From Clostridia bacterium (GTDB taxonomy: Bacteria > Bacillota > Clostridia > Lachnospirales > Anaerotignaceae), in contig RZZU01000011.1 in the NCBI GenBank assembly GCA_009929735.1, positions 1-64,000 on the forward strand: DNA of 64,000 bases, read 5' to 3'. The notes under the pieces are model-generated. The model searched no databases. It saw nothing but the letters and a program-made list of their open reading frames with translations, and was not told where the DNA came from. A program made the translations under genes and the position numbers. Positions 1-64,000 of this stretch are shown in pieces (position 1 is the stretch's first letter; each line of letters opens with the position of its first letter).

Positions 1-164
1 CTCCTTTGGGTGTAAACCTGTTCGTCGCCTCACGAGTTGGTGAGACTACGCTGGACAACGTCATAAAGGGTATTATACCTTTCTTGATTTTGATGATTGC
101 AGCCTTGCTTTTGATCACATATATACCTGGAATTTCCTTGTTCTTACCTAACTTGCTGTCCTAA
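1..164 (+). CDS. TRAP transporter large permease (DctM-like), C-terminal fragment
   Basis: Only the last 53 codons are in the window (reading frame begins at base 3). The peptide opens with PLGVNLFVASRV, a motif typical of the C-terminal part of TRAP dicarboxylate-type large permease subunits, followed by one strongly hydrophobic membrane helix and the tail SLFLPNLLS. In the family this 12-helix subunit forms the transport channel and works with a small membrane subunit and a periplasmic-type binding protein, whose genes would lie upstream outside the window. The substrate cannot be judged from this piece. A strong terminator follows at 340-368. Confidence 0.75.
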   Translation, partial: PLGVNLFVASRVGETTLDNVIKGIIPFLILMIAALLLITYIPGISLFLPNLLS

Positions 165-197
165 GGCAAGGAGAAGGAAGAAAGGAAGTTATGGTTT

Positions 198-284
198 ATG
201 GAATTTGTAAATAAGATAAAAGATCGTTTCATAGATTGTGCAGTCATCCTATTTGCTGCAATTTGTATGTTGTATTATTACTGA
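198..284 (+). CDS. Possible 28-residue small membrane protein
   Basis: A 28-codon frame starts at an ATG preceded by a purine-rich AAGGAAG stretch, 34 bases after the TRAP permease stop and before the terminator at 340-368, so it could be the last cistron of that operon. The peptide begins MEFVNKIKDRF and continues with a hydrophobic stretch able to cross a membrane (AVILFAAICMLYYY). I recognise no family. The length is short enough for chance, so the call rests only on the ribosome site, the hydrophobicity and the position. Confidence 0.3.
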   Translation: MEFVNKIKDRFIDCAVILFAAICMLYYY

Positions 285-339
285 TTCAAGGTGTCTCCTA
301 TCTAATGATAGTTGTGACTCATATTGAACTCCGGTCGAA

Positions 340-368
340 CCCCCTTTCTTTTAAGAAAGGGGGTTTTT
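340..368 (+). terminator. Rho-independent terminator after the TRAP operon
   Basis: An 11-bp perfect stem (CCCCCTTTCTT / AAGAAAGGGGG) with a tiny loop is followed by a T-rich run. It can end transcription of the TRAP permease and also lies just beyond the 3' end of the broken protease on the other strand. Confidence 0.85.
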
Positions 369-429
369 CTGTTTTGCAAAATCATCAGCAGAGCTTCTTT
401 TTGGGATAGCTTAATGATGAAAATTTCAA

Positions 430-648
430 TTACGTCACGTGGGTGCCGTGACCGTTATCATCATAGGTCCCCCTTTTTCCGTTAATAAAATCCCGAAAAG
501 CAACGATTCTGTTTTGCAAAGTGATAAAATCCGCAACGGGAGAAATACCTGTATCTAGGAAGGCGATACCGATTCCTTTTCCTGTAAAGAGGGAGTCAGG
601 AGAAGTTTTGGCTTCGCCTCTTTTAGACGAATAATTTGGGAAAGACAT
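430..648 (-). pseudogene. Truncated subtilisin-type (S8) serine protease, N-terminal fragment
   Basis: The 72-residue product contains the two N-terminal catalytic signatures of S8 peptidases: GIAFLDTGI (catalytic Asp) and DDNGHGTHV (catalytic His). The frame stops right after the His motif, so the oxyanion Asn and Ser regions are missing, and I see no continuation of the protease in any frame on the downstream side. The start is set at 648 because GGAG lies 9 bases before that ATG; a second ATG three codons upstream overlaps the ribosome site. Intact relatives are about 300 or more residues. It is best read as a decayed remnant; a functional 72-residue product is unlikely. Confidence 0.75.
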
Positions 649-770
649 GGCAAACATCTCCTTTCTTTCTTTATTAAAATATGTGGAAATTAGTTTTTGG
701 GAATAGGCAAAGGAATTTTTTCTTTCAATGCATCATATCTTTTTAAAAGGCTTGTTAGGGGAGGTTCAAA

Positions 771-1241
771 ATGGAGGAAAAACTCAACAGCGATCAAATG
801 AAGCTTTTAACCAGCATGATGGGAGCAGAAGGAAGCGATGCGCTGCATATGATAGACAGAATAGAGCGGCTGCGCCATCTTTTTGGGAATACGGAGGCAC
901 CAAAGCCGCAGGATATTCAGATGCAGGAAGTTTCTGCGCCAAATTCGCCCTTTGGCAGCACAGCAGGGGAAAATATTTTATTCTCAGCCATACCTTTTTT
1001 GGACGTGGAGTTTCAAAAAAATATTTTCGTTGTGGCACGTTTCCTAGAGCTAAAGCGTGTATTAGAGGGGACAAAGTTGGAAACAAGGGAAAAGCAGGAG
1101 GACCCTGTATATCGCAGACATCATATGCTGCGTGCAGTACAGCCGTTTTTGGCAGCTGAGGATAAAAAACAACTAGATACGATGCTAAAGGTAATGGAAA
1201 TAAAAGGGGTTTTAGACGTAAGGAGGGACGGCAGTGAGTAA
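771..1241 (+). CDS. Uncharacterised 156-residue protein
   Basis: The start ATG follows GGGGAGG at good distance. The protein (begins MEEKLNSDQM) is soluble, helix-rich and charged, with a Met- and Leu-rich N-terminal 40 residues and a Pro/Ser linker near residues 44-65. No membrane segment, signal peptide or catalytic motif is visible and I do not recognise a family. Its last 8 bases overlap the GTG start of the next gene, so the two are probably translationally coupled and may act together. A long open frame in another frame over the same bases is a shadow. Confidence 0.7.
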   Translation: MEEKLNSDQMKLLTSMMGAEGSDALHMIDRIERLRHLFGNTEAPKPQDIQMQEVSAPNSPFGSTAGENILFSAIPFLDVEFQKNIFVVARFLELKRVLEGTKLETREKQEDPVYRRHHMLRAVQPFLAAEDKKQLDTMLKVMEIKGVLDVRRDGSE

Positions 1242-1494
1242 AGATTGGGAGATACCTGAGGTAGAGGCATTGGGAGAGGAAAGGCTGCATCTGATACGGG
1301 AAGCGGCAGAAAAAAGCCGTGGAAAAACAGGAATGGAACGGCTGGATATTTTATTGGAATATGGCGAGCGGTTAGCGCAGGGCGGGAAATTGCCGGACGA
1401 TCAGCAGCAGGCTCTTTTGGCAGCGGTGAGTGCAACCTTGCCAAAGGAGGAGCAGGAGCGGATGCTTCAAATTATGTCTATGTTGGGATATTAA
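1234..1494 (+). CDS. Uncharacterised 86-residue protein, coupled to the gene upstream
   Basis: The start is GTG, 7 bases after AGGAGGG, inside the end of the previous gene (8-base overlap). The product is short, acidic and almost entirely helix-forming, with Glu/Leu/Arg heptad-like spacing (EEQERMLQIMSMLGY at the C-terminus). No family recognised. Size and helical character recall the pair of small proteins often seen beside sporulation or cell-surface genes in Clostridia, but this is only resemblance. Downstream lies a copy of the modular repeat. Confidence 0.65.
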   Translation: MSKDWEIPEVEALGEERLHLIREAAEKSRGKTGMERLDILLEYGERLAQGGKLPDDQQQALLAAVSATLPKEEQERMLQIMSMLGY

Positions 1495-1568
1495 ATTATT
1501 TTGAAATGAATTTTAAATCATTCTAACGAATTTCTGATCTGTTTTATGTATATAATTAGCGGAAGAAA

Positions 1569-1776
1569 AACCTTAAGCGTTGCCTGTTCACTGCCCAAGA
1601 TAGGGCAGACGGCGAAGCCGGCTTTTGCGTAGCAAAAGTGATGACCTCCCAATTGCTTTTTGAAAAAAGCAAGACTAAAAGTTTTTGCTAAACGGCATAT
1701 TTATGCGGTTTTAGATGGGTGCGGGTGCTTGAGGGCAAAGCCATCAAAAGTTTGACTTTGGCTACACGTGGAAGCG
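1569..1776 (+). repeat. Modular intergenic repeat, copy A
   Basis: This 208-bp stretch between two genes shares several blocks with copies B-F elsewhere in the window: an AACCTT..GCGTTGCC start, CACTGCCCAAGATAGGGCAG, CGGCTTTTGCGTAGCAAAAGTG, a TTTTTGAAAAAAGCAAGA block, a CGGCATATTTATGCGG hairpin, and GAGGGCAAAGCCATCAA near the end. Several blocks are self-complementary. It fills most of the 1495-1823 gap; nothing else is evident there. Confidence 0.8.
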
Positions 1777-1823
1777 GTATTTGCAAATAGTTGCAAATAC
1801 CGTTTTTTGCTTTTTATGATGAA

Positions 1824-2231
1824 TTAAATTACGTGAAATAAGAAGAGAATCAGCAATAAAGATGGCAGTTGATTTCCGTTACTACCTGAGGTGCAGCGGC
1901 AAGAAGGTTTTTCTGTATGCTCATTTTTTTCACAGCAAGTTTGTGCACAGGCTTCTTTTGGGGGTTCCTGAACGCAAGCCTTTTTTTGGGTAGGCTGTTC
2001 CTTACAAACGGGTTTTGGCTTGCAAACAGGAGCCTCCGTGCATATCGGTTTTTCTTTACAAACAGGCTGTTCCTTGCAAACAGGTTTTTCTTTGCAAACA
2101 GGCTGTTCCTTACAGGTGGGGGTGTTCGCCGGGTTTTGGTTGCAGGGGGGATTGGGCATGGGGCGTTGGTTCCCCGTACAGCCGTTTACACGGGTATGAA
2201 AAGGATCTGGCAAATTTGAATTATGATACAT
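1824..2231 (-). CDS. Cys-rich repeat protein (PVCKEQ/PVCKEK repeats)
   Basis: The start is set at 2231, where ACGGAGG stands 7 bases upstream; the frame is open further upstream but without a ribosome site. The 135-residue product has an N-terminal Asn/Pro/Cys-rich part, then at least seven near-identical 6-residue units of the form P-[VI]-C-[KT]-[EP]-x (about residues 38-80), more Cys pairs (TCCE, CRC) and a hydrophobic tail LLLILFLFHVI that could sit in a membrane. Regular Cys spacing suggests a metal-binding or disulfide-crosslinked surface or spore-coat protein; this is inference. No catalytic motif. Confidence 0.7.
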   Translation of the reverse strand: MYHNSNLPDPFHTRVNGCTGNQRPMPNPPCNQNPANTPTCKEQPVCKEKPVCKEQPVCKEKPICTEAPVCKPKPVCKEQPTQKKACVQEPPKEACAQTCCEKNEHTEKPSCRCTSGSNGNQLPSLLLILFLFHVI

Positions 2232-2359
2232 GGAAATTACCTCCGTTATTATCGTTGTTTCAAATATATGAGCCAAAGGCTGATATTTTTCTTCTTTTTT
2301 TTTCACCCGTGCACTTTTTTATGGTATAGTATTAAAGAAGTTAGGAGTGGAATGACGGT

Positions 2360-3148
2360 ATGAGAGAGCATCGGGAACGAAACTTTCGCATTTTGGAATT
2401 TAAAGAGAATAAATTTGATATTATCGGCGATGTTCATGGCTGCTATGATGAACTGATGGAGCTTGTGACAAAATTGGGATATGAAAAAAGAGGGCAAGCT
2501 TATTTTCATCCAAAGGGAAGAAGATTGATTTCGGTGGGCGATGTTGCGGACAAAGGTCCGAAAAATATATTGGCACTGGATTTTTGGATAGATCAGGTGG
2601 TTCATGGGGGTGCTTTTTGGGTACACGGGAATCATTGCAATAAGCTGTATCGTTACTTTTTGGGAAATAAGGTTCGCCTTTCTCACGGTTTAGAAAATAC
2701 CGTCGAGGAATTGTTGAAATTGCCCAAGGAAGAACGGGTTGCTTTTCGTAGCCGTTTCATGAGCTGTTATGAGAGCCAATGCTATTATCTGCTGCTGGAT
2801 CAGCGAAGGCTTGCGATTGTGCATGGTGGATTGCGGGAGGAGTCGATGGGACGGTTTTCCAATAGAATTCGTGCGGTTTGCTTATATGGCGAAACAACAG
2901 GTGGTTTTGAGGAAAATGAAAGACCCGAGCGGCTGGATTGGGCGGCGGAATACCATGGCAAGACGTTTGTGGTTTATGGGCATACGGTTGCAGAGGGGCC
3001 AAGCATCCTCCATAATACGGTAGCCATTGACCAAGGCTGTGTTTACGGAGGATATTTGACGGCACTACGCTATCCCGAGCGGGAGTTTGTTCAGGTGCGG
3101 GGGAAACCCTATGCCGAGTTTAGGGGAAGCGGCAAGCTGCCCGATTGA
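2360..3148 (+). CDS. Metallophosphoesterase (calcineurin-like, PrpE type)
   Basis: The 262-residue protein carries the dinuclear metal motifs of calcineurin-like phosphoesterases in order: GDVHGCYDEL (residues about 24-33), GDVADKGP (about 64-71), GNHCNK (about 91-96), and later His residues in IVHGG and VYGHT. This arrangement matches PrpE/bis(5'-nucleosyl) tetraphosphatase-type and Ser/Thr phosphatase-like enzymes; the substrate cannot be assigned from sequence. It is a single-gene unit with a weak ribosome site (TAGGAGTGG) and a terminator at 3198-3233. Confidence 0.85.
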   Translation: MREHRERNFRILEFKENKFDIIGDVHGCYDELMELVTKLGYEKRGQAYFHPKGRRLISVGDVADKGPKNILALDFWIDQVVHGGAFWVHGNHCNKLYRYFLGNKVRLSHGLENTVEELLKLPKEERVAFRSRFMSCYESQCYYLLLDQRRLAIVHGGLREESMGRFSNRIRAVCLYGETTGGFEENERPERLDWAAEYHGKTFVVYGHTVAEGPSILHNTVAIDQGCVYGGYLTALRYPEREFVQVRGKPYAEFRGSGKLPD

Positions 3149-3197
3149 AGCAAAGATTTTGGCGAGCATATTTCAGCAAAAGTCCAATAAATGATTA

Positions 3198-3233
3198 AAA
3201 CCATCTGTATGACAGCGGATGGTTTCTTTTTTT
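3198..3233 (+). terminator. Terminator after the metallophosphoesterase
   Basis: AAACCATC pairs with GATGGTTT across a 12-base loop and is followed by CTTTTTTT. Confidence 0.75.
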
Positions 3234-3383
3234 GATGGGGCAGAGAAGCCTTTGCAGGCATTGCAATCAAGAAGACTGATTGTGTGAATATCATCTTTTC
3301 TTGTGATAAAAAGAGGATTTTTGCTAGGGATGACGTATTGTTTTAGTATAAGAGAAAATAAGCGAATCAAAAGGAGGGATAGC

Positions 3384-4397
3384 ATGGAGCTGAGGCTTTT
3401 GCAAGAAGCAAGAGAGGAAAAAATCCTTGGAGAATTTGCAAAAAAGAGCATTGATACGAAGGGCAGAGAAAAGCCTGAAGAAAAGTGCGATATTCGTACG
3501 GATTTCCAAAGGGACAGAGATCGTATTATTCACTGCAAATCCTTTCGCCGAATGAAGCACAAAACGCAGGTGTTTATCTCTCCCGAGGGGGATCACTACC
3601 GTACACGCTTAACCCATACCTTGGAGGTTGCGCAAATTGCAAGAAGCATTGCCAGGGCGTTGAGTCTGAATGAAGATTTGACCGAGGCGATTGCCTTAGG
3701 GCACGACTTGGGGCATACCCCTTTTGGCCATGCAGGGGAGCGGGAGCTTTCCAAGCTTTGCCAAGCGTTCGGAGGCTTTTCTCATAACGAGCAGAGCTTG
3801 AGGGTGGTGGACCGATTGGAAAAAGACGGAGAGGGCTTGAATTTGACATGGGAGGTGCGTGATGGAATTTTAAACCACCGTACCAGTGGCAGCCCTGCCA
3901 CCATGGAGGGGCAGGTGGTTCAGCTTTCCGATAAAATTGCGTATACCAATCACGATATTGATGATGCGGTGCGGGCAGGAATGCTGGAGCCAATGGATAT
4001 TCCGGCGGACATTGTGGCACTGATTGGAAATACCTCCAGCAGTCGAATCAATGCGATGATCAGAGATACCATTACAAACAGCACCAATAGAAACGAAATC
4101 CGCATGAGTGAACAAATGCGTGAAACCTTGACAAATCTGAGGGAATTTATGTTCCGCACGGTTTATATGAGCAAGATTGCCAGAGAAGAGCATGAAAAGG
4201 CGGAAAAAATAATCGCCGATTTGTATGAATACTATATGCACCATCCAGAGGTCATGGAGGGGGAATTTTTACAGCTGTTACAGGCGGGGGAGCCTTTGTG
4301 GAAGGTGGTTTGCGACTATATTGCCTGTATGACCGACCGCTTTGCGGTAGCCAAATATTGCGAGCTTTTCGTTCCAAAGGAATGGAGCAAGCTTTAA
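3384..4397 (+). CDS. dgt: Deoxyguanosinetriphosphate triphosphohydrolase-like HD protein
   Basis: The start at 3384 follows AAGGAGG; the open frame extends 27 codons upstream without a ribosome site. The 337-residue product has the HD-domain ligands in the expected places: the HTLEVAQIAR His, the GHDLGHTPFGH stretch (His-Asp plus a further His), and a downstream Asp in NHDIDDAVRAG. An N-terminal R-D-R-I-I-H-C-K-S-F-R-R segment is typical of dGTPase-like proteins. The family removes triphosphate from dNTPs in the cytoplasm; specificity for dGTP is not shown. It sits just upstream of dnaG-rpoD, a common clostridial arrangement. Confidence 0.9.
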   Translation: MELRLLQEAREEKILGEFAKKSIDTKGREKPEEKCDIRTDFQRDRDRIIHCKSFRRMKHKTQVFISPEGDHYRTRLTHTLEVAQIARSIARALSLNEDLTEAIALGHDLGHTPFGHAGERELSKLCQAFGGFSHNEQSLRVVDRLEKDGEGLNLTWEVRDGILNHRTSGSPATMEGQVVQLSDKIAYTNHDIDDAVRAGMLEPMDIPADIVALIGNTSSSRINAMIRDTITNSTNRNEIRMSEQMRETLTNLREFMFRTVYMSKIAREEHEKAEKIIADLYEYYMHHPEVMEGEFLQLLQAGEPLWKVVCDYIACMTDRFAVAKYCELFVPKEWSKL

Positions 4398-4580
4398 AGC
4401 ATGGTTGTTATTTTTAAAAACAATGTCATTTTTTCATAATTTTTTGGGCATATATACAAAATAAAGGTTGTCGAAAGGATTTTTGAAGTTCATGTCGAAT
4501 CATTATATATGAGGAGGAAGTGCATGGACAGGTTCACTTCCTTTTGGACTGTTTATAGAAAAGTGAAGGGAAAAAGGTAG

Positions 4581-6368
4581 GTGTTGGATGTGCGCTATCC
4601 CCGTGAAATCGTGGAAGAGGTTCGTTTGCAAAACGATATCGTTGAGGTGATTTCTCAATACGTTCCTTTGAAAAAAAAAGGCAGTGCCTATTTTGGGCTT
4701 TGCCCATTTCACAATGAAAAGACGCCATCCTTTTCCGTTAACAGCGAAAAACAATTTTATTACTGCTTTGGTTGCGGTGCAGCAGGCAATGTTTTTGGCT
4801 TTATCATGGAGATGGAAAACTGTGATTTTCCCGAAGCCTTACAAAAACTGGCAGACCGTGCGCATATCACTTTGCCTGAGCCTGAAAAAAGCGGGCAGGC
4901 CTTAGCGGCGGAGCAGTTAAAGGCAAGGTTGTTTGAAATTCATAATGTGGCGGGGCGGTTTTATCACGATGTTTTGCAAAGTGAAGAGGGCGCCGATGCA
5001 CGCAGCTACATGGAAGAAAGAAAGCTTCAACCCAGCATCAGCCGTAAATTCGGCTTGGGCTATGCGCCCGAGCGTCGAAACGCCTTGCTGGAGCATTTGA
5101 AGGAAAAGGGATATGCCACCAGCGATATGCTGCAAAGCGGCTTAATCCTTGAAAATAAGGATAAAAACGGCTATCACGACCGTTTTCGGGGCAGGCTGAT
5201 GTTTCCCATTTTTGACCCACAAGGCAGAGTTGTCGGCTTTGGCGGACGCATTATTGGCAAAGGGGAGCCGAAATACTTAAATTCTCCCGAAACCATTTTG
5301 TTCAGCAAAAGCAGAAACCTGTACGGACTTAATTTTGCCAAGGCAGCTCGAAAAAAGGAGCTGATTTTGGTGGAGGGGTATATGGATATGATTTCCCTTT
5401 ATCAGGCGGGGTTTCATAATGTGGTGGCTGCGTTGGGAACAGCTTTTAATCAGGAGCACGCCCGAACATTGAAAAAATTTGCCGAGGATATGATACTGTT
5501 ATATGACAGCGATGAGGCGGGGACGAATGCGGCATTGCGGGCGATTCCTGTTTTGACTGCAAACGGTTTTCGTGTGCGTGTGACGCAGGTGCCTAACGGC
5601 AAGGACCCCGACGAGTTTATCAAGCAAAATGGAGCGATGGAGTTTTCAAAACTGCTGCTGAATGCGGTGCATTATATCTCGTTTGAAATTGCCTGTATTC
5701 AGAAAAAGTATAACTTAAAAAATCCCGAGCATAGGGTGCGCTTTGCAACAGAAGCGGCGGATATTCTCTCCAAATTGGATAATGCCATTGAGCGGAATGT
5801 TTATGCAGGCGAGGTAAGCCGTATGACAGGGGTTGAAGAAGCAGCAATACGAAGTGAAATTGACAAGCGTGTGAAAAAAGAAGAGGATGTTTTTCAAAAG
5901 GAAGCCGAAAAAAAGCGGCAGATGCATTGGAAGGCAAGCAATGTGGAGCCCCATAGGGAAAAGGGACTTATGGAGGCACAAAGAAGTATCTTGTATTATT
6001 GTGCGTCAGAGCAAAAGATTTACGAAAAACTGGGTAATGTTTTAGAAAAAGAGGACTTTACGGAGGAGCTTTATGAACGGGTTTTTCAGGAAATTGGTCA
6101 ATTATGGCGGGATGTTGGCAATGTTTTTCCCGCAGAATTGGTAAGTTTTTTTGAAAACGGAGCCGAGCAAAAGCTTGTAACAGAGATTTTCGCAATCCAG
6201 CTTCCTGCTCAAAGCAAGGAAGATTTACAAAAAGCGATGAATGAAGCGGTAAAACTGCTGAAACGGACGAAAATCGTCAAATTGACGACCGCCGCCACCA
6301 CGGTGGAAGAGATACAAAGGCTGGTAGAAGCCAAAAGAATGGTGGATTCCCTGTATATTACCATTTAA
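4581..6368 (+). CDS. dnaG: DNA primase DnaG
   Basis: DnaG makes RNA primers at the replication fork. The 595-residue protein has the N-terminal CHC2 zinc site (C41, H44, C62, C65), the catalytic core, and a TOPRIM domain with LVEGYMD (about residue 260) and the acidic LYDSDEAG motif (about residue 305). The C-terminal third is the helicase-interacting region. The start GTG at 4581 gives the conserved N-terminus; a TTG one codon later is possible, with AAAAGG as a weak ribosome site. It is followed by rpoD after 39 bases, the macromolecular-synthesis operon typical of Firmicutes. Confidence 0.96.
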   Translation: MLDVRYPREIVEEVRLQNDIVEVISQYVPLKKKGSAYFGLCPFHNEKTPSFSVNSEKQFYYCFGCGAAGNVFGFIMEMENCDFPEALQKLADRAHITLPEPEKSGQALAAEQLKARLFEIHNVAGRFYHDVLQSEEGADARSYMEERKLQPSISRKFGLGYAPERRNALLEHLKEKGYATSDMLQSGLILENKDKNGYHDRFRGRLMFPIFDPQGRVVGFGGRIIGKGEPKYLNSPETILFSKSRNLYGLNFAKAARKKELILVEGYMDMISLYQAGFHNVVAALGTAFNQEHARTLKKFAEDMILLYDSDEAGTNAALRAIPVLTANGFRVRVTQVPNGKDPDEFIKQNGAMEFSKLLLNAVHYISFEIACIQKKYNLKNPEHRVRFATEAADILSKLDNAIERNVYAGEVSRMTGVEEAAIRSEIDKRVKKEEDVFQKEAEKKRQMHWKASNVEPHREKGLMEAQRSILYYCASEQKIYEKLGNVLEKEDFTEELYERVFQEIGQLWRDVGNVFPAELVSFFENGAEQKLVTEIFAIQLPAQSKEDLQKAMNEAVKLLKRTKIVKLTTAATTVEEIQRLVEAKRMVDSLYITI

Positions 6369-6407
6369 GATGGTTAGACTATAAGAGCAGAGAAAGGAAG
6401 GATTGCG

Positions 6408-7481
6408 TTGAAATCCGTCGAAGAAACTACATTGTTGACCCGTTTGGATGAACTGGTCCAGCTTGGAAAAAAGAAAAAGAGTGTATTGGAATATAAAGAG
6501 ATCATGGATCATTTGGCGGATTTGGATCTTGACCCCGACCGAATTGAACGTATTTTTGAGTATCTTGAAACGCAAGGAATTGACGTTTTAAGTAACATTG
6601 ATGCGGAAGAGGAAGTCGAAAAGGATCTGGATCTGACATTGCCCGAGGGTATCAACATCGATGATCCTGTGCGTATGTATTTGAAGGAAATCGGCAAGGT
6701 GCCGTTGTTAAGTGCGGATGAAGAGGTTGACCTGGCTCAGCGCATGGAGGACGGCGATGATGAAGCGAAGAAAAAGCTTGCAGAAGCCAATTTGCGTTTG
6801 GTAGTCAGCATTGCAAAGCGTTATGTGGGCAGAGGGATGCTGTTTTTGGATTTGATACAGGAGGGCAATCTGGGGCTGATTAAAGCAGTTGAAAAATTCG
6901 ACTACCATAAGGGTTATAAATTCAGCACCTATGCAACCTGGTGGATCAGACAGGCAATTACCCGTGCCATCGCCGATCAGGCAAGAACCATTCGTATCCC
7001 TGTGCATATGGTAGAAACAATCAATAAATTGATTCGTATTTCCAGACAGCTTTTGCAGGAATTAGGCCGTGAACCAACTTCGGAAGAATTGGCAGGGGAA
7101 ATGCAAATGACCGAGGACAAGGTTCGTGAGATTATGAAAATTGCACAGGAGCCTGTTTCTCTGGAAACCCCTATCGGTGAAGAGGAAGACAGCCATTTGG
7201 GAGATTTTATTCCCGATGATGACATTCCTGCTCCTGCGGAAGCGGCAGCCTTTACTTTATTGAAGGAACAGCTGATTGAAGTGCTGGATACGCTGACAGA
7301 TCGAGAAGAAAAGGTATTGCGCTTACGCTTTGGCTTAGATGATGGACGAGCAAGAACCTTGGAAGAGGTTGGCAAGGAATTCAACGTTACCCGTGAACGT
7401 ATTCGTCAGATTGAGGCAAAGGCTTTGAGAAAACTGCGACACCCCAGCCGCAGCAAAAAATTAAAAGATTACTTGGAATAA
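6408..7481 (+). CDS. rpoD: RNA polymerase major sigma factor RpoD (SigA)
   Basis: This is the primary sigma-70 factor. The TTG start is supported by AAAGGAAGG 5 bases upstream. In 357 residues it shows region 1.2 ([12 protein letters not shown]), region 2 ([12 protein letters not shown]...[13 protein letters not shown], -10 recognition and melting), region 3 and region 4.2 ([20 protein letters not shown], -35 recognition). Region 1.1 is short, as in Gram-positive SigA. It is cotranscribed with dnaG and ends at a strong terminator at 7488-7526. The promoters listed in this window with TTGACA/TATAAT-like boxes are those this factor would read. Confidence 0.97.
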
Positions 7482-7487
7482 TAAGAA

Positions 7488-7526
7488 AACGGGCGAATTT
7501 CAACAGTTTCGCCCGTTATTTTTTTC
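7488..7526 (+). terminator. Terminator after rpoD
   Basis: A 10-bp stem AACGGGCGAA / TTCGCCCGTT with a 10-base loop is followed by ATTTTTTTT. Confidence 0.9.
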
Positions 7527-7611
7527 ATAGAGAAAAAGCAATCGAATTTTAAAAAAAGGCGTTGTAAAGCTGTATATTTTGGAATACACTTTGACATAGA
7601 GAGGAAAAACT

Positions 7612-8298
7612 ATGGATATTTCGAAAAGACTGCAGGCGGTTGCAGAATTGGTTTCCTACCCCATAGTGGCGGATATTGGAACGGATCACGGCTATGTACC
7701 CATATATCTACATAGACTAGGTAAGGTGAAAAAGGCGTTTGCTTGTGATGTGCGAAAGGGGCCGCTGGAAAAAGCGCAGGAGAATATTCTTTTGCATCAA
7801 GCGCAGGCGTATATTGAAACTCGATTGGGCAGCGGGCTTTTACCCTTGCAGCCAGGAGAAGCCGAAACGGCGGTTATTGCTGGCATGGGCGGTATGCTGA
7901 CCATACGCATATTAAAGGATAGCCCCGAGGTTGTGGCTTCGTTAAAAGAGCTGATTTTAGCCCCTCAGCTTGACGTGGATGCGGTGCGCCGTTATTTGCA
8001 TACCATCGGATTTTCTATAGAAACCGAGCTGATCGTGAAAGAGGACGGCAAAATTTATAATATCATGCGCTGTATTCCGGGGGAAGAAGTGTATCCTCGA
8101 GAGATTGACTATTTATATGGTAAAAAATTATTATTGCAAAAGGAACCCCTTTTAAAAGAGCGGTTAACCGCTGAGGAACGAAGGTATTGTTTGGTAGAAC
8201 AAAAATTAATGGAAAGCCATACGGAACACGCAAAGGAACGCTTGGCTCAGGTAGGGGAAAAACTAAGGTTCATGAGGGAGGCGTTGGCGTGCTTGTGA
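7612..8298 (+). CDS. trmK: tRNA (adenine(22)-N(1))-methyltransferase TrmK
   Basis: TrmK methylates N1 of A22 in tRNA. The 228-residue protein begins with the family N-terminus (MDISKRLQAVAELV), then SAM-binding motif I DIGTDHGYVPIYL (about residues 21-33) and the conserved AGMGG motif (about residues 89-95). The ribosome site is GAGAGG. Its last bases overlap the start of the nif3-like gene, giving translational coupling, the same order as yqfN-yqfO in Bacillus. Confidence 0.93.
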   Translation: MDISKRLQAVAELVSYPIVADIGTDHGYVPIYLHRLGKVKKAFACDVRKGPLEKAQENILLHQAQAYIETRLGSGLLPLQPGEAETAVIAGMGGMLTIRILKDSPEVVASLKELILAPQLDVDAVRRYLHTIGFSIETELIVKEDGKIYNIMRCIPGEEVYPREIDYLYGKKLLLQKEPLLKERLTAEERRYCLVEQKLMESHTEHAKERLAQVGEKLRFMREALACL

Positions 8299-9413
8299 CA
8301 GTAAGGGATATTGTGGCATTTATGGAGGGCGTTGCGCCCCAAGCATTGGCGGAGGACTGGGACAATACAGGGCTTGCCGTTGGAGATTATGCGCATCAGG
8401 TGAAAAAGGTTTTGGTGGCTTTGGATGTAATCGATTCCGTCATAGACGAGGCGGTGGAAATCGGTGCAGATTTGATACTGACCCATCATCCCATGCTGCT
8501 TTTTCGCAAAATCAACAGCATTACAAAAAGCGATGCCGTGGGCAGACGGATTTATAAGCTGATTGAAAACGAAATTGCCGCTTTTTCTGCCCATACAAAT
8601 TTAGATATTGCAAAAGGCGGTACCAATGATGCGCTGGCGGAGCTGATTGGGCTTACGAATGTGGAAATTTTAGAGGAAACATGGGCGGAGGACTTGAAAA
8701 AAATTGTTGTCTATGTGCCGCAAAGCCATTTGGAGGCGGTGCGTGAGGCAATGTGTGCGGCTGGAGGTGGTCATATCGGCGGCTATTCTCATTGCACCTT
8801 TCAAACAGCAGGTGAGGGTACTTTTTTACCGCTGAAAGGGACTTCGCCCTATCTTGGCACAGAGGGTATTTTGGAAAAAACACCCGAGATTCGGATAGAA
8901 ACCATTGCGCCTGCCCAAAAAACAGAAAAAATACTTGAAGCAATTAAGTCGGTGCACCCTTACGAGGAAGTGGCTTATGACATTTATCCTGTGGAGCAAA
9001 AGGGCAGAAAAGAGGGAATCGGGCGCATTGGGACGTTACAAAAGCCTATGATTTTCTCCGAGTTTGCTTTATTATTAAAGGAAAAGCTGGACTTACATCA
9101 AATCATCCGCCTTGTGGGCGATCCGAGCCAAACAATTCAGCGTGTTGGGCTTTGCACAGGAAGCGGCGTGGAATATATGGCGGCGGCAAAAAAACAGGGT
9201 GCCGATTTGTATTTAACGGGGGATTTGAAGTTTCATGAGGCACAAAAAGCTTTGGAAATGGGGCTTTGCGTTGGGGATATTACCCACTATGCCAGCGAAG
9301 TTTTGATTGTGCCTATACTGCAAAAAGCTTTGTGCAAGGAAGCAAAGGAAAAGGAATGGGAATTAGAGGTAGTATGCTCTAAGATAAACGGGCAGACATT
9401 CTGGACAATTTGA
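8289..9413 (+). CDS. Nif3-like dinuclear metal centre protein (YqfO type)
   Basis: Members form hexameric toroids with a two-metal site; the function is unsettled (annotated as GTP cyclohydrolase 1 type 2 homolog). The metal-binding motifs THHPMLLF and AHTNLD are present in the first third, with the long central insertion of the YqfO subfamily and a C-terminal HEAQ and THYASE region. Start choice: GTG 8289 has GGGAGG seven bases upstream, so it is preferred over GTG 8295 and over the open frame reaching further back inside trmK. Length 374 residues. It overlaps the trmK end by 10 bases. Confidence 0.9.
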   Translation: MLVTVRDIVAFMEGVAPQALAEDWDNTGLAVGDYAHQVKKVLVALDVIDSVIDEAVEIGADLILTHHPMLLFRKINSITKSDAVGRRIYKLIENEIAAFSAHTNLDIAKGGTNDALAELIGLTNVEILEETWAEDLKKIVVYVPQSHLEAVREAMCAAGGGHIGGYSHCTFQTAGEGTFLPLKGTSPYLGTEGILEKTPEIRIETIAPAQKTEKILEAIKSVHPYEEVAYDIYPVEQKGRKEGIGRIGTLQKPMIFSEFALLLKEKLDLHQIIRLVGDPSQTIQRVGLCTGSGVEYMAAAKKQGADLYLTGDLKFHEAQKALEMGLCVGDITHYASEVLIVPILQKALCKEAKEKEWELEVVCSKINGQTFWTI

Positions 9414-9432
9414 TAGAGTAGGAGGAGCTGTT

Positions 9433-11094
9433 TTGAAAAAATTTCAGATTAATGTAATGGGAAAAAGCGTTATGGTAGAGAAGGGGACTGCTTTTGAGGA
9501 ACTAGGAAAGCGGTTTCAAGACCAATGCCAGGATACCATTTTGGTGGCCAAGCAGGGCAATCAGCTTCGAGAATTACGAAGTGAAATCCTAACGGATGAG
9601 CCGATTGTCTTTTTTGATTTAACCCAAGAAGAGGGTATGCGTGTATACCACAGGGGGGTATCCTTTCTGCTGGTAAAAGCGGTAAACGATTTATTCGGCG
9701 AGGAAGCCGCTTTGATTATAGAACACTCCTTAATCGGAAACCTGTATTGTGAAATTACAAACCCTGCGCTGGAAATTGATGATGCTTTGCTGAGGAGAAT
9801 AAAGGCAAAAATGGACGAATATGCTCAGGCTGATCTGCCCATTGTAAAGCATACCTTTCCAAGAAGCAAATCGATAGAGATTATGAAACGGCAAGGAATG
9901 CTTGATAAAGCTGCGCTGTTTCGTTTCCGTCGTGCATCCAATGTCAATTTATATGAAATGTGCGGAATATATGACTATTTTTATGGTTATATGCCGCTTT
10001 CGACAGGGGCATTGCGTGTGTTTGAATTGATGCCCTATGAAAATGGATTTTTCATCCGAATGCCAGATGCGCAAAATCCCAGTGAGATTGCACCCTTTGA
10101 AAATCCCCAAAAAGTCAGTGCGGTTTTTATGGAGCAAATGAAGTGGTGCCAGATCATGGGTGTTGCGAATGTGGCGGATTTGAATAATACCTTGGTAAAA
10201 GGTGAGTTTGGTGAGCTGATACGAATTAATGAAGCACTCCACGAAAAGAAAATTGCGCAAATTGCAGATCAGATTCAGGAAAAAATTGATCAGGTGAAAG
10301 TGGTTTTAATTGCGGGGCCATCTTCTTCAGGTAAAACTTCCTTTGCCAACCGATTATGTATTCAGCTTCGGGCATTGGGAATTCGTCCGCATAAAATTTC
10401 CTTGGATGATTATTTTGTAAATCGGGAGTTTACCCCTGTTGATGAGCTTGGGAATAAGGATTATGAATGTATTCATGCGTTGGATTTAAACCAATTAAAT
10501 CAGGACTTAAAAAATATTATCGCAGGGGATAGAGTTGAACTTCCTTCCTTTAACTTTGTGAGTGGACGCCGAGAATATAAAGGAAATTATATTCATTTAA
10601 ACCATGACGAAATTTTAGTGATAGAGGGAATTCATGGTTTGAACGATACCTTGACTGCCGAAATTCCTGATGAAAGTAAATTTAAAATTTTTATCAGTGC
10701 AATCACACAGCTTAATATTGATGACCACAATAGAATTTCCACCTCCGACAGCCGTTTGATTCGCCGTATGGTTCGGGATAATCAATTCAGAGGAAGAGAT
10801 GCGGCGGCGACCATTGAATCATGGAACATGGTGAAAAAAGGGGAGGAAGAAAATATTTTCCCTTATCAGGAAAATGCGGACGCAATCTTTAACTCAGCAA
10901 CGATTTACGAGTTAAGCGTATTAAAGCAATATGCCGAGCCGTTATTGTTCGCTGTTGATTCCTCTCAGCCGGAGTATATCACGGCAAAACGCTTAATCAA
11001 ATTTTTAGGATATTTTCTGGCTGCGCCTGGCCTTGAAATCCCCAATAATTCGTTAATCAAGGAATTTGTTGGGGGTAGCTGCTTCAAGGTTTGA
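9433..11094 (+). CDS. Nucleoside kinase (TGS-like domain plus uridine-kinase domain)
   Basis: The TTG start follows AGGAGGAG. The first 60 residues look like a TGS/ubiquitin-like domain, residues about 65-230 resemble the threonyl-tRNA-synthetase second additional domain, and the C-terminal half is a phosphoribulokinase/uridine-kinase P-loop enzyme with GPSSSGKTS (about residue 295) and SLDDYFVNRE. This two-part architecture is a known nucleoside kinase family in Clostridia and Thermotoga. The length of 553 residues is normal. Its stop codon TGA lies inside the -35 box of the rnpB promoter, so the two transcription units abut without a gap. Confidence 0.9.
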   Translation: MKKFQINVMGKSVMVEKGTAFEELGKRFQDQCQDTILVAKQGNQLRELRSEILTDEPIVFFDLTQEEGMRVYHRGVSFLLVKAVNDLFGEEAALIIEHSLIGNLYCEITNPALEIDDALLRRIKAKMDEYAQADLPIVKHTFPRSKSIEIMKRQGMLDKAALFRFRRASNVNLYEMCGIYDYFYGYMPLSTGALRVFELMPYENGFFIRMPDAQNPSEIAPFENPQKVSAVFMEQMKWCQIMGVANVADLNNTLVKGEFGELIRINEALHEKKIAQIADQIQEKIDQVKVVLIAGPSSSGKTSFANRLCIQLRALGIRPHKISLDDYFVNREFTPVDELGNKDYECIHALDLNQLNQDLKNIIAGDRVELPSFNFVSGRREYKGNYIHLNHDEILVIEGIHGLNDTLTAEIPDESKFKIFISAITQLNIDDHNRISTSDSRLIRRMVRDNQFRGRDAAATIESWNMVKKGEEENIFPYQENADAIFNSATIYELSVLKQYAEPLLFAVDSSQPEYITAKRLIKFLGYFLAAPGLEIPNNSLIKEFVGGSCFKV

Positions 11095-11119
11095 CAATCG
11101 TGAGCGGATGTCGTATAAT
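11091..11119 (+). promoter_or_regulatory. rnpB promoter
   Basis: TTGACA (11091-11096), a 17-base spacer and TATAAT (11114-11119): a perfect sigma-A consensus. Transcription would start close to 11126, just before the mature RNA. Confidence 0.92.
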
Positions 11120-11128
11120 TATTTTCGT

Positions 11129-11455
11129 GAGTAAGCTGGACGGTCGCGCCCCATAAAGGTGAGGAAAGTCCGGGCTTCATAGAGCAGGGTGCCGGTTAAC
11201 GACCGGTGGAGGCGACTCTAAGGAAAGTGCAACAGAAATAAACCGCCTGTTTTTGCAGGTAAGGATGGAAAGGTGGGGTAAGAGCCCACCGCTTCTCTGG
11301 TAACAGAGGAGGCTCTGTAAACCCCACTTGAAGCAAGACGAAATGAAACGATAGGGCTGCTCGTCCTGTTTCAAAAAATGTCGCATGATGCTGTTGGCAA
11401 CAACAGACCAAGATAGATGGCTGTCCACGACAGAACCCGGCTTATAGGCTTGCTC
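11129..11455 (+). ncRNA. rnpB: RNase P RNA (rnpB)
   Basis: RNase P RNA is the catalytic part of the enzyme that trims tRNA 5' ends. The universal core blocks are present: GAGGAAAGTCCGGGCTTC near the 5' end, AGGGTGCCGG, an ACAGAAATA segment, and near the 3' end CAAGATAGATGGCTGTC and ACAGAACCCGGCTTATAG. The P1 stem GAGTAAGC (11129-11136) pairs with GCTTGCTC (11448-11455), which fixes both ends. It is driven by its own consensus promoter. Open frames on both strands here are shadows. Confidence 0.97.
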
Positions 11456-11471
11456 ATACAAATGAAATCAG

Positions 11472-11577
11472 GAAACTCGATGTTTGCGAGTTTCTTAAAG
11501 GCTCCCTCCAATTTTGCGAATTCGTCTGTACACTGATTTATTTAGTAGACGTATTTGGCTTAATGGAGGGTTTTTTA
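11472..11577 (+). terminator. Two hairpins behind rnpB, second a composite terminator
   Basis: First a GAAACTCG / CGAGTTTC hairpin (11472-11494) with little T-run. Then CCCTCCA (11504-11510) pairs with TGGAGGG (11564-11570), with an inner CGTCT / AGACG stem, followed by six T. The second is the likely terminator. Confidence 0.7.
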
Positions 11578-11696
11578 TAAAAAAGCCGAGCGTGGAGCGA
11601 CTGTAAGCACTGTCCATTATGAGTTGAATTACGAATAATGTTACAAATGGATTTCATTGTTTCCTTAGATTTTTTAGGGATACAATTTTTATATGG

Positions 11697-11795
11697 GGAT
11701 AGCTTAATAAAAAAGCATCATTCCCGTTGCGCTGGATTGATTGCGGTAGGAAACTTCTTGATTTATGCCGTCATAAAGCGGTAAGGGCAACGAAA
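11697..11795 (+). other. Candidate structured leader of the carbonic anhydrase mRNA
   Basis: Upstream of the carbonic anhydrase start, GGGATAGCTT can pair with AAAGC..TTCCC, and the following CGTTGC pairs with GCAACG near 11790 to enclose a second stem-bearing region (GCGGTAGGAAAC ... GCCGTCATAAAGCGG). I do not recognise a known riboswitch class. It may be a regulatory leader or simply chance pairing. Confidence 0.3.
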
Positions 11796-11818
11796 GAAAA
11801 TAGGAGGAGGGGTAATCT

Positions 11819-12376
11819 TTGAACGAGCGTGTGAAGAAAATACTGGAATATAATCGGGTGTTTGTAGACAATGAGCTTTACTCAAGGTATGCAACATCGA
11901 AATATCCTGACCGTAAGATAGCCATTCTATCCTGTATGGATACCAGAATGACAGAGCTTTTGCCGGCGGCGTTAGGCTTGAAAAACGGCGATGTAAAATT
12001 GATTAAAAATGCAGGCGGACAAATCAGCCATCCCTATGGCAGTGTGATTTTTAGTCTGTTGATTGCAATTTATGAGTTGGGCGTGGACACGGTGCTGGTA
12101 ATCGGGCATGATGATTGCGGCGTTCGTGTTTTGAACGGTGCGGAAATTGTGGAAAAAATGAAGGCAAAGGGGATTACCCAAGAGGCTTTGGACGAAGCCG
12201 AGAGAAATCACCGCAACCCCGTTGATTGGCTGACAGGGTTTGGAGATGTTTGTCTGGCGGTGGAAAAAACTGTGGAAATCATCAAAACCCATCCTTTGAT
12301 TCATAGCGGCGTCGATGTTTACGGCTTTGTCATGAATCCCGAAACAGGCGAGGTGCGTCGGGCAAATCATGTGTAG
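11819..12376 (+). CDS. Beta-class carbonic anhydrase
   Basis: It interconverts CO2 and bicarbonate using zinc. The 185-residue protein carries the family ligands: C39 with the D41/R43 dyad (CMDTRM), then H97 and C100 (GHDDCG). The compact length fits the short type-II/clade seen in Gram-positive anaerobes. The TTG start is supported by AGGAGGAGGGG upstream. Its last 8 bases overlap the start of the next gene, so both are made from one message. Bicarbonate supply for carboxylating enzymes is the likely role. Confidence 0.92.
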   Translation: MNERVKKILEYNRVFVDNELYSRYATSKYPDRKIAILSCMDTRMTELLPAALGLKNGDVKLIKNAGGQISHPYGSVIFSLLIAIYELGVDTVLVIGHDDCGVRVLNGAEIVEKMKAKGITQEALDEAERNHRNPVDWLTGFGDVCLAVEKTVEIIKTHPLIHSGVDVYGFVMNPETGEVRRANHV

Positions 12377-12941
12377 GCTGTTTTTGTGGCGGCAGGAGGA
12401 AAACAGCAAGGCGGTTCAAAAAATTATGGGTGAAATACACAGAAAATCGCCGCATAAAGAGCTGTCGGCAATCGCTCGTCCGTCAAAGGAGATCGCGTAT
12501 CTTTTGGCTTCCGAGGAGGGGAGAACCACAGCGTCCGTCGGACGTTGGGGATTTGAGATTCCGACGGGCAAGCTGATTTATAATGCAAGGCAGGAAACGA
12601 CAATGTCTAAGGGGATGTTTTCGGGTTGTTTTCAAAACGCCAGATGCATCGTTCCTGCCCACAGCTTTTTTGAGTGGGACAAAGAACAGCGATGCTTTTC
12701 ATTTTCACAAAAAGAAGCAGGACTGCTCTATTTTGCAGCTTTATATCGAAGGCAGGGGGAAGATTCGGAAATTGTGATATTAACCACCCACAGCAGGGGC
12801 GAAATAGAGGCGGTTCATCACCGTATGCCGCTTATTTTGGATGAAAGCAAGCTAAGACCATGGCTTTTTGACACCTCGGCTTCTATGCTTTTGCTTTCAC
12901 AGGGAAGTGTATCTTTAAAAAAGGAAATCATTGAAACATAA
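12369..12941 (+). CDS. SOS-response-associated peptidase / abasic-site shield (YedK, HMCES family)
   Basis: SRAP proteins cross-link to abasic sites in single-stranded DNA through Cys2. Here C2 follows Met1 directly (MCRLF), with the other conserved active-site elements N72 (NARQET), E102 (SFFEW) and the His of HHRMP (about residue 165). The 190-residue length is slightly short for the family but contains all parts. It begins inside the carbonic anhydrase gene (8-base overlap). A terminator follows immediately. The pairing with carbonic anhydrase has no obvious functional reason. Confidence 0.9.
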   Translation: MCRLFLWRQEENSKAVQKIMGEIHRKSPHKELSAIARPSKEIAYLLASEEGRTTASVGRWGFEIPTGKLIYNARQETTMSKGMFSGCFQNARCIVPAHSFFEWDKEQRCFSFSQKEAGLLYFAALYRRQGEDSEIVILTTHSRGEIEAVHHRMPLILDESKLRPWLFDTSASMLLLSQGSVSLKKEIIET

Positions 12942-12974
12942 AAAAGACTTGAGAAAATCTTAAGTCTTTTTTAT
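12938..12974 (+). terminator. Terminator after the YedK-like gene
   Basis: ATAAAAAAGACTT pairs with AAGTCTTTTTTAT (13 bp), ending in a T-rich arm; overlaps the stop codon. Confidence 0.85.
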
Positions 12975-13133
12975 GAGGATAGAAATTGGGAAAAAATGTG
13001 TTACAATATGGAATATCAAGGAGGAAGTATTTTATACTGTTTCCATACTGCTTTTTTGTTGGGGCAGTTTGAATAAGTGTTTCGTAAAGATGAATTTTTT
13101 GGAGATTTATATACATGAAATCGGGAGGTTTAT

Positions 13134-13817
13134 ATGAAGGTAACATATTTTAACCACAGCGGATTTTTGATTGAAACGGAGAATAAGGTGTTGGTTTTTG
13201 ATTATTATTCACAAGGGGGCCGTTTTGATTTTTTTGACCCCAAAAATTATGTGGGGAAAGACATCGTTTTTTTTGTTTCCCATAATCATGGCGACCATTT
13301 TGACACAAGGATATTCCAATGGGCAGAACAAGCGGCCTATGTACTTTCTCATGATGTCAAGGCGGAATCCGCATTCAGGGGCGAGATTTTGTATGTGAAG
13401 GCGCATGAAACCTATCATTTTCACGATATGGTGATTGAAACATTGCGTTCAAATGATGAGGGCGTTGCGTTTGCGGTAGAAGCCGACGGAAAAACAATTT
13501 ATCATGCAGGGGACTTAAATTGGTGGCATTGGGACGGAGAAAGCAAGGAATTTAACGACCAAATTGCCCAGAGCTATCAAGAGGAAATCCAACGCATCAA
13601 AGGCAGAATTTTTGATGTGGCATTTGTTCCGGCGGATTTGCGTCTGGCGGATAAATATTGCTGGGCAACGGATTATTTTATGCAGGAGGTCGGGGGGGCG
13701 GCCGTATTCCCAATGCATTTTTGGCGACGGTTTGATGTTTGCCGTATGCTGAAGGAAAAACCCTATGGGGATAAAATCAGGAATATCACCGAAGAAAACC
13801 AGAGCTTTTCATTATAA
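13134..13817 (+). CDS. MBL-fold metallo-hydrolase
   Basis: The 227-residue protein has the metallo-beta-lactamase fold signatures HNHGDHFD (residues about 57-64), a downstream YHAGDLNWW (metal-bridging Asp) and a final His in MHFWRR. It is similar in layout to UlaG-like/YtkL-type small MBL proteins, but the substrate is unknown. The start ATG follows GGGAGG. The gene stands 54 bases before the amidase gene, in the same direction, with no terminator between, so they may be cotranscribed. Confidence 0.88.
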   Translation: MKVTYFNHSGFLIETENKVLVFDYYSQGGRFDFFDPKNYVGKDIVFFVSHNHGDHFDTRIFQWAEQAAYVLSHDVKAESAFRGEILYVKAHETYHFHDMVIETLRSNDEGVAFAVEADGKTIYHAGDLNWWHWDGESKEFNDQIAQSYQEEIQRIKGRIFDVAFVPADLRLADKYCWATDYFMQEVGGAAVFPMHFWRRFDVCRMLKEKPYGDKIRNITEENQSFSL

Positions 13818-13871
13818 TGGTTTTTGAGCGGTTTTTGTGATACGCAGTCGTTAAAAAAGGGGTGACAAAGG

Positions 13872-14666
13872 ATGAAGGGCAAAAGTTGGCGTGAATATGA
13901 GCCGCCGAGAAAGCAAAAGAAACGTCACAGACGCAGAAAAAGAGGATTGCAGGCAAGGCTCATCTTGGCATTTGTTCTTTTTCTTTTAGGCTACGTTGGA
14001 TTTCAAATGTATTTTCATTACAGCAAGCCATATATGGTTGGGCTGGATGCAGGGCATGGCGGCATTGATACGGGTGCCGTGGGTATCATTCAGGAGGTGG
14101 AGCTGACAGAGCGGACAACGGCAAAGCTGACTAAGCTTTTGAAAGAGGATGGGCGTTTTCGAGTTGTGCTTTCTCGTGATGCAGGGGAAGATAAAAGCAT
14201 TACTGACCGAAACAAGCTGTTTCAAAGAGCCAAGCCCGATTTGGTGCTTTCTATTCATGCAAACTCAGGTGAGGAGGCATCTGCGTTTGGCTTTGAGTGC
14301 TATCCCTCTCCGCCGGGCAAAACGAACTATGAGAAAAGCTTGGTGTTTGCCCAATACATAGCGAAAGAAATGGAAGCGGTAGGGGCAAGGCTTCGAGGGA
14401 CGGACGGCGTCAGATTTGGCTATTATGTGCCCGATGCCGCTGGAAATACCACAAAGCTTTTGCTGGATTCCACCGATACCCAAATCTATGATTATGACAC
14501 CTTTGGGATGTTAAAAAATATGAACTGCCCCGCTGTTTTGGTGGAGCAATGCTTTGTCACCAATCAACAGGATGTGGATGAATTTGGTACGGAGGAAGGA
14601 TGCCAAAAGGCGGCGGAGGCTTATTATCAAGCGATATGCCGCTATTTGGAAGAAAAAGAAGGGTAA
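13872..14666 (+). CDS. N-acetylmuramoyl-L-alanine amidase, membrane-anchored (Amidase_3)
   Basis: This enzyme family cleaves the bond between peptide and glycan in peptidoglycan. The N-terminus is extremely basic (KQKKRHRRRKR, residues 15-25), followed by one membrane helix (about 30-46), so the catalytic part is outside the membrane. Zinc-site motifs: GLDAGHGGIDTGAVG (H62), a Glu in the TERT segment, SIHANS (His about 127), and the catalytic Glu in VLVEQCF. Length 264. Related CwlD-type enzymes act in spore cortex formation, but the sequence does not decide between that and vegetative wall turnover. Confidence 0.88.
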   Translation: MKGKSWREYEPPRKQKKRHRRRKRGLQARLILAFVLFLLGYVGFQMYFHYSKPYMVGLDAGHGGIDTGAVGIIQEVELTERTTAKLTKLLKEDGRFRVVLSRDAGEDKSITDRNKLFQRAKPDLVLSIHANSGEEASAFGFECYPSPPGKTNYEKSLVFAQYIAKEMEAVGARLRGTDGVRFGYYVPDAAGNTTKLLLDSTDTQIYDYDTFGMLKNMNCPAVLVEQCFVTNQQDVDEFGTEEGCQKAAEAYYQAICRYLEEKEG

Positions 14667-14680
14667 TAAAATAAGTTTAC

Positions 14681-14723
14681 AAAAGCCTGCATTGCAATCA
14701 ATTTTGGCAATGCAGGCTTTTTT
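14681..14723. terminator. Bidirectional terminator between convergent genes
   Basis: AAAAGCCTGCATTGC pairs with GCAATGCAGGCTTTTTT; 15-bp stem with A-run on one side and T-run on the other, between the amidase (+) and the AI-2E-family gene (-). Confidence 0.9.
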
Positions 14724-14778
14724 CTATGCTTATTTGAAGAAGAATAGCGGAACTGCTTTTTTTAGAGGGCCAACTTTT

Positions 14779-15942
14779 TTAGTCAACCTTTAAATGCTTT
14801 TCCTTCAGGCGATAATTGGTGGTTTCCCGAAGCAATGTGTAGAGTACGGATACAATGGGTATAAATACAAGCATACCGATAATACCGAATAAGCTGCCGC
14901 CAATCGTTACTGCCGCCAAAACCCAGATGGAGGGCAAGCCAACGGAACCGCCAACGACATGGGGATAAATCAGGTTACCTTCAATTTGCTGTAAAATCAG
15001 AAAAAGAACGAGAAAAACAACCGCCTGCGCAGGATTAACGGTTAAAATCAGGAATGTACCCACAAAACAGCCTGCAAAAGCACCAAAAATAGGGATTAAG
15101 GCTGTGAAGGCAATTAACACACCCACCAATACTGCATAGGGTAAGCGAAGAATTGTCATTGAAAGGAAAAATAACACACCCAAAATGACTGCTTCTAGGC
15201 ATTGTCCCGTAAGAAAGCTTGCAAAAACCCTGTGGGTCAAGGCGCAGATTTCAATTGTCCGTTGCGCACGCTTTTCGGGTAAAAAAGCAAAAAGCAGCTT
15301 ACGAATTTGTCTGCCGAGGGTTTCTTTTTGCAGCAGGATATAGCAGGCAAATACGAAGCCGATAAAGAAGGTTGTGAATGCACTTAAAATCCCCTTTGCC
15401 ACACCAAGGGTAGAATCAAAGAAGTTTCCTGCGCCCGATTGGAAAAAGTCAGCCAAGCCTTTTATGAGCTTCTCCCAGTCAATTTGAATGCTTTGCAGCC
15501 AAGATAAGGCTTCTGGATAGGATGCCAAAAACCCTTCAAGCTTTGTGAGCAAGGAAGGGAATTTTTCCGGCAGCGACTGCGCCAAATCGGTGGCGGTAGA
15601 GGTCAGCTGAGGTACCACCACAGCTGTTACAATAATCAGCAGGGCGATGACAAAAAGAATAGCCAGAAGTAGACTGAGCGGCGTTTCCAGTTTTTTAAGA
15701 CGCTGTAATTTTTTTTTGCTTGCATTTTTTAATGGCTTAGAAAACAAAAGTTTCCGAATTCGTTCCATGGGAACCCCAAGGATAAAAGCGATTGCACAGC
15801 CTAAGATGAAGGGAAATAGGATATGCAAAATAAAACTGGCAGAACTTAATACTACATCAAAGCGGTAAAGCCCAATTAGGACGAGTAATGTAAAAACAAT
15901 CAGACTTTTTATTTTACGAATATTGCTTCGGTCAAGCTCCAA
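14779..15942 (-). CDS. AI-2E family transporter (PerM/YtvI-like)
   Basis: A 387-residue integral membrane protein with about eight helices, the large extracytoplasmic loop after the third helix (roughly residues 115-185) and the conserved C-terminal block P-I-F-G-A-F-A-G-C...GNLIYPHVVG.S.GL typical of the family. Members export autoinducer-2, other solutes or act as Na+/H+ antiporters; function here is undetermined. The start is TTG with AGAAGG upstream. A promoter (TTGAAA, 17 bases, TATACT) lies at 16058-16086 on the minus strand. Confidence 0.9.
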   Translation of the reverse strand: MELDRSNIRKIKSLIVFTLLVLIGLYRFDVVLSSASFILHILFPFILGCAIAFILGVPMERIRKLLFSKPLKNASKKKLQRLKKLETPLSLLLAILFVIALLIIVTAVVVPQLTSTATDLAQSLPEKFPSLLTKLEGFLASYPEALSWLQSIQIDWEKLIKGLADFFQSGAGNFFDSTLGVAKGILSAFTTFFIGFVFACYILLQKETLGRQIRKLLFAFLPEKRAQRTIEICALTHRVFASFLTGQCLEAVILGVLFFLSMTILRLPYAVLVGVLIAFTALIPIFGAFAGCFVGTFLILTVNPAQAVVFLVLFLILQQIEGNLIYPHVVGGSVGLPSIWVLAAVTIGGSLFGIIGMLVFIPIVSVLYTLLRETTNYRLKEKHLKVD

Positions 15943-16057
15943 TTTTGAGCACCTTCTTTCTATATTGGTTATTCCTTATTTTTGTTGGCTCCATGTGATT
16001 TTTTGCGGAGGGGGGCCATATATCGAAACAGTGGTTTTGGTTCTTAAGGTTGAAAAC

Positions 16058-16086
16058 AGTATAGCATGAGCTGGGAGAATTTTCAA
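16058..16086 (-). promoter_or_regulatory. Promoter of the AI-2E-family gene
   Basis: On the minus strand TTGAAA (16086-16081), a 17-base spacer and TATACT (16063-16058), about 115 bases before the start codon. Confidence 0.65.
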
Positions 16087-16283
16087 TGAAATACCCTACG
16101 CCAAGGTGAGCAGTACATTGCTTTTTTTCTAATGTGCTTCAGAAATAGCTCTTTTGGCAACAACTCTATTTTTTTTGGACAATTTGCCTTTTTGTTATAA
16201 AAAAGATAGATAAAATAATGAAAAAACATACAAGCTTTTTGTTCCCAAATTATGAAACAAGCATAAAATCGATAACCCTTAGG

Positions 16284-16312
16284 TTGACCGCATGAAGGGG
16301 ATGTAGTATTCT
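16284..16312 (+). promoter_or_regulatory. Promoter of the LytS-type sensor gene
   Basis: TTGACC (16284-16289), 17-base spacer, TATTCT (16307-16312), about 36 bases before the start codon. The rest of the 15943-16348 gap shows only this and the divergent promoter. Confidence 0.6.
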
Positions 16313-16348
16313 AATAGCAGAAAAGTGAATCATGAATGAGGTAGGAAT

Positions 16349-18067
16349 ATGACGGCAAATATTTTTAAAAACTTAATACTGAATTTATCCATGCTGGTGA
16401 TTATAGCGCAGCTTTTGACGAAAACAACGTTTGTGAAGCAATTTATGTTTTCCTATAAAACTGACATTAGGTCTAATTTTGCGCTGGCGGTCATTTTTGG
16501 GCTGATTAGTATTTTGTCAACCTACACAGGAATTAATGTAAACGGTGCCATTGTGAATACCCGTGTCATTGGGGTCATGTCAGGGGGCATTATCGGCGGG
16601 CCTATTGTGGGGATGGGGGCGGCAATCATCGGCGGACTGCACCGCTATTTTTTCGATGTTGGCGGCTTTACCTCTGTTGCTTGTGCGATTTCAACCTTTG
16701 TTGAGGGCATTATCGGTGTATTGGCGTCAAAATATTTAAAGAGAAATAATTGGAAGAAGTGGGACATTTTTTTGCTTGCCGCATTAGCAGAAATTTTCCA
16801 GATGGTCATTATTTTACTGGTTGCAAAGCCTTATTCTGACGCACTGGCGACGGTCAAAATCATTGCATTTCCTATGATTTTGTTTAACTCCTTGGGGATG
16901 GTTATTTTTATATCCGTATTCAATTCCATTTTTATTGAACAGGATAATGAATCTGCCAAAAGAATCAAGCTGGCATTTGATATTTCCGAGCAATGCCTGC
17001 CTTTTTTGCGCAAAGGAATTTATGATAAGGAAAATATGGATCAAGTAACAAAAATGATATTGAAAAACTCCAGAGATGGCGGCGTTGTGATTACAGACAG
17101 AGAGCGAATTCTCAGCTATCAATGTGATGAGGTGCCGCTGAAGGAAGCACTAGAAAACGGCGGTTTGCCACAAATTGTCCATGCGGTAATCAATGAGGAT
17201 GCCGTTATGATTGCCGAAGCTGCCACGGAGGAGGACGTTTTTTATGAACATCTAAAGAAATTTACGATAGTCGGCGCACCCTTGCACAGCAAAGGTCATG
17301 TGGTTGGCGTTATTTTAGTGTTCACTAAAAAATTCAAACTTTCCATCCAAACGGATAAGGATTTTGTAGATGGTTTGTCTAAATTGTTTTCCACCCAGTT
17401 GGAGCTGGCAGAGGGGCAGAAGCAGCGAGAACTTCTGCAAAAGGCGGAATTTAAGGCTCTGCAATCGCAAATCAATCCCCATTTTCTGTTTAATGCCTTA
17501 AACACCATCACTGCCTTTTGTCGAGAAAAACCTGAAAAGGCAAGAGAATTATTAATTGCATTAAGCACTTATTTTAGAAATACACTTAATGCAAATCAAT
17601 ATATGATTAATATTTATGATGAATTTTCTCATGTGGATTCCTATTTACAGCTGGAAAAAGCAAGGTTTGAGGATAGATTGACGCTAATCATTGATGTTCC
17701 TGTCGATTTAAGCTGTCAGGTTCCCAGCTTTATCTTGCAGCCGATTGTGGAAAATGCGGTAAAGCATGGGGCGATGAAGCGAAGCACGGGCAGGGTGGAG
17801 GTCAAGGTTTGGCAAACAGAACAGCTGGTCACAATTTCAGTAAAGGACTCGGGGTATGGAATCCCGCAGGAAATCATTGATGCACTGCATAAGGACACAT
17901 TGGATAGCGCAAAGGTGGGGCTTTCCAATGTGGATAAAAGGCTGCGAAGCATTTACGGGCAGAATTATGGCTTGGACATCAAAGCTTCATCAACAGGAAC
18001 GGAAGTACTCATAAGAATTCCATTGGATAAGGGGGAGGAACGGGATGAAAATAGCAATCGTGGATGA
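16349..18067 (+). CDS. LytS-type sensor histidine kinase
   Basis: The 572-residue protein has a 5TMR-LYT membrane sensor (residues about 5-200, with GGPIVGMGAAIIGGLHRYF-type motif), a GAF-like domain (about 220-350), then the His_kinase block with QINPHFLFN (phospho-accepting H378) and a HATPase domain with ENAVKHG and GYGIP boxes. The closest characterised relatives are LytS (wall/membrane potential) and BtsS/YpdA (extracellular pyruvate). Because a CstA-type transporter lies downstream, a nutrient-sensing BtsS-like role is favoured. It overlaps the regulator gene by 23 bases. Confidence 0.92.
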   Translation: MTANIFKNLILNLSMLVIIAQLLTKTTFVKQFMFSYKTDIRSNFALAVIFGLISILSTYTGINVNGAIVNTRVIGVMSGGIIGGPIVGMGAAIIGGLHRYFFDVGGFTSVACAISTFVEGIIGVLASKYLKRNNWKKWDIFLLAALAEIFQMVIILLVAKPYSDALATVKIIAFPMILFNSLGMVIFISVFNSIFIEQDNESAKRIKLAFDISEQCLPFLRKGIYDKENMDQVTKMILKNSRDGGVVITDRERILSYQCDEVPLKEALENGGLPQIVHAVINEDAVMIAEAATEEDVFYEHLKKFTIVGAPLHSKGHVVGVILVFTKKFKLSIQTDKDFVDGLSKLFSTQLELAEGQKQRELLQKAEFKALQSQINPHFLFNALNTITAFCREKPEKARELLIALSTYFRNTLNANQYMINIYDEFSHVDSYLQLEKARFEDRLTLIIDVPVDLSCQVPSFILQPIVENAVKHGAMKRSTGRVEVKVWQTEQLVTISVKDSGYGIPQEIIDALHKDTLDSAKVGLSNVDKRLRSIYGQNYGLDIKASSTGTEVLIRIPLDKGEERDENSNRG

Positions 18068-18785
18068 CGAAAGACCCTCCAGAAGCGAACTAAGGCATTT
18101 GATTTCCGATTGCTTTGAGGAGGCGGAAATTTTCGAGGCGAGCTCTGGTGAAGAGGCAATGGAATTGTTTTTAAAAGAGGAATTTGATTTAATTTTTATG
18201 GATATTAATTTGGGGGACATTGATGGGACAATCTTAGCCGCTATGGCAAAAAAAGCCCACCCAAAGGTTGAAATTGTCTTTGCAACGGCATACAACAGCT
18301 ATGCCGAAAAAGCATTTGATATTGACGCACTCAATTATATTCTAAAGCCGTTTGACCCCAAAAGAATAGAGCAGACACTTCAGCGTTTTATGAAAAAGCG
18401 CAACAAAGCAAATTTGGGCAAAGAAACGGCTAAGGAAGAGGACAAAACCGCAATTTCAAAAATTTCCATTAGTAGCGATAAAAAGATGATTTTGGTGGAT
18501 ATTTCTGACATTGTATATATCGAAACAGGAAAACGTGCCTGCATTGTGCACGCCAAAGGAAAGTCCTATACGGCGGTTTGCTCGATGAATTCCTTTGAGG
18601 AACGGTTAAAAGAGAGCGGGTTTTTCCGTATTCATAAAAGTTATTTGATTAATTTGAAATATGTGATAGAGATTTATCCATGGTTTAACAATACCACCTG
18701 CGTGAAAATGCAGGGATATGAAAAAGAAGTTTTGACCGTCGGCAGAAATCAGATTAAGGAGCTGAAGCAGCTTTTTAGTATGTAG
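18045..18785 (+). CDS. LytTR-family response regulator
   Basis: The partner of the kinase: receiver domain residues 1-120 with acidic pocket D7/D8 and phosphorylation site D53 (FMDINLGD), a linker, then a LytTR DNA-binding domain (about 145-246, with IETGKRACIVHAKG and HKSYLIN). LytTR proteins bind paired direct repeats about two helix turns apart; a pair with 21-bp spacing is present at 19102-19133, ahead of the CstA-type gene, which makes cstA the probable target. The ATG lies inside the kinase gene after GGGGGAGG. Confidence 0.92.
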   Translation: MKIAIVDDERPSRSELRHLISDCFEEAEIFEASSGEEAMELFLKEEFDLIFMDINLGDIDGTILAAMAKKAHPKVEIVFATAYNSYAEKAFDIDALNYILKPFDPKRIEQTLQRFMKKRNKANLGKETAKEEDKTAISKISISSDKKMILVDISDIVYIETGKRACIVHAKGKSYTAVCSMNSFEERLKESGFFRIHKSYLINLKYVIEIYPWFNNTTCVKMQGYEKEVLTVGRNQIKELKQLFSM

Positions 18786-19101
18786 CTTTGATTTTTAAAA
18801 ATAGAGATGCAGAAGGTGTGGAAAACCATTGGTTTTGGCACCTTTTTTTGTTAAAAACAGATTTTTATGCAGCCTGCTTCTTGAAAGGTAGTGAGGCATT
18901 TTGATTTTCATTGGAAAACATGAGATAGAAGCAATGGCATTTTCAGCTTCCTTTGATCTGCCTGCAAGGAGGTATAAAAACAGTATTGAAAACCGAAATT
19001 GACTATTCTTTATCAAGAGGAAAAGCTGTAAGAAACATAGAAAAATAAGGATTTTTTATACGAATTTATTTGATGTGATGAAAAAACAATGAGATGCGGA
19101 T

Positions 19102-19133
19102 ACATTTTGCACATGGATTTTAGCATTTTGTAC
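19102..19133 (+). promoter_or_regulatory. Candidate LytTR operator upstream of the CstA-type gene
   Basis: Two near-identical 11-mers in the same orientation, ACATTTTGCAC (19102-19112) and GCATTTTGTAC (19123-19133), repeat with a 21-bp period, the geometry recognised by LytTR regulators such as AgrA. They lie 317 bases after the regulator gene and 508 bases before the CstA-type start, with repeat copy B in between. Binding is inferred. Confidence 0.5.
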
Positions 19134-19234
19134 TTTGTTATTAACCAGTGACACTAAAAAGCAGTACAAAAATGAAGAAATCAGTTATTCTCTTCCTATA
19201 AACATAATTCACAGGAATATGTTTCAGAATGAAG

Positions 19235-19520
19235 ACAAACCTTGGGCGTTGCCCTCTCACTGCGCAAGACAGTGCAGACGGCGAAGTCGGCTTTTGCGTA
19301 GCAAAGGTGTTGACCCCCACTTACTTTTTGAAAAAAAGCAAGACACAAAACTTTTATAAACCGCATATTTATGCGGTTTTAGATGGGTCAAGGGTGCAAT
19401 GGCAAAGAAGTGCCATCTGTCCGAAGGACAGCTTTGCTGAGCAAAGTGCTGACCTAAAATCCCTTGTGGGAGTTTGAGGGCAAAGCCATCAAGTTTTTGA
19501 CTTTATCTACACGCTGAAAC
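19235..19520 (+). repeat. Modular intergenic repeat, copy B (longest)
   Basis: It carries nearly every block of the family in one place: CCTTGGGCGTTGCCC, CACTGCGCAAGACAGTGCAG, CGGCTTTTGCGTAGCAAAG, a TTTTTGAAAAAAAGCAAGAC block, the AACCGCATATTTATGCGGTTTT hairpin, GTGCCATCTGTCCGAAGGACAG, GCTGACC, CCCTTGTGGGAGTTTGAGGGC and ATCTACACG. It occupies the 5' region of the CstA-type gene, inside what would be its mRNA leader if the LytTR site drives it. Confidence 0.85.
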
Positions 19521-19640
19521 ATATTTTCTAAGGAATATGTGCTTTTGCCGCCTGGGAATGCAGACGGCAAAAGTCCTGTCCGGATGGACAGAAGAAATTA
19601 TCCGATATTATTATTTTAAAAATGGAAGGAAGGGAAAGTT

Positions 19641-21074
19641 ATGATTAGTTTCTTCGTATGTCTTGCAATTCTTATCATTGGGTATTTATTGTATGGTGCT
19701 TTTGTTGAAAGAACCTTTAAGCCCGATGACAGACCAACTCCGGCCACAACCATGGCGGATGGAACAGACTACGTAGTAATGAGCAACCCCAAAATTTTTT
19801 TGATTCAGTTGTTAAACATTGCGGGGTTGGGGCCTATTTATGGTGCGATTGCAGGTGCATTATGGGGGCCATCCGTATTTTTATGGATTACTTTCGGTAC
19901 TATTTTTGCAGGGGGCGTGCATGATTATCTTTCGGGGATGATTTCCATGCGTCACAAGGGCACCAGCATTTCTGAAATCGTTGGTATTTATCTTGGACCC
20001 TTTATGAAAACAGTAATGCGTATTTTCTCAGTTGTATTACTTATTTTAGTAGGTACCGTTTTTGCAACAGGTCCTTCAGCCTTGTTGGCAATGCTGACAC
20101 CAGAAGCATTTGATGCAAAATTCTGGCTGGTTGTTGTCATTGGATATTATTTCTTGGCTACCTTGGTTCCCATTGATAAATTGATCGGTAAAATATATCC
20201 CATATTTGGTATTTGTCTAATCGTTATGGCACTTGGCGTAGCGAGCGGAATCGTTTTACAAGGCTACACCATTCCCGAAATTACCTTTAGCAACCTTCAT
20301 CCGAAGGGTCAGGCGATTTGGCCATTTATGTTCATTACGGTTGCCTGTGGTGCAATTTCCGGTTTCCATGCGACCCAGTCACCTTTGATGGCTCGTTGCA
20401 TGAAGGACGAAAGAGATGGCAGAAAAATTTTCTACGGCGCAATGGTTTGCGAGGGTGTTATTGCTTTAATTTGGGCAGCAGCAGGTGTTGCATTTTATGA
20501 AAGCACAGGCGGTTTGGCGGAAGCAATTACAAGACTTGGGGGACAGGGCGGCGTTGTATATGAAATTTGCAACACCCTGCTTGGGCCCATCGGTGCAGTG
20601 ATTGCGATGGTTGGTGTTATTGCCTGCCCCATTTCCTCCGGCGATACAGCCTTCAGAAGTGCCCGTTTGGTTATCTCTGACTGGTTTAAAATTGATCAGA
20701 AAAAAATCAAAACCAGACTTGCAGTTACCGTGCCATTGTTAGCCGTTGGCGCACTGCTTTCTCAGATTGATATTACAGTTATGTGGAGATACTTCTCTTG
20801 GAGCAACCAGACATTGGCTATGATTGCTCTTTGGGCAGCGGCAGCTTATTTGCGCAAAAACAAAATTATGCCTTGGATTGCTGTCGTTCCTGCCACATTT
20901 ATGTCAGCGGTAAGCTGTACGTATATTTTGATGGCTCCCGAAGGCTTCAAATTAAGCGCAGGGATTTCTTATCCTGTAGGTATTGTTTTTGCAGTGCTGT
21001 GCTTAGGCTTGTTTATCGTTAAAATTATGAACAAGAATTCCTCATTGGAACAGGATACTGCAAAGAATATGTGA
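19641..21074 (+). CDS. cstA: CstA-family transporter
   Basis: The 477-residue membrane protein has about 13-14 helices and the family motifs: an N-terminal YLLYGAFVERTF, DGTDYV, GLGPIYGAIAGALWGP, GGVHDYLSGM.S.RH.G, and GFHATQSPLMARC. It is the short form, lacking the long C-terminal part of E. coli CstA/BtsT. Characterised relatives import pyruvate or peptides driven by H+. Being next to LytS/LytTR mirrors the BtsSR-BtsT logic, so pyruvate uptake is the best inference. Ribosome site GGAAGGAAGGG; a terminator follows at 21083-21111. Confidence 0.9.
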   Translation: MISFFVCLAILIIGYLLYGAFVERTFKPDDRPTPATTMADGTDYVVMSNPKIFLIQLLNIAGLGPIYGAIAGALWGPSVFLWITFGTIFAGGVHDYLSGMISMRHKGTSISEIVGIYLGPFMKTVMRIFSVVLLILVGTVFATGPSALLAMLTPEAFDAKFWLVVVIGYYFLATLVPIDKLIGKIYPIFGICLIVMALGVASGIVLQGYTIPEITFSNLHPKGQAIWPFMFITVACGAISGFHATQSPLMARCMKDERDGRKIFYGAMVCEGVIALIWAAAGVAFYESTGGLAEAITRLGGQGGVVYEICNTLLGPIGAVIAMVGVIACPISSGDTAFRSARLVISDWFKIDQKKIKTRLAVTVPLLAVGALLSQIDITVMWRYFSWSNQTLAMIALWAAAAYLRKNKIMPWIAVVPATFMSAVSCTYILMAPEGFKLSAGISYPVGIVFAVLCLGLFIVKIMNKNSSLEQDTAKNM

Positions 21075-21082
21075 TATTTTTG

Positions 21083-21111
21083 AAAGAGGTCTGCAAAGAC
21101 CTCTTTTTTTT
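21083..21111 (+). terminator. Terminator after the CstA-type gene
   Basis: AAAGAGGTCT / AGACCTCTTT stem, 4-base loop, eight T. Confidence 0.9.
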
Positions 21112-21234
21112 GATAAGAAGTTTTTTTGGTATAAAAATTAAGTTGAAATGCTCCCTTTACAGCGGACAGGTTTGTAAACTATAATAAGGATGATTAAGTT
21201 TGTCAGATTAAGTATGTGAAAGGAAGTATTGAAA

Positions 21235-22683
21235 ATGGAAATCAGAACAAGGTTTGCGCCAAGCCCAACCGGATATATGCACATCGGAAATTTGCGTACG
21301 GCGTTATATGAATATTTAATTGCAAAATCTCAGGGCGGAAAGTTTATTCTGCGTATTGAAGATACAGATCAGGAACGCTTGGTTGTGGGCGCAACGGATA
21401 TTATTTATAATACCCTGAAAGTGACGGGGCTGAACCATGATGAAGGGCCTGATGTGGGCGGCGCCTTCGGCCCTTATGTTCAGAGTGAAAGAATGGGAAT
21501 GTACATGGATTATGCCAAGGAATTGGTCGCAAAAGGCGAGGCGTACTATTGCTTTTGCACCAAGGAAAGGCTGGAGTCCTTGAAGGAAAGCAATGCGGAG
21601 GGTGCAGCTTTTGCAAAGTACGACCGCCATTGTTATCATTTAGAAAAAGAGGAAGTAGAGGCAAAGCTTGCGGCAAAAGAGCCCTTTGTAATCCGCCAGA
21701 AAATGCCCGATGAAGGCACAACCACCTTTCAGGACGTGGTTTACGGTGAAATTACAGTGGAAAATAAAGAGCTGGATGACCAGATTTTGATGAAAGCGGA
21801 TGGGTTCCCTACCTATAACTTTGCAAACGTGGTGGATGACCATTTGATGGAGATTACCCATGTTGTCAGAGGGAGCGAGTATTTATCCTCCACACCGAAA
21901 TATAGCCTGCTGTATCAGGCATTTGGCTGGGAGGCACCTGTATATGTGCATCTGCCTGCGGTTATGCGTGATGCGCAGCATAAGCTTTCGAAGCGTCACG
22001 GAGATAAATCCTTTGAAGACTTGGTGCGAGAGGGCTATTTGGTAGAGGCAATTGTGAATTATATTGCGCTCTTAGGCTGGAGCCCTTCTGATAACACCGA
22101 AATTTTCACTTTAAAGGAGCTTGAAGAAAAGTTTGATATTGCTGGGTTAAGCAAATCTCCGTCAATTTTTGATATTAAAAAATTAACATGGATGAACGGC
22201 GAATATATGAAGGCGATGGAATTTGAAAAATTTTATAGCTTGGCAGAACCAAAGTTAAACGAGGCATTGGGAGAAACACAGTTGGATTGCAAAAAAATTG
22301 CGGTTCTTTTGCAAAAACGTTTGGAAACGCTGAACGATATTCCCGCTTTGGTTGCCTTTTTCAAGGAGCTGCCCACATATGGCACCGAATTGTATACCCA
22401 TAAGAAGATGAAAACGGATGATGCCATTGCGCTGACAAGCCTTAAGGCGGTAATTCCTGTTTTGGAGGGGTTGACGGAGTGGAATGAAACTACAATCCAT
22501 GATAGCTTGATTGCCTTGGTTGGCGAGATGGGCATTAAGAATGGTCAGCTGTTATGGCCTGTAAGAACTGCTCTTTCCGGCGAACCCACTTCCCCAGGTG
22601 GTGCCATTGAATTGGCTGATATTTTAGGCAAGGAAGAAGCAATGCGCCGTTTGCAAAAGGGTATTGAGCTTTTGAGCAAATAA
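21235..22683 (+). CDS. gltX: Glutamyl-tRNA synthetase
   Basis: It charges tRNA-Glu (and in many Firmicutes also tRNA-Gln for later amidation). Class I signatures are present: [11 protein letters not shown] (HIGH-type, residues 8-18) and KLSKRHGD (KMSKS-type, about residue 245). The length of 482 residues is normal. The start at 21235 has AGGAAG eight bases upstream; a TTG two codons earlier lies too close to it. The 5' gap is too short for a T-box. Monocistronic. Confidence 0.95.
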
Positions 22684-22746
22684 TAAATTTGGCGGTGCAT
22701 AGGTAAAAGTGATAAGATAGATTGAAACATTTATTTCTACGAAATA

Positions 22747-22791
22747 TAAAAGCCTGTAATGCAAGGGAATCCTTACAATATGGGCTTTTTT
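22747..22791 (+). terminator. Terminator after gltX
   Basis: An AAAAGCC ... GGGCTTTTTT hairpin with an inner AAGG / CCTT stem, ending in T-run. Confidence 0.55.
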
Positions 22792-22989
22792 ATGTGCATT
22801 TATTTTGCTGCCACCCTCAAAGCATTTGCTCTGGGGTTTGCCTTAAGAATCTATATAGGGTTTCTTAAAAGAATTGACGGTTTTTGTCCATTGTTTCTTC
22901 AAAAAGATATGTTATTTTATATATATGAAATCGTTCACAAGCCTTTTGGCTTTTACATATATACTCTTTTAGATATCTCTCCCCTCAAG

Positions 22990-23048
22990 AAGAGCAGGAA
23001 ATGATTACAGCGGTATGGCAATGTAATCATTTCCTGCTCTTTGTTTTA
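22990..23048. terminator. 20-bp perfect inverted repeat between convergent genes
   Basis: The arms at 22990-23009 and 23022-23041 are perfectly complementary over 20 bp (AAGAGCAGGAAATGATTACA and its complement) with a 12-base loop, then TTTGTTTT on the plus side. It sits between gltX (+) and the RlmI-like gene (-) and probably serves as terminator. The rest of 22684-23074 holds no convincing gene. Confidence 0.65.
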
Positions 23049-23074
23049 CGGTTTTTTTCAAAAATAAAACCCAA

Positions 23075-24277
23075 TTAAGGAGTTTGACAAATCTGGAAAA
23101 TATAAAATTTCAAGTAATAAGATTCATCCGCCGCCCAAAGTATGGGGTGATCGGGGGATTGTGTGCGGTATTCCACTTGACGCAGGCGTTTATGCACATT
23201 TTTTGCCGCTTGCCCTATGGTTTGTGTGAATAACTCGGGGGTCATGAAGTGAGAGCAGGAGCAGGTTGCTAAAAATCCGCCGTCCTTAACCAGTTTCATG
23301 GCTCTTAAATTAATTTCACGGTAGCCCTTTATCGCATTTTTCACAGAGTTTCTGGATTTTGTAAAAGCAGGCGGATCAAGGATGATGACATCAAATTTTC
23401 GCCCTTCGGCTTCCAAGCGGGGGAGCAGATCAAAAACATCCTCGCATTCAAAACGAACCACATCGTCCAGTCCGTTCAGCTTTGCGTTTTCCGTCGCCTG
23501 TGAAACGGCAAGCTGAGAGGCATCAATACCCAAAACGCTTTTTGCGCCAGCAATGCCTGCATTTAAGGCAAAGGAGCCTGTATGGGTGAAGCAGTCCAGA
23601 ACATCTGCATCCTTGCAAAGCCTTTGAATGGCGGCACGGTTATATTTTTGGTCAAGAAAAAAGCCTGTTTTCTGTCCATCCTCAACATCTACGATATATT
23701 TCACGCCGTTTTCTATGATTTCCACTTTTGTGTCAAAGGGTTCGCTTAAAAAGCCTTTTTCACGCTCCATGCCCTCCTGCTCACGAACCTTTGCATCGCT
23801 TCTTTCATAAATCCCACGAATCAATACACCGTCTTTTTGCAATGTTTCAAGCAAAAGCTGTAGTATGACAGCCTTCATTTTGTCAATGCCCAAAGCCAGT
23901 GACTGCACCACCAATACATCGGAAAATTTGTCGACAATCAGACCAGGCAAAAAGTCCGCTTCGCCAAAGATTAGGCGGCAGGAGGAGGTGTCTACGGTTT
24001 TTTTGCGGTATGCCCAAGCAGCCTCCACACGATGACGCAAAAAATCCTCATCGATTACGGTATTTTTATCCCTTGTCATCATACGGATGGTGATTTTCGA
24101 GTGGCCGTTGTAAAAGCCAGTGCCTAAGGGGTAGCCGTCAAAATCCAAGACAGATACCAATTCGCCGTTGACCACGGTTTCTCCAACATTGGCAATTTCG
24201 TTATCGTAGATCCAAGGTCCGCCTGCTTTTAGCATACGGCCCTCACCCTGTTTCAGGGTGACAATCGGTAATTCCAT
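23075..24277 (-). CDS. Class I SAM-dependent rRNA methyltransferase (RlmI-like)
   Basis: The start at 24277 is supported by GGGAGG. The 400-residue protein has an N-terminal PUA-like RNA-binding domain (residues 1-75), a central linker, and a Rossmann methyltransferase domain with LDCFTHTGSFALNAG (motif I) and the catalytic LDPPAFTKSRNSV (motif IV) plus the TCSCSHF block. This matches the RlmI/YwbD-type 23S rRNA m5C methyltransferase family. The exact target base is not proven. It ends next to the 20-bp inverted repeat shared with gltX. Confidence 0.9.
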   Translation of the reverse strand: MELPIVTLKQGEGRMLKAGGPWIYDNEIANVGETVVNGELVSVLDFDGYPLGTGFYNGHSKITIRMMTRDKNTVIDEDFLRHRVEAAWAYRKKTVDTSSCRLIFGEADFLPGLIVDKFSDVLVVQSLALGIDKMKAVILQLLLETLQKDGVLIRGIYERSDAKVREQEGMEREKGFLSEPFDTKVEIIENGVKYIVDVEDGQKTGFFLDQKYNRAAIQRLCKDADVLDCFTHTGSFALNAGIAGAKSVLGIDASQLAVSQATENAKLNGLDDVVRFECEDVFDLLPRLEAEGRKFDVIILDPPAFTKSRNSVKNAIKGYREINLRAMKLVKDGGFLATCSCSHFMTPELFTQTIGQAAKNVHKRLRQVEYRTQSPDHPILWAADESYYLKFYIFQICQTP

Positions 24278-24312
24278 TAAAAATCCTCCCTTGTCGTTGG
24301 TGAAAAAAAGTG

Positions 24313-24509
24313 CCGGCTTTGCCCTCAAACATCCACAAGGATTTGGTCAGCACTTTTGTCCGCAAAGCTGTCCTTCGGACAGATGGCACTTTTTTGCCAC
24401 TGCATCCTTGACCTACCAAAACCCGCATATATGCGGGTTTAATAAAGGTTTTTGGTCTTGCTTTTTTCAAAAAGCAAGTGGGTTTGGGCAACGCCCAAGG
24501 TTTGTCTTC
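24313..24509 (-). repeat. Modular intergenic repeat, copy C
   Basis: Read on the minus strand it has the family order: AAACCTTGGGCGTTGCCC, CTTGCTTTTTGAAAAAAGCAAG, AACCCGCATATATGCGGGTT, GTGCCATCTGTCCGAAGGACAGC, GTGCTGACCAAATCC, TTGAGGGCAAAGCC. It lies between deoD and the methyltransferase gene, both on the minus strand. Confidence 0.85.
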
Positions 24510-24553
24510 AGGCTGGGGTATCGAAAAATCCGATACCCCAACAATGGTGATGA

Positions 24554-25273
24554 TTATTTTTTATCCATTTTCACAGCGGTTTCCAGTGCAATTTCCATCA
24601 TCTGTGTGAAGGTTGTCTGGCGTTCCTCAGCAGTGGTTTCCTCGCCGGTAAGTGGCTTATCGGAAATGGTTACCAAGGCTAATGCACGTTTCCCTAATCT
24701 GGCTGCGTTCAGGTATAAAGCGGCGGCCTCCATTTCCACACAAAGGATTCCCATTTTTGTCCAATTCTTCATGGTGTCGTAACGGTCATCATAAAAGGTA
24801 TCGGAGGATAAAATGTTTCCTACCTTTAAATCCTGTCCCAATTCCTTGGCGGAGTCCACAGCGGTAGACAGCAACTCATAATCAGCCAAATTACAAAGGG
24901 TTCCGGGTATTTCATACTGTGCGGCAAAGCTGGAGGTCGTGCTTGCGCCCATGCCGGCAACAATATCACGCAGTTGAAGCTTATCGGTGAAAGCGCCTGC
25001 GGAGCCGATGCGGATGATATTTTCCACATCGTAGAAGGAAAACAGCTCATAGCTGTAAATTCCCATGGAGGGCATCCCCATGCCACTTGCCATAACGGAT
25101 ATTCTTGTGCCTTTATATGTGCCTGTGTAGCCTTGAATGCCTCTGATGTTATTGACTAAAACGGCGTCCTGCAAAAATGATTCGGCGATAAATTTTGCAC
25201 GTAAGGGATCACCGGGCATCAAAACGGTTTTTGCAAAATCCCCTTTTTCTGCGGAAATATGTGGTGTTGCCAT
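24554..25273 (-). CDS. deoD: Purine-nucleoside phosphorylase DeoD
   Basis: It splits purine (deoxy)nucleosides with phosphate for salvage. The 239-residue protein shows the hexameric PNP signatures: MATPHISAEKGDFAKTVLMPGDP at the N-terminus, the phosphate-binding MPGDPLRAK and GSAG boxes, the purine-binding VEMEAAALY motif and the ISDK Asp late in the chain. AAAGGAGG precedes the ATG. It is a single-gene unit followed by repeat copy C. Confidence 0.95.
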   Translation of the reverse strand: MATPHISAEKGDFAKTVLMPGDPLRAKFIAESFLQDAVLVNNIRGIQGYTGTYKGTRISVMASGMGMPSMGIYSYELFSFYDVENIIRIGSAGAFTDKLQLRDIVAGMGASTTSSFAAQYEIPGTLCNLADYELLSTAVDSAKELGQDLKVGNILSSDTFYDDRYDTMKNWTKMGILCVEMEAAALYLNAARLGKRALALVTISDKPLTGEETTAEERQTTFTQMMEIALETAVKMDKK

Positions 25274-25435
25274 AAGAAACTACCTCCTTTGTTCTCTGTA
25301 AAATACAGTTTTGCATTTTTTCTTATTTCTATACCATACTATACCATTTTTTTATATTTTAGGGAATAGTCCATGAGAAAAAGACATTTTATGCACGAAA
25401 AAACTTGGGAAATGGGTGTTTTTCTTGGAAAATGC

Positions 25436-25464
25436 TTGACTTTAGAGGGGGGGTGTGGTATTTA
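25436..25464 (+). promoter_or_regulatory. Promoter of the lysine-riboswitch transcript
   Basis: TTGACT (25436-25441), 17-base spacer, TATTTA (25459-25464), about 35 bases before the aptamer. Confidence 0.6.
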
Positions 25465-25498
25465 TGAATAAAAGTCGGTTTTGCCGACGAAAATTTAT

Positions 25499-25661
25499 AT
25501 AAGATAGAGGTGCAATGCTCATGAGTAGCCCTTCGCAATACGTCAAGGCGGCGGAAGGGGAAAGGGAACATTGCCGAAGTCAGGCTTTTTTTGCCTTAAG
25601 GGGGCTTGGCTGGTGCATTGCAAAATATGTAATGTACTGTCACTTATGTGGAGCGCTATCG
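25499..25661 (+). ncRNA. Lysine riboswitch (L box) aptamer
   Basis: The conserved L-box core is present in order: AGATAGAGGTGC at the 5' end, ATGAGTA, GGGGAAAGGGAA, CATTGCCGAAG, GGCTTGGCTGG, ACTGTCAC and GTGGAGCGCTATC at the 3' end, with GATAG (25503-25507) pairing with CTATC (25656-25660) as P1. In this class lysine binding favours a downstream terminator; one is present at 25696-25725. It directs expression of the NhaC-family permease gene, pointing to lysine uptake. Confidence 0.93.
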
Positions 25662-25695
25662 GAAACTCGGAATATTCCAATTTAGGATTTTTCTG

Positions 25696-25725
25696 AAGCC
25701 ATGCGCCGCATGGCTTTCTTTTTTT
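25696..25725 (+). terminator. Riboswitch-controlled terminator
   Basis: AAGCCATGC / GCATGGCTT stem with a 3-base loop and CTTTTTTTG, between the lysine aptamer and the permease gene: the expression platform. Confidence 0.85.
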
Positions 25726-25873
25726 GTTTCTCAAACGATTGTATTGATTGCAGAAGCAAAAAGAAATTGCAGTGCTTGCGTGCGGGGGTTGTATAAAACG
25801 CAGCTGTTTCTCGAGGTTTCCAAAGCAAACGGTATTATATAATTATTTTTTGAGTCCGGGAAGGGGAAGGGTT

Positions 25874-27514
25874 ATGAAAAACACTACGAAAAACCCCATG
25901 GTCAATAAGATTGCAATCTTTTTGCTTCTGATCATGGCAATGACGTTTACTGTTTTTGCCGGCGAGGCGGAAGCAGGGGAAGTAAGTAATATGTATGCAA
26001 CATTTTGGTCTTTGGTACCGCCGCTTGTTGCCATTCTTTTGGCATTGATTACAAAAGAGGTTTATTCCTCACTGTTTGTAGGGATTGTTGTCGGTGCGCT
26101 GTTTCACAGTAATTTCAACTTGAAGCAGGCTTATTTGACGATTTTTACAAATCAAACAGACGGTGGTTTGCTGGCAAAGCTGTCTGACAGCTGGAATGTT
26201 GGCATTATCATTTTTTTAGTTATCCTTGGTATTATGGTGTCCCTGATGAACAAAGCCGGAGGCTCTGCGGCTTATGGTGAATGGGCACGTCATAAAATCA
26301 AAACAAGAAAGGGTGCTTTGTTATCTACCTTTATGCTGGGTGTTTTGATCTTTGTAGATGATTATTTTAACTGTTTGACTGTAGGCAGTGTAATGCGCCC
26401 TGTAACAGACACCCATAAGGTATCTCGTGCAAAGCTTGCTTATATTATTGATGCAACGGCAGCGCCTGTTTGTATTATTGCGCCGATTTCTTCTTGGGCG
26501 GCGGCGGTTGCGGGTGTTGTGGACGGTGTAAACGGATTGGATTTGTTTATTCGTGCGATTCCATATAATTTCTATGCATTATTGACCATCGTTACAATGA
26601 TAACTTTGACTGTGACAAACTTTGACTTTGGCCCCATGCGTCTGCATGAATGGAATGCACAGAATAATGATGATCTTTATACCACAGATGCCAGACCTTA
26701 TGCAGATACCACAGAGGGTGTGGTAAAAGGCAAGGGCAAGGTAATCGACTTGGTTTTACCTGTCATTGTTTTAATTATCTGTTGTGTGATTGGAATGATT
26801 TATACAGGCGGCTTTTTTGACGGTGCTTCCTTCGTTGATGCATTTGCCGGCTGTGATGCTTCCGTTGGTTTATTATTAGGCTCCGCAGGGGCATTGTTAA
26901 TTACGTTCTTGCTGTATATTCCCCGTGGTGTGTTAACCTTTCACGAATTTATGTCCTGCCTGCCTGAAGGTTTTAAGGCAATGGTACCTGCAATTTTGAT
27001 TTTGACCTTTGCTTGGACATTAAGCGGTATTACAGGTTTATTGGGTGCAAAAGAGTTTGTTGCGGGAATTTTGGCAAGCAACGTAGGAATGTTCCAGATT
27101 TTATTGCCTGTCATTGTATTTTTAATTGCTGTTTTTCTGTCTTTTGCAACAGGAACTTCTTGGGGAACCTTTGGTATCCTTTTGCCGATTGTGGTGCCTA
27201 TTTTAGACCCTACAAGTGAAATGTTGATTATTGCCGTAGCAGCTACCTTGGCTGGGGCGGTATGCGGTGACCATTGCTCGCCTATTTCCGATACCACCAT
27301 TATGGCGTCAACAGGTGCACAGTGCGACCATATTAATCACGTTTCCACACAGCTGCCCTATGCGTTTACGGTAGCGGCTGTTTCGGCGGTAAATTATGTT
27401 TTGGCTGCTTGGATTCAAAATTGGATGATTAACCTGCCAATTGCGATTGTATCTATGGTGGCTACAATCCTTTTCATTAAAATGATATATGGGTCAAAAG
27501 GGCAGAGAGCATAA
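25874..27514 (+). CDS. NhaC-family Na+/H+ antiporter-type permease, probable lysine transporter
   Basis: The ATG at 25874 follows AAGGGGAAGG; upstream open frame is leader RNA. The 546-residue protein has a cleavable or anchoring first helix ending in FAGEAEAG, then about 12 helices with NhaC-type motifs (IFVDDYFNCLTVGSVMRP, ATGTSWGTFGILLP, GDHCSPISDTT). Family members were annotated as Na+/H+ antiporters, but those behind lysine riboswitches (LysW type) are regarded as lysine importers, and that is the best call here. A terminator follows at 27554-27601. Confidence 0.9.
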   Translation: MKNTTKNPMVNKIAIFLLLIMAMTFTVFAGEAEAGEVSNMYATFWSLVPPLVAILLALITKEVYSSLFVGIVVGALFHSNFNLKQAYLTIFTNQTDGGLLAKLSDSWNVGIIIFLVILGIMVSLMNKAGGSAAYGEWARHKIKTRKGALLSTFMLGVLIFVDDYFNCLTVGSVMRPVTDTHKVSRAKLAYIIDATAAPVCIIAPISSWAAAVAGVVDGVNGLDLFIRAIPYNFYALLTIVTMITLTVTNFDFGPMRLHEWNAQNNDDLYTTDARPYADTTEGVVKGKGKVIDLVLPVIVLIICCVIGMIYTGGFFDGASFVDAFAGCDASVGLLLGSAGALLITFLLYIPRGVLTFHEFMSCLPEGFKAMVPAILILTFAWTLSGITGLLGAKEFVAGILASNVGMFQILLPVIVFLIAVFLSFATGTSWGTFGILLPIVVPILDPTSEMLIIAVAATLAGAVCGDHCSPISDTTIMASTGAQCDHINHVSTQLPYAFTVAAVSAVNYVLAAWIQNWMINLPIAIVSMVATILFIKMIYGSKGQRA

Positions 27515-27553
27515 CTTCTTTGCGTGACTGAAGTGAATAGCTACATGAAAAAA

Positions 27554-27601
27554 AAGGTGCCCTTCAAGTCATTTTATGACTTTTGGGGCACCCTTCTTTT
27601 T
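27554..27601 (+). terminator. Terminator after the lysine permease gene
   Basis: AAGGTGCCC with inner AAGTCA pairs with TGACTT and GGGCACCCTT; ends in CTTTTT. It may also serve the hemerythrin gene on the other strand. Confidence 0.85.
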
Positions 27602-27671
27602 GAACAAAAAAAGGACGGTAGTGAAAGCTGTTTTCTCAAGCAATCATACGATCCTTTTGTAAAGCAATGCA

Positions 27672-28076
27672 TTATTTCTGGGAAAGAATATGCTTTGCAA
27701 CTTTAACATCTTCCCGTTTAATATGGTTAATCAGCCAGTTGCCCACCTGCATATTGACCTCGCCAACCAGTTGGATTGTGGCACCTTCTGCCTTCAATCG
27801 AATGGCAATGCCATCTACAACTTTAATAAAATCCTCATGGTATTTTTTGTGATTTACGTAGTCAGGATAGTGAAATTTCTGCTGTAATACCTGCTCATGT
27901 GCAAAATGCGTTTTGGTATATTGGCTTAAAAAATCTACGGTACGAATCACTTCATTTCGTCCTTTTCCGGAGGAACAAGCCTCTAAAAGGTCATTAATTG
28001 CTTTAATTAATTGTTTATGCTCAGTATCAATTTGGATGTTGCCTGTTTCCAGTTCCTTTGTCCATGTAAAAGCCAT
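27672..28076 (-). CDS. Bacteriohemerythrin
   Basis: A 134-residue single-domain hemerythrin, binding O2 at a di-iron site. Ligand motifs in order: WTKELETGNIQIDTEHKQL (first His and Glu region), HFAHEQVL (HxxxE with flanking His), NHKKYHEDF (His pair) and LINHIKREDVK (final His/Asp). In anaerobes these proteins scavenge or sense oxygen. AAGGAGG precedes the ATG at 28076; the frame extends 10 codons upstream without a ribosome site. A small GGATAC / GTATCC hairpin at 28130-28146 lies in its leader region. Confidence 0.92.
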   Translation of the reverse strand: MAFTWTKELETGNIQIDTEHKQLIKAINDLLEACSSGKGRNEVIRTVDFLSQYTKTHFAHEQVLQQKFHYPDYVNHKKYHEDFIKVVDGIAIRLKAEGATIQLVGEVNMQVGNWLINHIKREDVKVAKHILSQK

Positions 28077-28421
28077 AAAATACCTCCTTGTTATCGCTGT
28101 TTTCATCTGTAGCTATAAAAAATGGATAAGGATACAATAAGTATCCCTTTTTGACATTTTAACACATTTTAATTTACATGAAAAGACTTATTAAAAAATA
28201 ATTTTTCTTTTTTAATAATAAATAAGGGGATATGAAAGCAGCTGTATCGGGAGATACTTGTGAAGAGTGAACCTTCATGGTAACATAAAGAAAAAGGCTA
28301 AAGAAATGGCAGGGGAGAGAAAGGACGTTTTATTTCAGCGTTTGCTTTGCTTTCTATGAAGTTTCTTGCGAAACGATTAAAAAAAGAGATGGAAAATTTT
28401 CTTACATCGGAGGAATGTGAA

Positions 28422-29267
28422 ATGTTTTGGTTAGGATGTCATTTATCGTCAGCAAATGGCTATCTTGCTATGGGGAAAGAGGCGGAGCGCATAGGAGCCA
28501 ATGTGTTTCAGTTTTTCACCAGAAATCCAAGGGGTGGCAGTGTAAAAGCCTTGAACAGAGAGGACGTGGAAGAATATATTTCCTTTGCGCAGCAACGAGG
28601 CTTAGGACCCCTGTTGGCCCATGCGCCGTATACCATGAATGCCTGTTCAGCGGATAAGGGCTTGAGAGAGTTTGCACGACGCATGATGGAGGAGGATTTG
28701 GAACGGTTGGAGCTTTTGCCAGATGTGATGTACAATTTTCACCCTGGCAGTCATGTGAAGCAAGGCGTGGATACAGGGATTATCATGATTAGTGAAATGC
28801 TGAACGAGGTTTTGGAAAAAGAGGGGAAGACACCAATTTTACTGGAAACGATGGCGGGCAAGGGCAGTGAAATAGGTCGTAGATTTGAAGAAATCCGCCA
28901 AATAATGGACAAGGTTGGGGGACATAAACGCTTGGGCGTTTGTCTGGATACCTGCCATGTCTATGATGGGGGATATGATATTGTGCAAAACTTAGATGCG
29001 GTTTTAGAGGAATTTGACCGTATCATCGGACTGGAACGGCTTCGTGCAATTCATTTGAATGATAGTAAAAACCCCATGGGAAGCCATAAAGACCGCCATG
29101 AAAAAATTGGAGAGGGTTCTTTGGGCGTAGAGGCGATTGCAGGAATCATAAACCATTCAAAACTGGCTCATCTTCCATTTTATTTGGAAACACCCAATGA
29201 GCTTGACGGCTATGCAGCAGAAATAGCGTTGCTGAAAGGATGCAGAAGGGTTTCAATACGAAATTAA
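28422..29267 (+). CDS. nfo: Deoxyribonuclease IV (endonuclease IV, Nfo)
   Basis: AP endonuclease of base-excision repair, cutting 5' to abasic sites with three zinc ions. The 281-residue TIM-barrel protein carries the family signatures [39 protein letters not shown] and [22 protein letters not shown]. The ATG at 28422 follows GGAGGAATG; the upstream in-frame extension has no ribosome site. Monocistronic, with the Ogt repair gene 269 bases downstream. Confidence 0.95.
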
Positions 29268-29371
29268 GACGTCGCAGTTTACCCATAACCACCGCTTTTG
29301 AAATTGGAAATCAATTTTATAAATGAAAAAACCACTGTTGATTTTTTGCAAAAAGGCATATTTTTGGGAAT

Positions 29372-29505
29372 AAAGTTTCGCACAAGCCTTTTCAAAACTG
29401 CACCGCCCAAGACAGGGCGGCTGCAAGTTTGCAGCTTTTGCGGAGCAAAAGTGCTTGACCAGCTTGCAGGGTTCGGGACAGAGGCCTGAGAACTTATGCC
29501 CTTTC
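29372..29505 (+). repeat. Second-type intergenic repeat, copy G
   Basis: It shares AAAGTTTCGC(A/T)CAAGCCTTTTCAAA and GCTTGCAGGGTTCGGGACAGAG..CC.GAGAACTT..GCCCTT with copy H at 49320-49390. Inside it is an insert with the CCGCCCAAGACAGGGCGG hairpin and CTTTTGCGGAGCAAAAGTG, blocks of the modular family. It lies between nfo and ogt. Confidence 0.75.
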
Positions 29506-29535
29506 GCAACGCTAGAACGAACATAGAAAAGAGGG

Positions 29536-30009
29536 ATGGAATTGGAGAAAATACATTTTTATCACAGCCCGGTTGGGACGTTGATTTTGGGGGAGGAGGA
29601 CGGCTTTCTTACCCGTGTGTCTTTTCACGAGGAAATGAAAGCACCTTTTGTTGTTGAAAAAACGCCTTTGCTTGAGGAAACGGCGAAACAGCTCACTGCA
29701 TTTTTCCAAGGGGAAAGAACCATTTTTGCCTTGCCGCTAAACCCAAAGGGAACGGCGTTCCAAAAAAAAGTATGGCAGGCACTTCAAGACATACCTTATG
29801 GCGTAACTGCCTCCTATGGGGAGATTGCGAGGAAAATTGACAATCCCAAGGGCAGCAGGGCAGTCGGCATGGCGAACAACAAAAATCCCATAGCCATTAT
29901 TATTCCCTGCCATCGGGTAATTGGCAGCAAAGGAAAGCTTGTGGGCTATGGCGGCGGTTTGGACAAGAAGGTTTTTTTGTTGGAGCTTGAGAAGAAGAAT
30001 AAAAAATAA
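29536..30009 (+). CDS. ogt: Methylated-DNA--protein-cysteine S-methyltransferase (Ogt)
   Basis: Suicide repair protein that takes alkyl groups from O6-alkylguanine onto a Cys. The 157-residue protein has the helix-turn-helix GTAFQKKVWQAL...YGEIA and the active-site IIPCHRV with acceptor C125, then GYGGG. The N-terminal part is short, as in Ogt. AAAGAGGG stands before the ATG (spacing short; a TTG two codons on is an alternative). A bidirectional terminator follows. Confidence 0.93.
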   Translation: MELEKIHFYHSPVGTLILGEEDGFLTRVSFHEEMKAPFVVEKTPLLEETAKQLTAFFQGERTIFALPLNPKGTAFQKKVWQALQDIPYGVTASYGEIARKIDNPKGSRAVGMANNKNPIAIIIPCHRVIGSKGKLVGYGGGLDKKVFLLELEKKNKK

Positions 30010-30010
30010 A

Positions 30011-30052
30011 CAAAAGCTGTTGGTTGGGGAGAACGATTGCCAACAGCTTTTG
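30011..30052. terminator. Bidirectional terminator between ogt and folT
   Basis: CAAAAGCTGTTGG pairs perfectly with CCAACAGCTTTTG (13 bp), 16-base loop. Confidence 0.8.
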
Positions 30053-30080
30053 TCCATATTTTGAAGCGTTTTGTTGATTG

Positions 30081-30593
30081 CTATGCTTTTTGTATTTTAT
30101 AAATTTGCGGTGTATAGCCAGCCAGAATACGGATAAGAATAATTTGGATTACCGTCATAACACAGGTCTGCACAATTCTTGTTGGCATTAATGCCAAAAA
30201 TGGCGTGCCGTATAGCATGGAAATCCAGAGGGTGTTTAAAAGCAGAGAGCCAATAATTTGCGTTAAAACGGATGCTATGACGATGTTCTTCATATTTGTC
30301 TTTTTATACAGAAAAACGCCGAATAGGATACCGGTTATAAATGCGGTAAAGGTAAAACCGGGGAAAAATTGTCCGATGGGGAACAGCGTTGCCCCGAGAA
30401 AATCCGCCAGTGCTGCGACAATTCCTGCGGAAACAGGCCCAAACAGGATACCTGCCATAGCGATAGGAACAAAGGCAAACCCTATTTTTAGGTTCCAAGC
30501 CGAAATGGAAAGAAACCGAGATAGAATGACGGAAATTGCCACCAAAAGTGCCATGATTACAAGGCGATGCGTTTTAGAAAAATTTTGCTGCAT
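30081..30593 (-). CDS. folT: Folate ECF transporter S component (FolT)
   Basis: The substrate-binding membrane subunit for folate uptake, working with a shared energy-coupling module encoded elsewhere. The 170-residue protein has six predicted helices and the family pattern LVIMALLVAISVILSRFLSI, then KIGFAFVPIAMAGILFGP and ALADFLGATLFPIG..FPGFTFTAFI. AAAGGAGG precedes the ATG at 30593. Folate rather than another vitamin is supported by the THF riboswitch in its leader. Confidence 0.93.
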   Translation of the reverse strand: MQQNFSKTHRLVIMALLVAISVILSRFLSISAWNLKIGFAFVPIAMAGILFGPVSAGIVAALADFLGATLFPIGQFFPGFTFTAFITGILFGVFLYKKTNMKNIVIASVLTQIIGSLLLNTLWISMLYGTPFLALMPTRIVQTCVMTVIQIILIRILAGYTPQIYKIQKA

Positions 30594-30730
30594 GAAAAAA
30601 GACCTCCTTTTTTGTGGTTGCGGGGTCTTTATAAAAATAAAAAACCCCTTCATTATCGTAAATAATACGCAAATATCCCCAAAGCCTTTTTGGGGTTGCT
30701 GTGATAATAAAGAGGAATCGCTTCTTCATT

Positions 30731-30838
30731 ATGTAACAGCGGGATGCGAGGTTTGTACCGCAAGGAATATCCTTTTCGTTCTCGTGGCAACTCCCCGTCC
30801 ACAAGACACTTAACGCACAAAGCCCTACTCTGTATTTG
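30731..30838 (-). ncRNA. Tetrahydrofolate (THF-I) riboswitch
   Basis: On the minus strand the folT-motif consensus is clear: ACAGAGTAGG at the 5' end, GTGCGTTAAGTGTC, GGACGGGGAGTTGCC, CGAACGAAAAGG, and CGCATCCCGCTGT at the 3' end, where ACAG pairs with CTGT as P1. It lies 138 bases before the folT start. Downstream, AAAGACC can pair with GGTCTTT covering the folT ribosome site, while GGGGTTT..AAGACCCC is a competing pairing, suggesting translational control. Confidence 0.93.
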
Positions 30839-30861
30839 CACATGGTTTCCCATGCAGTTTT

Positions 30862-30890
30862 ATTTTAGCATTCTTTTTTTAATCGGTAAA
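30862..30890 (-). promoter_or_regulatory. Promoter of folT
   Basis: Minus strand TTTACC (30890-30885), 17-base spacer, TAAAAT (30867-30862), just upstream of the THF aptamer. Confidence 0.55.
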
Positions 30891-30899
30891 TAGGCTTTT

Positions 30900-31472
30900 T
30901 TACAGAACAAAGGCACGGGTAAAGCTGTATTTTGAGTCAAAAGTACCCGCCAATAGGACTTTACCCATATCCATGCCAAATTCTTTGGTTAATTTGCGAA
31001 AAAGTCGGTCACTTTCCATAAAGCCACCGTTGGAAAAGCAAAAGCACATGGCAAAGGCTTCTTTTGAAATTTCCGCAAACTGTTCTTCGGGCACAGCAAT
31101 AATTTTTCGGCCTTTTTCTTCGGAAAGCTTTTCCTTTAATTCGGAAAGCTCAAAGTCTAAGTGCAAAAAGCCTTGGGAGGCATAGTAGATTGCGGTGATA
31201 AAATCCGCCAAATCTGCCGCTTCTTGAAAAGGCAGGGTGTTTTTGGATGGGCGGGGAAAGTCCCCGACTGTGCAGACAAACCAAGGCGTTTCCCCTGCAT
31301 GAAAGGAAGCCGCATATAATTTTTTTGTCAGGATAGCGGTTTCATTGACCGCAAATACTAAGGTGTTGCCTGTAATGTTAGAAACAATGGGTATTTTTCT
31401 TTGCTTTAGCAAAGGAATCAGTTGATCGGCTTCGCCGATTAAGCGAACCCCGTCCGTATGAAAACCGAGCAT
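30900..31472 (-). CDS. Uncharacterised 190-residue protein
   Basis: AAAGGAGGG precedes the ATG. The soluble protein starts MLGFHTDGVRLIG, contains a GETPWFVCTVGDFPRPSKN segment, a Lys/Glu-rich helix (about residues 108-125) and a Cys pair in MCFCFSNGG. No family recognised, no membrane segment. It lies alone between the THF riboswitch/folT and the divergent suf promoter; the 3' end is next to the folT promoter. Codon use looks like that of its neighbours. Confidence 0.7.
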   Translation of the reverse strand: MLGFHTDGVRLIGEADQLIPLLKQRKIPIVSNITGNTLVFAVNETAILTKKLYAASFHAGETPWFVCTVGDFPRPSKNTLPFQEAADLADFITAIYYASQGFLHLDFELSELKEKLSEEKGRKIIAVPEEQFAEISKEAFAMCFCFSNGGFMESDRLFRKLTKEFGMDMGKVLLAGTFDSKYSFTRAFVL

Positions 31473-31579
31473 AAGATGCCCTCCTTTTTATGTTTAATCA
31501 ATGTATCTATTGTAATATAGAGCAGAAGAAATGAAAAGAGTGTTTTATACAGGAAAAATGCTAAAAAAACGGAAAAACA

Positions 31580-31609
31580 TTGACAGGCTATTTGGAAAAT
31601 TGTTATAAT
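31580..31609 (+). promoter_or_regulatory. Promoter of the suf locus
   Basis: TTGACA (31580-31585), 18-base spacer, TATAAT (31604-31609). It would give a leader of about 215 bases before sufC. Confidence 0.8.
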
Positions 31610-31615
31610 TTAGGA

Positions 31616-31830
31616 TAGCTTTCCAGAGTGTTTTTGAAAACTCACTTTTGAAGTGTTTTTGACCAAGGGCAATCCATATCAGGCAAAAAATTCAGGCTAA
31701 TGTGAAGCGTAAGTCAGGTGTTTTTGACGGAATATGGGGCGTCATTGCGTAGAAGCATTGGAGTTCTAAGAAATACTTTCCTATGAACTTACCAAAGATA
31801 CAGACGAAAGTCTTTGAAACGGAGGATAGA
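31616..31830 (+). other. Long leader of the suf mRNA with a thrice-repeated decamer
   Basis: GTGTTTTTGA occurs at 31628-31637, 31653-31662 and 31718-31727, and CCATAT (31674-31679) can pair with ATATGG (31732-31737). No known regulatory RNA class is recognised. A long, non-coding leader before an iron-sulfur assembly operon may hold a control element. Confidence 0.35.
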
Positions 31831-31833
31831 ATT

Positions 31834-32544
31834 ATGTTGGAATTGAAGAACGTCTCTTTTTCAGCAGACGGAAGAGAGATATTGAAAAATATCAACTTGG
31901 TCATTGAGAACGAGAAATTTGTCGTTATCACTGGACCAAACGGCGGCGGAAAATCTACACTGGCGAAAGTGATTGCTGGAATTCAAAAACCCGATAGCGG
32001 TCAAATTTTGCTGGATGGACAGGATATTACCGATTGGGGTATTACAAAGCGTGCAAATTCTGGTATTAGCTTTGCATTTCAGCAGCCTGTGCGCTTTAAG
32101 GGCGTTACGGTGAAGGATTTGATTACCCTAGCAAGCGGCAAAAATTTGAGTACGGTGGCGGCCTGTGAATATTTGTCTGAGGTTGGTCTTTGCGCAAAGG
32201 ACTATATTGACCGTGAGATTAACGGCAGTCTTTCTGGCGGGGAGCTGAAGCGTATTGAAATTGCTACGGTTATGGCAAGAAAAACAAAGCTTACTTTGTT
32301 TGATGAGCCTGAGGCGGGCATTGATTTATGGAGCTTTAAAAACTTAATTAATGTGTTTGAAAAAATGCATTCAGAAATCAAAGGCTCTATTTTAATTATT
32401 TCTCATCAGGAACGAATTTTAAATATTGCCGATCAGATTGTGGTAATCAGCGGTGGACAAGTTGCCCAGGTTGGAACAAAAGAAGAAGTGTTGCCCGGAT
32501 TATTCGGTGTGGATTTGGGTTGCAAATATTTTAAGGAGGCATAG
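31834..32544 (+). CDS. sufC: SufC-type ABC ATPase, Fe-S cluster assembly
   Basis: The ATPase of the SUF iron-sulfur scaffold. The 236-residue protein has Walker A GPNGGGKST (about 32-40), the SufC-type Q-loop AFQQPVRFKG, the signature LSGGELKRIEI and Walker B LTLFDEPEAGID, then the H-loop SHQ. ACGGAGG precedes the ATG at 31834. It is followed at once by a SufB/D-like gene; no sufS, sufU or second SufB/D gene is adjacent, so this is the minimal two-gene SufC-SufB (SmsCB-like) type. Confidence 0.9.
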   Translation: MLELKNVSFSADGREILKNINLVIENEKFVVITGPNGGGKSTLAKVIAGIQKPDSGQILLDGQDITDWGITKRANSGISFAFQQPVRFKGVTVKDLITLASGKNLSTVAACEYLSEVGLCAKDYIDREINGSLSGGELKRIEIATVMARKTKLTLFDEPEAGIDLWSFKNLINVFEKMHSEIKGSILIISHQERILNIADQIVVISGGQVAQVGTKEEVLPGLFGVDLGCKYFKEA

Positions 32545-32548
32545 AAGC

Positions 32549-33472
32549 GTGTTTAGTGATATTATCAAAAACTTGCTCGCTGAGGTTGCGGGGATTGAAA
32601 ATATTTCTGCCATGGGTGCTTTTAATATCCGCAATAACGGCAAAAGCGCAGGCAGAAATTCTACAAAAAACATTCAGATTGTTCCCAAGGAAGATGGTTC
32701 GGGCATTGATATTTACATTAAGCCTGGCACAAAAAATGAAAACGTACACATTCCTGCGTTAGTGACAGAAACGGCTGTACATGATGTTGTATACAATGAT
32801 TTTCATATTGGTGAGGGCGCAGATGTAAGCATTATTGCCGGATGCGGCATTCATAACTGTGGCAGTGGCATATCGCAGCATGATGGCATTCATCGATTTT
32901 ATGTTGGTAAAAATGCAAGAATGAAATATGTCGAAAAGCATATCGGAGAAGGTGACGGGGAAGGTCAAAATATTATCAACCCTGAAACCCATATTTTTGC
33001 GGAGGAAAACAGTTATGTTGAGATGGATACCGTTCAGCTGAAGGGGATAGATTCCACAAAGCGGATTTCTAGTGCAAAATTAGCGGCAGGTGCGACGGTT
33101 GTCATCAAAGAAAAAATTATGACGCATGGTTCGCAGTATGCGGAAACTTCGTTTGATGTTGATCTGGAGGGAGAGGGCAGCAGCATAAACTTAATTTCCC
33201 GTTCTGTTGCAAGGGATAGCTCCAGACAGCTGTTCCGTTCCAAGCTTTGCGGAAACAATGCTTGCTATGGGCATTCTGAATGCGATGCGATTATCATGGA
33301 CAACGGCATTGTGGCCGCGGAACCTGAGATTATTGCCAATAATGTTGATGCGACCTTGATTCATGAGGCGGCTATCGGTAAAATTGCAGGAGAACAGCTG
33401 ACAAAGCTTATGACCTTAGGCTTGACGGAAAAAGAAGCGGAATCCCAAATTATTAACGGATTCTTAAAATAA
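32549..33472 (+). CDS. sufB: SufB/SufD-like scaffold protein, short form
   Basis: Partner of SufC. The start is GTG at 32549, eight bases after AAGGAGG which overlaps the end of sufC. At 307 residues it is much shorter than canonical SufB or SufD (over 400) and consists mainly of the beta-helix core (residues about 75-260), with the conserved C-terminal NNVDATLIHEAAIGKI. Such short proteins pair with SufC in archaea and Clostridia. It contains several Cys (GCGIHNCG, GNNACYGHSECDA) that could bind a cluster; this is inferred. Confidence 0.88.
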   Translation: MFSDIIKNLLAEVAGIENISAMGAFNIRNNGKSAGRNSTKNIQIVPKEDGSGIDIYIKPGTKNENVHIPALVTETAVHDVVYNDFHIGEGADVSIIAGCGIHNCGSGISQHDGIHRFYVGKNARMKYVEKHIGEGDGEGQNIINPETHIFAEENSYVEMDTVQLKGIDSTKRISSAKLAAGATVVIKEKIMTHGSQYAETSFDVDLEGEGSSINLISRSVARDSSRQLFRSKLCGNNACYGHSECDAIIMDNGIVAAEPEIIANNVDATLIHEAAIGKIAGEQLTKLMTLGLTEKEAESQIINGFLK

Positions 33473-33497
33473 AAAACGTCCCGAAGGAGATGGGTAT

Positions 33498-34022
33498 GTG
33501 AGCAGTGCGGTAAAAAGGGAAGTCATCAGCTGGATTAAGACAATTCTTCTGGCTGTGGTATTAGCGGGATTGGTGAACACATTTTTAATCGTAAATGCGC
33601 AGGTTCCCACAGGCTCTATGGAAACGACCATTATGACAGGGGATCGTATTATGGCACTTCGTACGTCCTATTGGCTTGATGAACCGCAAAGGGGAGATGT
33701 GGTTGTATTTCGCTATCCTGACGACCCCGAACAGAAAACGTTGTTTGTAAAGCGCATCATCGGCATGGGCGGAGATGTGGTAAAGGTGGAAAACGGCAGT
33801 GTTTACATCAATGGCGAGGTTTTGAATGAGCCTTATCTGGAGGTCATCACCCAAGGGAATTTCGGGCCTTTCGAGGTGCCGGAAGGATCCTATTTTATGA
33901 TGGGCGATAACCGAAACAGTTCTTTGGATTCCCGCTTTTGGGATAATAAATTTGTTGCACCGGATAAAATTTTAGGCAAAGTGGTGTTTCGTTACTTTAA
34001 GGGCTTCAAATGGATTTCATAA
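33498..34022 (+). CDS. lepB: Signal peptidase I
   Basis: It cleaves signal peptides outside the membrane. The 174-residue protein has one N-terminal membrane helix (about 12-32), catalytic Ser40 in PTGSME, catalytic Lys85 in VKRIIG, and the MGDNRNSSLDSR box. The GTG start follows AAGGAGA. It begins 25 bases after the SufB-like gene and is followed closely by a small membrane-anchored protein gene, so all may share one transcript. Confidence 0.94.
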   Translation: MSSAVKREVISWIKTILLAVVLAGLVNTFLIVNAQVPTGSMETTIMTGDRIMALRTSYWLDEPQRGDVVVFRYPDDPEQKTLFVKRIIGMGGDVVKVENGSVYINGEVLNEPYLEVITQGNFGPFEVPEGSYFMMGDNRNSSLDSRFWDNKFVAPDKILGKVVFRYFKGFKWIS

Positions 34023-34037
34023 GCGGAGGGCTGATGG

Positions 34038-34415
34038 ATGAACAAAAAGGATAAGCTGCTGTTAACCTTTCTCGGTTTTTTGGTGGTCGTGGCGTTTATA
34101 GGCGGTCAGTTGCGGAACAGCCAGAAAACCTATACCAAAGAAAAATGGGTAAACTATGAAGGAAACAGCCGACAAGCCATTGTCAATAATTTTCTTGACC
34201 GTACCGTGATTGAGGGGATTTCCGAAGAAGAATTGATCAGCTATTTGGGAGAACCTGAAAGCAAAAATGAAGAAGAAATCATTTATTATTTAGGCGTTCC
34301 AAAGGGATTGTTTGGAGATAAGGATGGCAAGGAGGAGCTTCTGGTCTTTACCTTTCAAGATGGAAAGGCGACAGGCTTAGCAAAGGTTCCTGCAACGAAT
34401 CTGGCATTGGAATAG
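34038..34415 (+). CDS. Uncharacterised membrane-anchored protein, 125 residues
   Basis: An N-terminal helix (residues about 6-24, LLLTFLGFLVVVAFIGG) anchors a small outer domain with EGISEEELISYLGEPES and a beta-rich C-terminal part. The pattern (short helix pair with LGEP, then strands YYLG and LLVFTFQDGK) resembles small BamE/SmpA-like domains, but I would not assign it. It sits 15 bases after lepB in a likely operon. GGAGGG precedes the ATG. Confidence 0.7.
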   Translation: MNKKDKLLLTFLGFLVVVAFIGGQLRNSQKTYTKEKWVNYEGNSRQAIVNNFLDRTVIEGISEEELISYLGEPESKNEEEIIYYLGVPKGLFGDKDGKEELLVFTFQDGKATGLAKVPATNLALE

Positions 34416-34426
34416 GAGAGGGTAGT

Positions 34427-34624
34427 ATGAAATGTCCTTTTTGCGGCGAGGAAATGAGCGAAGGCTATTTGGAATCGGGAAGATATTTCATTTGGAAAGC
34501 CGAGGATGAAAGCGGGAAAAAGCAAGAATATTTGTTGGCGAAAAGCTATATGGGCGGCGCAAAATTAAAGGGCGAGATGTGTCCTTATTGTCGCAAGCTG
34601 ATTTTAGATATTCCTGAAAGCTAA
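34427..34624 (+). CDS. Small zinc-ribbon protein (PF20097/DUF6487-like)
   Basis: A 65-residue protein with two CxxC pairs, CPFCGEEM at the start and CPYCRKL at the end, spaced as in a zinc ribbon, with a GYLESGRYFIWK segment between that is typical of a widespread clostridial family of unknown function. It follows the previous gene after 11 bases with GGAGAGG as ribosome site. Confidence 0.82.
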   Translation: MKCPFCGEEMSEGYLESGRYFIWKAEDESGKKQEYLLAKSYMGGAKLKGEMCPYCRKLILDIPES

Positions 34625-34712
34625 CGAAATTTCAGCTCTTGATTAATTTTTTATTTGATTTGTGGCAGAATACATACCATAACATATGAATGAATATAAG
34701 GAGGAATTGGAT

Positions 34713-34919
34713 ATGAAAGCAACAAAGGATATGACAATTGGTGAACTTTTAATGATGGATAGAAGCGTAGGTGCAATTTTGATGGAAAGCGGAATGCACT
34801 GTGTTGGCTGCCCCTCTGCTGCCGCTGAAACCTTGGAAGAAGCGAGCATGGTACATGGCATGGATATTGAAAAGCTTTTGGCTGACATCAATGCGTATTT
34901 CGCAAGCAAAGGGGAATAA
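34713..34919 (+). CDS. DUF1858 domain protein
   Basis: A 68-residue protein made of one DUF1858 domain: an N-terminal [10 protein letters not shown] helix, then the [13 protein letters not shown] motif with a CxxC pair, and two more helices. These domains accompany hybrid-cluster and other redox proteins and may bind metal or form a disulfide switch. AAGGAGG lies before the ATG at 34713; an in-frame ATG nine codons earlier is inferior. Confidence 0.88.
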
Positions 34920-35001
34920 AAAAAGTTCTAAAAGGAATTTGGGGGATGGTTTTGTTTGTTCCTGTGCGTTCCTTGTATAAGATGGATTAGGTGATACGTG
35001 C

Positions 35002-35040
35002 AAACAGGCTGTAATGGAAGAGTTCCATTACAGCCTGTTT
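35002..35040. terminator. 18-bp perfect hairpin between convergent genes
   Basis: AAACAGGCTGTAATGGAA pairs perfectly with its complement across a GAG loop. There is no T-run beyond the arm itself, so terminator function is likely but not certain. It lies just before repeat copy E. Confidence 0.6.
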
Positions 35041-35043
35041 CAG

Positions 35044-35191
35044 TGTGTAGACAAAGTCAGAATCTTGATTGCTTCGCCCTCAAACATCTACAAGTGAGAG
35101 GTCATCACTTTTGCTCCGCAAAAGCCGCCTTCACCGACTGCCCTATCTTGGTCAGTGAGAGGGCAACGCCCAAGGTTTGTATTCAGCCTGG
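35044..35191 (-). repeat. Modular intergenic repeat, copy E
   Basis: Read on the minus strand: CAAACCTTGGGCGTTGCCCTCTCACTG, ACCAAGATAGGGCAG, CTTTTGCGGAGCAAAAGTGATGACC, TTTGAGGGC, ATCAAG, TCTACAC. It lies between the DUF1858 gene (+) and the TPR-like gene (-). Confidence 0.8.
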
Positions 35192-35194
35192 TTA

Positions 35195-35866
35195 TTATGC
35201 CTGAATTTCTTTGGCAGAACGCCCATGCGCTTTTAATTGCTTTTCCAAGAAGGTAAAGTTAACGCCCGTAACTGCGTTTGGCCAGTTTTCATTGGCAATG
35301 CGCATTTGTGAGGCTGCATCATCCCATTTGCCCTCTTGCATTGCTTCAAAAATCTGCACAAAGGCAATTAAGCGAGGTAAATTTCCGCCCATGGGAAGCG
35401 CAAGAAACCTTCTTTTATATTTTTTGATAATATCCAAGGCTTGCTCATTTTCCCCAAGATGTATCATGGTGTAAGCTAGGTTTAAAAAATAAACGGCACC
35501 GTTGGCTTTTTTTAACGCACCGCCATTGATGCTTTTTAATTTCTGCTTGGCAGTAATAAAATCGTCCTTTTCCATATAAGCAACAGCAGTATTCATGATT
35601 AACATAGAGCGAATGTTATTCGGAAGTCTGTTTGCCAATAATTTTTCGGTTTCGGCAATGTAATTGTCAGGCTCTTTTTCGATCAAAGGTAAAAGAGAAT
35701 TCACTTTTTGCGCAAATTTCTTAAACCAATGCACATAGAACGCAAGCCCAAGACCCATTATAAAGATAATCACGTAGAAAACAATTTGCGCATTTTCCCC
35801 TAAAAGCCTGCTTGCCCCCATAAGAAAAAAAATTAAGATTAACCCTGCAAGATACAAAATTTTCAT
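35195..35866 (-). CDS. Membrane-anchored TPR-like protein
   Basis: Starting at 35866 (AAAGGAGG upstream), the 223-residue protein has two N-terminal membrane helices (about 4-20 and 28-46) and then paired helices with TPR-like spacing: SMLIMNTAVAYMEKDDFITAKQ and AVYFLNLAYTMIHLGENEQALD. It would display a protein-binding helical domain in the cytoplasm. No specific partner is evident. It lies 20 bases downstream of the ABC-F gene on the same strand and may be cotranscribed with it. Confidence 0.75.
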   Translation of the reverse strand: MKILYLAGLILIFFLMGASRLLGENAQIVFYVIIFIMGLGLAFYVHWFKKFAQKVNSLLPLIEKEPDNYIAETEKLLANRLPNNIRSMLIMNTAVAYMEKDDFITAKQKLKSINGGALKKANGAVYFLNLAYTMIHLGENEQALDIIKKYKRRFLALPMGGNLPRLIAFVQIFEAMQEGKWDDAASQMRIANENWPNAVTGVNFTFLEKQLKAHGRSAKEIQA

Positions 35867-35886
35867 TTTTGATTTCCTCCTTTGTC

Positions 35887-37800
35887 TTACTGTAACTCTT
35901 CCCATTGGGCGTAGAGCAGTTCTAGCTTTTCTTCCAGTTTCGCTTTTTCCTCAAAAATTTGTTGTGCCTTTGTATAGTTTGTGCCGGCTGCCGCCATATC
36001 CTCATCAGCCTTTGCAATGCCAGTTTCCGTTTCTTCAATTTCCTGCTCCAAACGGGAGATTTTTGCCGCCTGCCTTCTTTCTGCCGCCTGCTGTTCCTTT
36101 TGCTTCAGCCAGTCCGTTTTTGTTTCACTGGCGGGGGTTGAAAGGGCGGAGGGGATGCCTGTTTCCTTTGCTCTTTCTGCCTCGTTTCGTGCCTGCTCTG
36201 CCTTTTTTTCCAGATAATAATCGTAATTGCCTGCATACAGTGCTACACCGTCGGGCGTTAACTCCAGAATTTTTTCCGCTGTTTTATTGATAAAATAACG
36301 GTCGTGGGAGATGTAGATGACAGTGCCTTCATAGCGGTTCAGTGCATTTTCCAAAACTTCCTTTGAGAACATATCCAAGTGGTTGGTAGGCTCATCCAGC
36401 ATAAGCAGATTTGCTTTGGAAAGCATAATTTTTGCTAAGGAAACGCGTCCCTTTTCGCCGCCGCTTAAGGCTGAAATCGGCTTAAACACGTCATCATTGG
36501 TAAAGACAAAGGCAGCTAAAACATTTCGAATCTGTCCCGCCGTTAAGCTGGGATAGGTATCGGCAATTTCAGCAAAAATGGTTTTAGATTCATCCAGCTT
36601 TTGTTGCTCCTGATCGTAGTAGCCTACGTGAACATTGGTGCCAAAACGAACGCTTCCTGAGTCCCCCGAAACCTCCCGCAGGAGCATCTTGAACAAAGTG
36701 GATTTCCCCACACCGTTGGGTCCGATGATTGCGGCGTTTTCGCCACGCTTTACGTCGAAGCTGACATTTTGAAATATTTTATTGCCACCGTAGGACTTGG
36801 AAAGGTCTTCGGTATGAAGCACATCGTTTCCGCTAGTAATGAGCGGAGTTAGGGTTAAACGCATATGGTCAGGCAAGGAATCAGGCTGATCCACACGCTC
36901 TATTTTATCCAGTGCTTTTTCTCGGCTCTCAGCACGCTTGATGGATTTTTCACGATTAAAGGCTCGAAGCGTTCGGATGACTTCTTCTTGACGCTTCACT
37001 TCCTTTTGCTGGGTATCAAAGGCTTTTTGCTGAACTTCTCGGTTGAATTCTTTTTGCTGAATATAAAAGCTATAATTCCCGTTATAAACATTCGATTTTT
37101 TGTTTTCAATTTCCACAACCTTGGAAACGATTCTGTCTAAAAAATAGCGGTCATGTGAAATAATTAAAACTGCCCCATCATAGCCTCTCAGGAAATCCTC
37201 CAGCCATTCAATGGAAGCAATATCCAGATGGTTGGTAGGCTCGTCCAAAAGCAAAATATCCGGCTTTGAAAGTAAAAGCTTGCCAAGATAGATACGGGTT
37301 TTTTGTCCGCCCGAAAGCTGGGAGAGCGGACGGTTAAAATCTGCCTCGGTAAAGCCTAAGCCTTTTACCACACCACGCAGACGGCTTTGATAGCTGTATC
37401 CGTCATTTTGCTCAAAAAAATGCTGAAGACGGGAATACTCCTCCATCTTGTCCGACAAATTCTGCCCTGTGAGGCGCCCCATTTCGTTTTCCATTTCACG
37501 AAGAAGTTTTTCCGTTTTCAATATTTCTTCAAAAACCGATAGCATTTCTTCATAGATGGTACGGTCACCTTCAATTTGCTGATTCTGCGCCATGTACCCA
37601 AGGGAAGCATCTTTCCTGATATAAAAATCCCCGCCGTCGGCAGAGGTTTCTCTTGTCAATATACGGAATAAAGTGGTTTTGCCTGCGCCGTTAACCCCTA
37701 CAATAGCGGCTTTTTCTTTTTCTTCCAAGTGGAAGGTAATTTTGTCTAAAATGACATCAATGCCATAGGCTTTGTGCAATTGTTTGCATGCTAGTATCAT
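35887..37800 (-). CDS. ABC-F family ATPase (ribosome-associated, duplicate ATP-binding)
   Basis: A 637-residue soluble protein with two ABC domains: Walker A GVNGAGKTT (about 37) and GPNGVGKST (about 350), two LSGGQK/LSGGEKG signatures, two LLLDEPTNHLD / LMLDEPTNHLD Walker B motifs, an interdomain linker rich in Lys/Glu and a long C-terminal coiled coil (about 535-637). No membrane part. ABC-F proteins act on the ribosome, in translation or antibiotic protection; this C-terminal-coil type resembles Uup/YdiF/YfmR. CGGAGG precedes the ATG at 37800. Confidence 0.93.
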   Translation of the reverse strand: MILACKQLHKAYGIDVILDKITFHLEEKEKAAIVGVNGAGKTTLFRILTRETSADGGDFYIRKDASLGYMAQNQQIEGDRTIYEEMLSVFEEILKTEKLLREMENEMGRLTGQNLSDKMEEYSRLQHFFEQNDGYSYQSRLRGVVKGLGFTEADFNRPLSQLSGGQKTRIYLGKLLLSKPDILLLDEPTNHLDIASIEWLEDFLRGYDGAVLIISHDRYFLDRIVSKVVEIENKKSNVYNGNYSFYIQQKEFNREVQQKAFDTQQKEVKRQEEVIRTLRAFNREKSIKRAESREKALDKIERVDQPDSLPDHMRLTLTPLITSGNDVLHTEDLSKSYGGNKIFQNVSFDVKRGENAAIIGPNGVGKSTLFKMLLREVSGDSGSVRFGTNVHVGYYDQEQQKLDESKTIFAEIADTYPSLTAGQIRNVLAAFVFTNDDVFKPISALSGGEKGRVSLAKIMLSKANLLMLDEPTNHLDMFSKEVLENALNRYEGTVIYISHDRYFINKTAEKILELTPDGVALYAGNYDYYLEKKAEQARNEAERAKETGIPSALSTPASETKTDWLKQKEQQAAERRQAAKISRLEQEIEETETGIAKADEDMAAAGTNYTKAQQIFEEKAKLEEKLELLYAQWEELQ

Positions 37801-37870
37801 ATTTTTGTCCTCCGTTTTTTCTGGGGATACAAGTATAATCATAACAGAAAAACGCCCATAATAAAAGAGT

Positions 37871-37905
37871 TATTGTTGACAATAAAATAACAGGAGTGCT
37901 ATACT
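37871..37905 (+). promoter_or_regulatory. rex promoter with an embedded palindrome
   Basis: TTGACA (37876-37881), 18-base spacer, TATACT (37900-37905). The -35 box lies in TTATTGTTGACAATAA, an inverted repeat of 6-bp arms TTATTG / CAATAA, resembling the TTGTTAA-type Rex operator. Autoregulation is inferred. Confidence 0.6.
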
Positions 37906-37939
37906 GAGGATAGGTTTACACAGAGAGGATTTGGATAAA

Positions 37940-38641
37940 ATGGATAGTGAAAAGAGAATTTCGCCGGCGGTGATTAATCGGCTACCCAGATATTACCGCT
38001 ACTTGGGCGATCTTTTGGAGAGCGATATTACCAGAATTTCGTCTAAAGAATTAAGTGCCAAGATGAATATCACGGCATCTCAAATTCGCCAAGATTTAAA
38101 CAATTTCGGCGGTTTTGGGCAGCAGGGCTACGGCTATAATGTTGAGTATCTTCATAATGAAATCAAGAAGATTCTTGGGTTGGACAGATTATATAATATG
38201 ATCGTAGTTGGCGGAGGAAATATTGGGCAGGCTTTGGTTAATTATACCAATTTTGAAAAAAGAGGTTTTGTCATTCAAGCTGTTTTTGATACAAATCCAC
38301 GTTTGATTGGTATGACCATCCGTGGAGTTGAGGTGTATGATGTTGACAAAATGGAAGAATACATTAAACATAACAATGTAGATGTAGCAATTCTTACATT
38401 GCCTCGCGTAAAAGCGGTTAAGGTTGCCAATGACTTGGCAAAATGGGGCGTAAAAGGTATGTGGAATTTCAGCCATGTGGATTTACAGGTGCCCGATGAT
38501 GTTTTGGTGGAGAATGTGCATCTTACAGACAGTTTGATGACGCTGCTATATAAAATAAACGAAATGTACAGCGAGGATAGTGAACTGAATCAGCTTGCCA
38601 ATGGATTACCCATTAAACCTAAGGTTGATTTGGAAGATTAA
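37940..38641 (+). CDS. rex: Redox-sensing transcriptional repressor Rex
   Basis: Rex reads the NADH/NAD+ ratio and represses fermentation and redox genes. The 233-residue protein has an N-terminal winged helix (ISPAVINRLPRYYRYL, NITASQIRQDLNNFGGFG), a Rossmann domain with VVGGGNIGQAL, and the C-terminal domain-swap helix. The ATG at 37940 has AGAGG upstream; a TTG three codons earlier is possible. It is monocistronic with its own promoter and a terminator at 38649. Confidence 0.96.
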   Translation: MDSEKRISPAVINRLPRYYRYLGDLLESDITRISSKELSAKMNITASQIRQDLNNFGGFGQQGYGYNVEYLHNEIKKILGLDRLYNMIVVGGGNIGQALVNYTNFEKRGFVIQAVFDTNPRLIGMTIRGVEVYDVDKMEEYIKHNNVDVAILTLPRVKAVKVANDLAKWGVKGMWNFSHVDLQVPDDVLVENVHLTDSLMTLLYKINEMYSEDSELNQLANGLPIKPKVDLED

Positions 38642-38648
38642 TGTTTAG

Positions 38649-38680
38649 AAAAACTGCTCTGGGTAGGGCAGTTTTTATTT
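38649..38680 (+). terminator. Terminator after rex
   Basis: AAAAACTGC pairs with GCAGTTTTT, with T-rich continuation; leaves only about 13 bases before the next start. Confidence 0.7.
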
Positions 38681-38692
38681 TATTATTAAAGG

Positions 38693-39292
38693 GTGAGTGC
38701 TTTGGTTCATATAGTTGCTTTTATTTCTTATGTTTTTGTTTCCTGTATTACACCGGGTCCCAACAATATCATGTGCATGAACAATGGCGGAAAATACGGC
38801 GTGAAAAAAAGCCTGCCTTTTTGTGCAGGCGTGGCAACGGGCTTTTCGTTGGTCTTGATTTGCTGTATTCTATGCAATCTTTTTTTATATCGATATATTC
38901 CTAGGATTGTTGATGTAATGACAATTTTTGGGGGGATATACATACTTTATCTGGCATGGATTATCTGGAGGGACAAACCGAAGGAAGCAAAGCAAGGGCA
39001 TCGTCAGCTGGACACCCAGGCATTTTCTACGGCTGTGGTGCTTCAGTTTGTAAATCCCAAAGCTTTATTGTTTGGAATGACCTTGATTACAAATTTCGTT
39101 TTTCCCTATGACCAATCTGTACAAGCTTTTTTATTGGTACTTGGGTTTAACTGGGTTGTTGTTTCTTTGAGCTGTGGGTGTTGGGTACTTTTTGGCTCGG
39201 TTTTTCGCAGTTTTTTTGACAAAAACAGAAAAGTATTAAATGGTGTGATGGCTTTGCTCTTAATTTATTGTGCGGTAACGTTATTTATTTAA
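38693..39292 (+). CDS. LysE/RhtB-family amino-acid exporter
   Basis: A 199-residue membrane protein with six helices and the family N-terminal motif VSCITPGPNNIMCMNNGGKYG (helix 1 and the GPNN turn), then a central FVNPKALLFG. Members export amino acids or derivatives. The GTG start follows a weak AAAGG site, and it directly follows the rex terminator, so its expression is probably separate or by read-through. A terminator follows at 39320. Confidence 0.88.
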   Translation: MSALVHIVAFISYVFVSCITPGPNNIMCMNNGGKYGVKKSLPFCAGVATGFSLVLICCILCNLFLYRYIPRIVDVMTIFGGIYILYLAWIIWRDKPKEAKQGHRQLDTQAFSTAVVLQFVNPKALLFGMTLITNFVFPYDQSVQAFLLVLGFNWVVVSLSCGCWVLFGSVFRSFFDKNRKVLNGVMALLLIYCAVTLFI

Positions 39293-39319
39293 CGAACATC
39301 TGGGGATATCCCTCCTCTT

Positions 39320-39346
39320 TAGACGATGCAACAGACGTCTATTTTT
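39320..39346 (+). terminator. Terminator after the LysE-type gene
   Basis: TAGACG / CGTCTA stem followed by ATTTTT, nested in a wider CCCTCCTCT / AGAGGGG pairing. Confidence 0.6.
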
Positions 39347-39443
39347 AACAGAGGGGAACCATTTGCTCTTTTTTATGAGGAGTCATGAGGCAAGGTGTTG
39401 ATAAGAAAAAAATTGATTTGAACATTGGGGAGCTAGAAAATTT

Positions 39444-40796
39444 ATGCTGCAAACGAAAGAAAGTAAAAAGTATTTCTTTTCAAATGGAGATTTGAAAAGA
39501 TTAATCATTCCAATCATCATAGAGCAATTTTTGGCGATTTTGGTAGGCTTATCCGATTCCATCATGGTGGCAAGTGTCGGCGAATATGCCGTATCAGGTG
39601 TTTCCTTGGTGGACAATATCTTTATATTGCTGATTTATTTATTCAGTGCGCTTGCCACAGGCGGGGCAGTGGTAGCGGGCCAATATCTGGGGCAGGATAA
39701 GCGAGAAAAGGCGTGTCAGGCGACCAATCAGCTTGTGCTTTTAACCGCATTTTCCGCCATTGTCATTACGGGTGGGATATATTTTGCCAGAAATTTGATT
39801 TTACAAAATGTTTTTGGGAAAATTGAAAGCAACGTTATGGAAAGCGCAAAAACATATTTGATGATTGTATCTGCCTCCATTCCTTTTATTGCCATTTATA
39901 ATGCAGGGGCGGCGATATTCCGTTCTATGGGCAATTCAAAGGTGCCAATGTTTCTTTCTTTGATAATGAATGCAATCAATGTGGGTGGAAATGCCATTTT
40001 GATTTTTGGGTTTGGCATGGGCGTCAAAGGGGCGGCGATTCCAACGCTGGTATCCCGTATTTTTGCTGCCGTGGGAATTATACTGCTGCTGCGTGGGCAA
40101 GAGCATACCCTCCACCTCTCCAGACCGTTTTCGTTTCGCCCGGACAAAGCAATACTAAAAAAGATAGCGTTTATAGGCATTCCCAATGGCATGGAAAACA
40201 GTATGTTTCAGCTGGGGAAAATTTTGGTGCTGAGTATGGTAACAGGGTTTGGCACGGCCGCAATTGCGGCAAATGCTGTGGGCAACATCATTGCCATGTT
40301 CCAAATTATGCCGGGGATGGCGGCAAGCATGGCACTTGTTACGGTATGCTCCCGTTGTGTCGGTGCAGGGGATTACGATATGGCAAGATATTATACCCGA
40401 AAAATTTTGAAGCTGATTCATGTATTAATTTTTATTTTTAATTTTATCATTCTGTTGGCGTTGCCGGGAATCTTGGCATTATATCAACTGTCCCCCGAGG
40501 CAACAAGGTTGGCAACGGAAATTTCATGGCTTCACGGCATTTGTGCCATTATCATATGGCCCGAGGCGTTTTCCCTGCCAAATACGCTGCGTGCCGCAAA
40601 TGATGTGAGGTTTTGCATGGTTTGGTCTATTTTTTCCATGTGGTTTTTCCGCATTGTTTTCAGCTATATTTTAGGGGTTTATTTTGAAATGGGGCTGTTC
40701 GGTGTTTGGGTTGCTATGATTATTGACTGGTGCGTAAGGGCTTTATTTTTCATTGTCCGCTACCATGGAACAAAATGGCAGCTGCATAGAATATAA
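39444..40796 (+). CDS. MATE-family efflux transporter
   Basis: A 450-residue, 12-helix multidrug/toxin extrusion-type protein made of two homologous halves; the first half shows SDSIMVASVGEYAVSGVSL and the second the matching ANAVGNIIAMFQIMPGMAASMA. Export is driven by Na+ or H+; substrate unknown. GGGGAG lies before the ATG. A MerR/BltR-type regulator with drug-binding domain is encoded convergently just downstream, which suggests but does not prove a drug-response role. Confidence 0.92.
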   Translation: MLQTKESKKYFFSNGDLKRLIIPIIIEQFLAILVGLSDSIMVASVGEYAVSGVSLVDNIFILLIYLFSALATGGAVVAGQYLGQDKREKACQATNQLVLLTAFSAIVITGGIYFARNLILQNVFGKIESNVMESAKTYLMIVSASIPFIAIYNAGAAIFRSMGNSKVPMFLSLIMNAINVGGNAILIFGFGMGVKGAAIPTLVSRIFAAVGIILLLRGQEHTLHLSRPFSFRPDKAILKKIAFIGIPNGMENSMFQLGKILVLSMVTGFGTAAIAANAVGNIIAMFQIMPGMAASMALVTVCSRCVGAGDYDMARYYTRKILKLIHVLIFIFNFIILLALPGILALYQLSPEATRLATEISWLHGICAIIIWPEAFSLPNTLRAANDVRFCMVWSIFSMWFFRIVFSYILGVYFEMGLFGVWVAMIIDWCVRALFFIVRYHGTKWQLHRI

Positions 40797-40893
40797 AAAA
40801 TTCTTTGGTTGAAAGAGGTGGAGGCTTTGGCAAAGACGATCTTTTTAGAAATAAGCTGAGTTTCTATATGCTTTTCACAAATTGGTATCATAA

Positions 40894-40940
40894 AAACGCC
40901 CGATTGTTTGCAAATGCTTACAATACGGGCGTTTATATTT
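40894..40940. terminator. Bidirectional terminator between the MATE and MerR genes
   Basis: AAACGCCCG and ATTGT pair with ACAAT and CGGGCGTTT, followed by ATATTTTAT. Confidence 0.8.
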
Positions 40941-40993
40941 TATAAAAGGAAATGCTTCGAGTGGATGATACGGGAAAAACGTGCCTTTTCTGA

Positions 40994-41812
40994 CTAGTTC
41001 TTTTTCACAGGATAGCAAACCTCTGTGACCCATTTGCTGCTGTCTGCGGTTTCATAGGGGCTGACGTGGTAGATGCAAAACGACAGACCGTTAAATTCAT
41101 AGCCGTTATCCCCTACCCAATTGGCAACAGCTTCATTGACTTCGCCGATTTTGTCATAGCTGCCTTGATAGGTGGCTGAGGCAATCAAGACAGACGGAAC
41201 GGTTTTAAATGCAACGTGCGCCGTATTGGGGTAAGTACCCCTGACGGATTTTTGCACCTCTACGTCCACATCGGATTCTTTATGTTCTCCATCGTGGAAG
41301 ATTGCAAGGGTATAGCAAGGCTCTGCGTCTTGCATCTGCAAAGGAGCGGTTTCCTCCATTAAAATCCCCCAAAGCATCCCTTCCTGATTATAAGAGGGAA
41401 TCGTTTGTCTGACGCTTGCAACATATCTTTCGGGTAATTCTTTTAATGATACACTATAGGTCATGGCTGTTCCATCCTTTCTGAGTTTGGCAATGGTTGT
41501 TTCCAAAAGGAGCAAGCGGCGTTGAATAGCCTCAGCTTCTTCCAAAACCTCCGCTTTTTTGACAGAAAGGAATTTAGAAAAAGCTGTTGGGTCATCAAAG
41601 CTTTCCATAATTTCTTTGATGGCAGCGAGAGAAAACCCCATGTTTTTCAAGGAAGTAATTCTTTCGGCAATCGGAAGCTGGGCTTCGCTGTAATAGCGGT
41701 AGCCACTGAAGGAGTCAATGGTTTGCGGTTCCAACAGACCAATTTCGTCGTAATGACGCAGCATTCGTATACTGATCCTTGATAATTTTGAAAACACACC
41801 GATTTTAAGCAT
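40994..41812 (-). CDS. MerR-family regulator with GyrI-like effector domain (BltR/BmrR type)
   Basis: The 272-residue protein has a MerR winged helix (IGVFSKLSRISIRMLRHYDEIGLL, residues 3-26), the dimerising coiled coil (about 75-115) and a C-terminal GyrI/AraC-effector-like domain that binds drugs or metabolites in BmrR-type proteins. Its own promoter at 41851-41881 has the 19-bp spacer with a central dyad that is the hallmark of MerR control, so it probably regulates itself and maybe the convergent MATE exporter. Confidence 0.9.
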   Translation of the reverse strand: MLKIGVFSKLSRISIRMLRHYDEIGLLEPQTIDSFSGYRYYSEAQLPIAERITSLKNMGFSLAAIKEIMESFDDPTAFSKFLSVKKAEVLEEAEAIQRRLLLLETTIAKLRKDGTAMTYSVSLKELPERYVASVRQTIPSYNQEGMLWGILMEETAPLQMQDAEPCYTLAIFHDGEHKESDVDVEVQKSVRGTYPNTAHVAFKTVPSVLIASATYQGSYDKIGEVNEAVANWVGDNGYEFNGLSFCIYHVSPYETADSSKWVTEVCYPVKKN

Positions 41813-41850
41813 TTTATCACCTCACGTGTGGTATTTTTGAGCTCGAATTC

Positions 41851-41881
41851 AGTATAGAGTATCACATTATGTAAGAGTCAA
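41851..41881 (-). promoter_or_regulatory. MerR-type promoter with 19-bp spacer and dyad operator
   Basis: Minus strand TTGACT (41881-41876), a 19-base spacer and TATACT (41856-41851). The spacer is an imperfect palindrome centred on ACATNATGT with flanking GACTCT.../...GATACTC arms. The long spacer is what MerR regulators correct by twisting DNA. Confidence 0.8.
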
Positions 41882-41903
41882 GGGGGATTTTGCAATTTTT
41901 TCT

Positions 41904-41943
41904 AAAAAAATCCCCTTGGCTTTCAAAAACCAAAGGGGGAGAT
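41904..41943 (-). terminator. Terminator of the liv operon side
   Basis: Minus strand CTCCCCCTTTGG pairs with CCAAGGGG, followed by ATTTTTTT. It lies 390 bases past livF, beyond the repeat region. Confidence 0.65.
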
Positions 41944-41978
41944 TTTATTTCAGACGAAGGGCAAGGTCAAGGTCAAGA

Positions 41979-42248
41979 CCTTGAGGGCTTTGCCCTCAAG
42001 CACCCACAAGGATTTCACCCTTGACCCTTTAGAAACCCTTTTCTAAGGGGGGCAATAATAGTTTTTCGTCTTGGTTTGGGTTTTTCATCGCTTTGCTCAG
42101 AAAAGCTGTCCTACGGACAAACGACATTTCTTTGCATTGCATTCTTGGCCCATCCCAACCCGCATAGTATGCGGGTTTTCATAAAAGTTTTTGGTCTTGC
42201 TTTTTTCAAAAAGCAAGTGGGTTTGGGCAACGCCCAAGGTTTGTCATG
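41979..42248 (-). repeat. Modular intergenic repeat, copy D
   Basis: On the minus strand: AACCTTGGGCGTTGCCC, CTTGCTTTTTGAAAAAAGCAAG, AACCCGCATACTATGCGGGTT, a GTCCGTAGGACAGC block, a TGAGGGCAAAGCCCTCAAGG end. It is longer than copy C because of an insert around 42020-42100. It is joined to the tandem array at 42233. Confidence 0.8.
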
Positions 42249-42328
42249 CCCAAGGTTTGTCATGCCCAAGGTTTGTCATGCCCAAGGTTTGTCATGCCCA
42301 AGGTTTGTCATGCCCAAGGTTGTTTATG
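42233..42328 (+). repeat. Tandem array of a 16-bp unit at the edge of copy D
   Basis: CCCAAGGTTTGTCATG is repeated five times without a mismatch (42233-42312) and a sixth, diverged unit follows to 42328. The unit contains the CCCAAGGTTTGT end block seen at the tip of copies C and E, so the array looks like slippage or unequal exchange at the repeat end. It reaches to within 9 bases of the livF stop. Confidence 0.95.
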
Positions 42329-42336
42329 CTCTGCTT

Positions 42337-43050
42337 TTATTTTGTTTTGCCTAAATATGCCTGCTTGATTTCTTCGTTTGCCAAAAGCTCCTCTCCGGTG
42401 CCCTCCATGGTAATGGTTCCGGTTTCGATAACATAAGCCTTATGGGCAATTTTTAAAGCCATATTTGCATTTTGCTCAATCAGTAAAACGGTAATGCCTT
42501 CCTGATTGATTGTTTGGATGATTCTGAAAATATCTTTTACAACCAAGGGTGCAAGCCCCAAGGAAGGTTCATCCATCATAATTACTTTTGGACGGCTCAT
42601 AAGCGCACGACCAACCGCCAGCATTTGCTGCTCGCCTCCGGAAAGAGTGCCTGCCATCTGCCATTCACGCTCCCGCAAACGGGGAAACAGCGTAAAGACA
42701 TATTCCAAGTCCTCTTTTAGGCTGTCTTTGCGTAAATAAGCACCGATTTTCAAATTTTCCAGGACGGAAAGGTTCGAAAAAACCCTTCTTCCTTCGGGCA
42801 CCAACGTGATTCCATGGGCAACGATTAAATCAGGGGATTTCCCGACGATTTCCTGCCCTTTATAAAGAATGGAGGCCTGCTTCGGTTTCACCAAGCCTGA
42901 AATGGATTTCAGCGTGGTGGACTTTCCTGCACCGTTTGCGCCGATTAAGGTCACAATTTCCCCCTCGGGAACAGACAGATGAATTCCTTTTACCGCCTCA
43001 ATACCGCCGTAGGATACCACCAGATTTTTGATTTCCAATATATTACTCAT
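42337..43050 (-). CDS. livF: Branched-chain amino-acid ABC transporter ATPase LivF
   Basis: One of two ATPases driving import through LivHM. The 237-residue protein has Walker A GANGAGKST (about 35), the Q-loop, signature LSGGEQQML and Walker B VIMMDEPSLGLAP, followed by QNANMALKIAH, which identifies LivF rather than LivG. It overlaps livG by 8 bases and is the last gene of the operon. The tandem array begins right behind its stop. Confidence 0.95.
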   Translation of the reverse strand: MSNILEIKNLVVSYGGIEAVKGIHLSVPEGEIVTLIGANGAGKSTTLKSISGLVKPKQASILYKGQEIVGKSPDLIVAHGITLVPEGRRVFSNLSVLENLKIGAYLRKDSLKEDLEYVFTLFPRLREREWQMAGTLSGGEQQMLAVGRALMSRPKVIMMDEPSLGLAPLVVKDIFRIIQTINQEGITVLLIEQNANMALKIAHKAYVIETGTITMEGTGEELLANEEIKQAYLGKTK

Positions 43051-43885
43051 CCTCAGCCACCCCCAAATATGCGTCGATCACCCGCTGGTTGTTTTGAATT
43101 TCATTGGGTGTGCCGTTTGCAATTAATTTGCCAAAGTCGATGACATAAATGCGGTCGGAAATATCCATAACCAGATTCATATGATGCTCAATCATGAAAA
43201 CGGTCAGGTGGAACTGATCTCTGACTTTTCGGATAAAATCCGTCAGTTCGTCGGTTTCCTGCGGATTTAGGCCTGCCGCAGGCTCATCCAGCAAAAGCAA
43301 GGACGGATTGGTTGCCAGTGCACGGGCAATCTCCAAATGACGCTGCTTGCCATAGGGCAGGGAGCTGGATTTTTCATCCTTCAGCTCATACAAGTCCAAA
43401 ATGCGCAAAAGCTCCACTGCGTCCTCCTTCATCTTTTTTTCTTCCTTCCAATTGATTAGGAAGGTGTCTGCAAATACGTTTGACTTCATGCGCATATGCT
43501 TGGCAATCAAAACATTCTCCATAACCGTCAATTCTTTAAACAGACGGATATTTTGAAACGTACGGGCAATTCCCAGCCTTGTAATTTTATCGGGCGTAGG
43601 CTCCAAGACTTTTTTGTAGGTACCTTTATTTTCGCCAGTATACATTTTTTCCATTTTACCCCGTGGGTAGTTGGAAATTATATTTTTTTCCTCGAAATAC
43701 ACAGCACCGTTGGTAGGTGCGTAAACGCCCGTAATGACGTTAAAGGCTGTCGTTTTTCCGGCACCATTCGGCCCGATGAGAGAAACGATTTCGCCTTTAT
43801 GCACCTCCAAAGAGAGGTTGTTTACGGCAACAACGCCGCCAAACTGCATGGTAATGTCTTGTACGGAAAGGACTTTCTCACTCAC
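43043..43885 (-). CDS. livG: Branched-chain amino-acid ABC transporter ATPase LivG
   Basis: Second ATPase of the importer. It has Walker A GPNGAGKTT, a LivG-typical insert between Walker A and the ARTFQN Q-loop that is longer than usual (PRGKMEKMYTGENKGTYKK, about residues 70-90), signature LPYGKQRHLEIARAL, Walker B LLLDEPAAGLNPQE and MIEHHMNLVM. The start is placed at GTG 43885, where GGGTGAAGG stands close upstream and which overlaps the livM stop; an ATG six codons earlier lacks a ribosome site. Length 280 residues. Confidence 0.93.
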   Translation of the reverse strand: MSEKVLSVQDITMQFGGVVAVNNLSLEVHKGEIVSLIGPNGAGKTTAFNVITGVYAPTNGAVYFEEKNIISNYPRGKMEKMYTGENKGTYKKVLEPTPDKITRLGIARTFQNIRLFKELTVMENVLIAKHMRMKSNVFADTFLINWKEEKKMKEDAVELLRILDLYELKDEKSSSLPYGKQRHLEIARALATNPSLLLLDEPAAGLNPQETDELTDFIRKVRDQFHLTVFMIEHHMNLVMDISDRIYVIDFGKLIANGTPNEIQNNQRVIDAYLGVAEDE

Positions 43886-44966
43886 AGCCTTCACCCCCCG
43901 CATTTTTCTTTTTGCCCAGTCGCTTCAGGATAAAGTTCCAGTTAAACTCTCGCATACCCATGATACCACGACGGAAGAATAGGACAACCAGCATCAAAAT
44001 AATTGAGAACACAACCATACGGAAGCCGCTCTTTAACAGAGGAACCTTGAAACCACCGATAAAGGTTTCCATGTCCAGAAAGCGCAGCCACCATTCTCTC
44101 GCTGCAATCACGAGAAAGGAGGATAAAATGCTTCCTGTTACAGAGCCCATACCACCGATGACAACAATCAGCAAAATGTTGTAGGTTAAGGGGATATTAA
44201 AGGTGGAAGAGGTGATTGCACCCAAATACATCCCCATCAGCGCACCACCGATGCCTGCAAAAAAGGAACTGATGATAAAGGAAAGCTGTTTATGTTTTGC
44301 CAGATTGATGCCCATCGCCTCGGCGGCAATTTCATCCTCACGAATTGCCTTGAAGGCACGGCCGTAGGAGGAGCGGATGAGAAGACTGATTATTAAAATG
44401 CAAATCCCCACTACGACAAAAGGAAAGTAGAAGTTGGGGAACTTTGGTATCATTTTCAAGCCCAAAGAACCGTTTGTAATACGATTCATAGGGGAGCTGC
44501 CCACAATAATACGAACAATTTCCGCAAACCCCAAGGTAGCAATAGCGAAGTAATCGCTTTTTAAGCGAAGGACAGGGGCACCGATGATTGCCGCAAGAAT
44601 TGCCGCAACCAACCCTGCCAAAACAAGCCCTGCCCAAATGGGCACCTGAAGATTGGAAAGCCAATCGGCAACACCGTAAAGATAGTAGACACCGGGACGG
44701 CTTTTTGCGGGGATGGTAAAGATGGCAAAGGCATATGCCCCGACTGCCATAAAGCCTGCCTGACCTAAGGAAAACAAGCCGGTAAAGCCATTCAGCAAAT
44801 TCATGGACACTGCCACAAGTGCATAAATTGCGCCTAATTGCAATACGGTACGAAGCATAAAGGTAGGCTTTGTATAATGATTTACATAATATAAAATACC
44901 TGCACATACCAAAAGGGCAATCACGGAAAAAAGGATATTTAATTGAGTTTTCTTTTTTTCTGTCAT
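43878..44966 (-). CDS. livM: Branched-chain amino-acid ABC transporter permease LivM
   Basis: One of two permease subunits. The 362-residue protein has an added N-terminal helix and about nine further helices, with the family motif GYAGLFSLGQAG-like NGFTGLFSLGQAGFMAVGAY, the EAA-like coupling loop RAIREDEIAAEAMGIN and GMGSVTGSIL. It lies 3 bases after livH and overlaps livG by 8, so HMGF form one tightly coupled unit. Confidence 0.95.
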   Translation of the reverse strand: MTEKKKTQLNILFSVIALLVCAGILYYVNHYTKPTFMLRTVLQLGAIYALVAVSMNLLNGFTGLFSLGQAGFMAVGAYAFAIFTIPAKSRPGVYYLYGVADWLSNLQVPIWAGLVLAGLVAAILAAIIGAPVLRLKSDYFAIATLGFAEIVRIIVGSSPMNRITNGSLGLKMIPKFPNFYFPFVVVGICILIISLLIRSSYGRAFKAIREDEIAAEAMGINLAKHKQLSFIISSFFAGIGGALMGMYLGAITSSTFNIPLTYNILLIVVIGGMGSVTGSILSSFLVIAAREWWLRFLDMETFIGGFKVPLLKSGFRMVVFSIILMLVVLFFRRGIMGMREFNWNFILKRLGKKKNAGGEGCE

Positions 44967-44969
44967 GTT

Positions 44970-45857
44970 TTACACCTTCTCAGTTATTTTTTCGCCAAAC
45001 AGACCTGTTGGCTTAATCAGTAAAATGACGATGAGCAAAATAAACGTAAACACATCGCTGAATTCGGAATAGCCTGCGGCTTTGATAAAGGTTTCAGACA
45101 AACCGATGATGAAACCCCCTAAAACTGCGCCAGGAATAGAGCCGATTCCGCCAAATACCGCCGCAATGAAGCATTTTAAGCCGGGCAGAGAGCCGGCAAG
45201 CGGGTATACGGAGGGGCGAGGTGTGAAAAACAAGATGGAACCGATTGCCGCCAAAAAGCAGCCAATGACAAAGGTGAAGCTGATAACACGATTGATTTTA
45301 ATACCCATCAGCTGAGAGGTTTCAAAGTCTTTGGAAACGGCCCGCATTGCCATACCTATTTTGGTGTGATTGATCAACTGCATTAAGATAAATACAAATC
45401 CCAAAGTCAAAATTGGCGTAATGAACGTAACCACAGAGGTGGAAATACCCCCAATGGTAATGGTTTTGGTCAAAAAACCAATGGTTGGATAAGGCTTTGG
45501 CAAAGCCGAAAACAAATATGTAGCTACATTTTGCAAGAAGTAAGAAACGCCGATGGCGGAAATCATGATAGACATACGAGGGGCGCTTCTTAAAGGCTTA
45601 TAGGCTAGCTTTTCGATTACAACACCGAGAACAATGGTTGCCCCGATTACGATGATGATTGAAACATACCAAGGCAAAGTAAAATTGACCATGGAAAAAA
45701 TCATAAAATACGCTGCCATCATAAAAATATCGCCATGGGCAAAGTTAATTAAGCGTAAAATGCCATATACCATGGTATAGCCGATGGCGATTAAGGCATA
45801 AATACCGCCGATAGAGATGCCTGTCAGGCAATATTGTAAAAATGCGTTTGCTGTCAT
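44970..45857 (-). CDS. livH: Branched-chain amino-acid ABC transporter permease LivH
   Basis: The first permease subunit, 295 residues with eight or so helices. Signatures: GGIYALIAIGYTMVYGILRLINFAHG near the N-terminus, RAVSKDFETSQLMGI coupling loop and GGIGSIPGAVLGG at about residue 235. GGAGG precedes the ATG. It is separated from livK by 360 bases holding a terminator and a MITE-like element, so its level probably differs from that of the binding protein. Confidence 0.95.
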   Translation of the reverse strand: MTANAFLQYCLTGISIGGIYALIAIGYTMVYGILRLINFAHGDIFMMAAYFMIFSMVNFTLPWYVSIIIVIGATIVLGVVIEKLAYKPLRSAPRMSIMISAIGVSYFLQNVATYLFSALPKPYPTIGFLTKTITIGGISTSVVTFITPILTLGFVFILMQLINHTKIGMAMRAVSKDFETSQLMGIKINRVISFTFVIGCFLAAIGSILFFTPRPSVYPLAGSLPGLKCFIAAVFGGIGSIPGAVLGGFIIGLSETFIKAAGYSEFSDVFTFILLIVILLIKPTGLFGEKITEKV

Positions 45858-45887
45858 GGTTACAACCTCCAGACAATAATAGTTGAT

Positions 45888-46059
45888 TTAGGGAAACGCT
45901 GATTCATTTCGTGTGCACATCTAACCGCTTGGCAAATTTTCCGCCTGGTTGGAGTCAAAAAGCCTTGCAATAGCCTGCGATTGCTGCGTTTTTTTCTTGC
46001 CAATTGAAAAATTTCTTCGTCTATCTGCTCACACGCTATGAAATCTGCGCTTCCTTAGC
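45888..46059. mobile_element. MITE-like element 1 (about 172 bp)
   Basis: Its ends are imperfect inverted repeats: TTAGGGAAACGCTGATTCAT (45888-45907) and, as complement of 46038-46059, GCTAAGGAAGCGCAGATTTCAT. The similarity extends inward (GTGTG..CA.AT..A.. on both arms, then TTGGCAA..TTT), so the whole can fold into one long hairpin. No coding capacity. It lies between livK and livH. Related ends occur on element 2 at 59807-59916. Confidence 0.65.
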
Positions 46060-46152
46060 GGCTTGGAAAGGTTTAAAAAGGGAGGGTATCTTTTGTAAAA
46101 TAAAAAAAATCCTTTGTTTCCTTTGCAAACCTTAAGAAGCCGCACCTTTCAG

Positions 46153-46184
46153 AAAAAAGTGCCGGGAGGGTCGCTCCTCCCGGC
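46153..46184 (-). terminator. Terminator between livK and livH
   Basis: Minus strand GCCGGGAGG pairs with CCTCCCGGC across a 6-base loop, followed by ACTTTTTTC. It lies 34 bases after the livK stop and should allow more binding protein than permease. Confidence 0.88.
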
Positions 46185-46217
46185 GAATTGCTAAGGCAAC
46201 ACGTTCCTTAACAATAA

Positions 46218-47453
46218 TTATTCGGCAGACTGCGTTTTCACAAAGTTGAATTTGCCGTCTTTAATTTCTTTGATGTAAGCCACGTTCTTGACTGCGTCGC
46301 CGTTTTCGTCAAAGGAAATTGTGCCGGTTACGCCCTCGAAGGACAGTGCTTTTAATGCATCACGAAGTGCAACGGAATTCAGGCTTTCAGCACCGTCTAA
46401 TGCTTTTAAAGCTTCGTAGATGGACATATAAGCATCATAACCCAAAGCGGAAACTGCCGCAACGCCATCGGAACCGCCGTTTGATGTGAGGTTCTGAGGA
46501 TCGCTGTTTAAGTAAGCCTTGAAGCCTGCAACAAATTCCTTTGCAACAGGGTTTGTATCGTCATGCTCGTCAAAGAAGGTGGAAAGTGCAACGCCTTCGG
46601 CAGCAGAGCCTGCAGCAGTGATAATGGTTTCGTTTTCCCATGTATCGCTGGCAATAATCTGTGCTGTAATGCCGTTTGCCTGTGCCTGAGGCAGAAGCAA
46701 TGTAGCAGTTGCGATAGAAGAAGGTGCGAAAATGCAATCGGGGTTAGCAGACTTAATGGAAGTCAGGATTGCATTAAAATCAGCTTCGTTTGTCTGATAG
46801 GTTTCGTTTGCAACGATTGTGCCGCCCATGCCTTCAAATGCCTGCTGGAAGAATGCAGCAAGACCTGTGGAATAGTCGTCACCGTTTTGGCTGATGAGAG
46901 CCGCTGTTTTATAGCCCTGCGCCATTGCGTAGGAAGCCATTACCGTGCCCTGGAAAGGATCCAAGAAGCAGGTGCGGAAATAGAAATCGTTACCCAAGGT
47001 TACCTGAGGGTTTGTGCAAGAAGCACCCATAGCAGGAATCTGTGCGTCAGCAAAGGTCTGACCTGCGGCAATGGAAACACCCGAGCCATAAGAGCCGAGA
47101 ACGGCAACGACACCGGAGCTAATCAAGGACTGCGCCGCTGTAACTGCTGCTGTTTTATCGGATTGGTTATCAACTTCCACTAATTGGATATTGTATGTAG
47201 TGCCATTAATATCAACGGTAGGATTAACCTGGTTTGCATAACGCATACCCAGCACTTCCTGCATACCGCCGCCGCCGTTTTCACCTGTGGTAGGTTCAAA
47301 AACGCCGATTTTGATTGTGTCGCCTTCAATTGCGACGCCTGTTGCTGTTGCAGGTGCGTCGTTTGCTGCACTGTCGTCAGAAGCACTGCCGCCGCAAGCT
47401 GCCAAAGACAGCATAAGTGCAGCTGACATAGTCAAAGCAAGAAACTTTTTCAT
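46218..47453 (-). CDS. livK: Branched-chain amino-acid ABC transporter substrate-binding lipoprotein LivK
   Basis: The start at 47453 follows AGGGAGG; the frame runs 44 codons further upstream without a site. The 411-residue protein has a lipoprotein signal with lipobox LAAC (Cys20), a Ser/Asp/Ala-rich linker, then a Leu/Ile/Val-type periplasmic-binding fold (IKIGVFEPTTGENGGGG, GSYGSGVSIAAG, PAMGASCTNP). It captures branched-chain or related amino acids outside the membrane for LivHMGF. It is the first gene of the operon. Confidence 0.94.
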   Translation of the reverse strand: MKKFLALTMSAALMLSLAACGGSASDDSAANDAPATATGVAIEGDTIKIGVFEPTTGENGGGGMQEVLGMRYANQVNPTVDINGTTYNIQLVEVDNQSDKTAAVTAAQSLISSGVVAVLGSYGSGVSIAAGQTFADAQIPAMGASCTNPQVTLGNDFYFRTCFLDPFQGTVMASYAMAQGYKTAALISQNGDDYSTGLAAFFQQAFEGMGGTIVANETYQTNEADFNAILTSIKSANPDCIFAPSSIATATLLLPQAQANGITAQIIASDTWENETIITAAGSAAEGVALSTFFDEHDDTNPVAKEFVAGFKAYLNSDPQNLTSNGGSDGVAAVSALGYDAYMSIYEALKALDGAESLNSVALRDALKALSFEGVTGTISFDENGDAVKNVAYIKEIKDGKFNFVKTQSAE

Positions 47454-47748
47454 AATATACCTCCCTAAGTTTTTCGTTCTATGAAGAACAAAACAATGTT
47501 TTTTGGCGAAGCGTGTCCTCAATGAATGGACATATGATTTTCGCATCGCTGACATGAGTGTACCACAATTTGAATTATTAGGCAATATTTACAACATTTT
47601 TTTCAAAGAAATAAATGTTCATGCAATGTTTTAAACAGATTTGCCTAATTTTTGATGACAATGGTGGTAAAACAGCCGTGATTCCTTTATAATAAAGAGC
47701 GGGTTCCGCTATGGTTGTGGGGAATCCGCAGAATAGGAGGAGAGAAAA

Positions 47749-48579
47749 TTGAGCAAAGCTGATGATATTTTTATAAAAAATTGTACAGAAATACTTGAAA
47801 AAGGGTTTTCCACCGAAAAAGAAAAGGTTCGTCCTCATTGGGAGGACGGTACACCTGCATATACCATAAAGACCTTTGGTGTTGTTAATCGCTATGATCT
47901 TTCGGAGGAGTTTCCTCTTTTGACGCTGCGGGCAACAAATTGGAAGGCTGCGATTGACGAAATTCTTTGGATTTGGCAGAAGAAATCCAATAATATTCAT
48001 GATTTAAACAGTAGCATTTGGAATTCGTGGGCGGATGAAAACGGTTCCATCGGCAAAGCCTATGGCTATCAGCTTGGGGTGCCTTATGCCTTTAAGCAAG
48101 GCACGATGGATCAGGTTGATAATGTTTTGTGGCAGTTAAAAAACACACCGTATTCCCGTCGTATCATGACAAATATTTATAATTTTGCGGATTTGATGGA
48201 AATGGGCTTGGAACCTTGCGCATACAGCATGACCTTTAATGTGGTTGGGGATCAATTAAATGCAATTTTAAATCAGCGTTCGCAGGATACACTGGCGGCC
48301 AATAACTGGAATGTGGTTCAATATTCTGCGCTTTTGATGATGTTTGCACAGGTAAGTGGTTTGAAAGCAGGAGAACTGGTTCATGTGATTAGTGATATGC
48401 ACATTTATGACAGACATATTCCGATGATTGAAGAATTGGTGCAAAGAGAGAAATTTCCGGCACCAAAGGTAAGGTTAAATCCAGAGGTAAAGAGCTTCTA
48501 TGATTTTACCGTGGAGGACTTTGTCGTGGAGGATTACCAACATGGAAAGCCTATAGGGAAAGTGCCTGTGGCAATTTGA
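47749..48579 (+). CDS. thyA: Thymidylate synthase ThyA
   Basis: It methylates dUMP to dTMP using methylene-THF. The 276-residue protein has the phosphate-binding SRRIM (about 136-140), the nucleophile C157 in EPCAYS, QRSQDT and a YDRHIP-type IYDRHIP block near the C-terminus. The catalytic segment reads PCAYSMTF rather than the usual PCHYGFQF, and NNWNVVQY replaces VPFNIA.Y, so it is a diverged clostridial-type ThyA. TTG start after AGGAGGAG. It forms an operon with folA 13 bases downstream. Confidence 0.92.
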   Translation: MSKADDIFIKNCTEILEKGFSTEKEKVRPHWEDGTPAYTIKTFGVVNRYDLSEEFPLLTLRATNWKAAIDEILWIWQKKSNNIHDLNSSIWNSWADENGSIGKAYGYQLGVPYAFKQGTMDQVDNVLWQLKNTPYSRRIMTNIYNFADLMEMGLEPCAYSMTFNVVGDQLNAILNQRSQDTLAANNWNVVQYSALLMMFAQVSGLKAGELVHVISDMHIYDRHIPMIEELVQREKFPAPKVRLNPEVKSFYDFTVEDFVVEDYQHGKPIGKVPVAI

Positions 48580-48592
48580 TAGGAGTGAGGAT

Positions 48593-49078
48593 ATGAATTT
48601 AATAGTAGCGGTGGATGAAAAATGGGGAATCGGTAGGGACGGAGATTTGCTGTGCCGTATTTCAACGGATATGAAGCGTTTTCGTTCCATTACCTCGGGG
48701 AACGTATTGGTTATGGGCAGAAAGACCTTAGAGTCTTTTCCGAATAAAAAACCTTTGCCCAATCGTGAGAACGTTGTTTTAACCAACAATTTGGAATATG
48801 AAGCAGAGGGTGTAATCCTTTGCCATAGCATAGAGGAATTGCCACGGATTTTAGAGGGTTTCGGAGAAAAAGAGGTTTTTGTGGCAGGGGGCGGAAATGT
48901 TTATCAGCAGCTCTTGCCGTTTTGTGAAAAGGCGTATATTACAAAAATAAAGGAAACCTTTCCCGCAGATACGCATTTCCCTAATTTAGACATGCTTCCT
49001 GAATGGGAAATTGTAGAAGAAGATGAACGGGAAGAAAATGGCATAAAATTTTCGTTTGTGCTGTATCAGAAAAAGTAA
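48593..49078 (+). CDS. folA: Dihydrofolate reductase
   Basis: It regenerates THF from the dihydrofolate made by ThyA. The 161-residue protein shows MNLIVAVDEKWGIGRDGDLL (residues 1-20), VMGRKTLESFP (NADPH-binding), LPNRENVVLT and VAGGGNVYQQLLP. TAGGAGTGAGG precedes the ATG. The pair with thyA is a standard functional operon, and both depend on the folate pool that FolT supplies. Confidence 0.95.
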   Translation: MNLIVAVDEKWGIGRDGDLLCRISTDMKRFRSITSGNVLVMGRKTLESFPNKKPLPNRENVVLTNNLEYEAEGVILCHSIEELPRILEGFGEKEVFVAGGGNVYQQLLPFCEKAYITKIKETFPADTHFPNLDMLPEWEIVEEDEREENGIKFSFVLYQKK

Positions 49079-49083
49079 AATAA

Positions 49084-49212
49084 ACAAACAGCTCTCGGGC
49101 GTTGCCCCCCCACTGCCCAAGATAGGGCAGACAGCAGAGCCGGCTTTTGCAAAGCAAAAGTGCTGACCAAACCCTTGTGGGTGTTTGAGGCAAAGCCATC
49201 AAGATTTTCATT
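49084..49212 (+). repeat. Modular intergenic repeat, copy F
   Basis: Blocks present: CTCGGGCGTTGCCC, CACTGCCCAAGATAGGGCAGAC, CCGGCTTTTGCAAAGCAAAAGTGCTGACC, CCTTGTGGGTGTTTGAGG, CAAAGCCATCAAG. The central CGCATA hairpin and AAAGCAAG blocks are missing, as in copy E. It starts 5 bases after folA. Confidence 0.85.
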
Positions 49213-49224
49213 TGTTTTCAATTT

Positions 49225-49251
49225 GGGGTGTCTTAACGGACACCTTTTTTT
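49225..49251 (+). terminator. Terminator of thyA-folA
   Basis: GGTGTC / GACACC stem with 6-base loop and seven T. Confidence 0.8.
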
Positions 49252-49319
49252 GTGTAATAAAGAAATTGAAAACATAAGCCAATTTATGCTTCCTTAGCAA
49301 AAATGAATATTTTTGCGTA

Positions 49320-49390
49320 CAAAGTTTCGCTCAAGCCTTTTCAAAGGCTTGCAGGGTTCGGGACAGAGACCCGAGAACTTGCCCTTGCCC
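49320..49390 (+). repeat. Second-type intergenic repeat, copy H
   Basis: CAAAGTTTCGCTCAAGCCTTTTCAAAG, then GCTTGCAGGGTTCGGGACAGAGACCCGAGAACTTGCCCTT, matching the two outer parts of copy G at 29372-29505 but without the inner modular insert. It abuts the cca stop codon. Confidence 0.75.
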
Positions 49391-50596
49391 TTACACTAGC
49401 TCCTTGGCCTTTTCCAGCAAAAACTCCCTTTGATTCCACTGTGGATCTCGCTGAACCAAATCCAGAAGTACCGCCAAAAGGCTGCCAAGCTCCTTCCCCT
49501 TCGGTACACCAAGCTCCATGAGCATCTGCCCGTCCACAGTCAGTTGCTTTAAGGTTAGACAGTCCCCGTCAGCTAGGATTTTATCAAGGCATTGTGCGGT
49601 TCTTGAAAAAGACGAAGTAGGCCGCAAAATTTCCTGAAGCGTAATCAATTGCCTTACTGTATCCACCCCTAGCTTTCCACCGAGTGCCCGTAAGGGATAC
49701 CCCTCTGTGGGAAGCTCCTCTTTCAAATTTTCAAGCAAAAGGCAAATTTGCTTTTGGCTGTCATTGTCAAACTTGAATTTTTTCAAAAAAATCCTCGCTT
49801 CTTGGACGGTATAATCCTGTAAAATGATTGTCCAGCGTAAAATTGGATTTTTTGGTGTTTTGCCTAAATATGCAAGAAAAGCAGTTTCCCCTTGCATCAG
49901 CCTTTCAGAAAGCAAAGGATCAATCTGTGCCAATAAACCGCTTTCCCAAAGTAGCGGCATTTTTTCTTCATGCACACAAAGCCATAGCTTTTGTAGTTCG
50001 TCATGTATCCGTTCCACGCTGATTTTTTGTATTAACTCCTTGTTTTCACAAAGAGCATTGTAGGTTTCTGTTTCAACAGTAAAGCCTAATTGCGCCGCAA
50101 AGCGCACACAGCGCAGCATACGCAAGGCATCCTCTTGAAAGCGTAGGGCAGGCTCTCCTACACCACGAATTGTTTTTGATCGAATATCCTCCATGCCGTG
50201 AAAAAAGTCCTGATAGCCCTCCTCAGGGTGGTAGGCGATGGCATTCATGGTAAAATCACGGCGCAATAAATCCTCCTGAAGGATTTTCGTAAAGGAAACA
50301 CTGCTGGGGCGGCGGCAATCCGTATAGTCCCCCTCAATCCGATAGGTCGTTACCTCATAATTGACGTGGTTTAAAACCACAGTCACTGTGCCATGCTGAA
50401 TTCCCGTATCAAAGGTATGGGAGAACAGCCTTTTTGTTTCCTCAGGCTTGGCGGAAGTAGTAATATCCCAGTCTTTGGGTTGGGTGTGCAAAAGGCTATC
50501 CCTGACACAGCCGCCCACGATATACGCTTCGTATCCCGCTTGGTTTAAGGTTTTTAAAATATATAAAACATCTTCGGGCAATGCATTTGAAAACAT
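49391..50596 (-). CDS. cca: CCA tRNA nucleotidyltransferase
   Basis: It adds or repairs the CCA end of tRNAs. The 401-residue class II enzyme has the nucleotidyltransferase head YIVGGCVRDSLL and the metal-binding DWDITT (about 43-48), RRDFTMNAIAY, then the neck/body with RFQEDALRMLRCVRFAAQLGF (NTP-recognition EDxxR) and helical tail. The tRNA-Lys gene in this window does not encode CCA, so such an enzyme is needed. AAAGGAGC lies before the ATG. Confidence 0.95.
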   Translation of the reverse strand: MFSNALPEDVLYILKTLNQAGYEAYIVGGCVRDSLLHTQPKDWDITTSAKPEETKRLFSHTFDTGIQHGTVTVVLNHVNYEVTTYRIEGDYTDCRRPSSVSFTKILQEDLLRRDFTMNAIAYHPEEGYQDFFHGMEDIRSKTIRGVGEPALRFQEDALRMLRCVRFAAQLGFTVETETYNALCENKELIQKISVERIHDELQKLWLCVHEEKMPLLWESGLLAQIDPLLSERLMQGETAFLAYLGKTPKNPILRWTIILQDYTVQEARIFLKKFKFDNDSQKQICLLLENLKEELPTEGYPLRALGGKLGVDTVRQLITLQEILRPTSSFSRTAQCLDKILADGDCLTLKQLTVDGQMLMELGVPKGKELGSLLAVLLDLVQRDPQWNQREFLLEKAKELV

Positions 50597-50886
50597 GGTT
50601 ATGCTCCTTTGAAAGGGTATTGTAAATACTGTTTGTTATGCGTTAATTTTTGGAATAAGGATAGAAATTACTTTAACTTAGAGTATTATAACATAAAATG
50701 TAAAATTGCAAACAAAAGCGGAAACATTTTTTGCGGAGGTTCGCAAGCCCCACATTTCTTAAGCGGTGAGAACTTCGAAGCGTTTTGCATTTGGCAACGA
50801 AACGAAATTTTAAACGATAGTTTATGATGCAGTTGCAGTAAAAAGAATAAAAAATGTAAAAATTTAAAAAAATAATCGAAAAAAGG

Positions 50887-50915
50887 TTGACAAAATATTT
50901 AATGAGTGATATTAT
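50887..50915 (+). promoter_or_regulatory. Promoter of tRNA-Lys
   Basis: TTGACA (50887-50892), 17-base spacer, TATTAT (50910-50915), 22 bases before the tRNA. The remaining part of the 50597-50886 gap shows nothing I can interpret. Confidence 0.85.
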
Positions 50916-50937
50916 TTTTTTTGCAGTCAATAAGTGC

Positions 50938-51010
50938 GCGCCCTTAGCTCAGTCGGTAGAGCAACTGACTCTTAATCAGTGGGTCCAGAGTTCGAGTCTC
51001 TGAGGGCGCA
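50938..51010 (+). tRNA. tRNA-Lys (CUU)
   Basis: A complete 73-base cloverleaf: acceptor GCGCCCT / AGGGCGC, D-stem GCTC / GAGC, anticodon stem ACTGA / TCAGT around loop CTCTTAA (anticodon CTT), variable loop GGGTC, T-stem CAGAG / CTCTG with TTCGAGT, discriminator A. CCA is not encoded. Confidence 0.98.
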
Positions 51011-51013
51011 TAC

Positions 51014-51102
51014 AGAAAGCAGAGTGGCTTAGATTAATTCTAGGTTGTTCTGCTTTTCTTTTGCAATTTTTTACTCCCGATGTTTGGGAGTTTTTCTTTT
51101 TT
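51014..51102 (+). terminator. Two successive terminators after tRNA-Lys
   Basis: AGAAAGCAGA / TCTGCTTTTCT (51014-51060) with T-rich tail, then ACTCCC / GGGAGT (51073-51091) followed by TTTTTCTTTTTT. Confidence 0.8.
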
Positions 51103-51175
51103 ACGGATATTTTCGCAAATTACCCCATAGAATGGTACAGAAATGTTTTGTCCGTAATCGGCAGGGGGAATGGGT

Positions 51176-52162
51176 ATGGAGGACATATACGAAAAAATAT
51201 TGTGGGAGGGCTATGGTCTGCGTTTTTATAGCGGAGCACGCACTCGGACAGGGCTTGTCTGCAAGACGGACAAAGGGCTAAGAGAGCTGAAAAAGGCAAG
51301 GGAGCGAATGAGCAGTATTCGATATGCCCATGATGTGAAGGAATGTCTTTATGGAAATGGATTTACTGTGATCAGCAGGTTTTATAATACCATGGATGGG
51401 CAGCCCTGCTTTGTCAAGGAGGGAACGCTTTATGTTTTAGAGGAGGTTTTACCCTTTGCGCCGTTGGAGGAGGACGGAAAGGAAGCCTTTATCAAAGGCG
51501 CAGCAACCTTAGGGAAGATGCACGCTTGTGCAAAGGGCTTGGAAAGTAATTATCTTCAATGGGATAAAGAGCGTTTACCGCTGCAATTTTCAAAAAGGAG
51601 AATAGAGCTTGCAAAAATCAAACGCCGCATTCAACGTCAGGGGGGTTATGATGCGATAGATTTATTGGTGCTGGATCATTATGATACATATATGGAGCAG
51701 ACCATGCAGGCAGAAGTGCTTTTACAGCAAGCGGACTATGATGCATTATTTGACAGAGCTGAGAAGGAAGGGGCGTTTTGTCATCATAGCTACAAAGGGG
51801 AAAACCTGAGGGTTGCGGAGGACGGAAGGTTGTATGTAGGTGGCTTTGAGGGCTGCAACAGTGACATACCGCTATTGGATTTAGCCGCATATCTGAAACG
51901 TTATATGAAAAAAACCGAGGGCACCAAAGACGGGATTACACAAATACTTGAGAGTTACCAAAAAAATAATCGGCTGGAGGATAAGGAAAAAGTGCTGTTG
52001 CAGGCACTAACCATCTATCCTGAAAAATTTTTAAGGCTGATGAATGAGTATTACAACAAAAGAAGAACCTGTGTATCACCAGCCATGCAGGAACGCTTGG
52101 CGTTGGCGGCAGAGGAGGAAGGAAGGGCAAGAGAATTATATCGTTTTATTCGGGAAGTCTGA
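51176..52162 (+). CDS. CotS-like spore coat kinase-fold protein
   Basis: The 328-residue protein has the aminoglycoside-phosphotransferase-like fold of the CotS/YutH family: an N-terminal YGLRFYSGARTRTGLVCKTDKG strand region, a helix with AATLGKMHACAKG (about 120), and a degenerate catalytic loop FCHHSYKGENLRV (where HxD would be) followed by GFEGCNSDIPLLDLAAYLKRY. The catalytic Asp and DFD are replaced, so it is likely a non-catalytic coat protein. The start at 51176 is preferred over 51170 because GGGGG then stands 7 bases upstream. Confidence 0.85.
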   Translation: MEDIYEKILWEGYGLRFYSGARTRTGLVCKTDKGLRELKKARERMSSIRYAHDVKECLYGNGFTVISRFYNTMDGQPCFVKEGTLYVLEEVLPFAPLEEDGKEAFIKGAATLGKMHACAKGLESNYLQWDKERLPLQFSKRRIELAKIKRRIQRQGGYDAIDLLVLDHYDTYMEQTMQAEVLLQQADYDALFDRAEKEGAFCHHSYKGENLRVAEDGRLYVGGFEGCNSDIPLLDLAAYLKRYMKKTEGTKDGITQILESYQKNNRLEDKEKVLLQALTIYPEKFLRLMNEYYNKRRTCVSPAMQERLALAAEEEGRARELYRFIREV

Positions 52163-52173
52163 TTATGGCATTA

Positions 52174-52236
52174 AAAAAGTCCTTTTTTATCATGGAGTGA
52201 ATGAAAATACTATGAGAAAAGGACTTTTTGTTTTTT
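52174..52236 (+). terminator. Terminator after the CotS-like gene
   Basis: AAAAAGTCCTTTT pairs with AAAAGGACTTTTT across a 30-base loop, followed by GTTTTTT. Confidence 0.7.
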
Positions 52237-52354
52237 CTCGCATTTCGGGGAGATATGGGGAATAAGCTTTATCAATTTTTCTTGCAACTTATAGGGGAAA
52301 CGTATAAAATGTAATGTAAGTACGTCTGAAAATTCCCCAAAGGAGGAGAAGTTG

Positions 52355-53779
52355 ATGAAAGACTATCACTTTGAGAGAGATGAGCAAGATTTTGATCAAA
52401 CCATTCGGTTGGATGATATAAATAAAGAGATGAAAAAGCTAGAGGATGACCAGCCTGAGGACGATTTGGGGGATAAGGATGCGTTTTTGGACGCTTTTGA
52501 ATCGGAAAAATTCGATCCGCCAAAAATGGAAGGTGCGCAGAAAATGCCCTCAGATCAGGGCGGTGCTTTGCCTGAGGAGCAGGAGGACAAGCCTTTTTTT
52601 AATAAAAAAACGATGGCTGTCATTGCAGTGGTTGCGGTTATTGTGGCGATTGCGTTCTTTGCGATTGTGCGAGGCGTATTTTTTTCGGGAAGTGAGAATG
52701 AGGGATTTCCTGTAGAACAGACGCCTATGCTAATTCAGGGGGCACTGGTTGGGGGCGAATGGATTGTTTACGAGATTGACGAGGATGCGAAAAAAAGCAT
52801 TGCCCTTACTGAGGAAACGGTAATTACTGATGCCCAGGGACAGATTACCGCTGATGTGCAGCTGAATACTGGGGATCTTATTTTGGCACAGCTTGATCAG
52901 GACGGAAAAAGTGTGTTAAGCATGAATCTAGGTGGAAAAATAGAAACCACAGAAGAAACGGGGCTGACGGCGGATACGGTTTCCAAACAGCTCCTTGGAG
53001 AAGGGAAAACGTTCAGCTATGGTGAGCAGGCGATGTTTTTATACAATCAGGAGGTAATTCAGCCCAAAGACCTGGAAGCCTGTGATGTGTTGACTTTAAA
53101 GAGCTATGACAATATTGTTTGGTCTGTGGAGGTAAAGGAATATCATGGATATATTTCCGTAGAAAATAAGGACAATATCGTAAACGGAATGTTTCAGCTG
53201 GATGAGGGTGAAGCGGTTTTGCTAGCTGAAACCCAACGCATCGCAGTCAAGGAAGGAACCCACACGATTACTGTTTCGGGTGATAATATTGAAAAAAGAA
53301 CAGACAGTATTTTTGTGGAAACAGGGGAAGTGTATCTATATGACCTTTCCAAGGCACAGGAAAAGGTCGGCGTTTTGATGATTAATCCCAACGTGTCGGA
53401 TTATAAGCTTTACATCAATGGTACCTTGGTGGACAGCACCGTGCCTTCGGTGCTACCCCTAGGCGAGTATGACGTGGTGATTCTGAAAAATGGCTACACC
53501 GAATGGAGTCAGCACATTGTTTTGAATGCGGCTACGGTGTCTATTGATGCAAATTTACAAAAGGATTTGCAATACGGTACGGTTATTATTTCTGCAAATG
53601 CGGAGGGAGCACAGCTTTTTCTTGACGGAAAGGACATGGGTACTGCACCCATTGAATTAAATCTGCCTTATGGCAGTTATAGCCTTGAGGTGGAAAAGAG
53701 TGGATATGCACCGTTTTCGACGACGATTTTGGTAAACAGCAGTTCCGCTCATCTAAAGATTGATTTGGTTAAGGAGTAA
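52355..53779 (+). CDS. Membrane-anchored PEGA-domain protein
   Basis: AAAGGAGGAG precedes the start. The 474-residue protein has an acidic cytoplasmic N-terminus (about residues 1-80), one membrane helix (about 87-108), an extracellular beta-rich part and two C-terminal PEGA-type repeats: NPNVSDYKLYINGTLVDST..LPLGEYDV (about 345-385) and ANAEGAQLFLDGKDMGTAPIEL (about 410-440). PEGA domains are surface-layer-type beta modules. It could bind cell wall or serve as sensor. It runs 14 bases ahead of the phosphoglucomutase gene, likely one operon. Confidence 0.85.
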   Translation: MKDYHFERDEQDFDQTIRLDDINKEMKKLEDDQPEDDLGDKDAFLDAFESEKFDPPKMEGAQKMPSDQGGALPEEQEDKPFFNKKTMAVIAVVAVIVAIAFFAIVRGVFFSGSENEGFPVEQTPMLIQGALVGGEWIVYEIDEDAKKSIALTEETVITDAQGQITADVQLNTGDLILAQLDQDGKSVLSMNLGGKIETTEETGLTADTVSKQLLGEGKTFSYGEQAMFLYNQEVIQPKDLEACDVLTLKSYDNIVWSVEVKEYHGYISVENKDNIVNGMFQLDEGEAVLLAETQRIAVKEGTHTITVSGDNIEKRTDSIFVETGEVYLYDLSKAQEKVGVLMINPNVSDYKLYINGTLVDSTVPSVLPLGEYDVVILKNGYTEWSQHIVLNAATVSIDANLQKDLQYGTVIISANAEGAQLFLDGKDMGTAPIELNLPYGSYSLEVEKSGYAPFSTTILVNSSSAHLKIDLVKE

Positions 53780-53793
53780 GAGGAGGCAGGAGT

Positions 53794-55521
53794 ATGGATT
53801 ATATGGAAAGATACCAACAATGGTTGGCGGATCCTTCGATCGACGAGAAAACAAAGGCGGAATTACGCCTGATTGCCGAGGATGAAAAGGAAATTAAGGA
53901 GCGTTTTCACAAAGAGCTGGAATTTGGGACAGGCGGTTTGCGTGGAATCATCGGTGCGGGGAGCGACCGAATGAATTTATATACCGTAGGGAAAGCAACC
54001 CAAGGCTTGGCAAATTATATTAAAAAAGAGGGTACAAGTGCAAAGGGAGTTGCCATTGCGTATGACTCTAGGCATATGTCCCCTGAATTTGCACAGATTG
54101 CAGGCTTGGTTTTGGCGGCAAATGACATCCCTGCTTATGTGTATCCGTCTTTGCGTCCCACACCGATGCTTTCCTTTGCGGTTAGACAGTTAGGCTGTAC
54201 GGCAGGTATCGTGATTACTGCAAGCCACAATCCCCCTGAATACAATGGATATAAGGTGTATTGGGCGGATGGTGCGCAGGTGGTTCATCCCAAAGATACG
54301 GGGATTATTGACGAAGTGAATGCAGTGACGGCATATGGTCAGATACTTAGAATGGAGCAGAAAGACGCCGAAGAAAAAGGTCTTTATCATGTCATTGGCG
54401 GAGAGATTGACGCATCCTATGATGAACAGGTTTTAGCGCAGCGTATTTGCCCTGAGCTTGCACAAGAGATAGGAGATCAACTTTCCGTGATCTATACGCC
54501 GATTCATGGTTCGGGGAATTTGCCTGTGCGCCGTGTTTTGGAAAAGGCAGGATACAAAAACGTGTTTGTGGTTGCTGAACAGGCGGAACCTGATGGTGAT
54601 TTTACAACAGTGGGCTATCCAAACCCCGAGGATCCCAATGTGTTTACCTTGGCCAGAAAGCTTGCCAAAGAGAAAAACGGAGATATTATCATCGGTACAG
54701 ACCCCGATTGCGACCGTGTGGGGGCAATGGTGAAGGACGAAAAGGGTGAGTATGTTGTTTTGACAGGGAATATGGTTGGTGCATTGCTGTCGGAATACAT
54801 TTTGTCCCAAAAAGCACAAAAAGGTGCTTTGCCTGAAAATGGCGTTGTGATAAAAACCATTGTAAGCACAGAGCTGATACAGCCAATCTGCGACAGCTAT
54901 GGCGTGGAAAAAATGGAGGTGCTGACAGGATTCAAATTTATTGGTGAGAAAATCAAGGAATTTGAAGAAACAGGGCGGTATCAATATATTTTTGGTTTTG
55001 AAGAAAGCTATGGCTATTTGGCAGGAACCTATGCCAGAGATAAGGATGCGGTGGTTGCAACACTGCTTCTTTGTGAAATGGCGGCATATTATAAGAAAAA
55101 CGGCATGACCCTTTATGAAGGGCTTGAAAAGATATATGAAAAATACGGTTATTATTTGGATGGCGTGAAGGCGATTACCTTAAAGGGCTTGGACGGTGTT
55201 GAGCGTATTCAAAAAATCATGACGGCTCTGCGGGAAACAACGCCGAAGGCCTTTGCTGGAAAAGCCGTAGTATGGGCAAGAGATTATAAAACGCAACTGT
55301 TCCGTAATGTGCAAACAGGGGAAACGGAAAAAAGTACCTTACCCCTTTCTGATGTGCTGTATTATACCCTAGAGGATGGTACTTGGGTTTGTGTACGTCC
55401 TTCGGGGACAGAACCGAAGCTGAAGTTTTATATTGGAGTTAAGGGCGAAAGCCTTGAAGCGGCAAAAGATAAGCTGGCAGAGATAGTGAAGGATTTAGAG
55501 GAAAAGGTAGCTGAAATTTAA
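53794..55521 (+). CDS. pgcA: Phosphoglucomutase / phospho-sugar mutase (PgcA type)
   Basis: It interconverts glucose-1- and glucose-6-phosphate (alpha-phosphohexomutase family), supplying UDP-glucose and glycogen or wall sugars. The 575-residue protein shows the phosphoserine loop TASHNPPEYNGYK (about 143-155), metal loop GTDPDCDRVG (about 306-315), sugar loop GFEESYGYL and the phosphate-binding RPSGTEPK. Length and N-terminal FGTGGLRGIIG match the Gram-positive PgcA form. AGGAGG precedes the ATG. Confidence 0.94.
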   Translation: MDYMERYQQWLADPSIDEKTKAELRLIAEDEKEIKERFHKELEFGTGGLRGIIGAGSDRMNLYTVGKATQGLANYIKKEGTSAKGVAIAYDSRHMSPEFAQIAGLVLAANDIPAYVYPSLRPTPMLSFAVRQLGCTAGIVITASHNPPEYNGYKVYWADGAQVVHPKDTGIIDEVNAVTAYGQILRMEQKDAEEKGLYHVIGGEIDASYDEQVLAQRICPELAQEIGDQLSVIYTPIHGSGNLPVRRVLEKAGYKNVFVVAEQAEPDGDFTTVGYPNPEDPNVFTLARKLAKEKNGDIIIGTDPDCDRVGAMVKDEKGEYVVLTGNMVGALLSEYILSQKAQKGALPENGVVIKTIVSTELIQPICDSYGVEKMEVLTGFKFIGEKIKEFEETGRYQYIFGFEESYGYLAGTYARDKDAVVATLLLCEMAAYYKKNGMTLYEGLEKIYEKYGYYLDGVKAITLKGLDGVERIQKIMTALRETTPKAFAGKAVVWARDYKTQLFRNVQTGETEKSTLPLSDVLYYTLEDGTWVCVRPSGTEPKLKFYIGVKGESLEAAKDKLAEIVKDLEEKVAEI

Positions 55522-55628
55522 CGGAGTTTAGGGTGTAGATAAGGTGGAGTTAGGCACCCGCCATTTTATCTGATTCTCCTTGCTTCTCGAAATACCGAAA
55601 GATATTAGATTTTTTGGCGGTTTCGCAT

Positions 55629-55662
55629 AAAAAGAGTTGTCACGGTGGGCAACTCTTTTTTA
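55629..55662. terminator. Bidirectional terminator between pgcA and the serine hydrolase
   Basis: AAAAAGAGTTG pairs with CAACTCTTTTT, 10-base loop, T-run to 55662 and A-run on the other side. Confidence 0.88.
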
Positions 55663-55669
55663 TGTGCTG

Positions 55670-56632
55670 TTATTTGATTATAGGTAGAATACATTTATTG
55701 ATGAGCTCAATGACAAGCTTGGCACGGGGCTTGAAGCGAGCAGCAATAGAAATGACTACCTGTTCTTTTGGGTTAATGTAGATGGCGTTGCCGCTATCGC
55801 CGAGTGCCGCAAAGGCTCCGCTTCCGTCGGAGTCAAAATTCCACCACAGGTAACCATAGGGGAATTCATTCCAGCGGGCGTGTTCCTTCGTGCTTTCTTT
55901 TATCCAAGAGGCGGAAACCAGCTGTTTGTTATTCCAAGTACCTTGATTTAGGCAGAGCTGTCCTATTTTTGCCATGTCTTTTGGGCATAGGGTTAATCCC
56001 CAGCCGGTGGTTGGAGAACCTTGGGGATCCACAACCCAGCCACTTACATATTTATCCTTGAAAAATGCCATATGCTCGTCTTTGTTCGCAAAGCCTGTTG
56101 GCGTAGGTGTGTTTATTCCAAGTGGGGTAAAAAGGTTCTCTGAAGCAAATTCCAGCACAGGTTTTCCGACAGCATTTTGTAGTACACCTGAAAGAATTTG
56201 CGCTCCAACCGTTGAATATTTGAAGTCACCAATGGGCTTTTTCCCACCCAATAAATCCAGTCCCGCTTTCGTCCAATCTTCGCTTCCATATACTTTTGTA
56301 TAGGGCTCTGATTTGTATTTATAGGGTGCCGTCATGGTCAGTATGTTTTTCAAGGTGATGCTTTGGATGGTCTTTTCACCTCTCTTCATTGTATAGTCGG
56401 GGAAAAATTCTAATATCTTCTGGTCTACGCTCTTGATGTATCCCTGATCTATAGCCATTCCGATGAGGATTGAGGTAATGCTCTTCGTTACGGAAAAAAG
56501 GTGGAGGGTATCTGTTTCCTTGTAGCCATCAAAATACTTCTCATAGATGAGTTTTCCGCTTTTTTGTATTACAAGGCCTGCGGTATTGCTATATTTGGCC
56601 TCAATTTCTTGAATCAATGCAGTATCGTTCAT
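55670..56632 (-). CDS. Serine hydrolase, beta-lactamase family (class C-like)
   Basis: The 320-residue protein has the S-x-x-K active site S47-V-T-K50, the Y-S-T triad element in DFKYSTVG (about 139), and a late GDSGNAIYIN region where the third motif would be. No signal peptide is visible, so it appears cytoplasmic. Such proteins include esterases, peptidases and penicillin-binding relatives; resistance cannot be inferred. It stands alone between two terminator-bounded genes. The ribosome site (AAGGAGAAA) is 8 bases before the ATG. Confidence 0.87.
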   Translation of the reverse strand: MNDTALIQEIEAKYSNTAGLVIQKSGKLIYEKYFDGYKETDTLHLFSVTKSITSILIGMAIDQGYIKSVDQKILEFFPDYTMKRGEKTIQSITLKNILTMTAPYKYKSEPYTKVYGSEDWTKAGLDLLGGKKPIGDFKYSTVGAQILSGVLQNAVGKPVLEFASENLFTPLGINTPTPTGFANKDEHMAFFKDKYVSGWVVDPQGSPTTGWGLTLCPKDMAKIGQLCLNQGTWNNKQLVSASWIKESTKEHARWNEFPYGYLWWNFDSDGSGAFAALGDSGNAIYINPKEQVVISIAARFKPRAKLVIELINKCILPIIK

Positions 56633-56793
56633 GGTATCGATTTCTCCTTAATGTTGGTTGATTACATCGATGTATGAATGATTGTAAGTTGATTAAAAAT
56701 ATTTTTCAAGAGGTATTTTAAAATTTTTTGTAGAAGATATTTGTTTAAGATGATAATGAAAAATAGTGGCATAAATTCATATGGAAAAAAATC

Positions 56794-56822
56794 TTGACGG
56801 GTTTTTGTTAAAATGTTATAGT
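56794..56822 (+). promoter_or_regulatory. Promoter of the LKQE-repeat membrane protein gene
   Basis: TTGACG (56794-56799), 17-base spacer, TATAGT (56817-56822). Confidence 0.65.
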
Positions 56823-56916
56823 TTGTAAAAAAATGGAAGGGTGTTTCGTTCAGCTGCAAGGCATATAAACGCACTACAAAATCGAACAGAACTTTAAATT
56901 AAGAAAGGCTGATTTT

Positions 56917-57183
56917 ATGAAAAAGATTATCGGAACGATGATAGGTTTTTATTTCATTGTTTTTTTCTTTGCTGGTCCTATTTATTCTTTTATATTCCCC
57001 TGGGGCGGAGTAGGGGAAACACATTTGCATCCGATTTATTTTGGGCTAATTGTTCTAAGCGTACTTATTGTTATTTGTACAAGCATGATTACTGAAGAAA
57101 TTAGAGATTTAAAACAGGAATTAAAACAGGAATTAAAACAGGAATTAATGAAAATATCTGATCATGATGAAGAAGAGAAATAG
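56917..57183 (+). CDS. Small membrane protein with LKQE tandem repeats
   Basis: AAGAAAGG precedes the ATG. The 88-residue product has two membrane helices (about 5-28 and 41-60) and a cytoplasmic tail in which LKQE occurs three times in a row (about 67-78), then a charged end HDEEEK. At DNA level TTAAAACAGGAA is repeated three times exactly at 57109-57144. The tail should form a helix or coiled coil. Similar two-helix proteins occur in Clostridia without known function. It has its own promoter and terminator. Confidence 0.7.
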   Translation: MKKIIGTMIGFYFIVFFFAGPIYSFIFPWGGVGETHLHPIYFGLIVLSVLIVICTSMITEEIRDLKQELKQELKQELMKISDHDEEEK

Positions 57184-57237
57184 ATTTAGTACCATAATAG
57201 GTTCTGTGTTTGACAATAAAGAAATATAAAAGATAGA

Positions 57238-57272
57238 AAAAGCCTGTGCCCATTCAGTAGGCACAGGCTTTT
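57238..57272. terminator. Bidirectional terminator before putP end
   Basis: AAAAGCCTGTGCC pairs perfectly with GGCACAGGCTTTT (13 bp), 9-base loop. Confidence 0.88.
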
Positions 57273-57287
57273 AAAAATCAATCCAAA

Positions 57288-58838
57288 TTACTTTCCAATT
57301 TTTGAGCAAAGTACCTTTACACGGTCGAATTCATCGGTGATTTCCTTTTCGGGTGCTTTGGTCAAAAGGCTTACAATGATGATAGCAGCCATAGAAACCA
57401 AAAATGCGGGGAGCAATTCGTAAATATTCCAAGCGCCGCCCATAGGTCTAACGAGGTATTTCCAAATGAATACCATAGCACCGCCGGCAATCATACCTGC
57501 CAAAGCGCCTTGCTTATTGGAACGTCTCCAGAACAATGCGGTTAAAACTACAGGGCCGAATGCGGCACCAAAGCCCGCCCATGCAAAGGAAACAATGGCA
57601 AAGACGGAGCTTGCGGGATCTCTGGCGATAAATGCCGCAATGATCGAAATGATAACAACGGAAAATCTGGCTACGTTCATGGCCTTTTTTTCAGACATCT
57701 TTACGCCAAAGAAGCTTTGCAGCAGGTTATGTGAAACGCTGGAGGAGGCTGCCAAAAGCTGAGAATCGGCGGTGGACATGGTTGCCGCCAAAATACCTGC
57801 CAAGATAACGCCTGCAAGCAGAGCTGAAATAGCACCGTTTTGACTTAATAAATTTGCCACCTGAACAATAATGGTTTCCGAGCCGGAGCCTTCCAAAACA
57901 GGAATAGCACCAACCTTTGTCATACTATAGCCAACAACGCCGATAAAGATTGCAACAATCATGGAAATGACTACCCAAACGGTTGCAATACGGCGTGAAA
58001 GGGTTAATTTTTGGGTATCCTCGATTGCCATAAAGCGCAGCAAAATATGGGGCATACCAAAATAGCCCAATCCCCAAGCCATTGTGGAGCAAATGGTTAA
58101 AAACCCATAAGGTGAAGCGGAATTTTCGGAAATGCTATACATTGCGTTCATACTTAAGTAACCGGGCAGAGCCTTTGCGTTTTCCATTACGGAATCCAAA
58201 CCGCCTGCAACCTGAATGCCAAAAATGACTACAACAAACAAAGCAATCGTCATAACAATACTTTGAATCAGGTCGGTTGTGCTTGCTGCGGAGAAGCCGC
58301 CTGTTGCTGTGTACCCAACAATTACAATGGCACTGATAATCATAGCCACCTGATAGTTTACACCGAAAAGGCTGCTGAAGAGCTTGCCGCAAGCTGCAAA
58401 GCCCGAAGCGGTGTAGGGGATGAAGAAAATAATAATGACCACTGCGGCAATACACATCAGAATATTTTTATCATCTCTGTATCTTCTGGAGAAGAAATCT
58501 GGCAGGGTAATTGAGTTGTGTGCCTCATGCGTATAAATACGGATACGTTTTGCCACGAGCAACCAGTTAACATAAGTGCCGATTGCTAAGCCGATTGCTG
58601 TCCATGCGGGGTCGGCAATACCTGAAAGGTATGCCACACCCGGCAAGCCCATTAAAAGCCAGCTGCTCATATCAGAGGCTTCTGCACTCATTGCCGTTAC
58701 AAAGGGGCCGAGCTTTCTGCCTCCCAGATAAAAATCACCTACATTTTCGTTCTTTTTGGACCAGTAAATGCCGATTGCGACCATAGCGATTAAATAAATC
58801 GTAATGGCAATCATAATACATATTTTTGCTGATGTCAT
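57288..58838 (-). CDS. putP: Sodium/proline symporter PutP
   Basis: The 516-residue protein has 13 helices and the SSS-family signatures DFYLGGRKLGPFVTAMSAEASDMSSW (Na+ site region), GYTATGGFSAASTTDLIQ, and the ATMSTADSQLL loop. It imports proline with Na+. A weak AAAGGA site precedes the ATG. An 18-base palindrome overlapping a TATACT box lies upstream at 59071-59088, and a TetR gene is directly upstream in the same direction, so TetR control is possible. Confidence 0.93.
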   Translation of the reverse strand: MTSAKICIMIAITIYLIAMVAIGIYWSKKNENVGDFYLGGRKLGPFVTAMSAEASDMSSWLLMGLPGVAYLSGIADPAWTAIGLAIGTYVNWLLVAKRIRIYTHEAHNSITLPDFFSRRYRDDKNILMCIAAVVIIIFFIPYTASGFAACGKLFSSLFGVNYQVAMIISAIVIVGYTATGGFSAASTTDLIQSIVMTIALFVVVIFGIQVAGGLDSVMENAKALPGYLSMNAMYSISENSASPYGFLTICSTMAWGLGYFGMPHILLRFMAIEDTQKLTLSRRIATVWVVISMIVAIFIGVVGYSMTKVGAIPVLEGSGSETIIVQVANLLSQNGAISALLAGVILAGILAATMSTADSQLLAASSSVSHNLLQSFFGVKMSEKKAMNVARFSVVIISIIAAFIARDPASSVFAIVSFAWAGFGAAFGPVVLTALFWRRSNKQGALAGMIAGGAMVFIWKYLVRPMGGAWNIYELLPAFLVSMAAIIIVSLLTKAPEKEITDEFDRVKVLCSKIGK

Positions 58839-59070
58839 AAGTTCAAATCCTTTCTTTTTCAGTTAAGGCGTTTTTGAGAAAACTTCAGATTTTTTGTGTG
58901 TCGTATAAAAATGATTGCAAATTTGTTGAAAAGTCCGATGTTATTCGCTCACAGCTTGGATTTTTCAAACCTTAAAAGCTTAAAATATAAATCTGAAAGA
59001 ATGCGTTTTCAGAAACACTCCAGTCAATGCAAAAGATTATATCATACAATTCATAAGACTAAAATACAGA

Positions 59071-59088
59071 ATAAAGTATAGACTTTAT
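59071..59088 (-). promoter_or_regulatory. 18-bp palindrome overlapping a -10-like box upstream of putP
   Basis: ATAAAGT and ACTTTAT are perfect inverted repeats around ATAG; on the minus strand the centre reads CTATACT, a good -10. The size suits a TetR-type operator. Which gene binds it is inferred only. Apart from this, 58839-59185 holds nothing I can interpret. Confidence 0.45.
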
Positions 59089-59185
59089 ATTGCACTAAAA
59101 ATAAAAAAATAGCCAAGAACCCTTTTGATTAAAGTGATTTTTGACTAGACGCTTAATTGTATTCTTTTCATTCCAAAAATAATAT

Positions 59186-59788
59186 TTAAGATAAAGTGTC
59201 TTTTTTTGACCGAAAGCCTGCCAAAAAAAGCGGCATCATTTGCTTGGCATATTGACAAAGCGAGTATTCCCCATTGCAAATACACCAGTCATAAATCAAT
59301 GCCCTTTCACACAAAGCGTATGCTTTTACGAATTCATTTACGGAAACATCAGAGCGCAAATCCCCCTTTTGCTGACCCTCTGCTGTAATTTGACGCAATA
59401 ATTTATAATAAACCCGATTATGATCTAAAAGGTGCTTTTGTCCGCTAGTAACAAGTTGGGAGGAATATAATCTTGCCAGCAAATCCATTGAAATGCTGTT
59501 GTCAATCATACGAAACAGCTCTTGATTTAAAAACATTAGCCGATCAAAGCTGTCCGTTTCCCCCTCAAGCTGCGGAATTAATTCATGATATTTATTGTCA
59601 AACAAATCCGAAAGAGTACCTAAAAGCGTATCCTTTCCGCCAAAATAATGATAAAAGGAACCTTTTGAGGTTCCCGATGCCTCAACAATTTCTTCAATCG
59701 TTGTGGCGTCATAGCCTTGTTCATAAAACAGCTTCCATGCCGCCGCAATGATTTTGCTTTTTGTGTTGCGGCTGTTCTTTTTCCCCAT
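59186..59788 (-). CDS. TetR-family transcriptional regulator
   Basis: A 200-residue protein with the TetR N-terminal helix-turn-helix: IIAAAWKLFYEQGYDATTIEEIVEASGTSKGSFYHYFGGKDTL (residues about 13-55). The C-terminal ligand domain is typical in size but does not reveal the ligand. GGGAGG precedes the ATG at 59788. It lies between putP downstream and a MITE-like element upstream. Confidence 0.92.
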   Translation of the reverse strand: MGKKNSRNTKSKIIAAAWKLFYEQGYDATTIEEIVEASGTSKGSFYHYFGGKDTLLGTLSDLFDNKYHELIPQLEGETDSFDRLMFLNQELFRMIDNSISMDLLARLYSSQLVTSGQKHLLDHNRVYYKLLRQITAEGQQKGDLRSDVSVNEFVKAYALCERALIYDWCICNGEYSLCQYAKQMMPLFLAGFRSKKDTLS

Positions 59789-59806
59789 GTTGTTCCTCCC
59801 TTCATG

Positions 59807-59916
59807 CTAAGGAAACACCACACAATTCCTATCGGATGATTTGCGTACGCATCTGTTTGCAGTTTTTCTGTCAACCTGCACAGCTGGGCACGCAGAATGC
59901 TGCGGTATTACCCTAA
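59807..59916. mobile_element. MITE-like element 2 (about 110 bp)
   Basis: The left end CTAAGGAAACACCACACAATTC (59807-59828) and the complement of the right end 59895-59916, TTAGGGTAATACCGCAGCATTC, are imperfect inverted repeats (about 15 of 22 match). Both ends resemble those of element 1 (TAAGGAA / TTAGGG cores, GATTTAGGG border). The TAG stop of the CARF-nuclease gene lies in the right end. Confidence 0.6.
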
Positions 59917-61121
59917 ATCTTTTTCCATTTTAAGCTTTCCAAATCATGTTCTCGTATTGCCTTTACAAGTCGTTGGCTGAAATCCTCAGCCATAATATCC
60001 GTTGCATCCAAAAGCTCCAACCCGAGCTCATGGGCACGCTGATAGGTGCCTGTATAGATTTTTTTTTCCTTGCCGTAGGTAACAATGATACCTTTTGAAA
60101 ACCAGCCGCCCAGCCGTTTTTTTGCAATCAAAAGCTCATTGAGCGCAGCTGTATCCGCATCACGCAGCTTGCAGGAGATAAACACGGGCAGCGAATCGTC
60201 CATTAAAATGACGTCAATTTCGTTTCCGGCAACCGTAATGTTATCATAGGCATTCCAATCAATCATGGTGCCCAGCTTTACATCGTTAAACACACCTGCT
60301 TCCTTGGCAGAAATATAAACATAAAGCTCAAGCCAAACGCCAAAGCTGATACAATATTGCTTATCCTCAATCTCGGCAAAGGCGAATTGAACAGAATCTC
60401 CTTCTATGAGCAAATTTTGGATAAAACCCATTTCCTGAAATTTTTCCAAAATTTCCCGATCGGGATAAACAGCCTTGTCGTTTTTCATATGTATGTTCCA
60501 CTTGCTTTGCATAAAAAGCTCGTGAGGCAAGGCTCTTGCCGCAACGGTTTGCAAAAAACTGCAAGTGTATTTCCATTGAAAAAGGCGTTCAAACAAGAAC
60601 AGAGCCATTTCCCGAATGGCAGGGAAACGCTGTGCAGAGGGCGGACGATGGGATTCGCCGATAAAACAGGCACCCTTTGCATCAATGAAATCTTCCAAAG
60701 TCAAGGACACAGTTTTCTCTACCAAACTGTCATCTGTTAAATTTGTGATGCGTTTTTTCACAAGATCCGTGTGCAAAAGGGGTAGATTTAATGTCATTCC
60801 TGCCTTATATCCTGCAAGAAGCATCAACTCACTGCCGCCTGTTAAATCCAGTGCGCATTCTTTAAGCCCACTGCGGTTAATGGTGCGGGTAATTTGGCGG
60901 AATATTTTATCAACAGATGAAATATCAATGGGGTAGTGCTCCAGTGTAATACCTGGGATATTCCGTTCCAGACATTTTTTTAATGCGGTAAAAGCCATCG
61001 TATCCTGCATTGCAGCATCATAAAAATAAATGACTTTTTTTGGCCGCAGGGTTAAGGGTGCCACAATGTTTTTCAAAACATCCTTATCATAAAACTCAAT
61101 GAGAAGCTCCAGCGGAACCAT
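59913..61121 (-). CDS. CARF-domain nuclease, Card1/Can2-like (DUF1887), orphan
   Basis: The 402-residue protein has an N-terminal CARF-type Rossmann domain (residues about 1-145) with the DLTGG motif (92-96) that binds cyclic oligoadenylate in relatives, a winged-helix-like middle (about 165-240) and a C-terminal PD-(D/E)xK nuclease region: GVWLE (E265), NEIDV (D303) and ISCK (K318). The usual E-x-K reads S-C-K. Relatives are type III CRISPR effectors that nick DNA/RNA on cOA binding, but no cas gene or array is in the window. It lies 31 bases after gerW. The ATG directly abuts GGGAG; a CTG three codons on is an alternative. Confidence 0.85.
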   Translation of the reverse strand: MVPLELLIEFYDKDVLKNIVAPLTLRPKKVIYFYDAAMQDTMAFTALKKCLERNIPGITLEHYPIDISSVDKIFRQITRTINRSGLKECALDLTGGSELMLLAGYKAGMTLNLPLLHTDLVKKRITNLTDDSLVEKTVSLTLEDFIDAKGACFIGESHRPPSAQRFPAIREMALFLFERLFQWKYTCSFLQTVAARALPHELFMQSKWNIHMKNDKAVYPDREILEKFQEMGFIQNLLIEGDSVQFAFAEIEDKQYCISFGVWLELYVYISAKEAGVFNDVKLGTMIDWNAYDNITVAGNEIDVILMDDSLPVFISCKLRDADTAALNELLIAKKRLGGWFSKGIIVTYGKEKKIYTGTYQRAHELGLELLDATDIMAEDFSQRLVKAIREHDLESLKWKKI

Positions 61122-61152
61122 CTCCCTTCAAAATCTGCTTATATTCATAAGA

Positions 61153-61557
61153 TTATTTTTCAAATTCTTCTACAATGACTTTTTCTTCAAACTTGATATC
61201 CGATTCCGGCTCTTTTTTATCCCTGTTGCCAAAAATTGCGCCGAAGTTCAGCTTGCTTGCTACGCCGGGTGCCATATCAATCAGCTTGCTGACGGCATCC
61301 TGATTTTTGATATTTAGGGTCTGAACACTTCCGTTTTGGATGACAAGAACGGCAGAGGGCGTGATTTTTGCACCCACACCGCCAGCGGCGTTCACATTTT
61401 CCTTTGCGCCTGCCCCTGCGCCCACTGCTACTTCAATCAGCGGCAAAAGGGTTAAATCTCCAATCACAATTGCTTCACCTACTACGGTTTTAGTAGAAAC
61501 CAAATCTTCAATTTTATTAAAAAGTACATCTACGGATTCTTTGAAATCTTTACCCAT
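61153..61557 (-). CDS. gerW: GerW-family sporulation protein (YtfJ)
   Basis: A 134-residue soluble protein with the family core GEAIVIGDLTLLPLIEVAVGAGAG followed by a Gly-rich segment and an ALVIQNG strand. In Bacillus, YtfJ/GerW is a forespore protein needed for full germination. It begins 8 bases inside the end of the upstream DUF2953 gene, the same ytfI-ytfJ order as in Bacillus, marking this organism as a spore former. Confidence 0.92.
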   Translation of the reverse strand: MGKDFKESVDVLFNKIEDLVSTKTVVGEAIVIGDLTLLPLIEVAVGAGAGAKENVNAAGGVGAKITPSAVLVIQNGSVQTLNIKNQDAVSKLIDMAPGVASKLNFGAIFGNRDKKEPESDIKFEEKVIVEEFEK

Positions 61558-62557
61558 TCTGCTTTCTTCCTTTCCAAAGTTTGATTAAAATTCTACGTAC
61601 GGGCTTTGTCCAAGCAAATGCCAAAAGACTATACATAAAATAGCCCATAAGCAGCTTTCCCTTTATGTTTATTTCTATATCCTCCGCCACAAGGCGTGTG
61701 AAATCAGCTTTGACTTGAATGTTTTTACCAAATTTAGCAGCCAGAATGCCAATCAGTCCCATCAGGTATCCTGTGTAATGCGGCTCGCCCAACCCCAACG
61801 TGGCTTTGAGCATAAGTTGATTGGGCAAAATGCCTTTGATGAGGCGTTTCAGCAATTTTTTTACTGCATGGAATATTTCGTGCTTTCCCTCTATTTCTTG
61901 GAATTTGTTCCAATAGGAGCGGAGCTTGTCTGTTGTTGAGGTGCATTCGTCATCCTCCTCAGCTTCCCCCAAGAAGAATGCTTCATCTTCTGCTTCCCAT
62001 GCAATATCAATGGGTTTTTCTTGGATTTCAGAAACCTTTACACGCCGTACCCTTGGCTTTTGAGGAGAAGGCTCCTCTTTGACTGCTTCTGAAGCGGGAG
62101 GCGGTTCTTCTTGCAAAAGCGGTGCCTGAGGAATGGATGGTGTTTCCTGCTCCCCTTTGAAAGGCACAGGTTCAGCCATATAAATGCCTTCTGTGGGTTG
62201 TTTTTTTGGAGTAACCTTTTCTCTGGCAACCACTGCACCTGTTTTTATTGGCTGGTGACTTGGCTTGGGTTTCTTTCTTCGCACCCTTTTTTTCTTTTTT
62301 TTGCCCGACAGCGTAAACCATAGCATTTTTACAGTGATTTGCGGTTCGCTTCCGTAAACATAGCTTCCGCTGATGCGAATCAGCCCAAACAGCCAATGCA
62401 CAGCAAAATCGCCTTTGAACGCATCCTTTTTTTCGCCCGCAAGGCGGTACTTCAGCGGACTGATCAAAACCACTGCAATGATGAAAAGGAGCAGCAGAAG
62501 AATGCCCAAAAGCAAAAACCCTATGAACTTTAATACAGCCAATAGTATGCCTAACAT
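61550..62557 (-). CDS. DUF2953 membrane protein (YtfI-like)
   Basis: The 335-residue protein has an N-terminal membrane helix (about 5-30), a KYRLAGEKKDAFKGDFAVHWLFGLIRI segment typical of DUF2953, a very long Lys/Pro/Glu-rich low-complexity linker (about 88-200), and a C-terminal conserved part with GLGEPHYTGYLMGLIGIL and a hydrophobic segment. It overlaps gerW by 8 bases, and the family is sporulation-linked in Bacillus. Function unknown. Confidence 0.87.
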   Translation of the reverse strand: MLGILLAVLKFIGFLLLGILLLLLFIIAVVLISPLKYRLAGEKKDAFKGDFAVHWLFGLIRISGSYVYGSEPQITVKMLWFTLSGKKKKKRVRRKKPKPSHQPIKTGAVVAREKVTPKKQPTEGIYMAEPVPFKGEQETPSIPQAPLLQEEPPPASEAVKEEPSPQKPRVRRVKVSEIQEKPIDIAWEAEDEAFFLGEAEEDDECTSTTDKLRSYWNKFQEIEGKHEIFHAVKKLLKRLIKGILPNQLMLKATLGLGEPHYTGYLMGLIGILAAKFGKNIQVKADFTRLVAEDIEINIKGKLLMGYFMYSLLAFAWTKPVRRILIKLWKGRKQNG

Positions 62558-62558
62558 A

Positions 62559-63242
62559 TTATTCCCCTGTCTTCATTCGTTTCGCCAAAAACCAAGATAA
62601 ACTCCAGACGATTATGGCACCTGCTAAAAATAGTCCTGCAATCCAAAAAGCGGTATCCCGAAAAAATCCTTCGGGAACAATGTTGATTAATAAATCGGTT
62701 TTGGGGTTTAAAATCCAATCATCGTTGTTAAAAAACAAATGGTGAAATAGCGTAAAATACCGATTGAAATTATGAACCATGAGCGCAACCAATAGCCCCG
62801 TAAAGGCGAAAAATACAGCAATGCCCCATTGAATTCCATAAAATAGGCAATAACCTTTTTTGAAATACAGCAGGATTCCTATGGAAAGCACTGTAAATAT
62901 GATTGCCCCAAGGCGCAGCTGCTTTGCTTCGATAAATAATTTTTGCACATCTGCCATATGCCGTTTTTCTTTGGTATTAAAAAATTCTCTCTCAGTGTTT
63001 TGGAGTTTTGTATAGATTACTAAATCGGCACGGTCACCCTTTAAATAATCCATCATTTCATGGGTTACCGTCAGCAAATCATCCATTTCAATGCCGATTG
63101 CATCGGTCACTTCATATTTTTCATATTCTTTTTCAAAATAACCGCCCTTGTAGTATGACACATACTCTACAGAGCTGATTAATAAAACAACCATAAGCGC
63201 AAGTCCGCTTAAAACACCAAGGAGTTTATACCACAACGTCAT
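62559..63242 (-). CDS. TIGR01906/DUF1461 integral membrane protein
   Basis: A 227-residue protein with an N-terminal helix, an extracytoplasmic segment (residues about 30-110 with MMDYLKGDRADL and FNTKEKRHMADVQ), two to three further helices and the conserved FHHLFFNNDDWILNPKTD motif, which identifies the TIGR01906 family. Function unknown. It overlaps the upstream unknown gene by 17 bases and abuts the DUF2953 gene, so it belongs to one minus-strand operon. Confidence 0.87.
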   Translation of the reverse strand: MTLWYKLLGVLSGLALMVVLLISSVEYVSYYKGGYFEKEYEKYEVTDAIGIEMDDLLTVTHEMMDYLKGDRADLVIYTKLQNTEREFFNTKEKRHMADVQKLFIEAKQLRLGAIIFTVLSIGILLYFKKGYCLFYGIQWGIAVFFAFTGLLVALMVHNFNRYFTLFHHLFFNNDDWILNPKTDLLINIVPEGFFRDTAFWIAGLFLAGAIIVWSLSWFLAKRMKTGE

Positions 63243-63552
63243 TTAAAATCCCTTCTATCCATGTACTTGGATTTGATAAATCTTTTTGTTCCTTCACGGC
63301 TTCCTCAAGGATATAAGCCATCAGGTCATAGGTTTCCCGTCTGCCGTTTGCAACACCAATGATGATGCCGTCGGCGGGACGAAACCTTCCCTTGCATAAT
63401 TGCCAGGACGAAACCAATTCATACCGATTTTTTGCATGAATGAAAAGAATGCAGTAAAGACGTGGCATAGGAATATTTTGCTTTAAGGCATATACCACTG
63501 TTTCCAAATCGCTGATATTTTCAGCTACAAATAAGTCTTGCGCAAACCGCAT
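63226..63552 (-). CDS. Uncharacterised 108-residue protein
   Basis: A soluble small protein (begins MRFAQDLFVAENI) with alternating strand and helix character and a Cys in QLCKG; IIIGVANGRRETYDLMAYILEEA forms a helix near residue 68. No recognised family. A purine-rich AAGGAAGGGCGG is upstream of the ATG, rather distant (9 bases). Its end overlaps the next gene by 17 bases, so translation is probably coupled. Confidence 0.7.
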   Translation of the reverse strand: MRFAQDLFVAENISDLETVVYALKQNIPMPRLYCILFIHAKNRYELVSSWQLCKGRFRPADGIIIGVANGRRETYDLMAYILEEAVKEQKDLSNPSTWIEGILNDVVV

Positions 63553-63621
63553 TCGCTATCGCCGCCCTTCCTTCCATTTCTTAGCAATAGTATAGCAGAT
63601 TCAAACCAAAAAGAAAATATG

Positions 63622-63659
63622 CAATAAACAGCACCCAATCGTGAGGGTGCTGTTTATTG
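63622..63659. terminator. Hairpin after the TSUP gene
   Basis: CAATAAACAGCACCC pairs perfectly with GGGTGCTGTTTATTG (15 bp), 8-base loop; T-rich only within the arm and beyond on the minus side. Confidence 0.65.
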
Positions 63660-63689
63660 TACAAACAAGCCTGTTTTCCTGTGTTTGGC

Positions 63690-64000
63690 TTAGCGAAGCT
63701 CTGCTTCGAGCTTATCTAACTGCTGATAGGGGTAGTTCTGTAACAATTCTTTATACTGGGGAGTTGTTAACCCGGGGGTTTGAGTGTAAATTGCAATTTT
63801 TTCGTCCAGATTCGCCTGTATAAATTTTAATTTCAGTTTGGAAAATTCATCTTTATTCAAATCATCTCGTCCTCTCTCTTTTTTCTTTTTAAAAACTTCG
63901 CTAAGTCCCATGAAAAACAGGAACCCTGCAAATATTTTTCGCAGTAAATCGGCATTCAAGGAAACTGCCAAAAAGGAACCTGCCGCCGCTGCGGCAAGAC
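63690..64000 (-). CDS. TSUP (TauE/SafE) family permease, C-terminal part with extra tail
   Basis: The 5' end lies outside the window. Visible from 64000 downward is an Ala-rich helix then GSFLAVSLNADLLRKIFAGFLFFMGLSEVFKKK, the final helix pattern of TauE/SafE-type permeases. In the same frame a soluble tail of about 55 residues follows (NKDEFSKLKLKF...LDKLEAELR), which resembles a separate small clostridial protein; an inner TTG with AGAGAGG upstream (about 63855) could also start it alone. An in-frame fusion, or an overlap of two genes, are both possible. Confidence 0.7.
   Translation of the reverse strand, partial: LAAAAAGSFLAVSLNADLLRKIFAGFLFFMGLSEVFKKKKERGRDDLNKDEFSKLKLKFIQANLDEKIAIYTQTPGLTTPQYKELLQNYPYQQLDKLEAELR

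Follow-up and report, generated by a model that had tools for sequence, protein, structure and literature searches.

How is the cstA gene of this clostridial genome switched on? In the window, i.e. the whole stretch of 64,000 nucleotides analysed here, a gap of 858 bp rich in A and T separates the stop codon of a LytTR regulator gene (18785) from the start codon of cstA (19641). The first-pass annotation had placed two direct repeats with two differing bases and a period of 21 bp between the lytS/lytTR genes and cstA, and repeats as well as position proved to be as described. The genes and repeats concerned are as follows.

16349–18067, + strand: LytS-type sensor kinase gene (5TM-5TMR_LYT, His_kinase and HATPase_c domains; Pfam scan)
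18045–18785, + strand: response regulator gene with receiver and LytTR DNA-binding domain (Pfam scan), overlapping the kinase gene
19102–19112, + strand: proposed operator box 1, ACATTTTGCAC, an 11-mer nearly invariant across seven same-genus genomes
19123–19133, + strand: proposed operator box 2, GCATTTTGTAC, 21 bp from box 1 and more variable between species
19641–21074, + strand: CstA-family transporter gene (477 aa; PF02554), the proposed target

The two boxes are identical at nine of 11 positions. Excerpts from the literature describe LytTR operators as two direct (or inverse) repeats of 9–11 nt with a spacer of 11–13 nt (PMC4847170). The LytTR repeat format fits the window with 11-nt boxes, a 21-bp period and a 10-nt spacer, or an 11-nt spacer if the box is taken as 10 nt, as for YpdB. 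Judged by itself, the pair is within chance for an A+T-rich gap. An 11-mer repeat of this quality occurred at 21 bp in 71 of 500 dinucleotide shuffles of the gap, and at some period between 15 and 30 bp in 179 of 200. A pattern derived from the pair has a single hit in the window and a single mismatch-free hit in the 2.8-Mb genome, a uniqueness that is circular as the pattern was built from the pair itself. The whole-genome search returned no further perfect pairs, and with up to three mismatches it gave eight matches, the true site included, versus five for the reversed control. With the window pair, the YpdB operator has the GCATTT core (in box 2) and the 21-bp period in common. The YpdB motif GGCATTTCAT, as given in part of PMC4847170, reached at best 12/20 at 21 bp in the window gap, a score attained by 386 of 500 shuffles.

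Thus the case for an operator has to come from related genomes. Among 60 genomes searched (the window's own included), seven others belong to the same genus. Six of these contain a CstA ortholog with 87–92% identity; the seventh, G006, is without one and encodes a distant paralog only. The first-pass annotation had suggested looking for the same pair upstream of cstA in relatives and had held that lack of conservation would speak against it; in each of the six relatives that have the cstA ortholog, the pair is present with its 21-bp spacing. Counting the window, box 1 reads RCATTTTGCAC in six of seven genus genomes and GTATTTTGCAC in L014, while box 2 is degenerate in several species. The combination CATTTTGCAC-N30-AACCAGTGA is exact at the cstA site in six genomes and has one mismatch in G001. 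Elsewhere in the eight genomes it produced 10 matches with two to three mismatches each, compared with five for the reversed control. A chance repeat in A+T-rich DNA, compatible with the 71 of 500 shuffles, would leave unaccounted for that position, spacing and sequence are conserved in seven genomes and that the geometry is common to other families. As a full account, chance is rejected in view of this conservation, and we give it hardly any credence. It is the conservation in the genus, together with the recurrence of the geometry in other families, that lifts the pair beyond chance.

Downstream of the boxes, TAACCAGTGA (19142–19151) is identical in all seven genus genomes and stricter in its conservation than box 2. 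This strictness may reflect a −35 element or an overlapping site of a second regulator. The conserved block could thus be the site of another regulator altogether, e.g. a catabolite or general regulator at TTAACCAGTGACA, the 21-bp likeness being incidental. In favour of such a site, C. difficile CcpA binds upstream of cstA according to the part of PMC3510511 concerned with it, and outside the genus inspection by eye found just a shifted ATAACC, in L039, in place of TAACCAGTGA. By eye, the block is a poor fit to either cre consensus, and a site of this kind could equally be a second, overlapping control. Moreover, the 21-bp pair, the fixed distance to the −10 element and the recurrence with LytTR genes would remain unexplained. 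We therefore regard this reading as very unlikely and continue with the pair as a LytTR operator.

The gene order itself recurs beyond the genus. Scanning with a CstA alignment yielded 80 named loci; in 12 of these, kinase, regulator and cstA follow each other with the LytTR gene just upstream of cstA. A regulator-profile scan of 391 genomes of the class led to 30 fetched loci, and in 20 of them, the window's own included, CstA is encoded downstream of the regulator in the same direction. After de-duplication, 32 LytTR-linked loci from outside the genus, many of them from one family (f45), were compared with 54 cstA loci without LytTR. L123 (identical in sequence to L083), L125 (the window itself) and L020 (same genome as L073) had been dropped before the period spectrum, and L124 (near L088) and L145 (near L141) also before the profile, shuffle and −10 counts. 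Placed twice 21 bp apart, the YpdB motif scored 13.06 in the 32 linked loci versus 10.75 (sd 0.16) in shuffles. Of 22 periods, 21 bp was the best, with 13.2 versus 11.0–12.0 elsewhere (34 linked loci plus window). The 54 unlinked loci revealed a weak excess at 21 bp (11.22 versus 10.85, sd 0.12). A BtsR-like word showed no peak at 21 in the period spectrum over all linked loci. When the best repeat was sought gap by gap, p was 0.05 or less in just three of 16 loci, and the gamma-proteobacterial loci L101 and L112 peaked at 20 bp, not 21.

A two-box profile from linked loci and genus approximates to tGCATTTTATGT...tgCATTTnAtGC. With the genus left out of the training, the profile ranked the window site third among all window positions on both strands, placed the best L014 site away from the conserved pair and scored below 10 in five of the 32 linked loci. 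Loci of other genera match the YpdB-type motif better than the window site does. As the half-site letters vary from genus to genus, no single fixed word describes the motif. The operators of L021, L022 and L073 contain a pair of boxes of the BtsR-like ACCGYTYA type at a distance of 21 bp; another box, GCATTT-like or related, comes 21 bp later. Such operators may be transitional between the two kinds of half-site. Upstream of E. coli btsT (L120, 4281–4657), three BtsR-like boxes, GCCGCTCA, ACCGCTTA and ACCACTCA, follow each other at 21 bp. Both the mixed boxes and the btsT boxes suggest that the geometry stays constant while the letters drift. As a separate observation, short open reading frames resembling one another stand between regulator gene and cstA in L139, L141, L142 and L145.

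The geometry extends to the promoter. Although the −10 element played no part in choosing the boxes, a match to TATAAT of at least 5/6 lies at exactly +41/+42 from the start of box 2 in 23 of the 27 sites scoring at least 10, whereas at any other offset from 14 to 69 at most four of the 27 have such a box. Over all 32 linked loci the count is 24, from 15 lineages or named organisms. In the window, TACAAA at +42 matches TATAAT at four of six positions, and E. coli yhjX, with its period of 21, has TATGGT at +42. Conservation in the genus and recurrence in other families thus lend support to the two-turn LytTR geometry, and geometry and gene order in the linked loci support the control of cstA by lytS/lytTR, both as first annotated. 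The elements between regulator gene and cstA are listed below.

18813–18850, + strand: probable intrinsic terminator, a stem followed by T7 (fold −15.3 kcal/mol, z −2.6)
19141–19146, + strand: proposed −35 element TTAACC, overlapping TAACCAGTGA
19165–19170, + strand: proposed −10 element TACAAA, 18 bp from TTAACC and 42 bp from the box 2 start, placed by the geometry common to 24 of 32 other loci
19203–19221, + strand: left copy of hairpin H1, at the edge of the inserted repeat B
about 19222–19519, + strand: repeat B, a multi-copy non-coding element of 0.3 kb in the predicted cstA leader
19520–19539, + strand: right copy of H1, the duplicated target
19547–19568, + strand: leader hairpin H2, pairing kept in the genus
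19576–19591, + strand: leader hairpin H3, pairing kept in six of seven genomes and gapped in L014
19585–19614, + strand: promoter-like site TGGACA-18-TATTAT downstream of repeat B, hexamers not conserved

The probable terminator after the regulator gene, which is not among the hits of a consensus scan of the gap (the scan lists no terminator there), suggests that cstA needs its own promoter. TTAACC-18 bp-TACAAA is unaltered in five of seven genus genomes, with one hexamer altered in L010 and one in L014, and transcription is predicted to start near 19177. From the −10 element to the start codon there are 157–161 bp in four of six relatives, 146 bp in L014, 380 bp in L013 and 476 bp in the window. 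Because of the insertion of repeat B, the window leader would be about 465 nt long instead of about 150 nt.

Inserted elements can part a gene from its old promoter. An insertion such as repeat B could have done so here, in which case cstA would be transcribed from 19585–19614 and the pair would be dispensable. TGGACA-18-TATTAT is in fact the best consensus match in 18780–19650 (10/12). Against it, the four promoter-like sites in the gap compare with 2.3 (sd 1.8) in shuffles, and the genus conserves the upstream core but not the TGGACA and TATTAT hexamers. Furthermore, the leader hairpins are kept in relatives, which fits a transcribed leader and argues against a promoter downstream of them. 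We consider the downstream promoter unlikely. With the promoter core conserved upstream and the start predicted near 19177, the earlier suggestion that the cstA leader contains repeat B is supported, and the element indeed lies between pair and gene.

Pairing in H2 and H3 is kept mostly through G-U changes, with 92.4% of cells paired. Strong RNA covariation in the leader was rejected, as both partners had changed in just one of the 15 pairs and the score was equalled by 33 of 500 shuffles. A known Rfam leader element was likewise dismissed, the search giving just a sub-threshold match to wcaG (E 0.69).

Further copies of repeat B lie in the window near 1562–1768, 24304–24510, 35036–35185, 41969–42245 and 49094–49208. 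The element measures about 0.22–0.29 kb between recognisable ends, and BLAST gave at least 80 matches in the own genome, 34–64 in each of three relatives and none in G006. Six of 27 candidate copies (L154, L165, L166, L175, L177 and L178) were without a recognisable end. Of the 21 copies with both ends, 15 have direct-repeat flanks (shuffle count at most 5/100) that differ from locus to locus, L163 and L164 with their identical flanks being counted each. Read by eye, the duplicated flanks are mostly whole hairpins, often terminator-like. By its copies and flanks, repeat B resembles a non-autonomous element whose insertion targets are hairpins, which become duplicated in the process; in the cstA leader, its insertion point is hairpin H1. 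In L013 (G005), a diverged insertion of similar length sits at the same leader hairpin, about 109–330 bp before cstA; it may go back to a single ancient insertion that other relatives have lost, or the hairpin may have been hit twice independently.

Which regulator and which signal would act on this operator? The genome contains four LytTR domains, and the regulator is thus assigned to the site by adjacency. The adjacent genes encode together a 5TM LytS sensor with a His_kinase domain and a receiver-LytTR regulator, all above the Pfam cut-offs. In alignments, the regulator motif FFRIHKS corresponds to the LytTR consensus FhRhHRS, as quoted in part of PMC4227749, and H378 of the kinase to the phospho-histidine of BtsS. 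The pyruvate pocket of BtsS is built from R72, R99, C110 and S113 (PMC10653868, in extract). All four are kept in the kinase as R72, R99, C112 and S115. Among 13 aligned kinases the pocket arginines and the cysteine are invariant, whereas the serine is replaced by Thr in two and by Ala in one. The transporter scores 193.1 bits against PF02554 (gathering cut-off 27). The equivalog cut-offs are not reached, neither that of NCBIfam PRK15015, the CstA pyruvate/proton symporter (84.7 versus 1188 bits; 477 aa versus a model of 701 positions), nor that of PRK11697, BtsR (134.7 versus 246 bits), and by that rule the proteins are relatives of BtsR and CstA, not orthologs.

Gram-positive LytS kinases have also been linked to other cues. 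The pair might accordingly be a LytTR operator that answers to lactate, another carboxylate or the state of the cell envelope, and kinases with altered Cys/Ser may sense other acids, as suggested in part of PMC10653868. Against this, the kinase retains the complete set of four BtsS pocket residues, and the proposed target encodes a transporter of the CstA family. A signal other than pyruvate is a minor yet real possibility, and pyruvate remains the probable cue.

Two E. coli systems resemble the locus in different respects. Like the window, YpdA/YpdB (PyrS/PyrR)-yhjX combines a LytS/LytTR pair with a 21-bp direct repeat of GGCATTTCAT, compared with RCATTTTGYAC in the genus of the window, and a −10-like hexamer (TATGGT) 42 bp from the second GCATTT. 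Unlike cstA of the window, yhjX carries the annotation of a different transporter and is encoded at a distance from its regulator genes. BtsS/BtsR-btsT shares the pocket residues, the CstA-family target and boxes at 21 bp upstream of the gene; in contrast to the window, the boxes ACCGCTTA/ACCACTCA are ACCRCTCA-like and three in a row, and btsT is not beside btsSR. A strict BtsR-type operator was rejected, the letters differing from the btsT boxes. Thus, of the likeness to BtsSR-BtsT seen by the first-pass annotation, sensor pocket and type of target stood, but not the operator letters, which have the GCATTT core of YpdB/yhjX. As the half-site is nearer to GGCATTTCAT than to the BtsR boxes, the analogy holds for the kind of system but not for the subtype.

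Among Gram-positive bacteria, Clostridioides difficile (L088) and Romboutsia (L067, L083) share with the window the gene order, CATTT/CACTT-type boxes at 21 bp and a −10-like hexamer at +42, and differ in that their boxes extend as CATTTNATGTA. The C. difficile LytSR-cstA locus is CD2600–CD2602 in print, and CD2601/CD2602 are named in extracts of PMC9045287 as flanking the CdtLoc region. Its cstA gap also contains a CcpA site which, as published in part of PMC3510511, lies in L088 directly after the proposed −10 element. VirR boxes of C. perfringens and AgrA at P2/P3 of S. aureus likewise consist of paired imperfect direct repeats that closely precede the −35 element in strict phasing, in the relevant part of PMC2838878, and agr P2 has the same suboptimal 18-bp spacer (PMC4227749, in part). 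Both differ from the window in half-site sequences, spacing and regulons.

We conclude that the pair is, in all likelihood, the operator through which the adjacent LytTR regulator would switch on cstA, in a LytS/LytTR system probably sensing pyruvate and with repeat B in the leader. The LytS-type kinase would probably respond to pyruvate outside the cell, or to a closely related 2-oxo/hydroxy acid, and phosphorylate the regulator, two molecules of which would then occupy the two boxes, 21 bp apart, on the same side of the double helix. Rather than repress, the bound regulators would help RNA polymerase at the weak promoter TTAACC-18 bp-TACAAA, whose −10 element is placed four helical turns (42 bp) after box 2. 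As a result, a transcript from near 19177 with a leader of about 465 nt including the mobile repeat would direct synthesis of a CstA-family transporter, probably for pyruvate.

Very probably, this is a known kind of switch, here in Clostridia. In the open-licence literature searched, pyruvate sensing by LytS/LytTR systems is described mainly for gamma-proteobacteria, and we came across no report of a clostridial cstA with a LytTR operator in front of it. A bolder generalization would be a Clostridia-wide rule for LytTR-driven cstA promoters, with box 2 at +21, the −10 element at +62 to +63 (three times 21 bp) and half-sites drifting between YpdB-like and BtsR-like, and with a hairpin-targeting mobile element that in the lineage of the window then rebuilt the leader and added RNA-level control of the transporter. 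We find this wider scenario unlikely as a whole. The locus and its relatives nevertheless predict that many Clostridia apply the same logic to a CstA-family transporter. The geometry of operator and promoter is precise enough for finding further targets, and the system extends to C. difficile, whose cstA is bound by CcpA.
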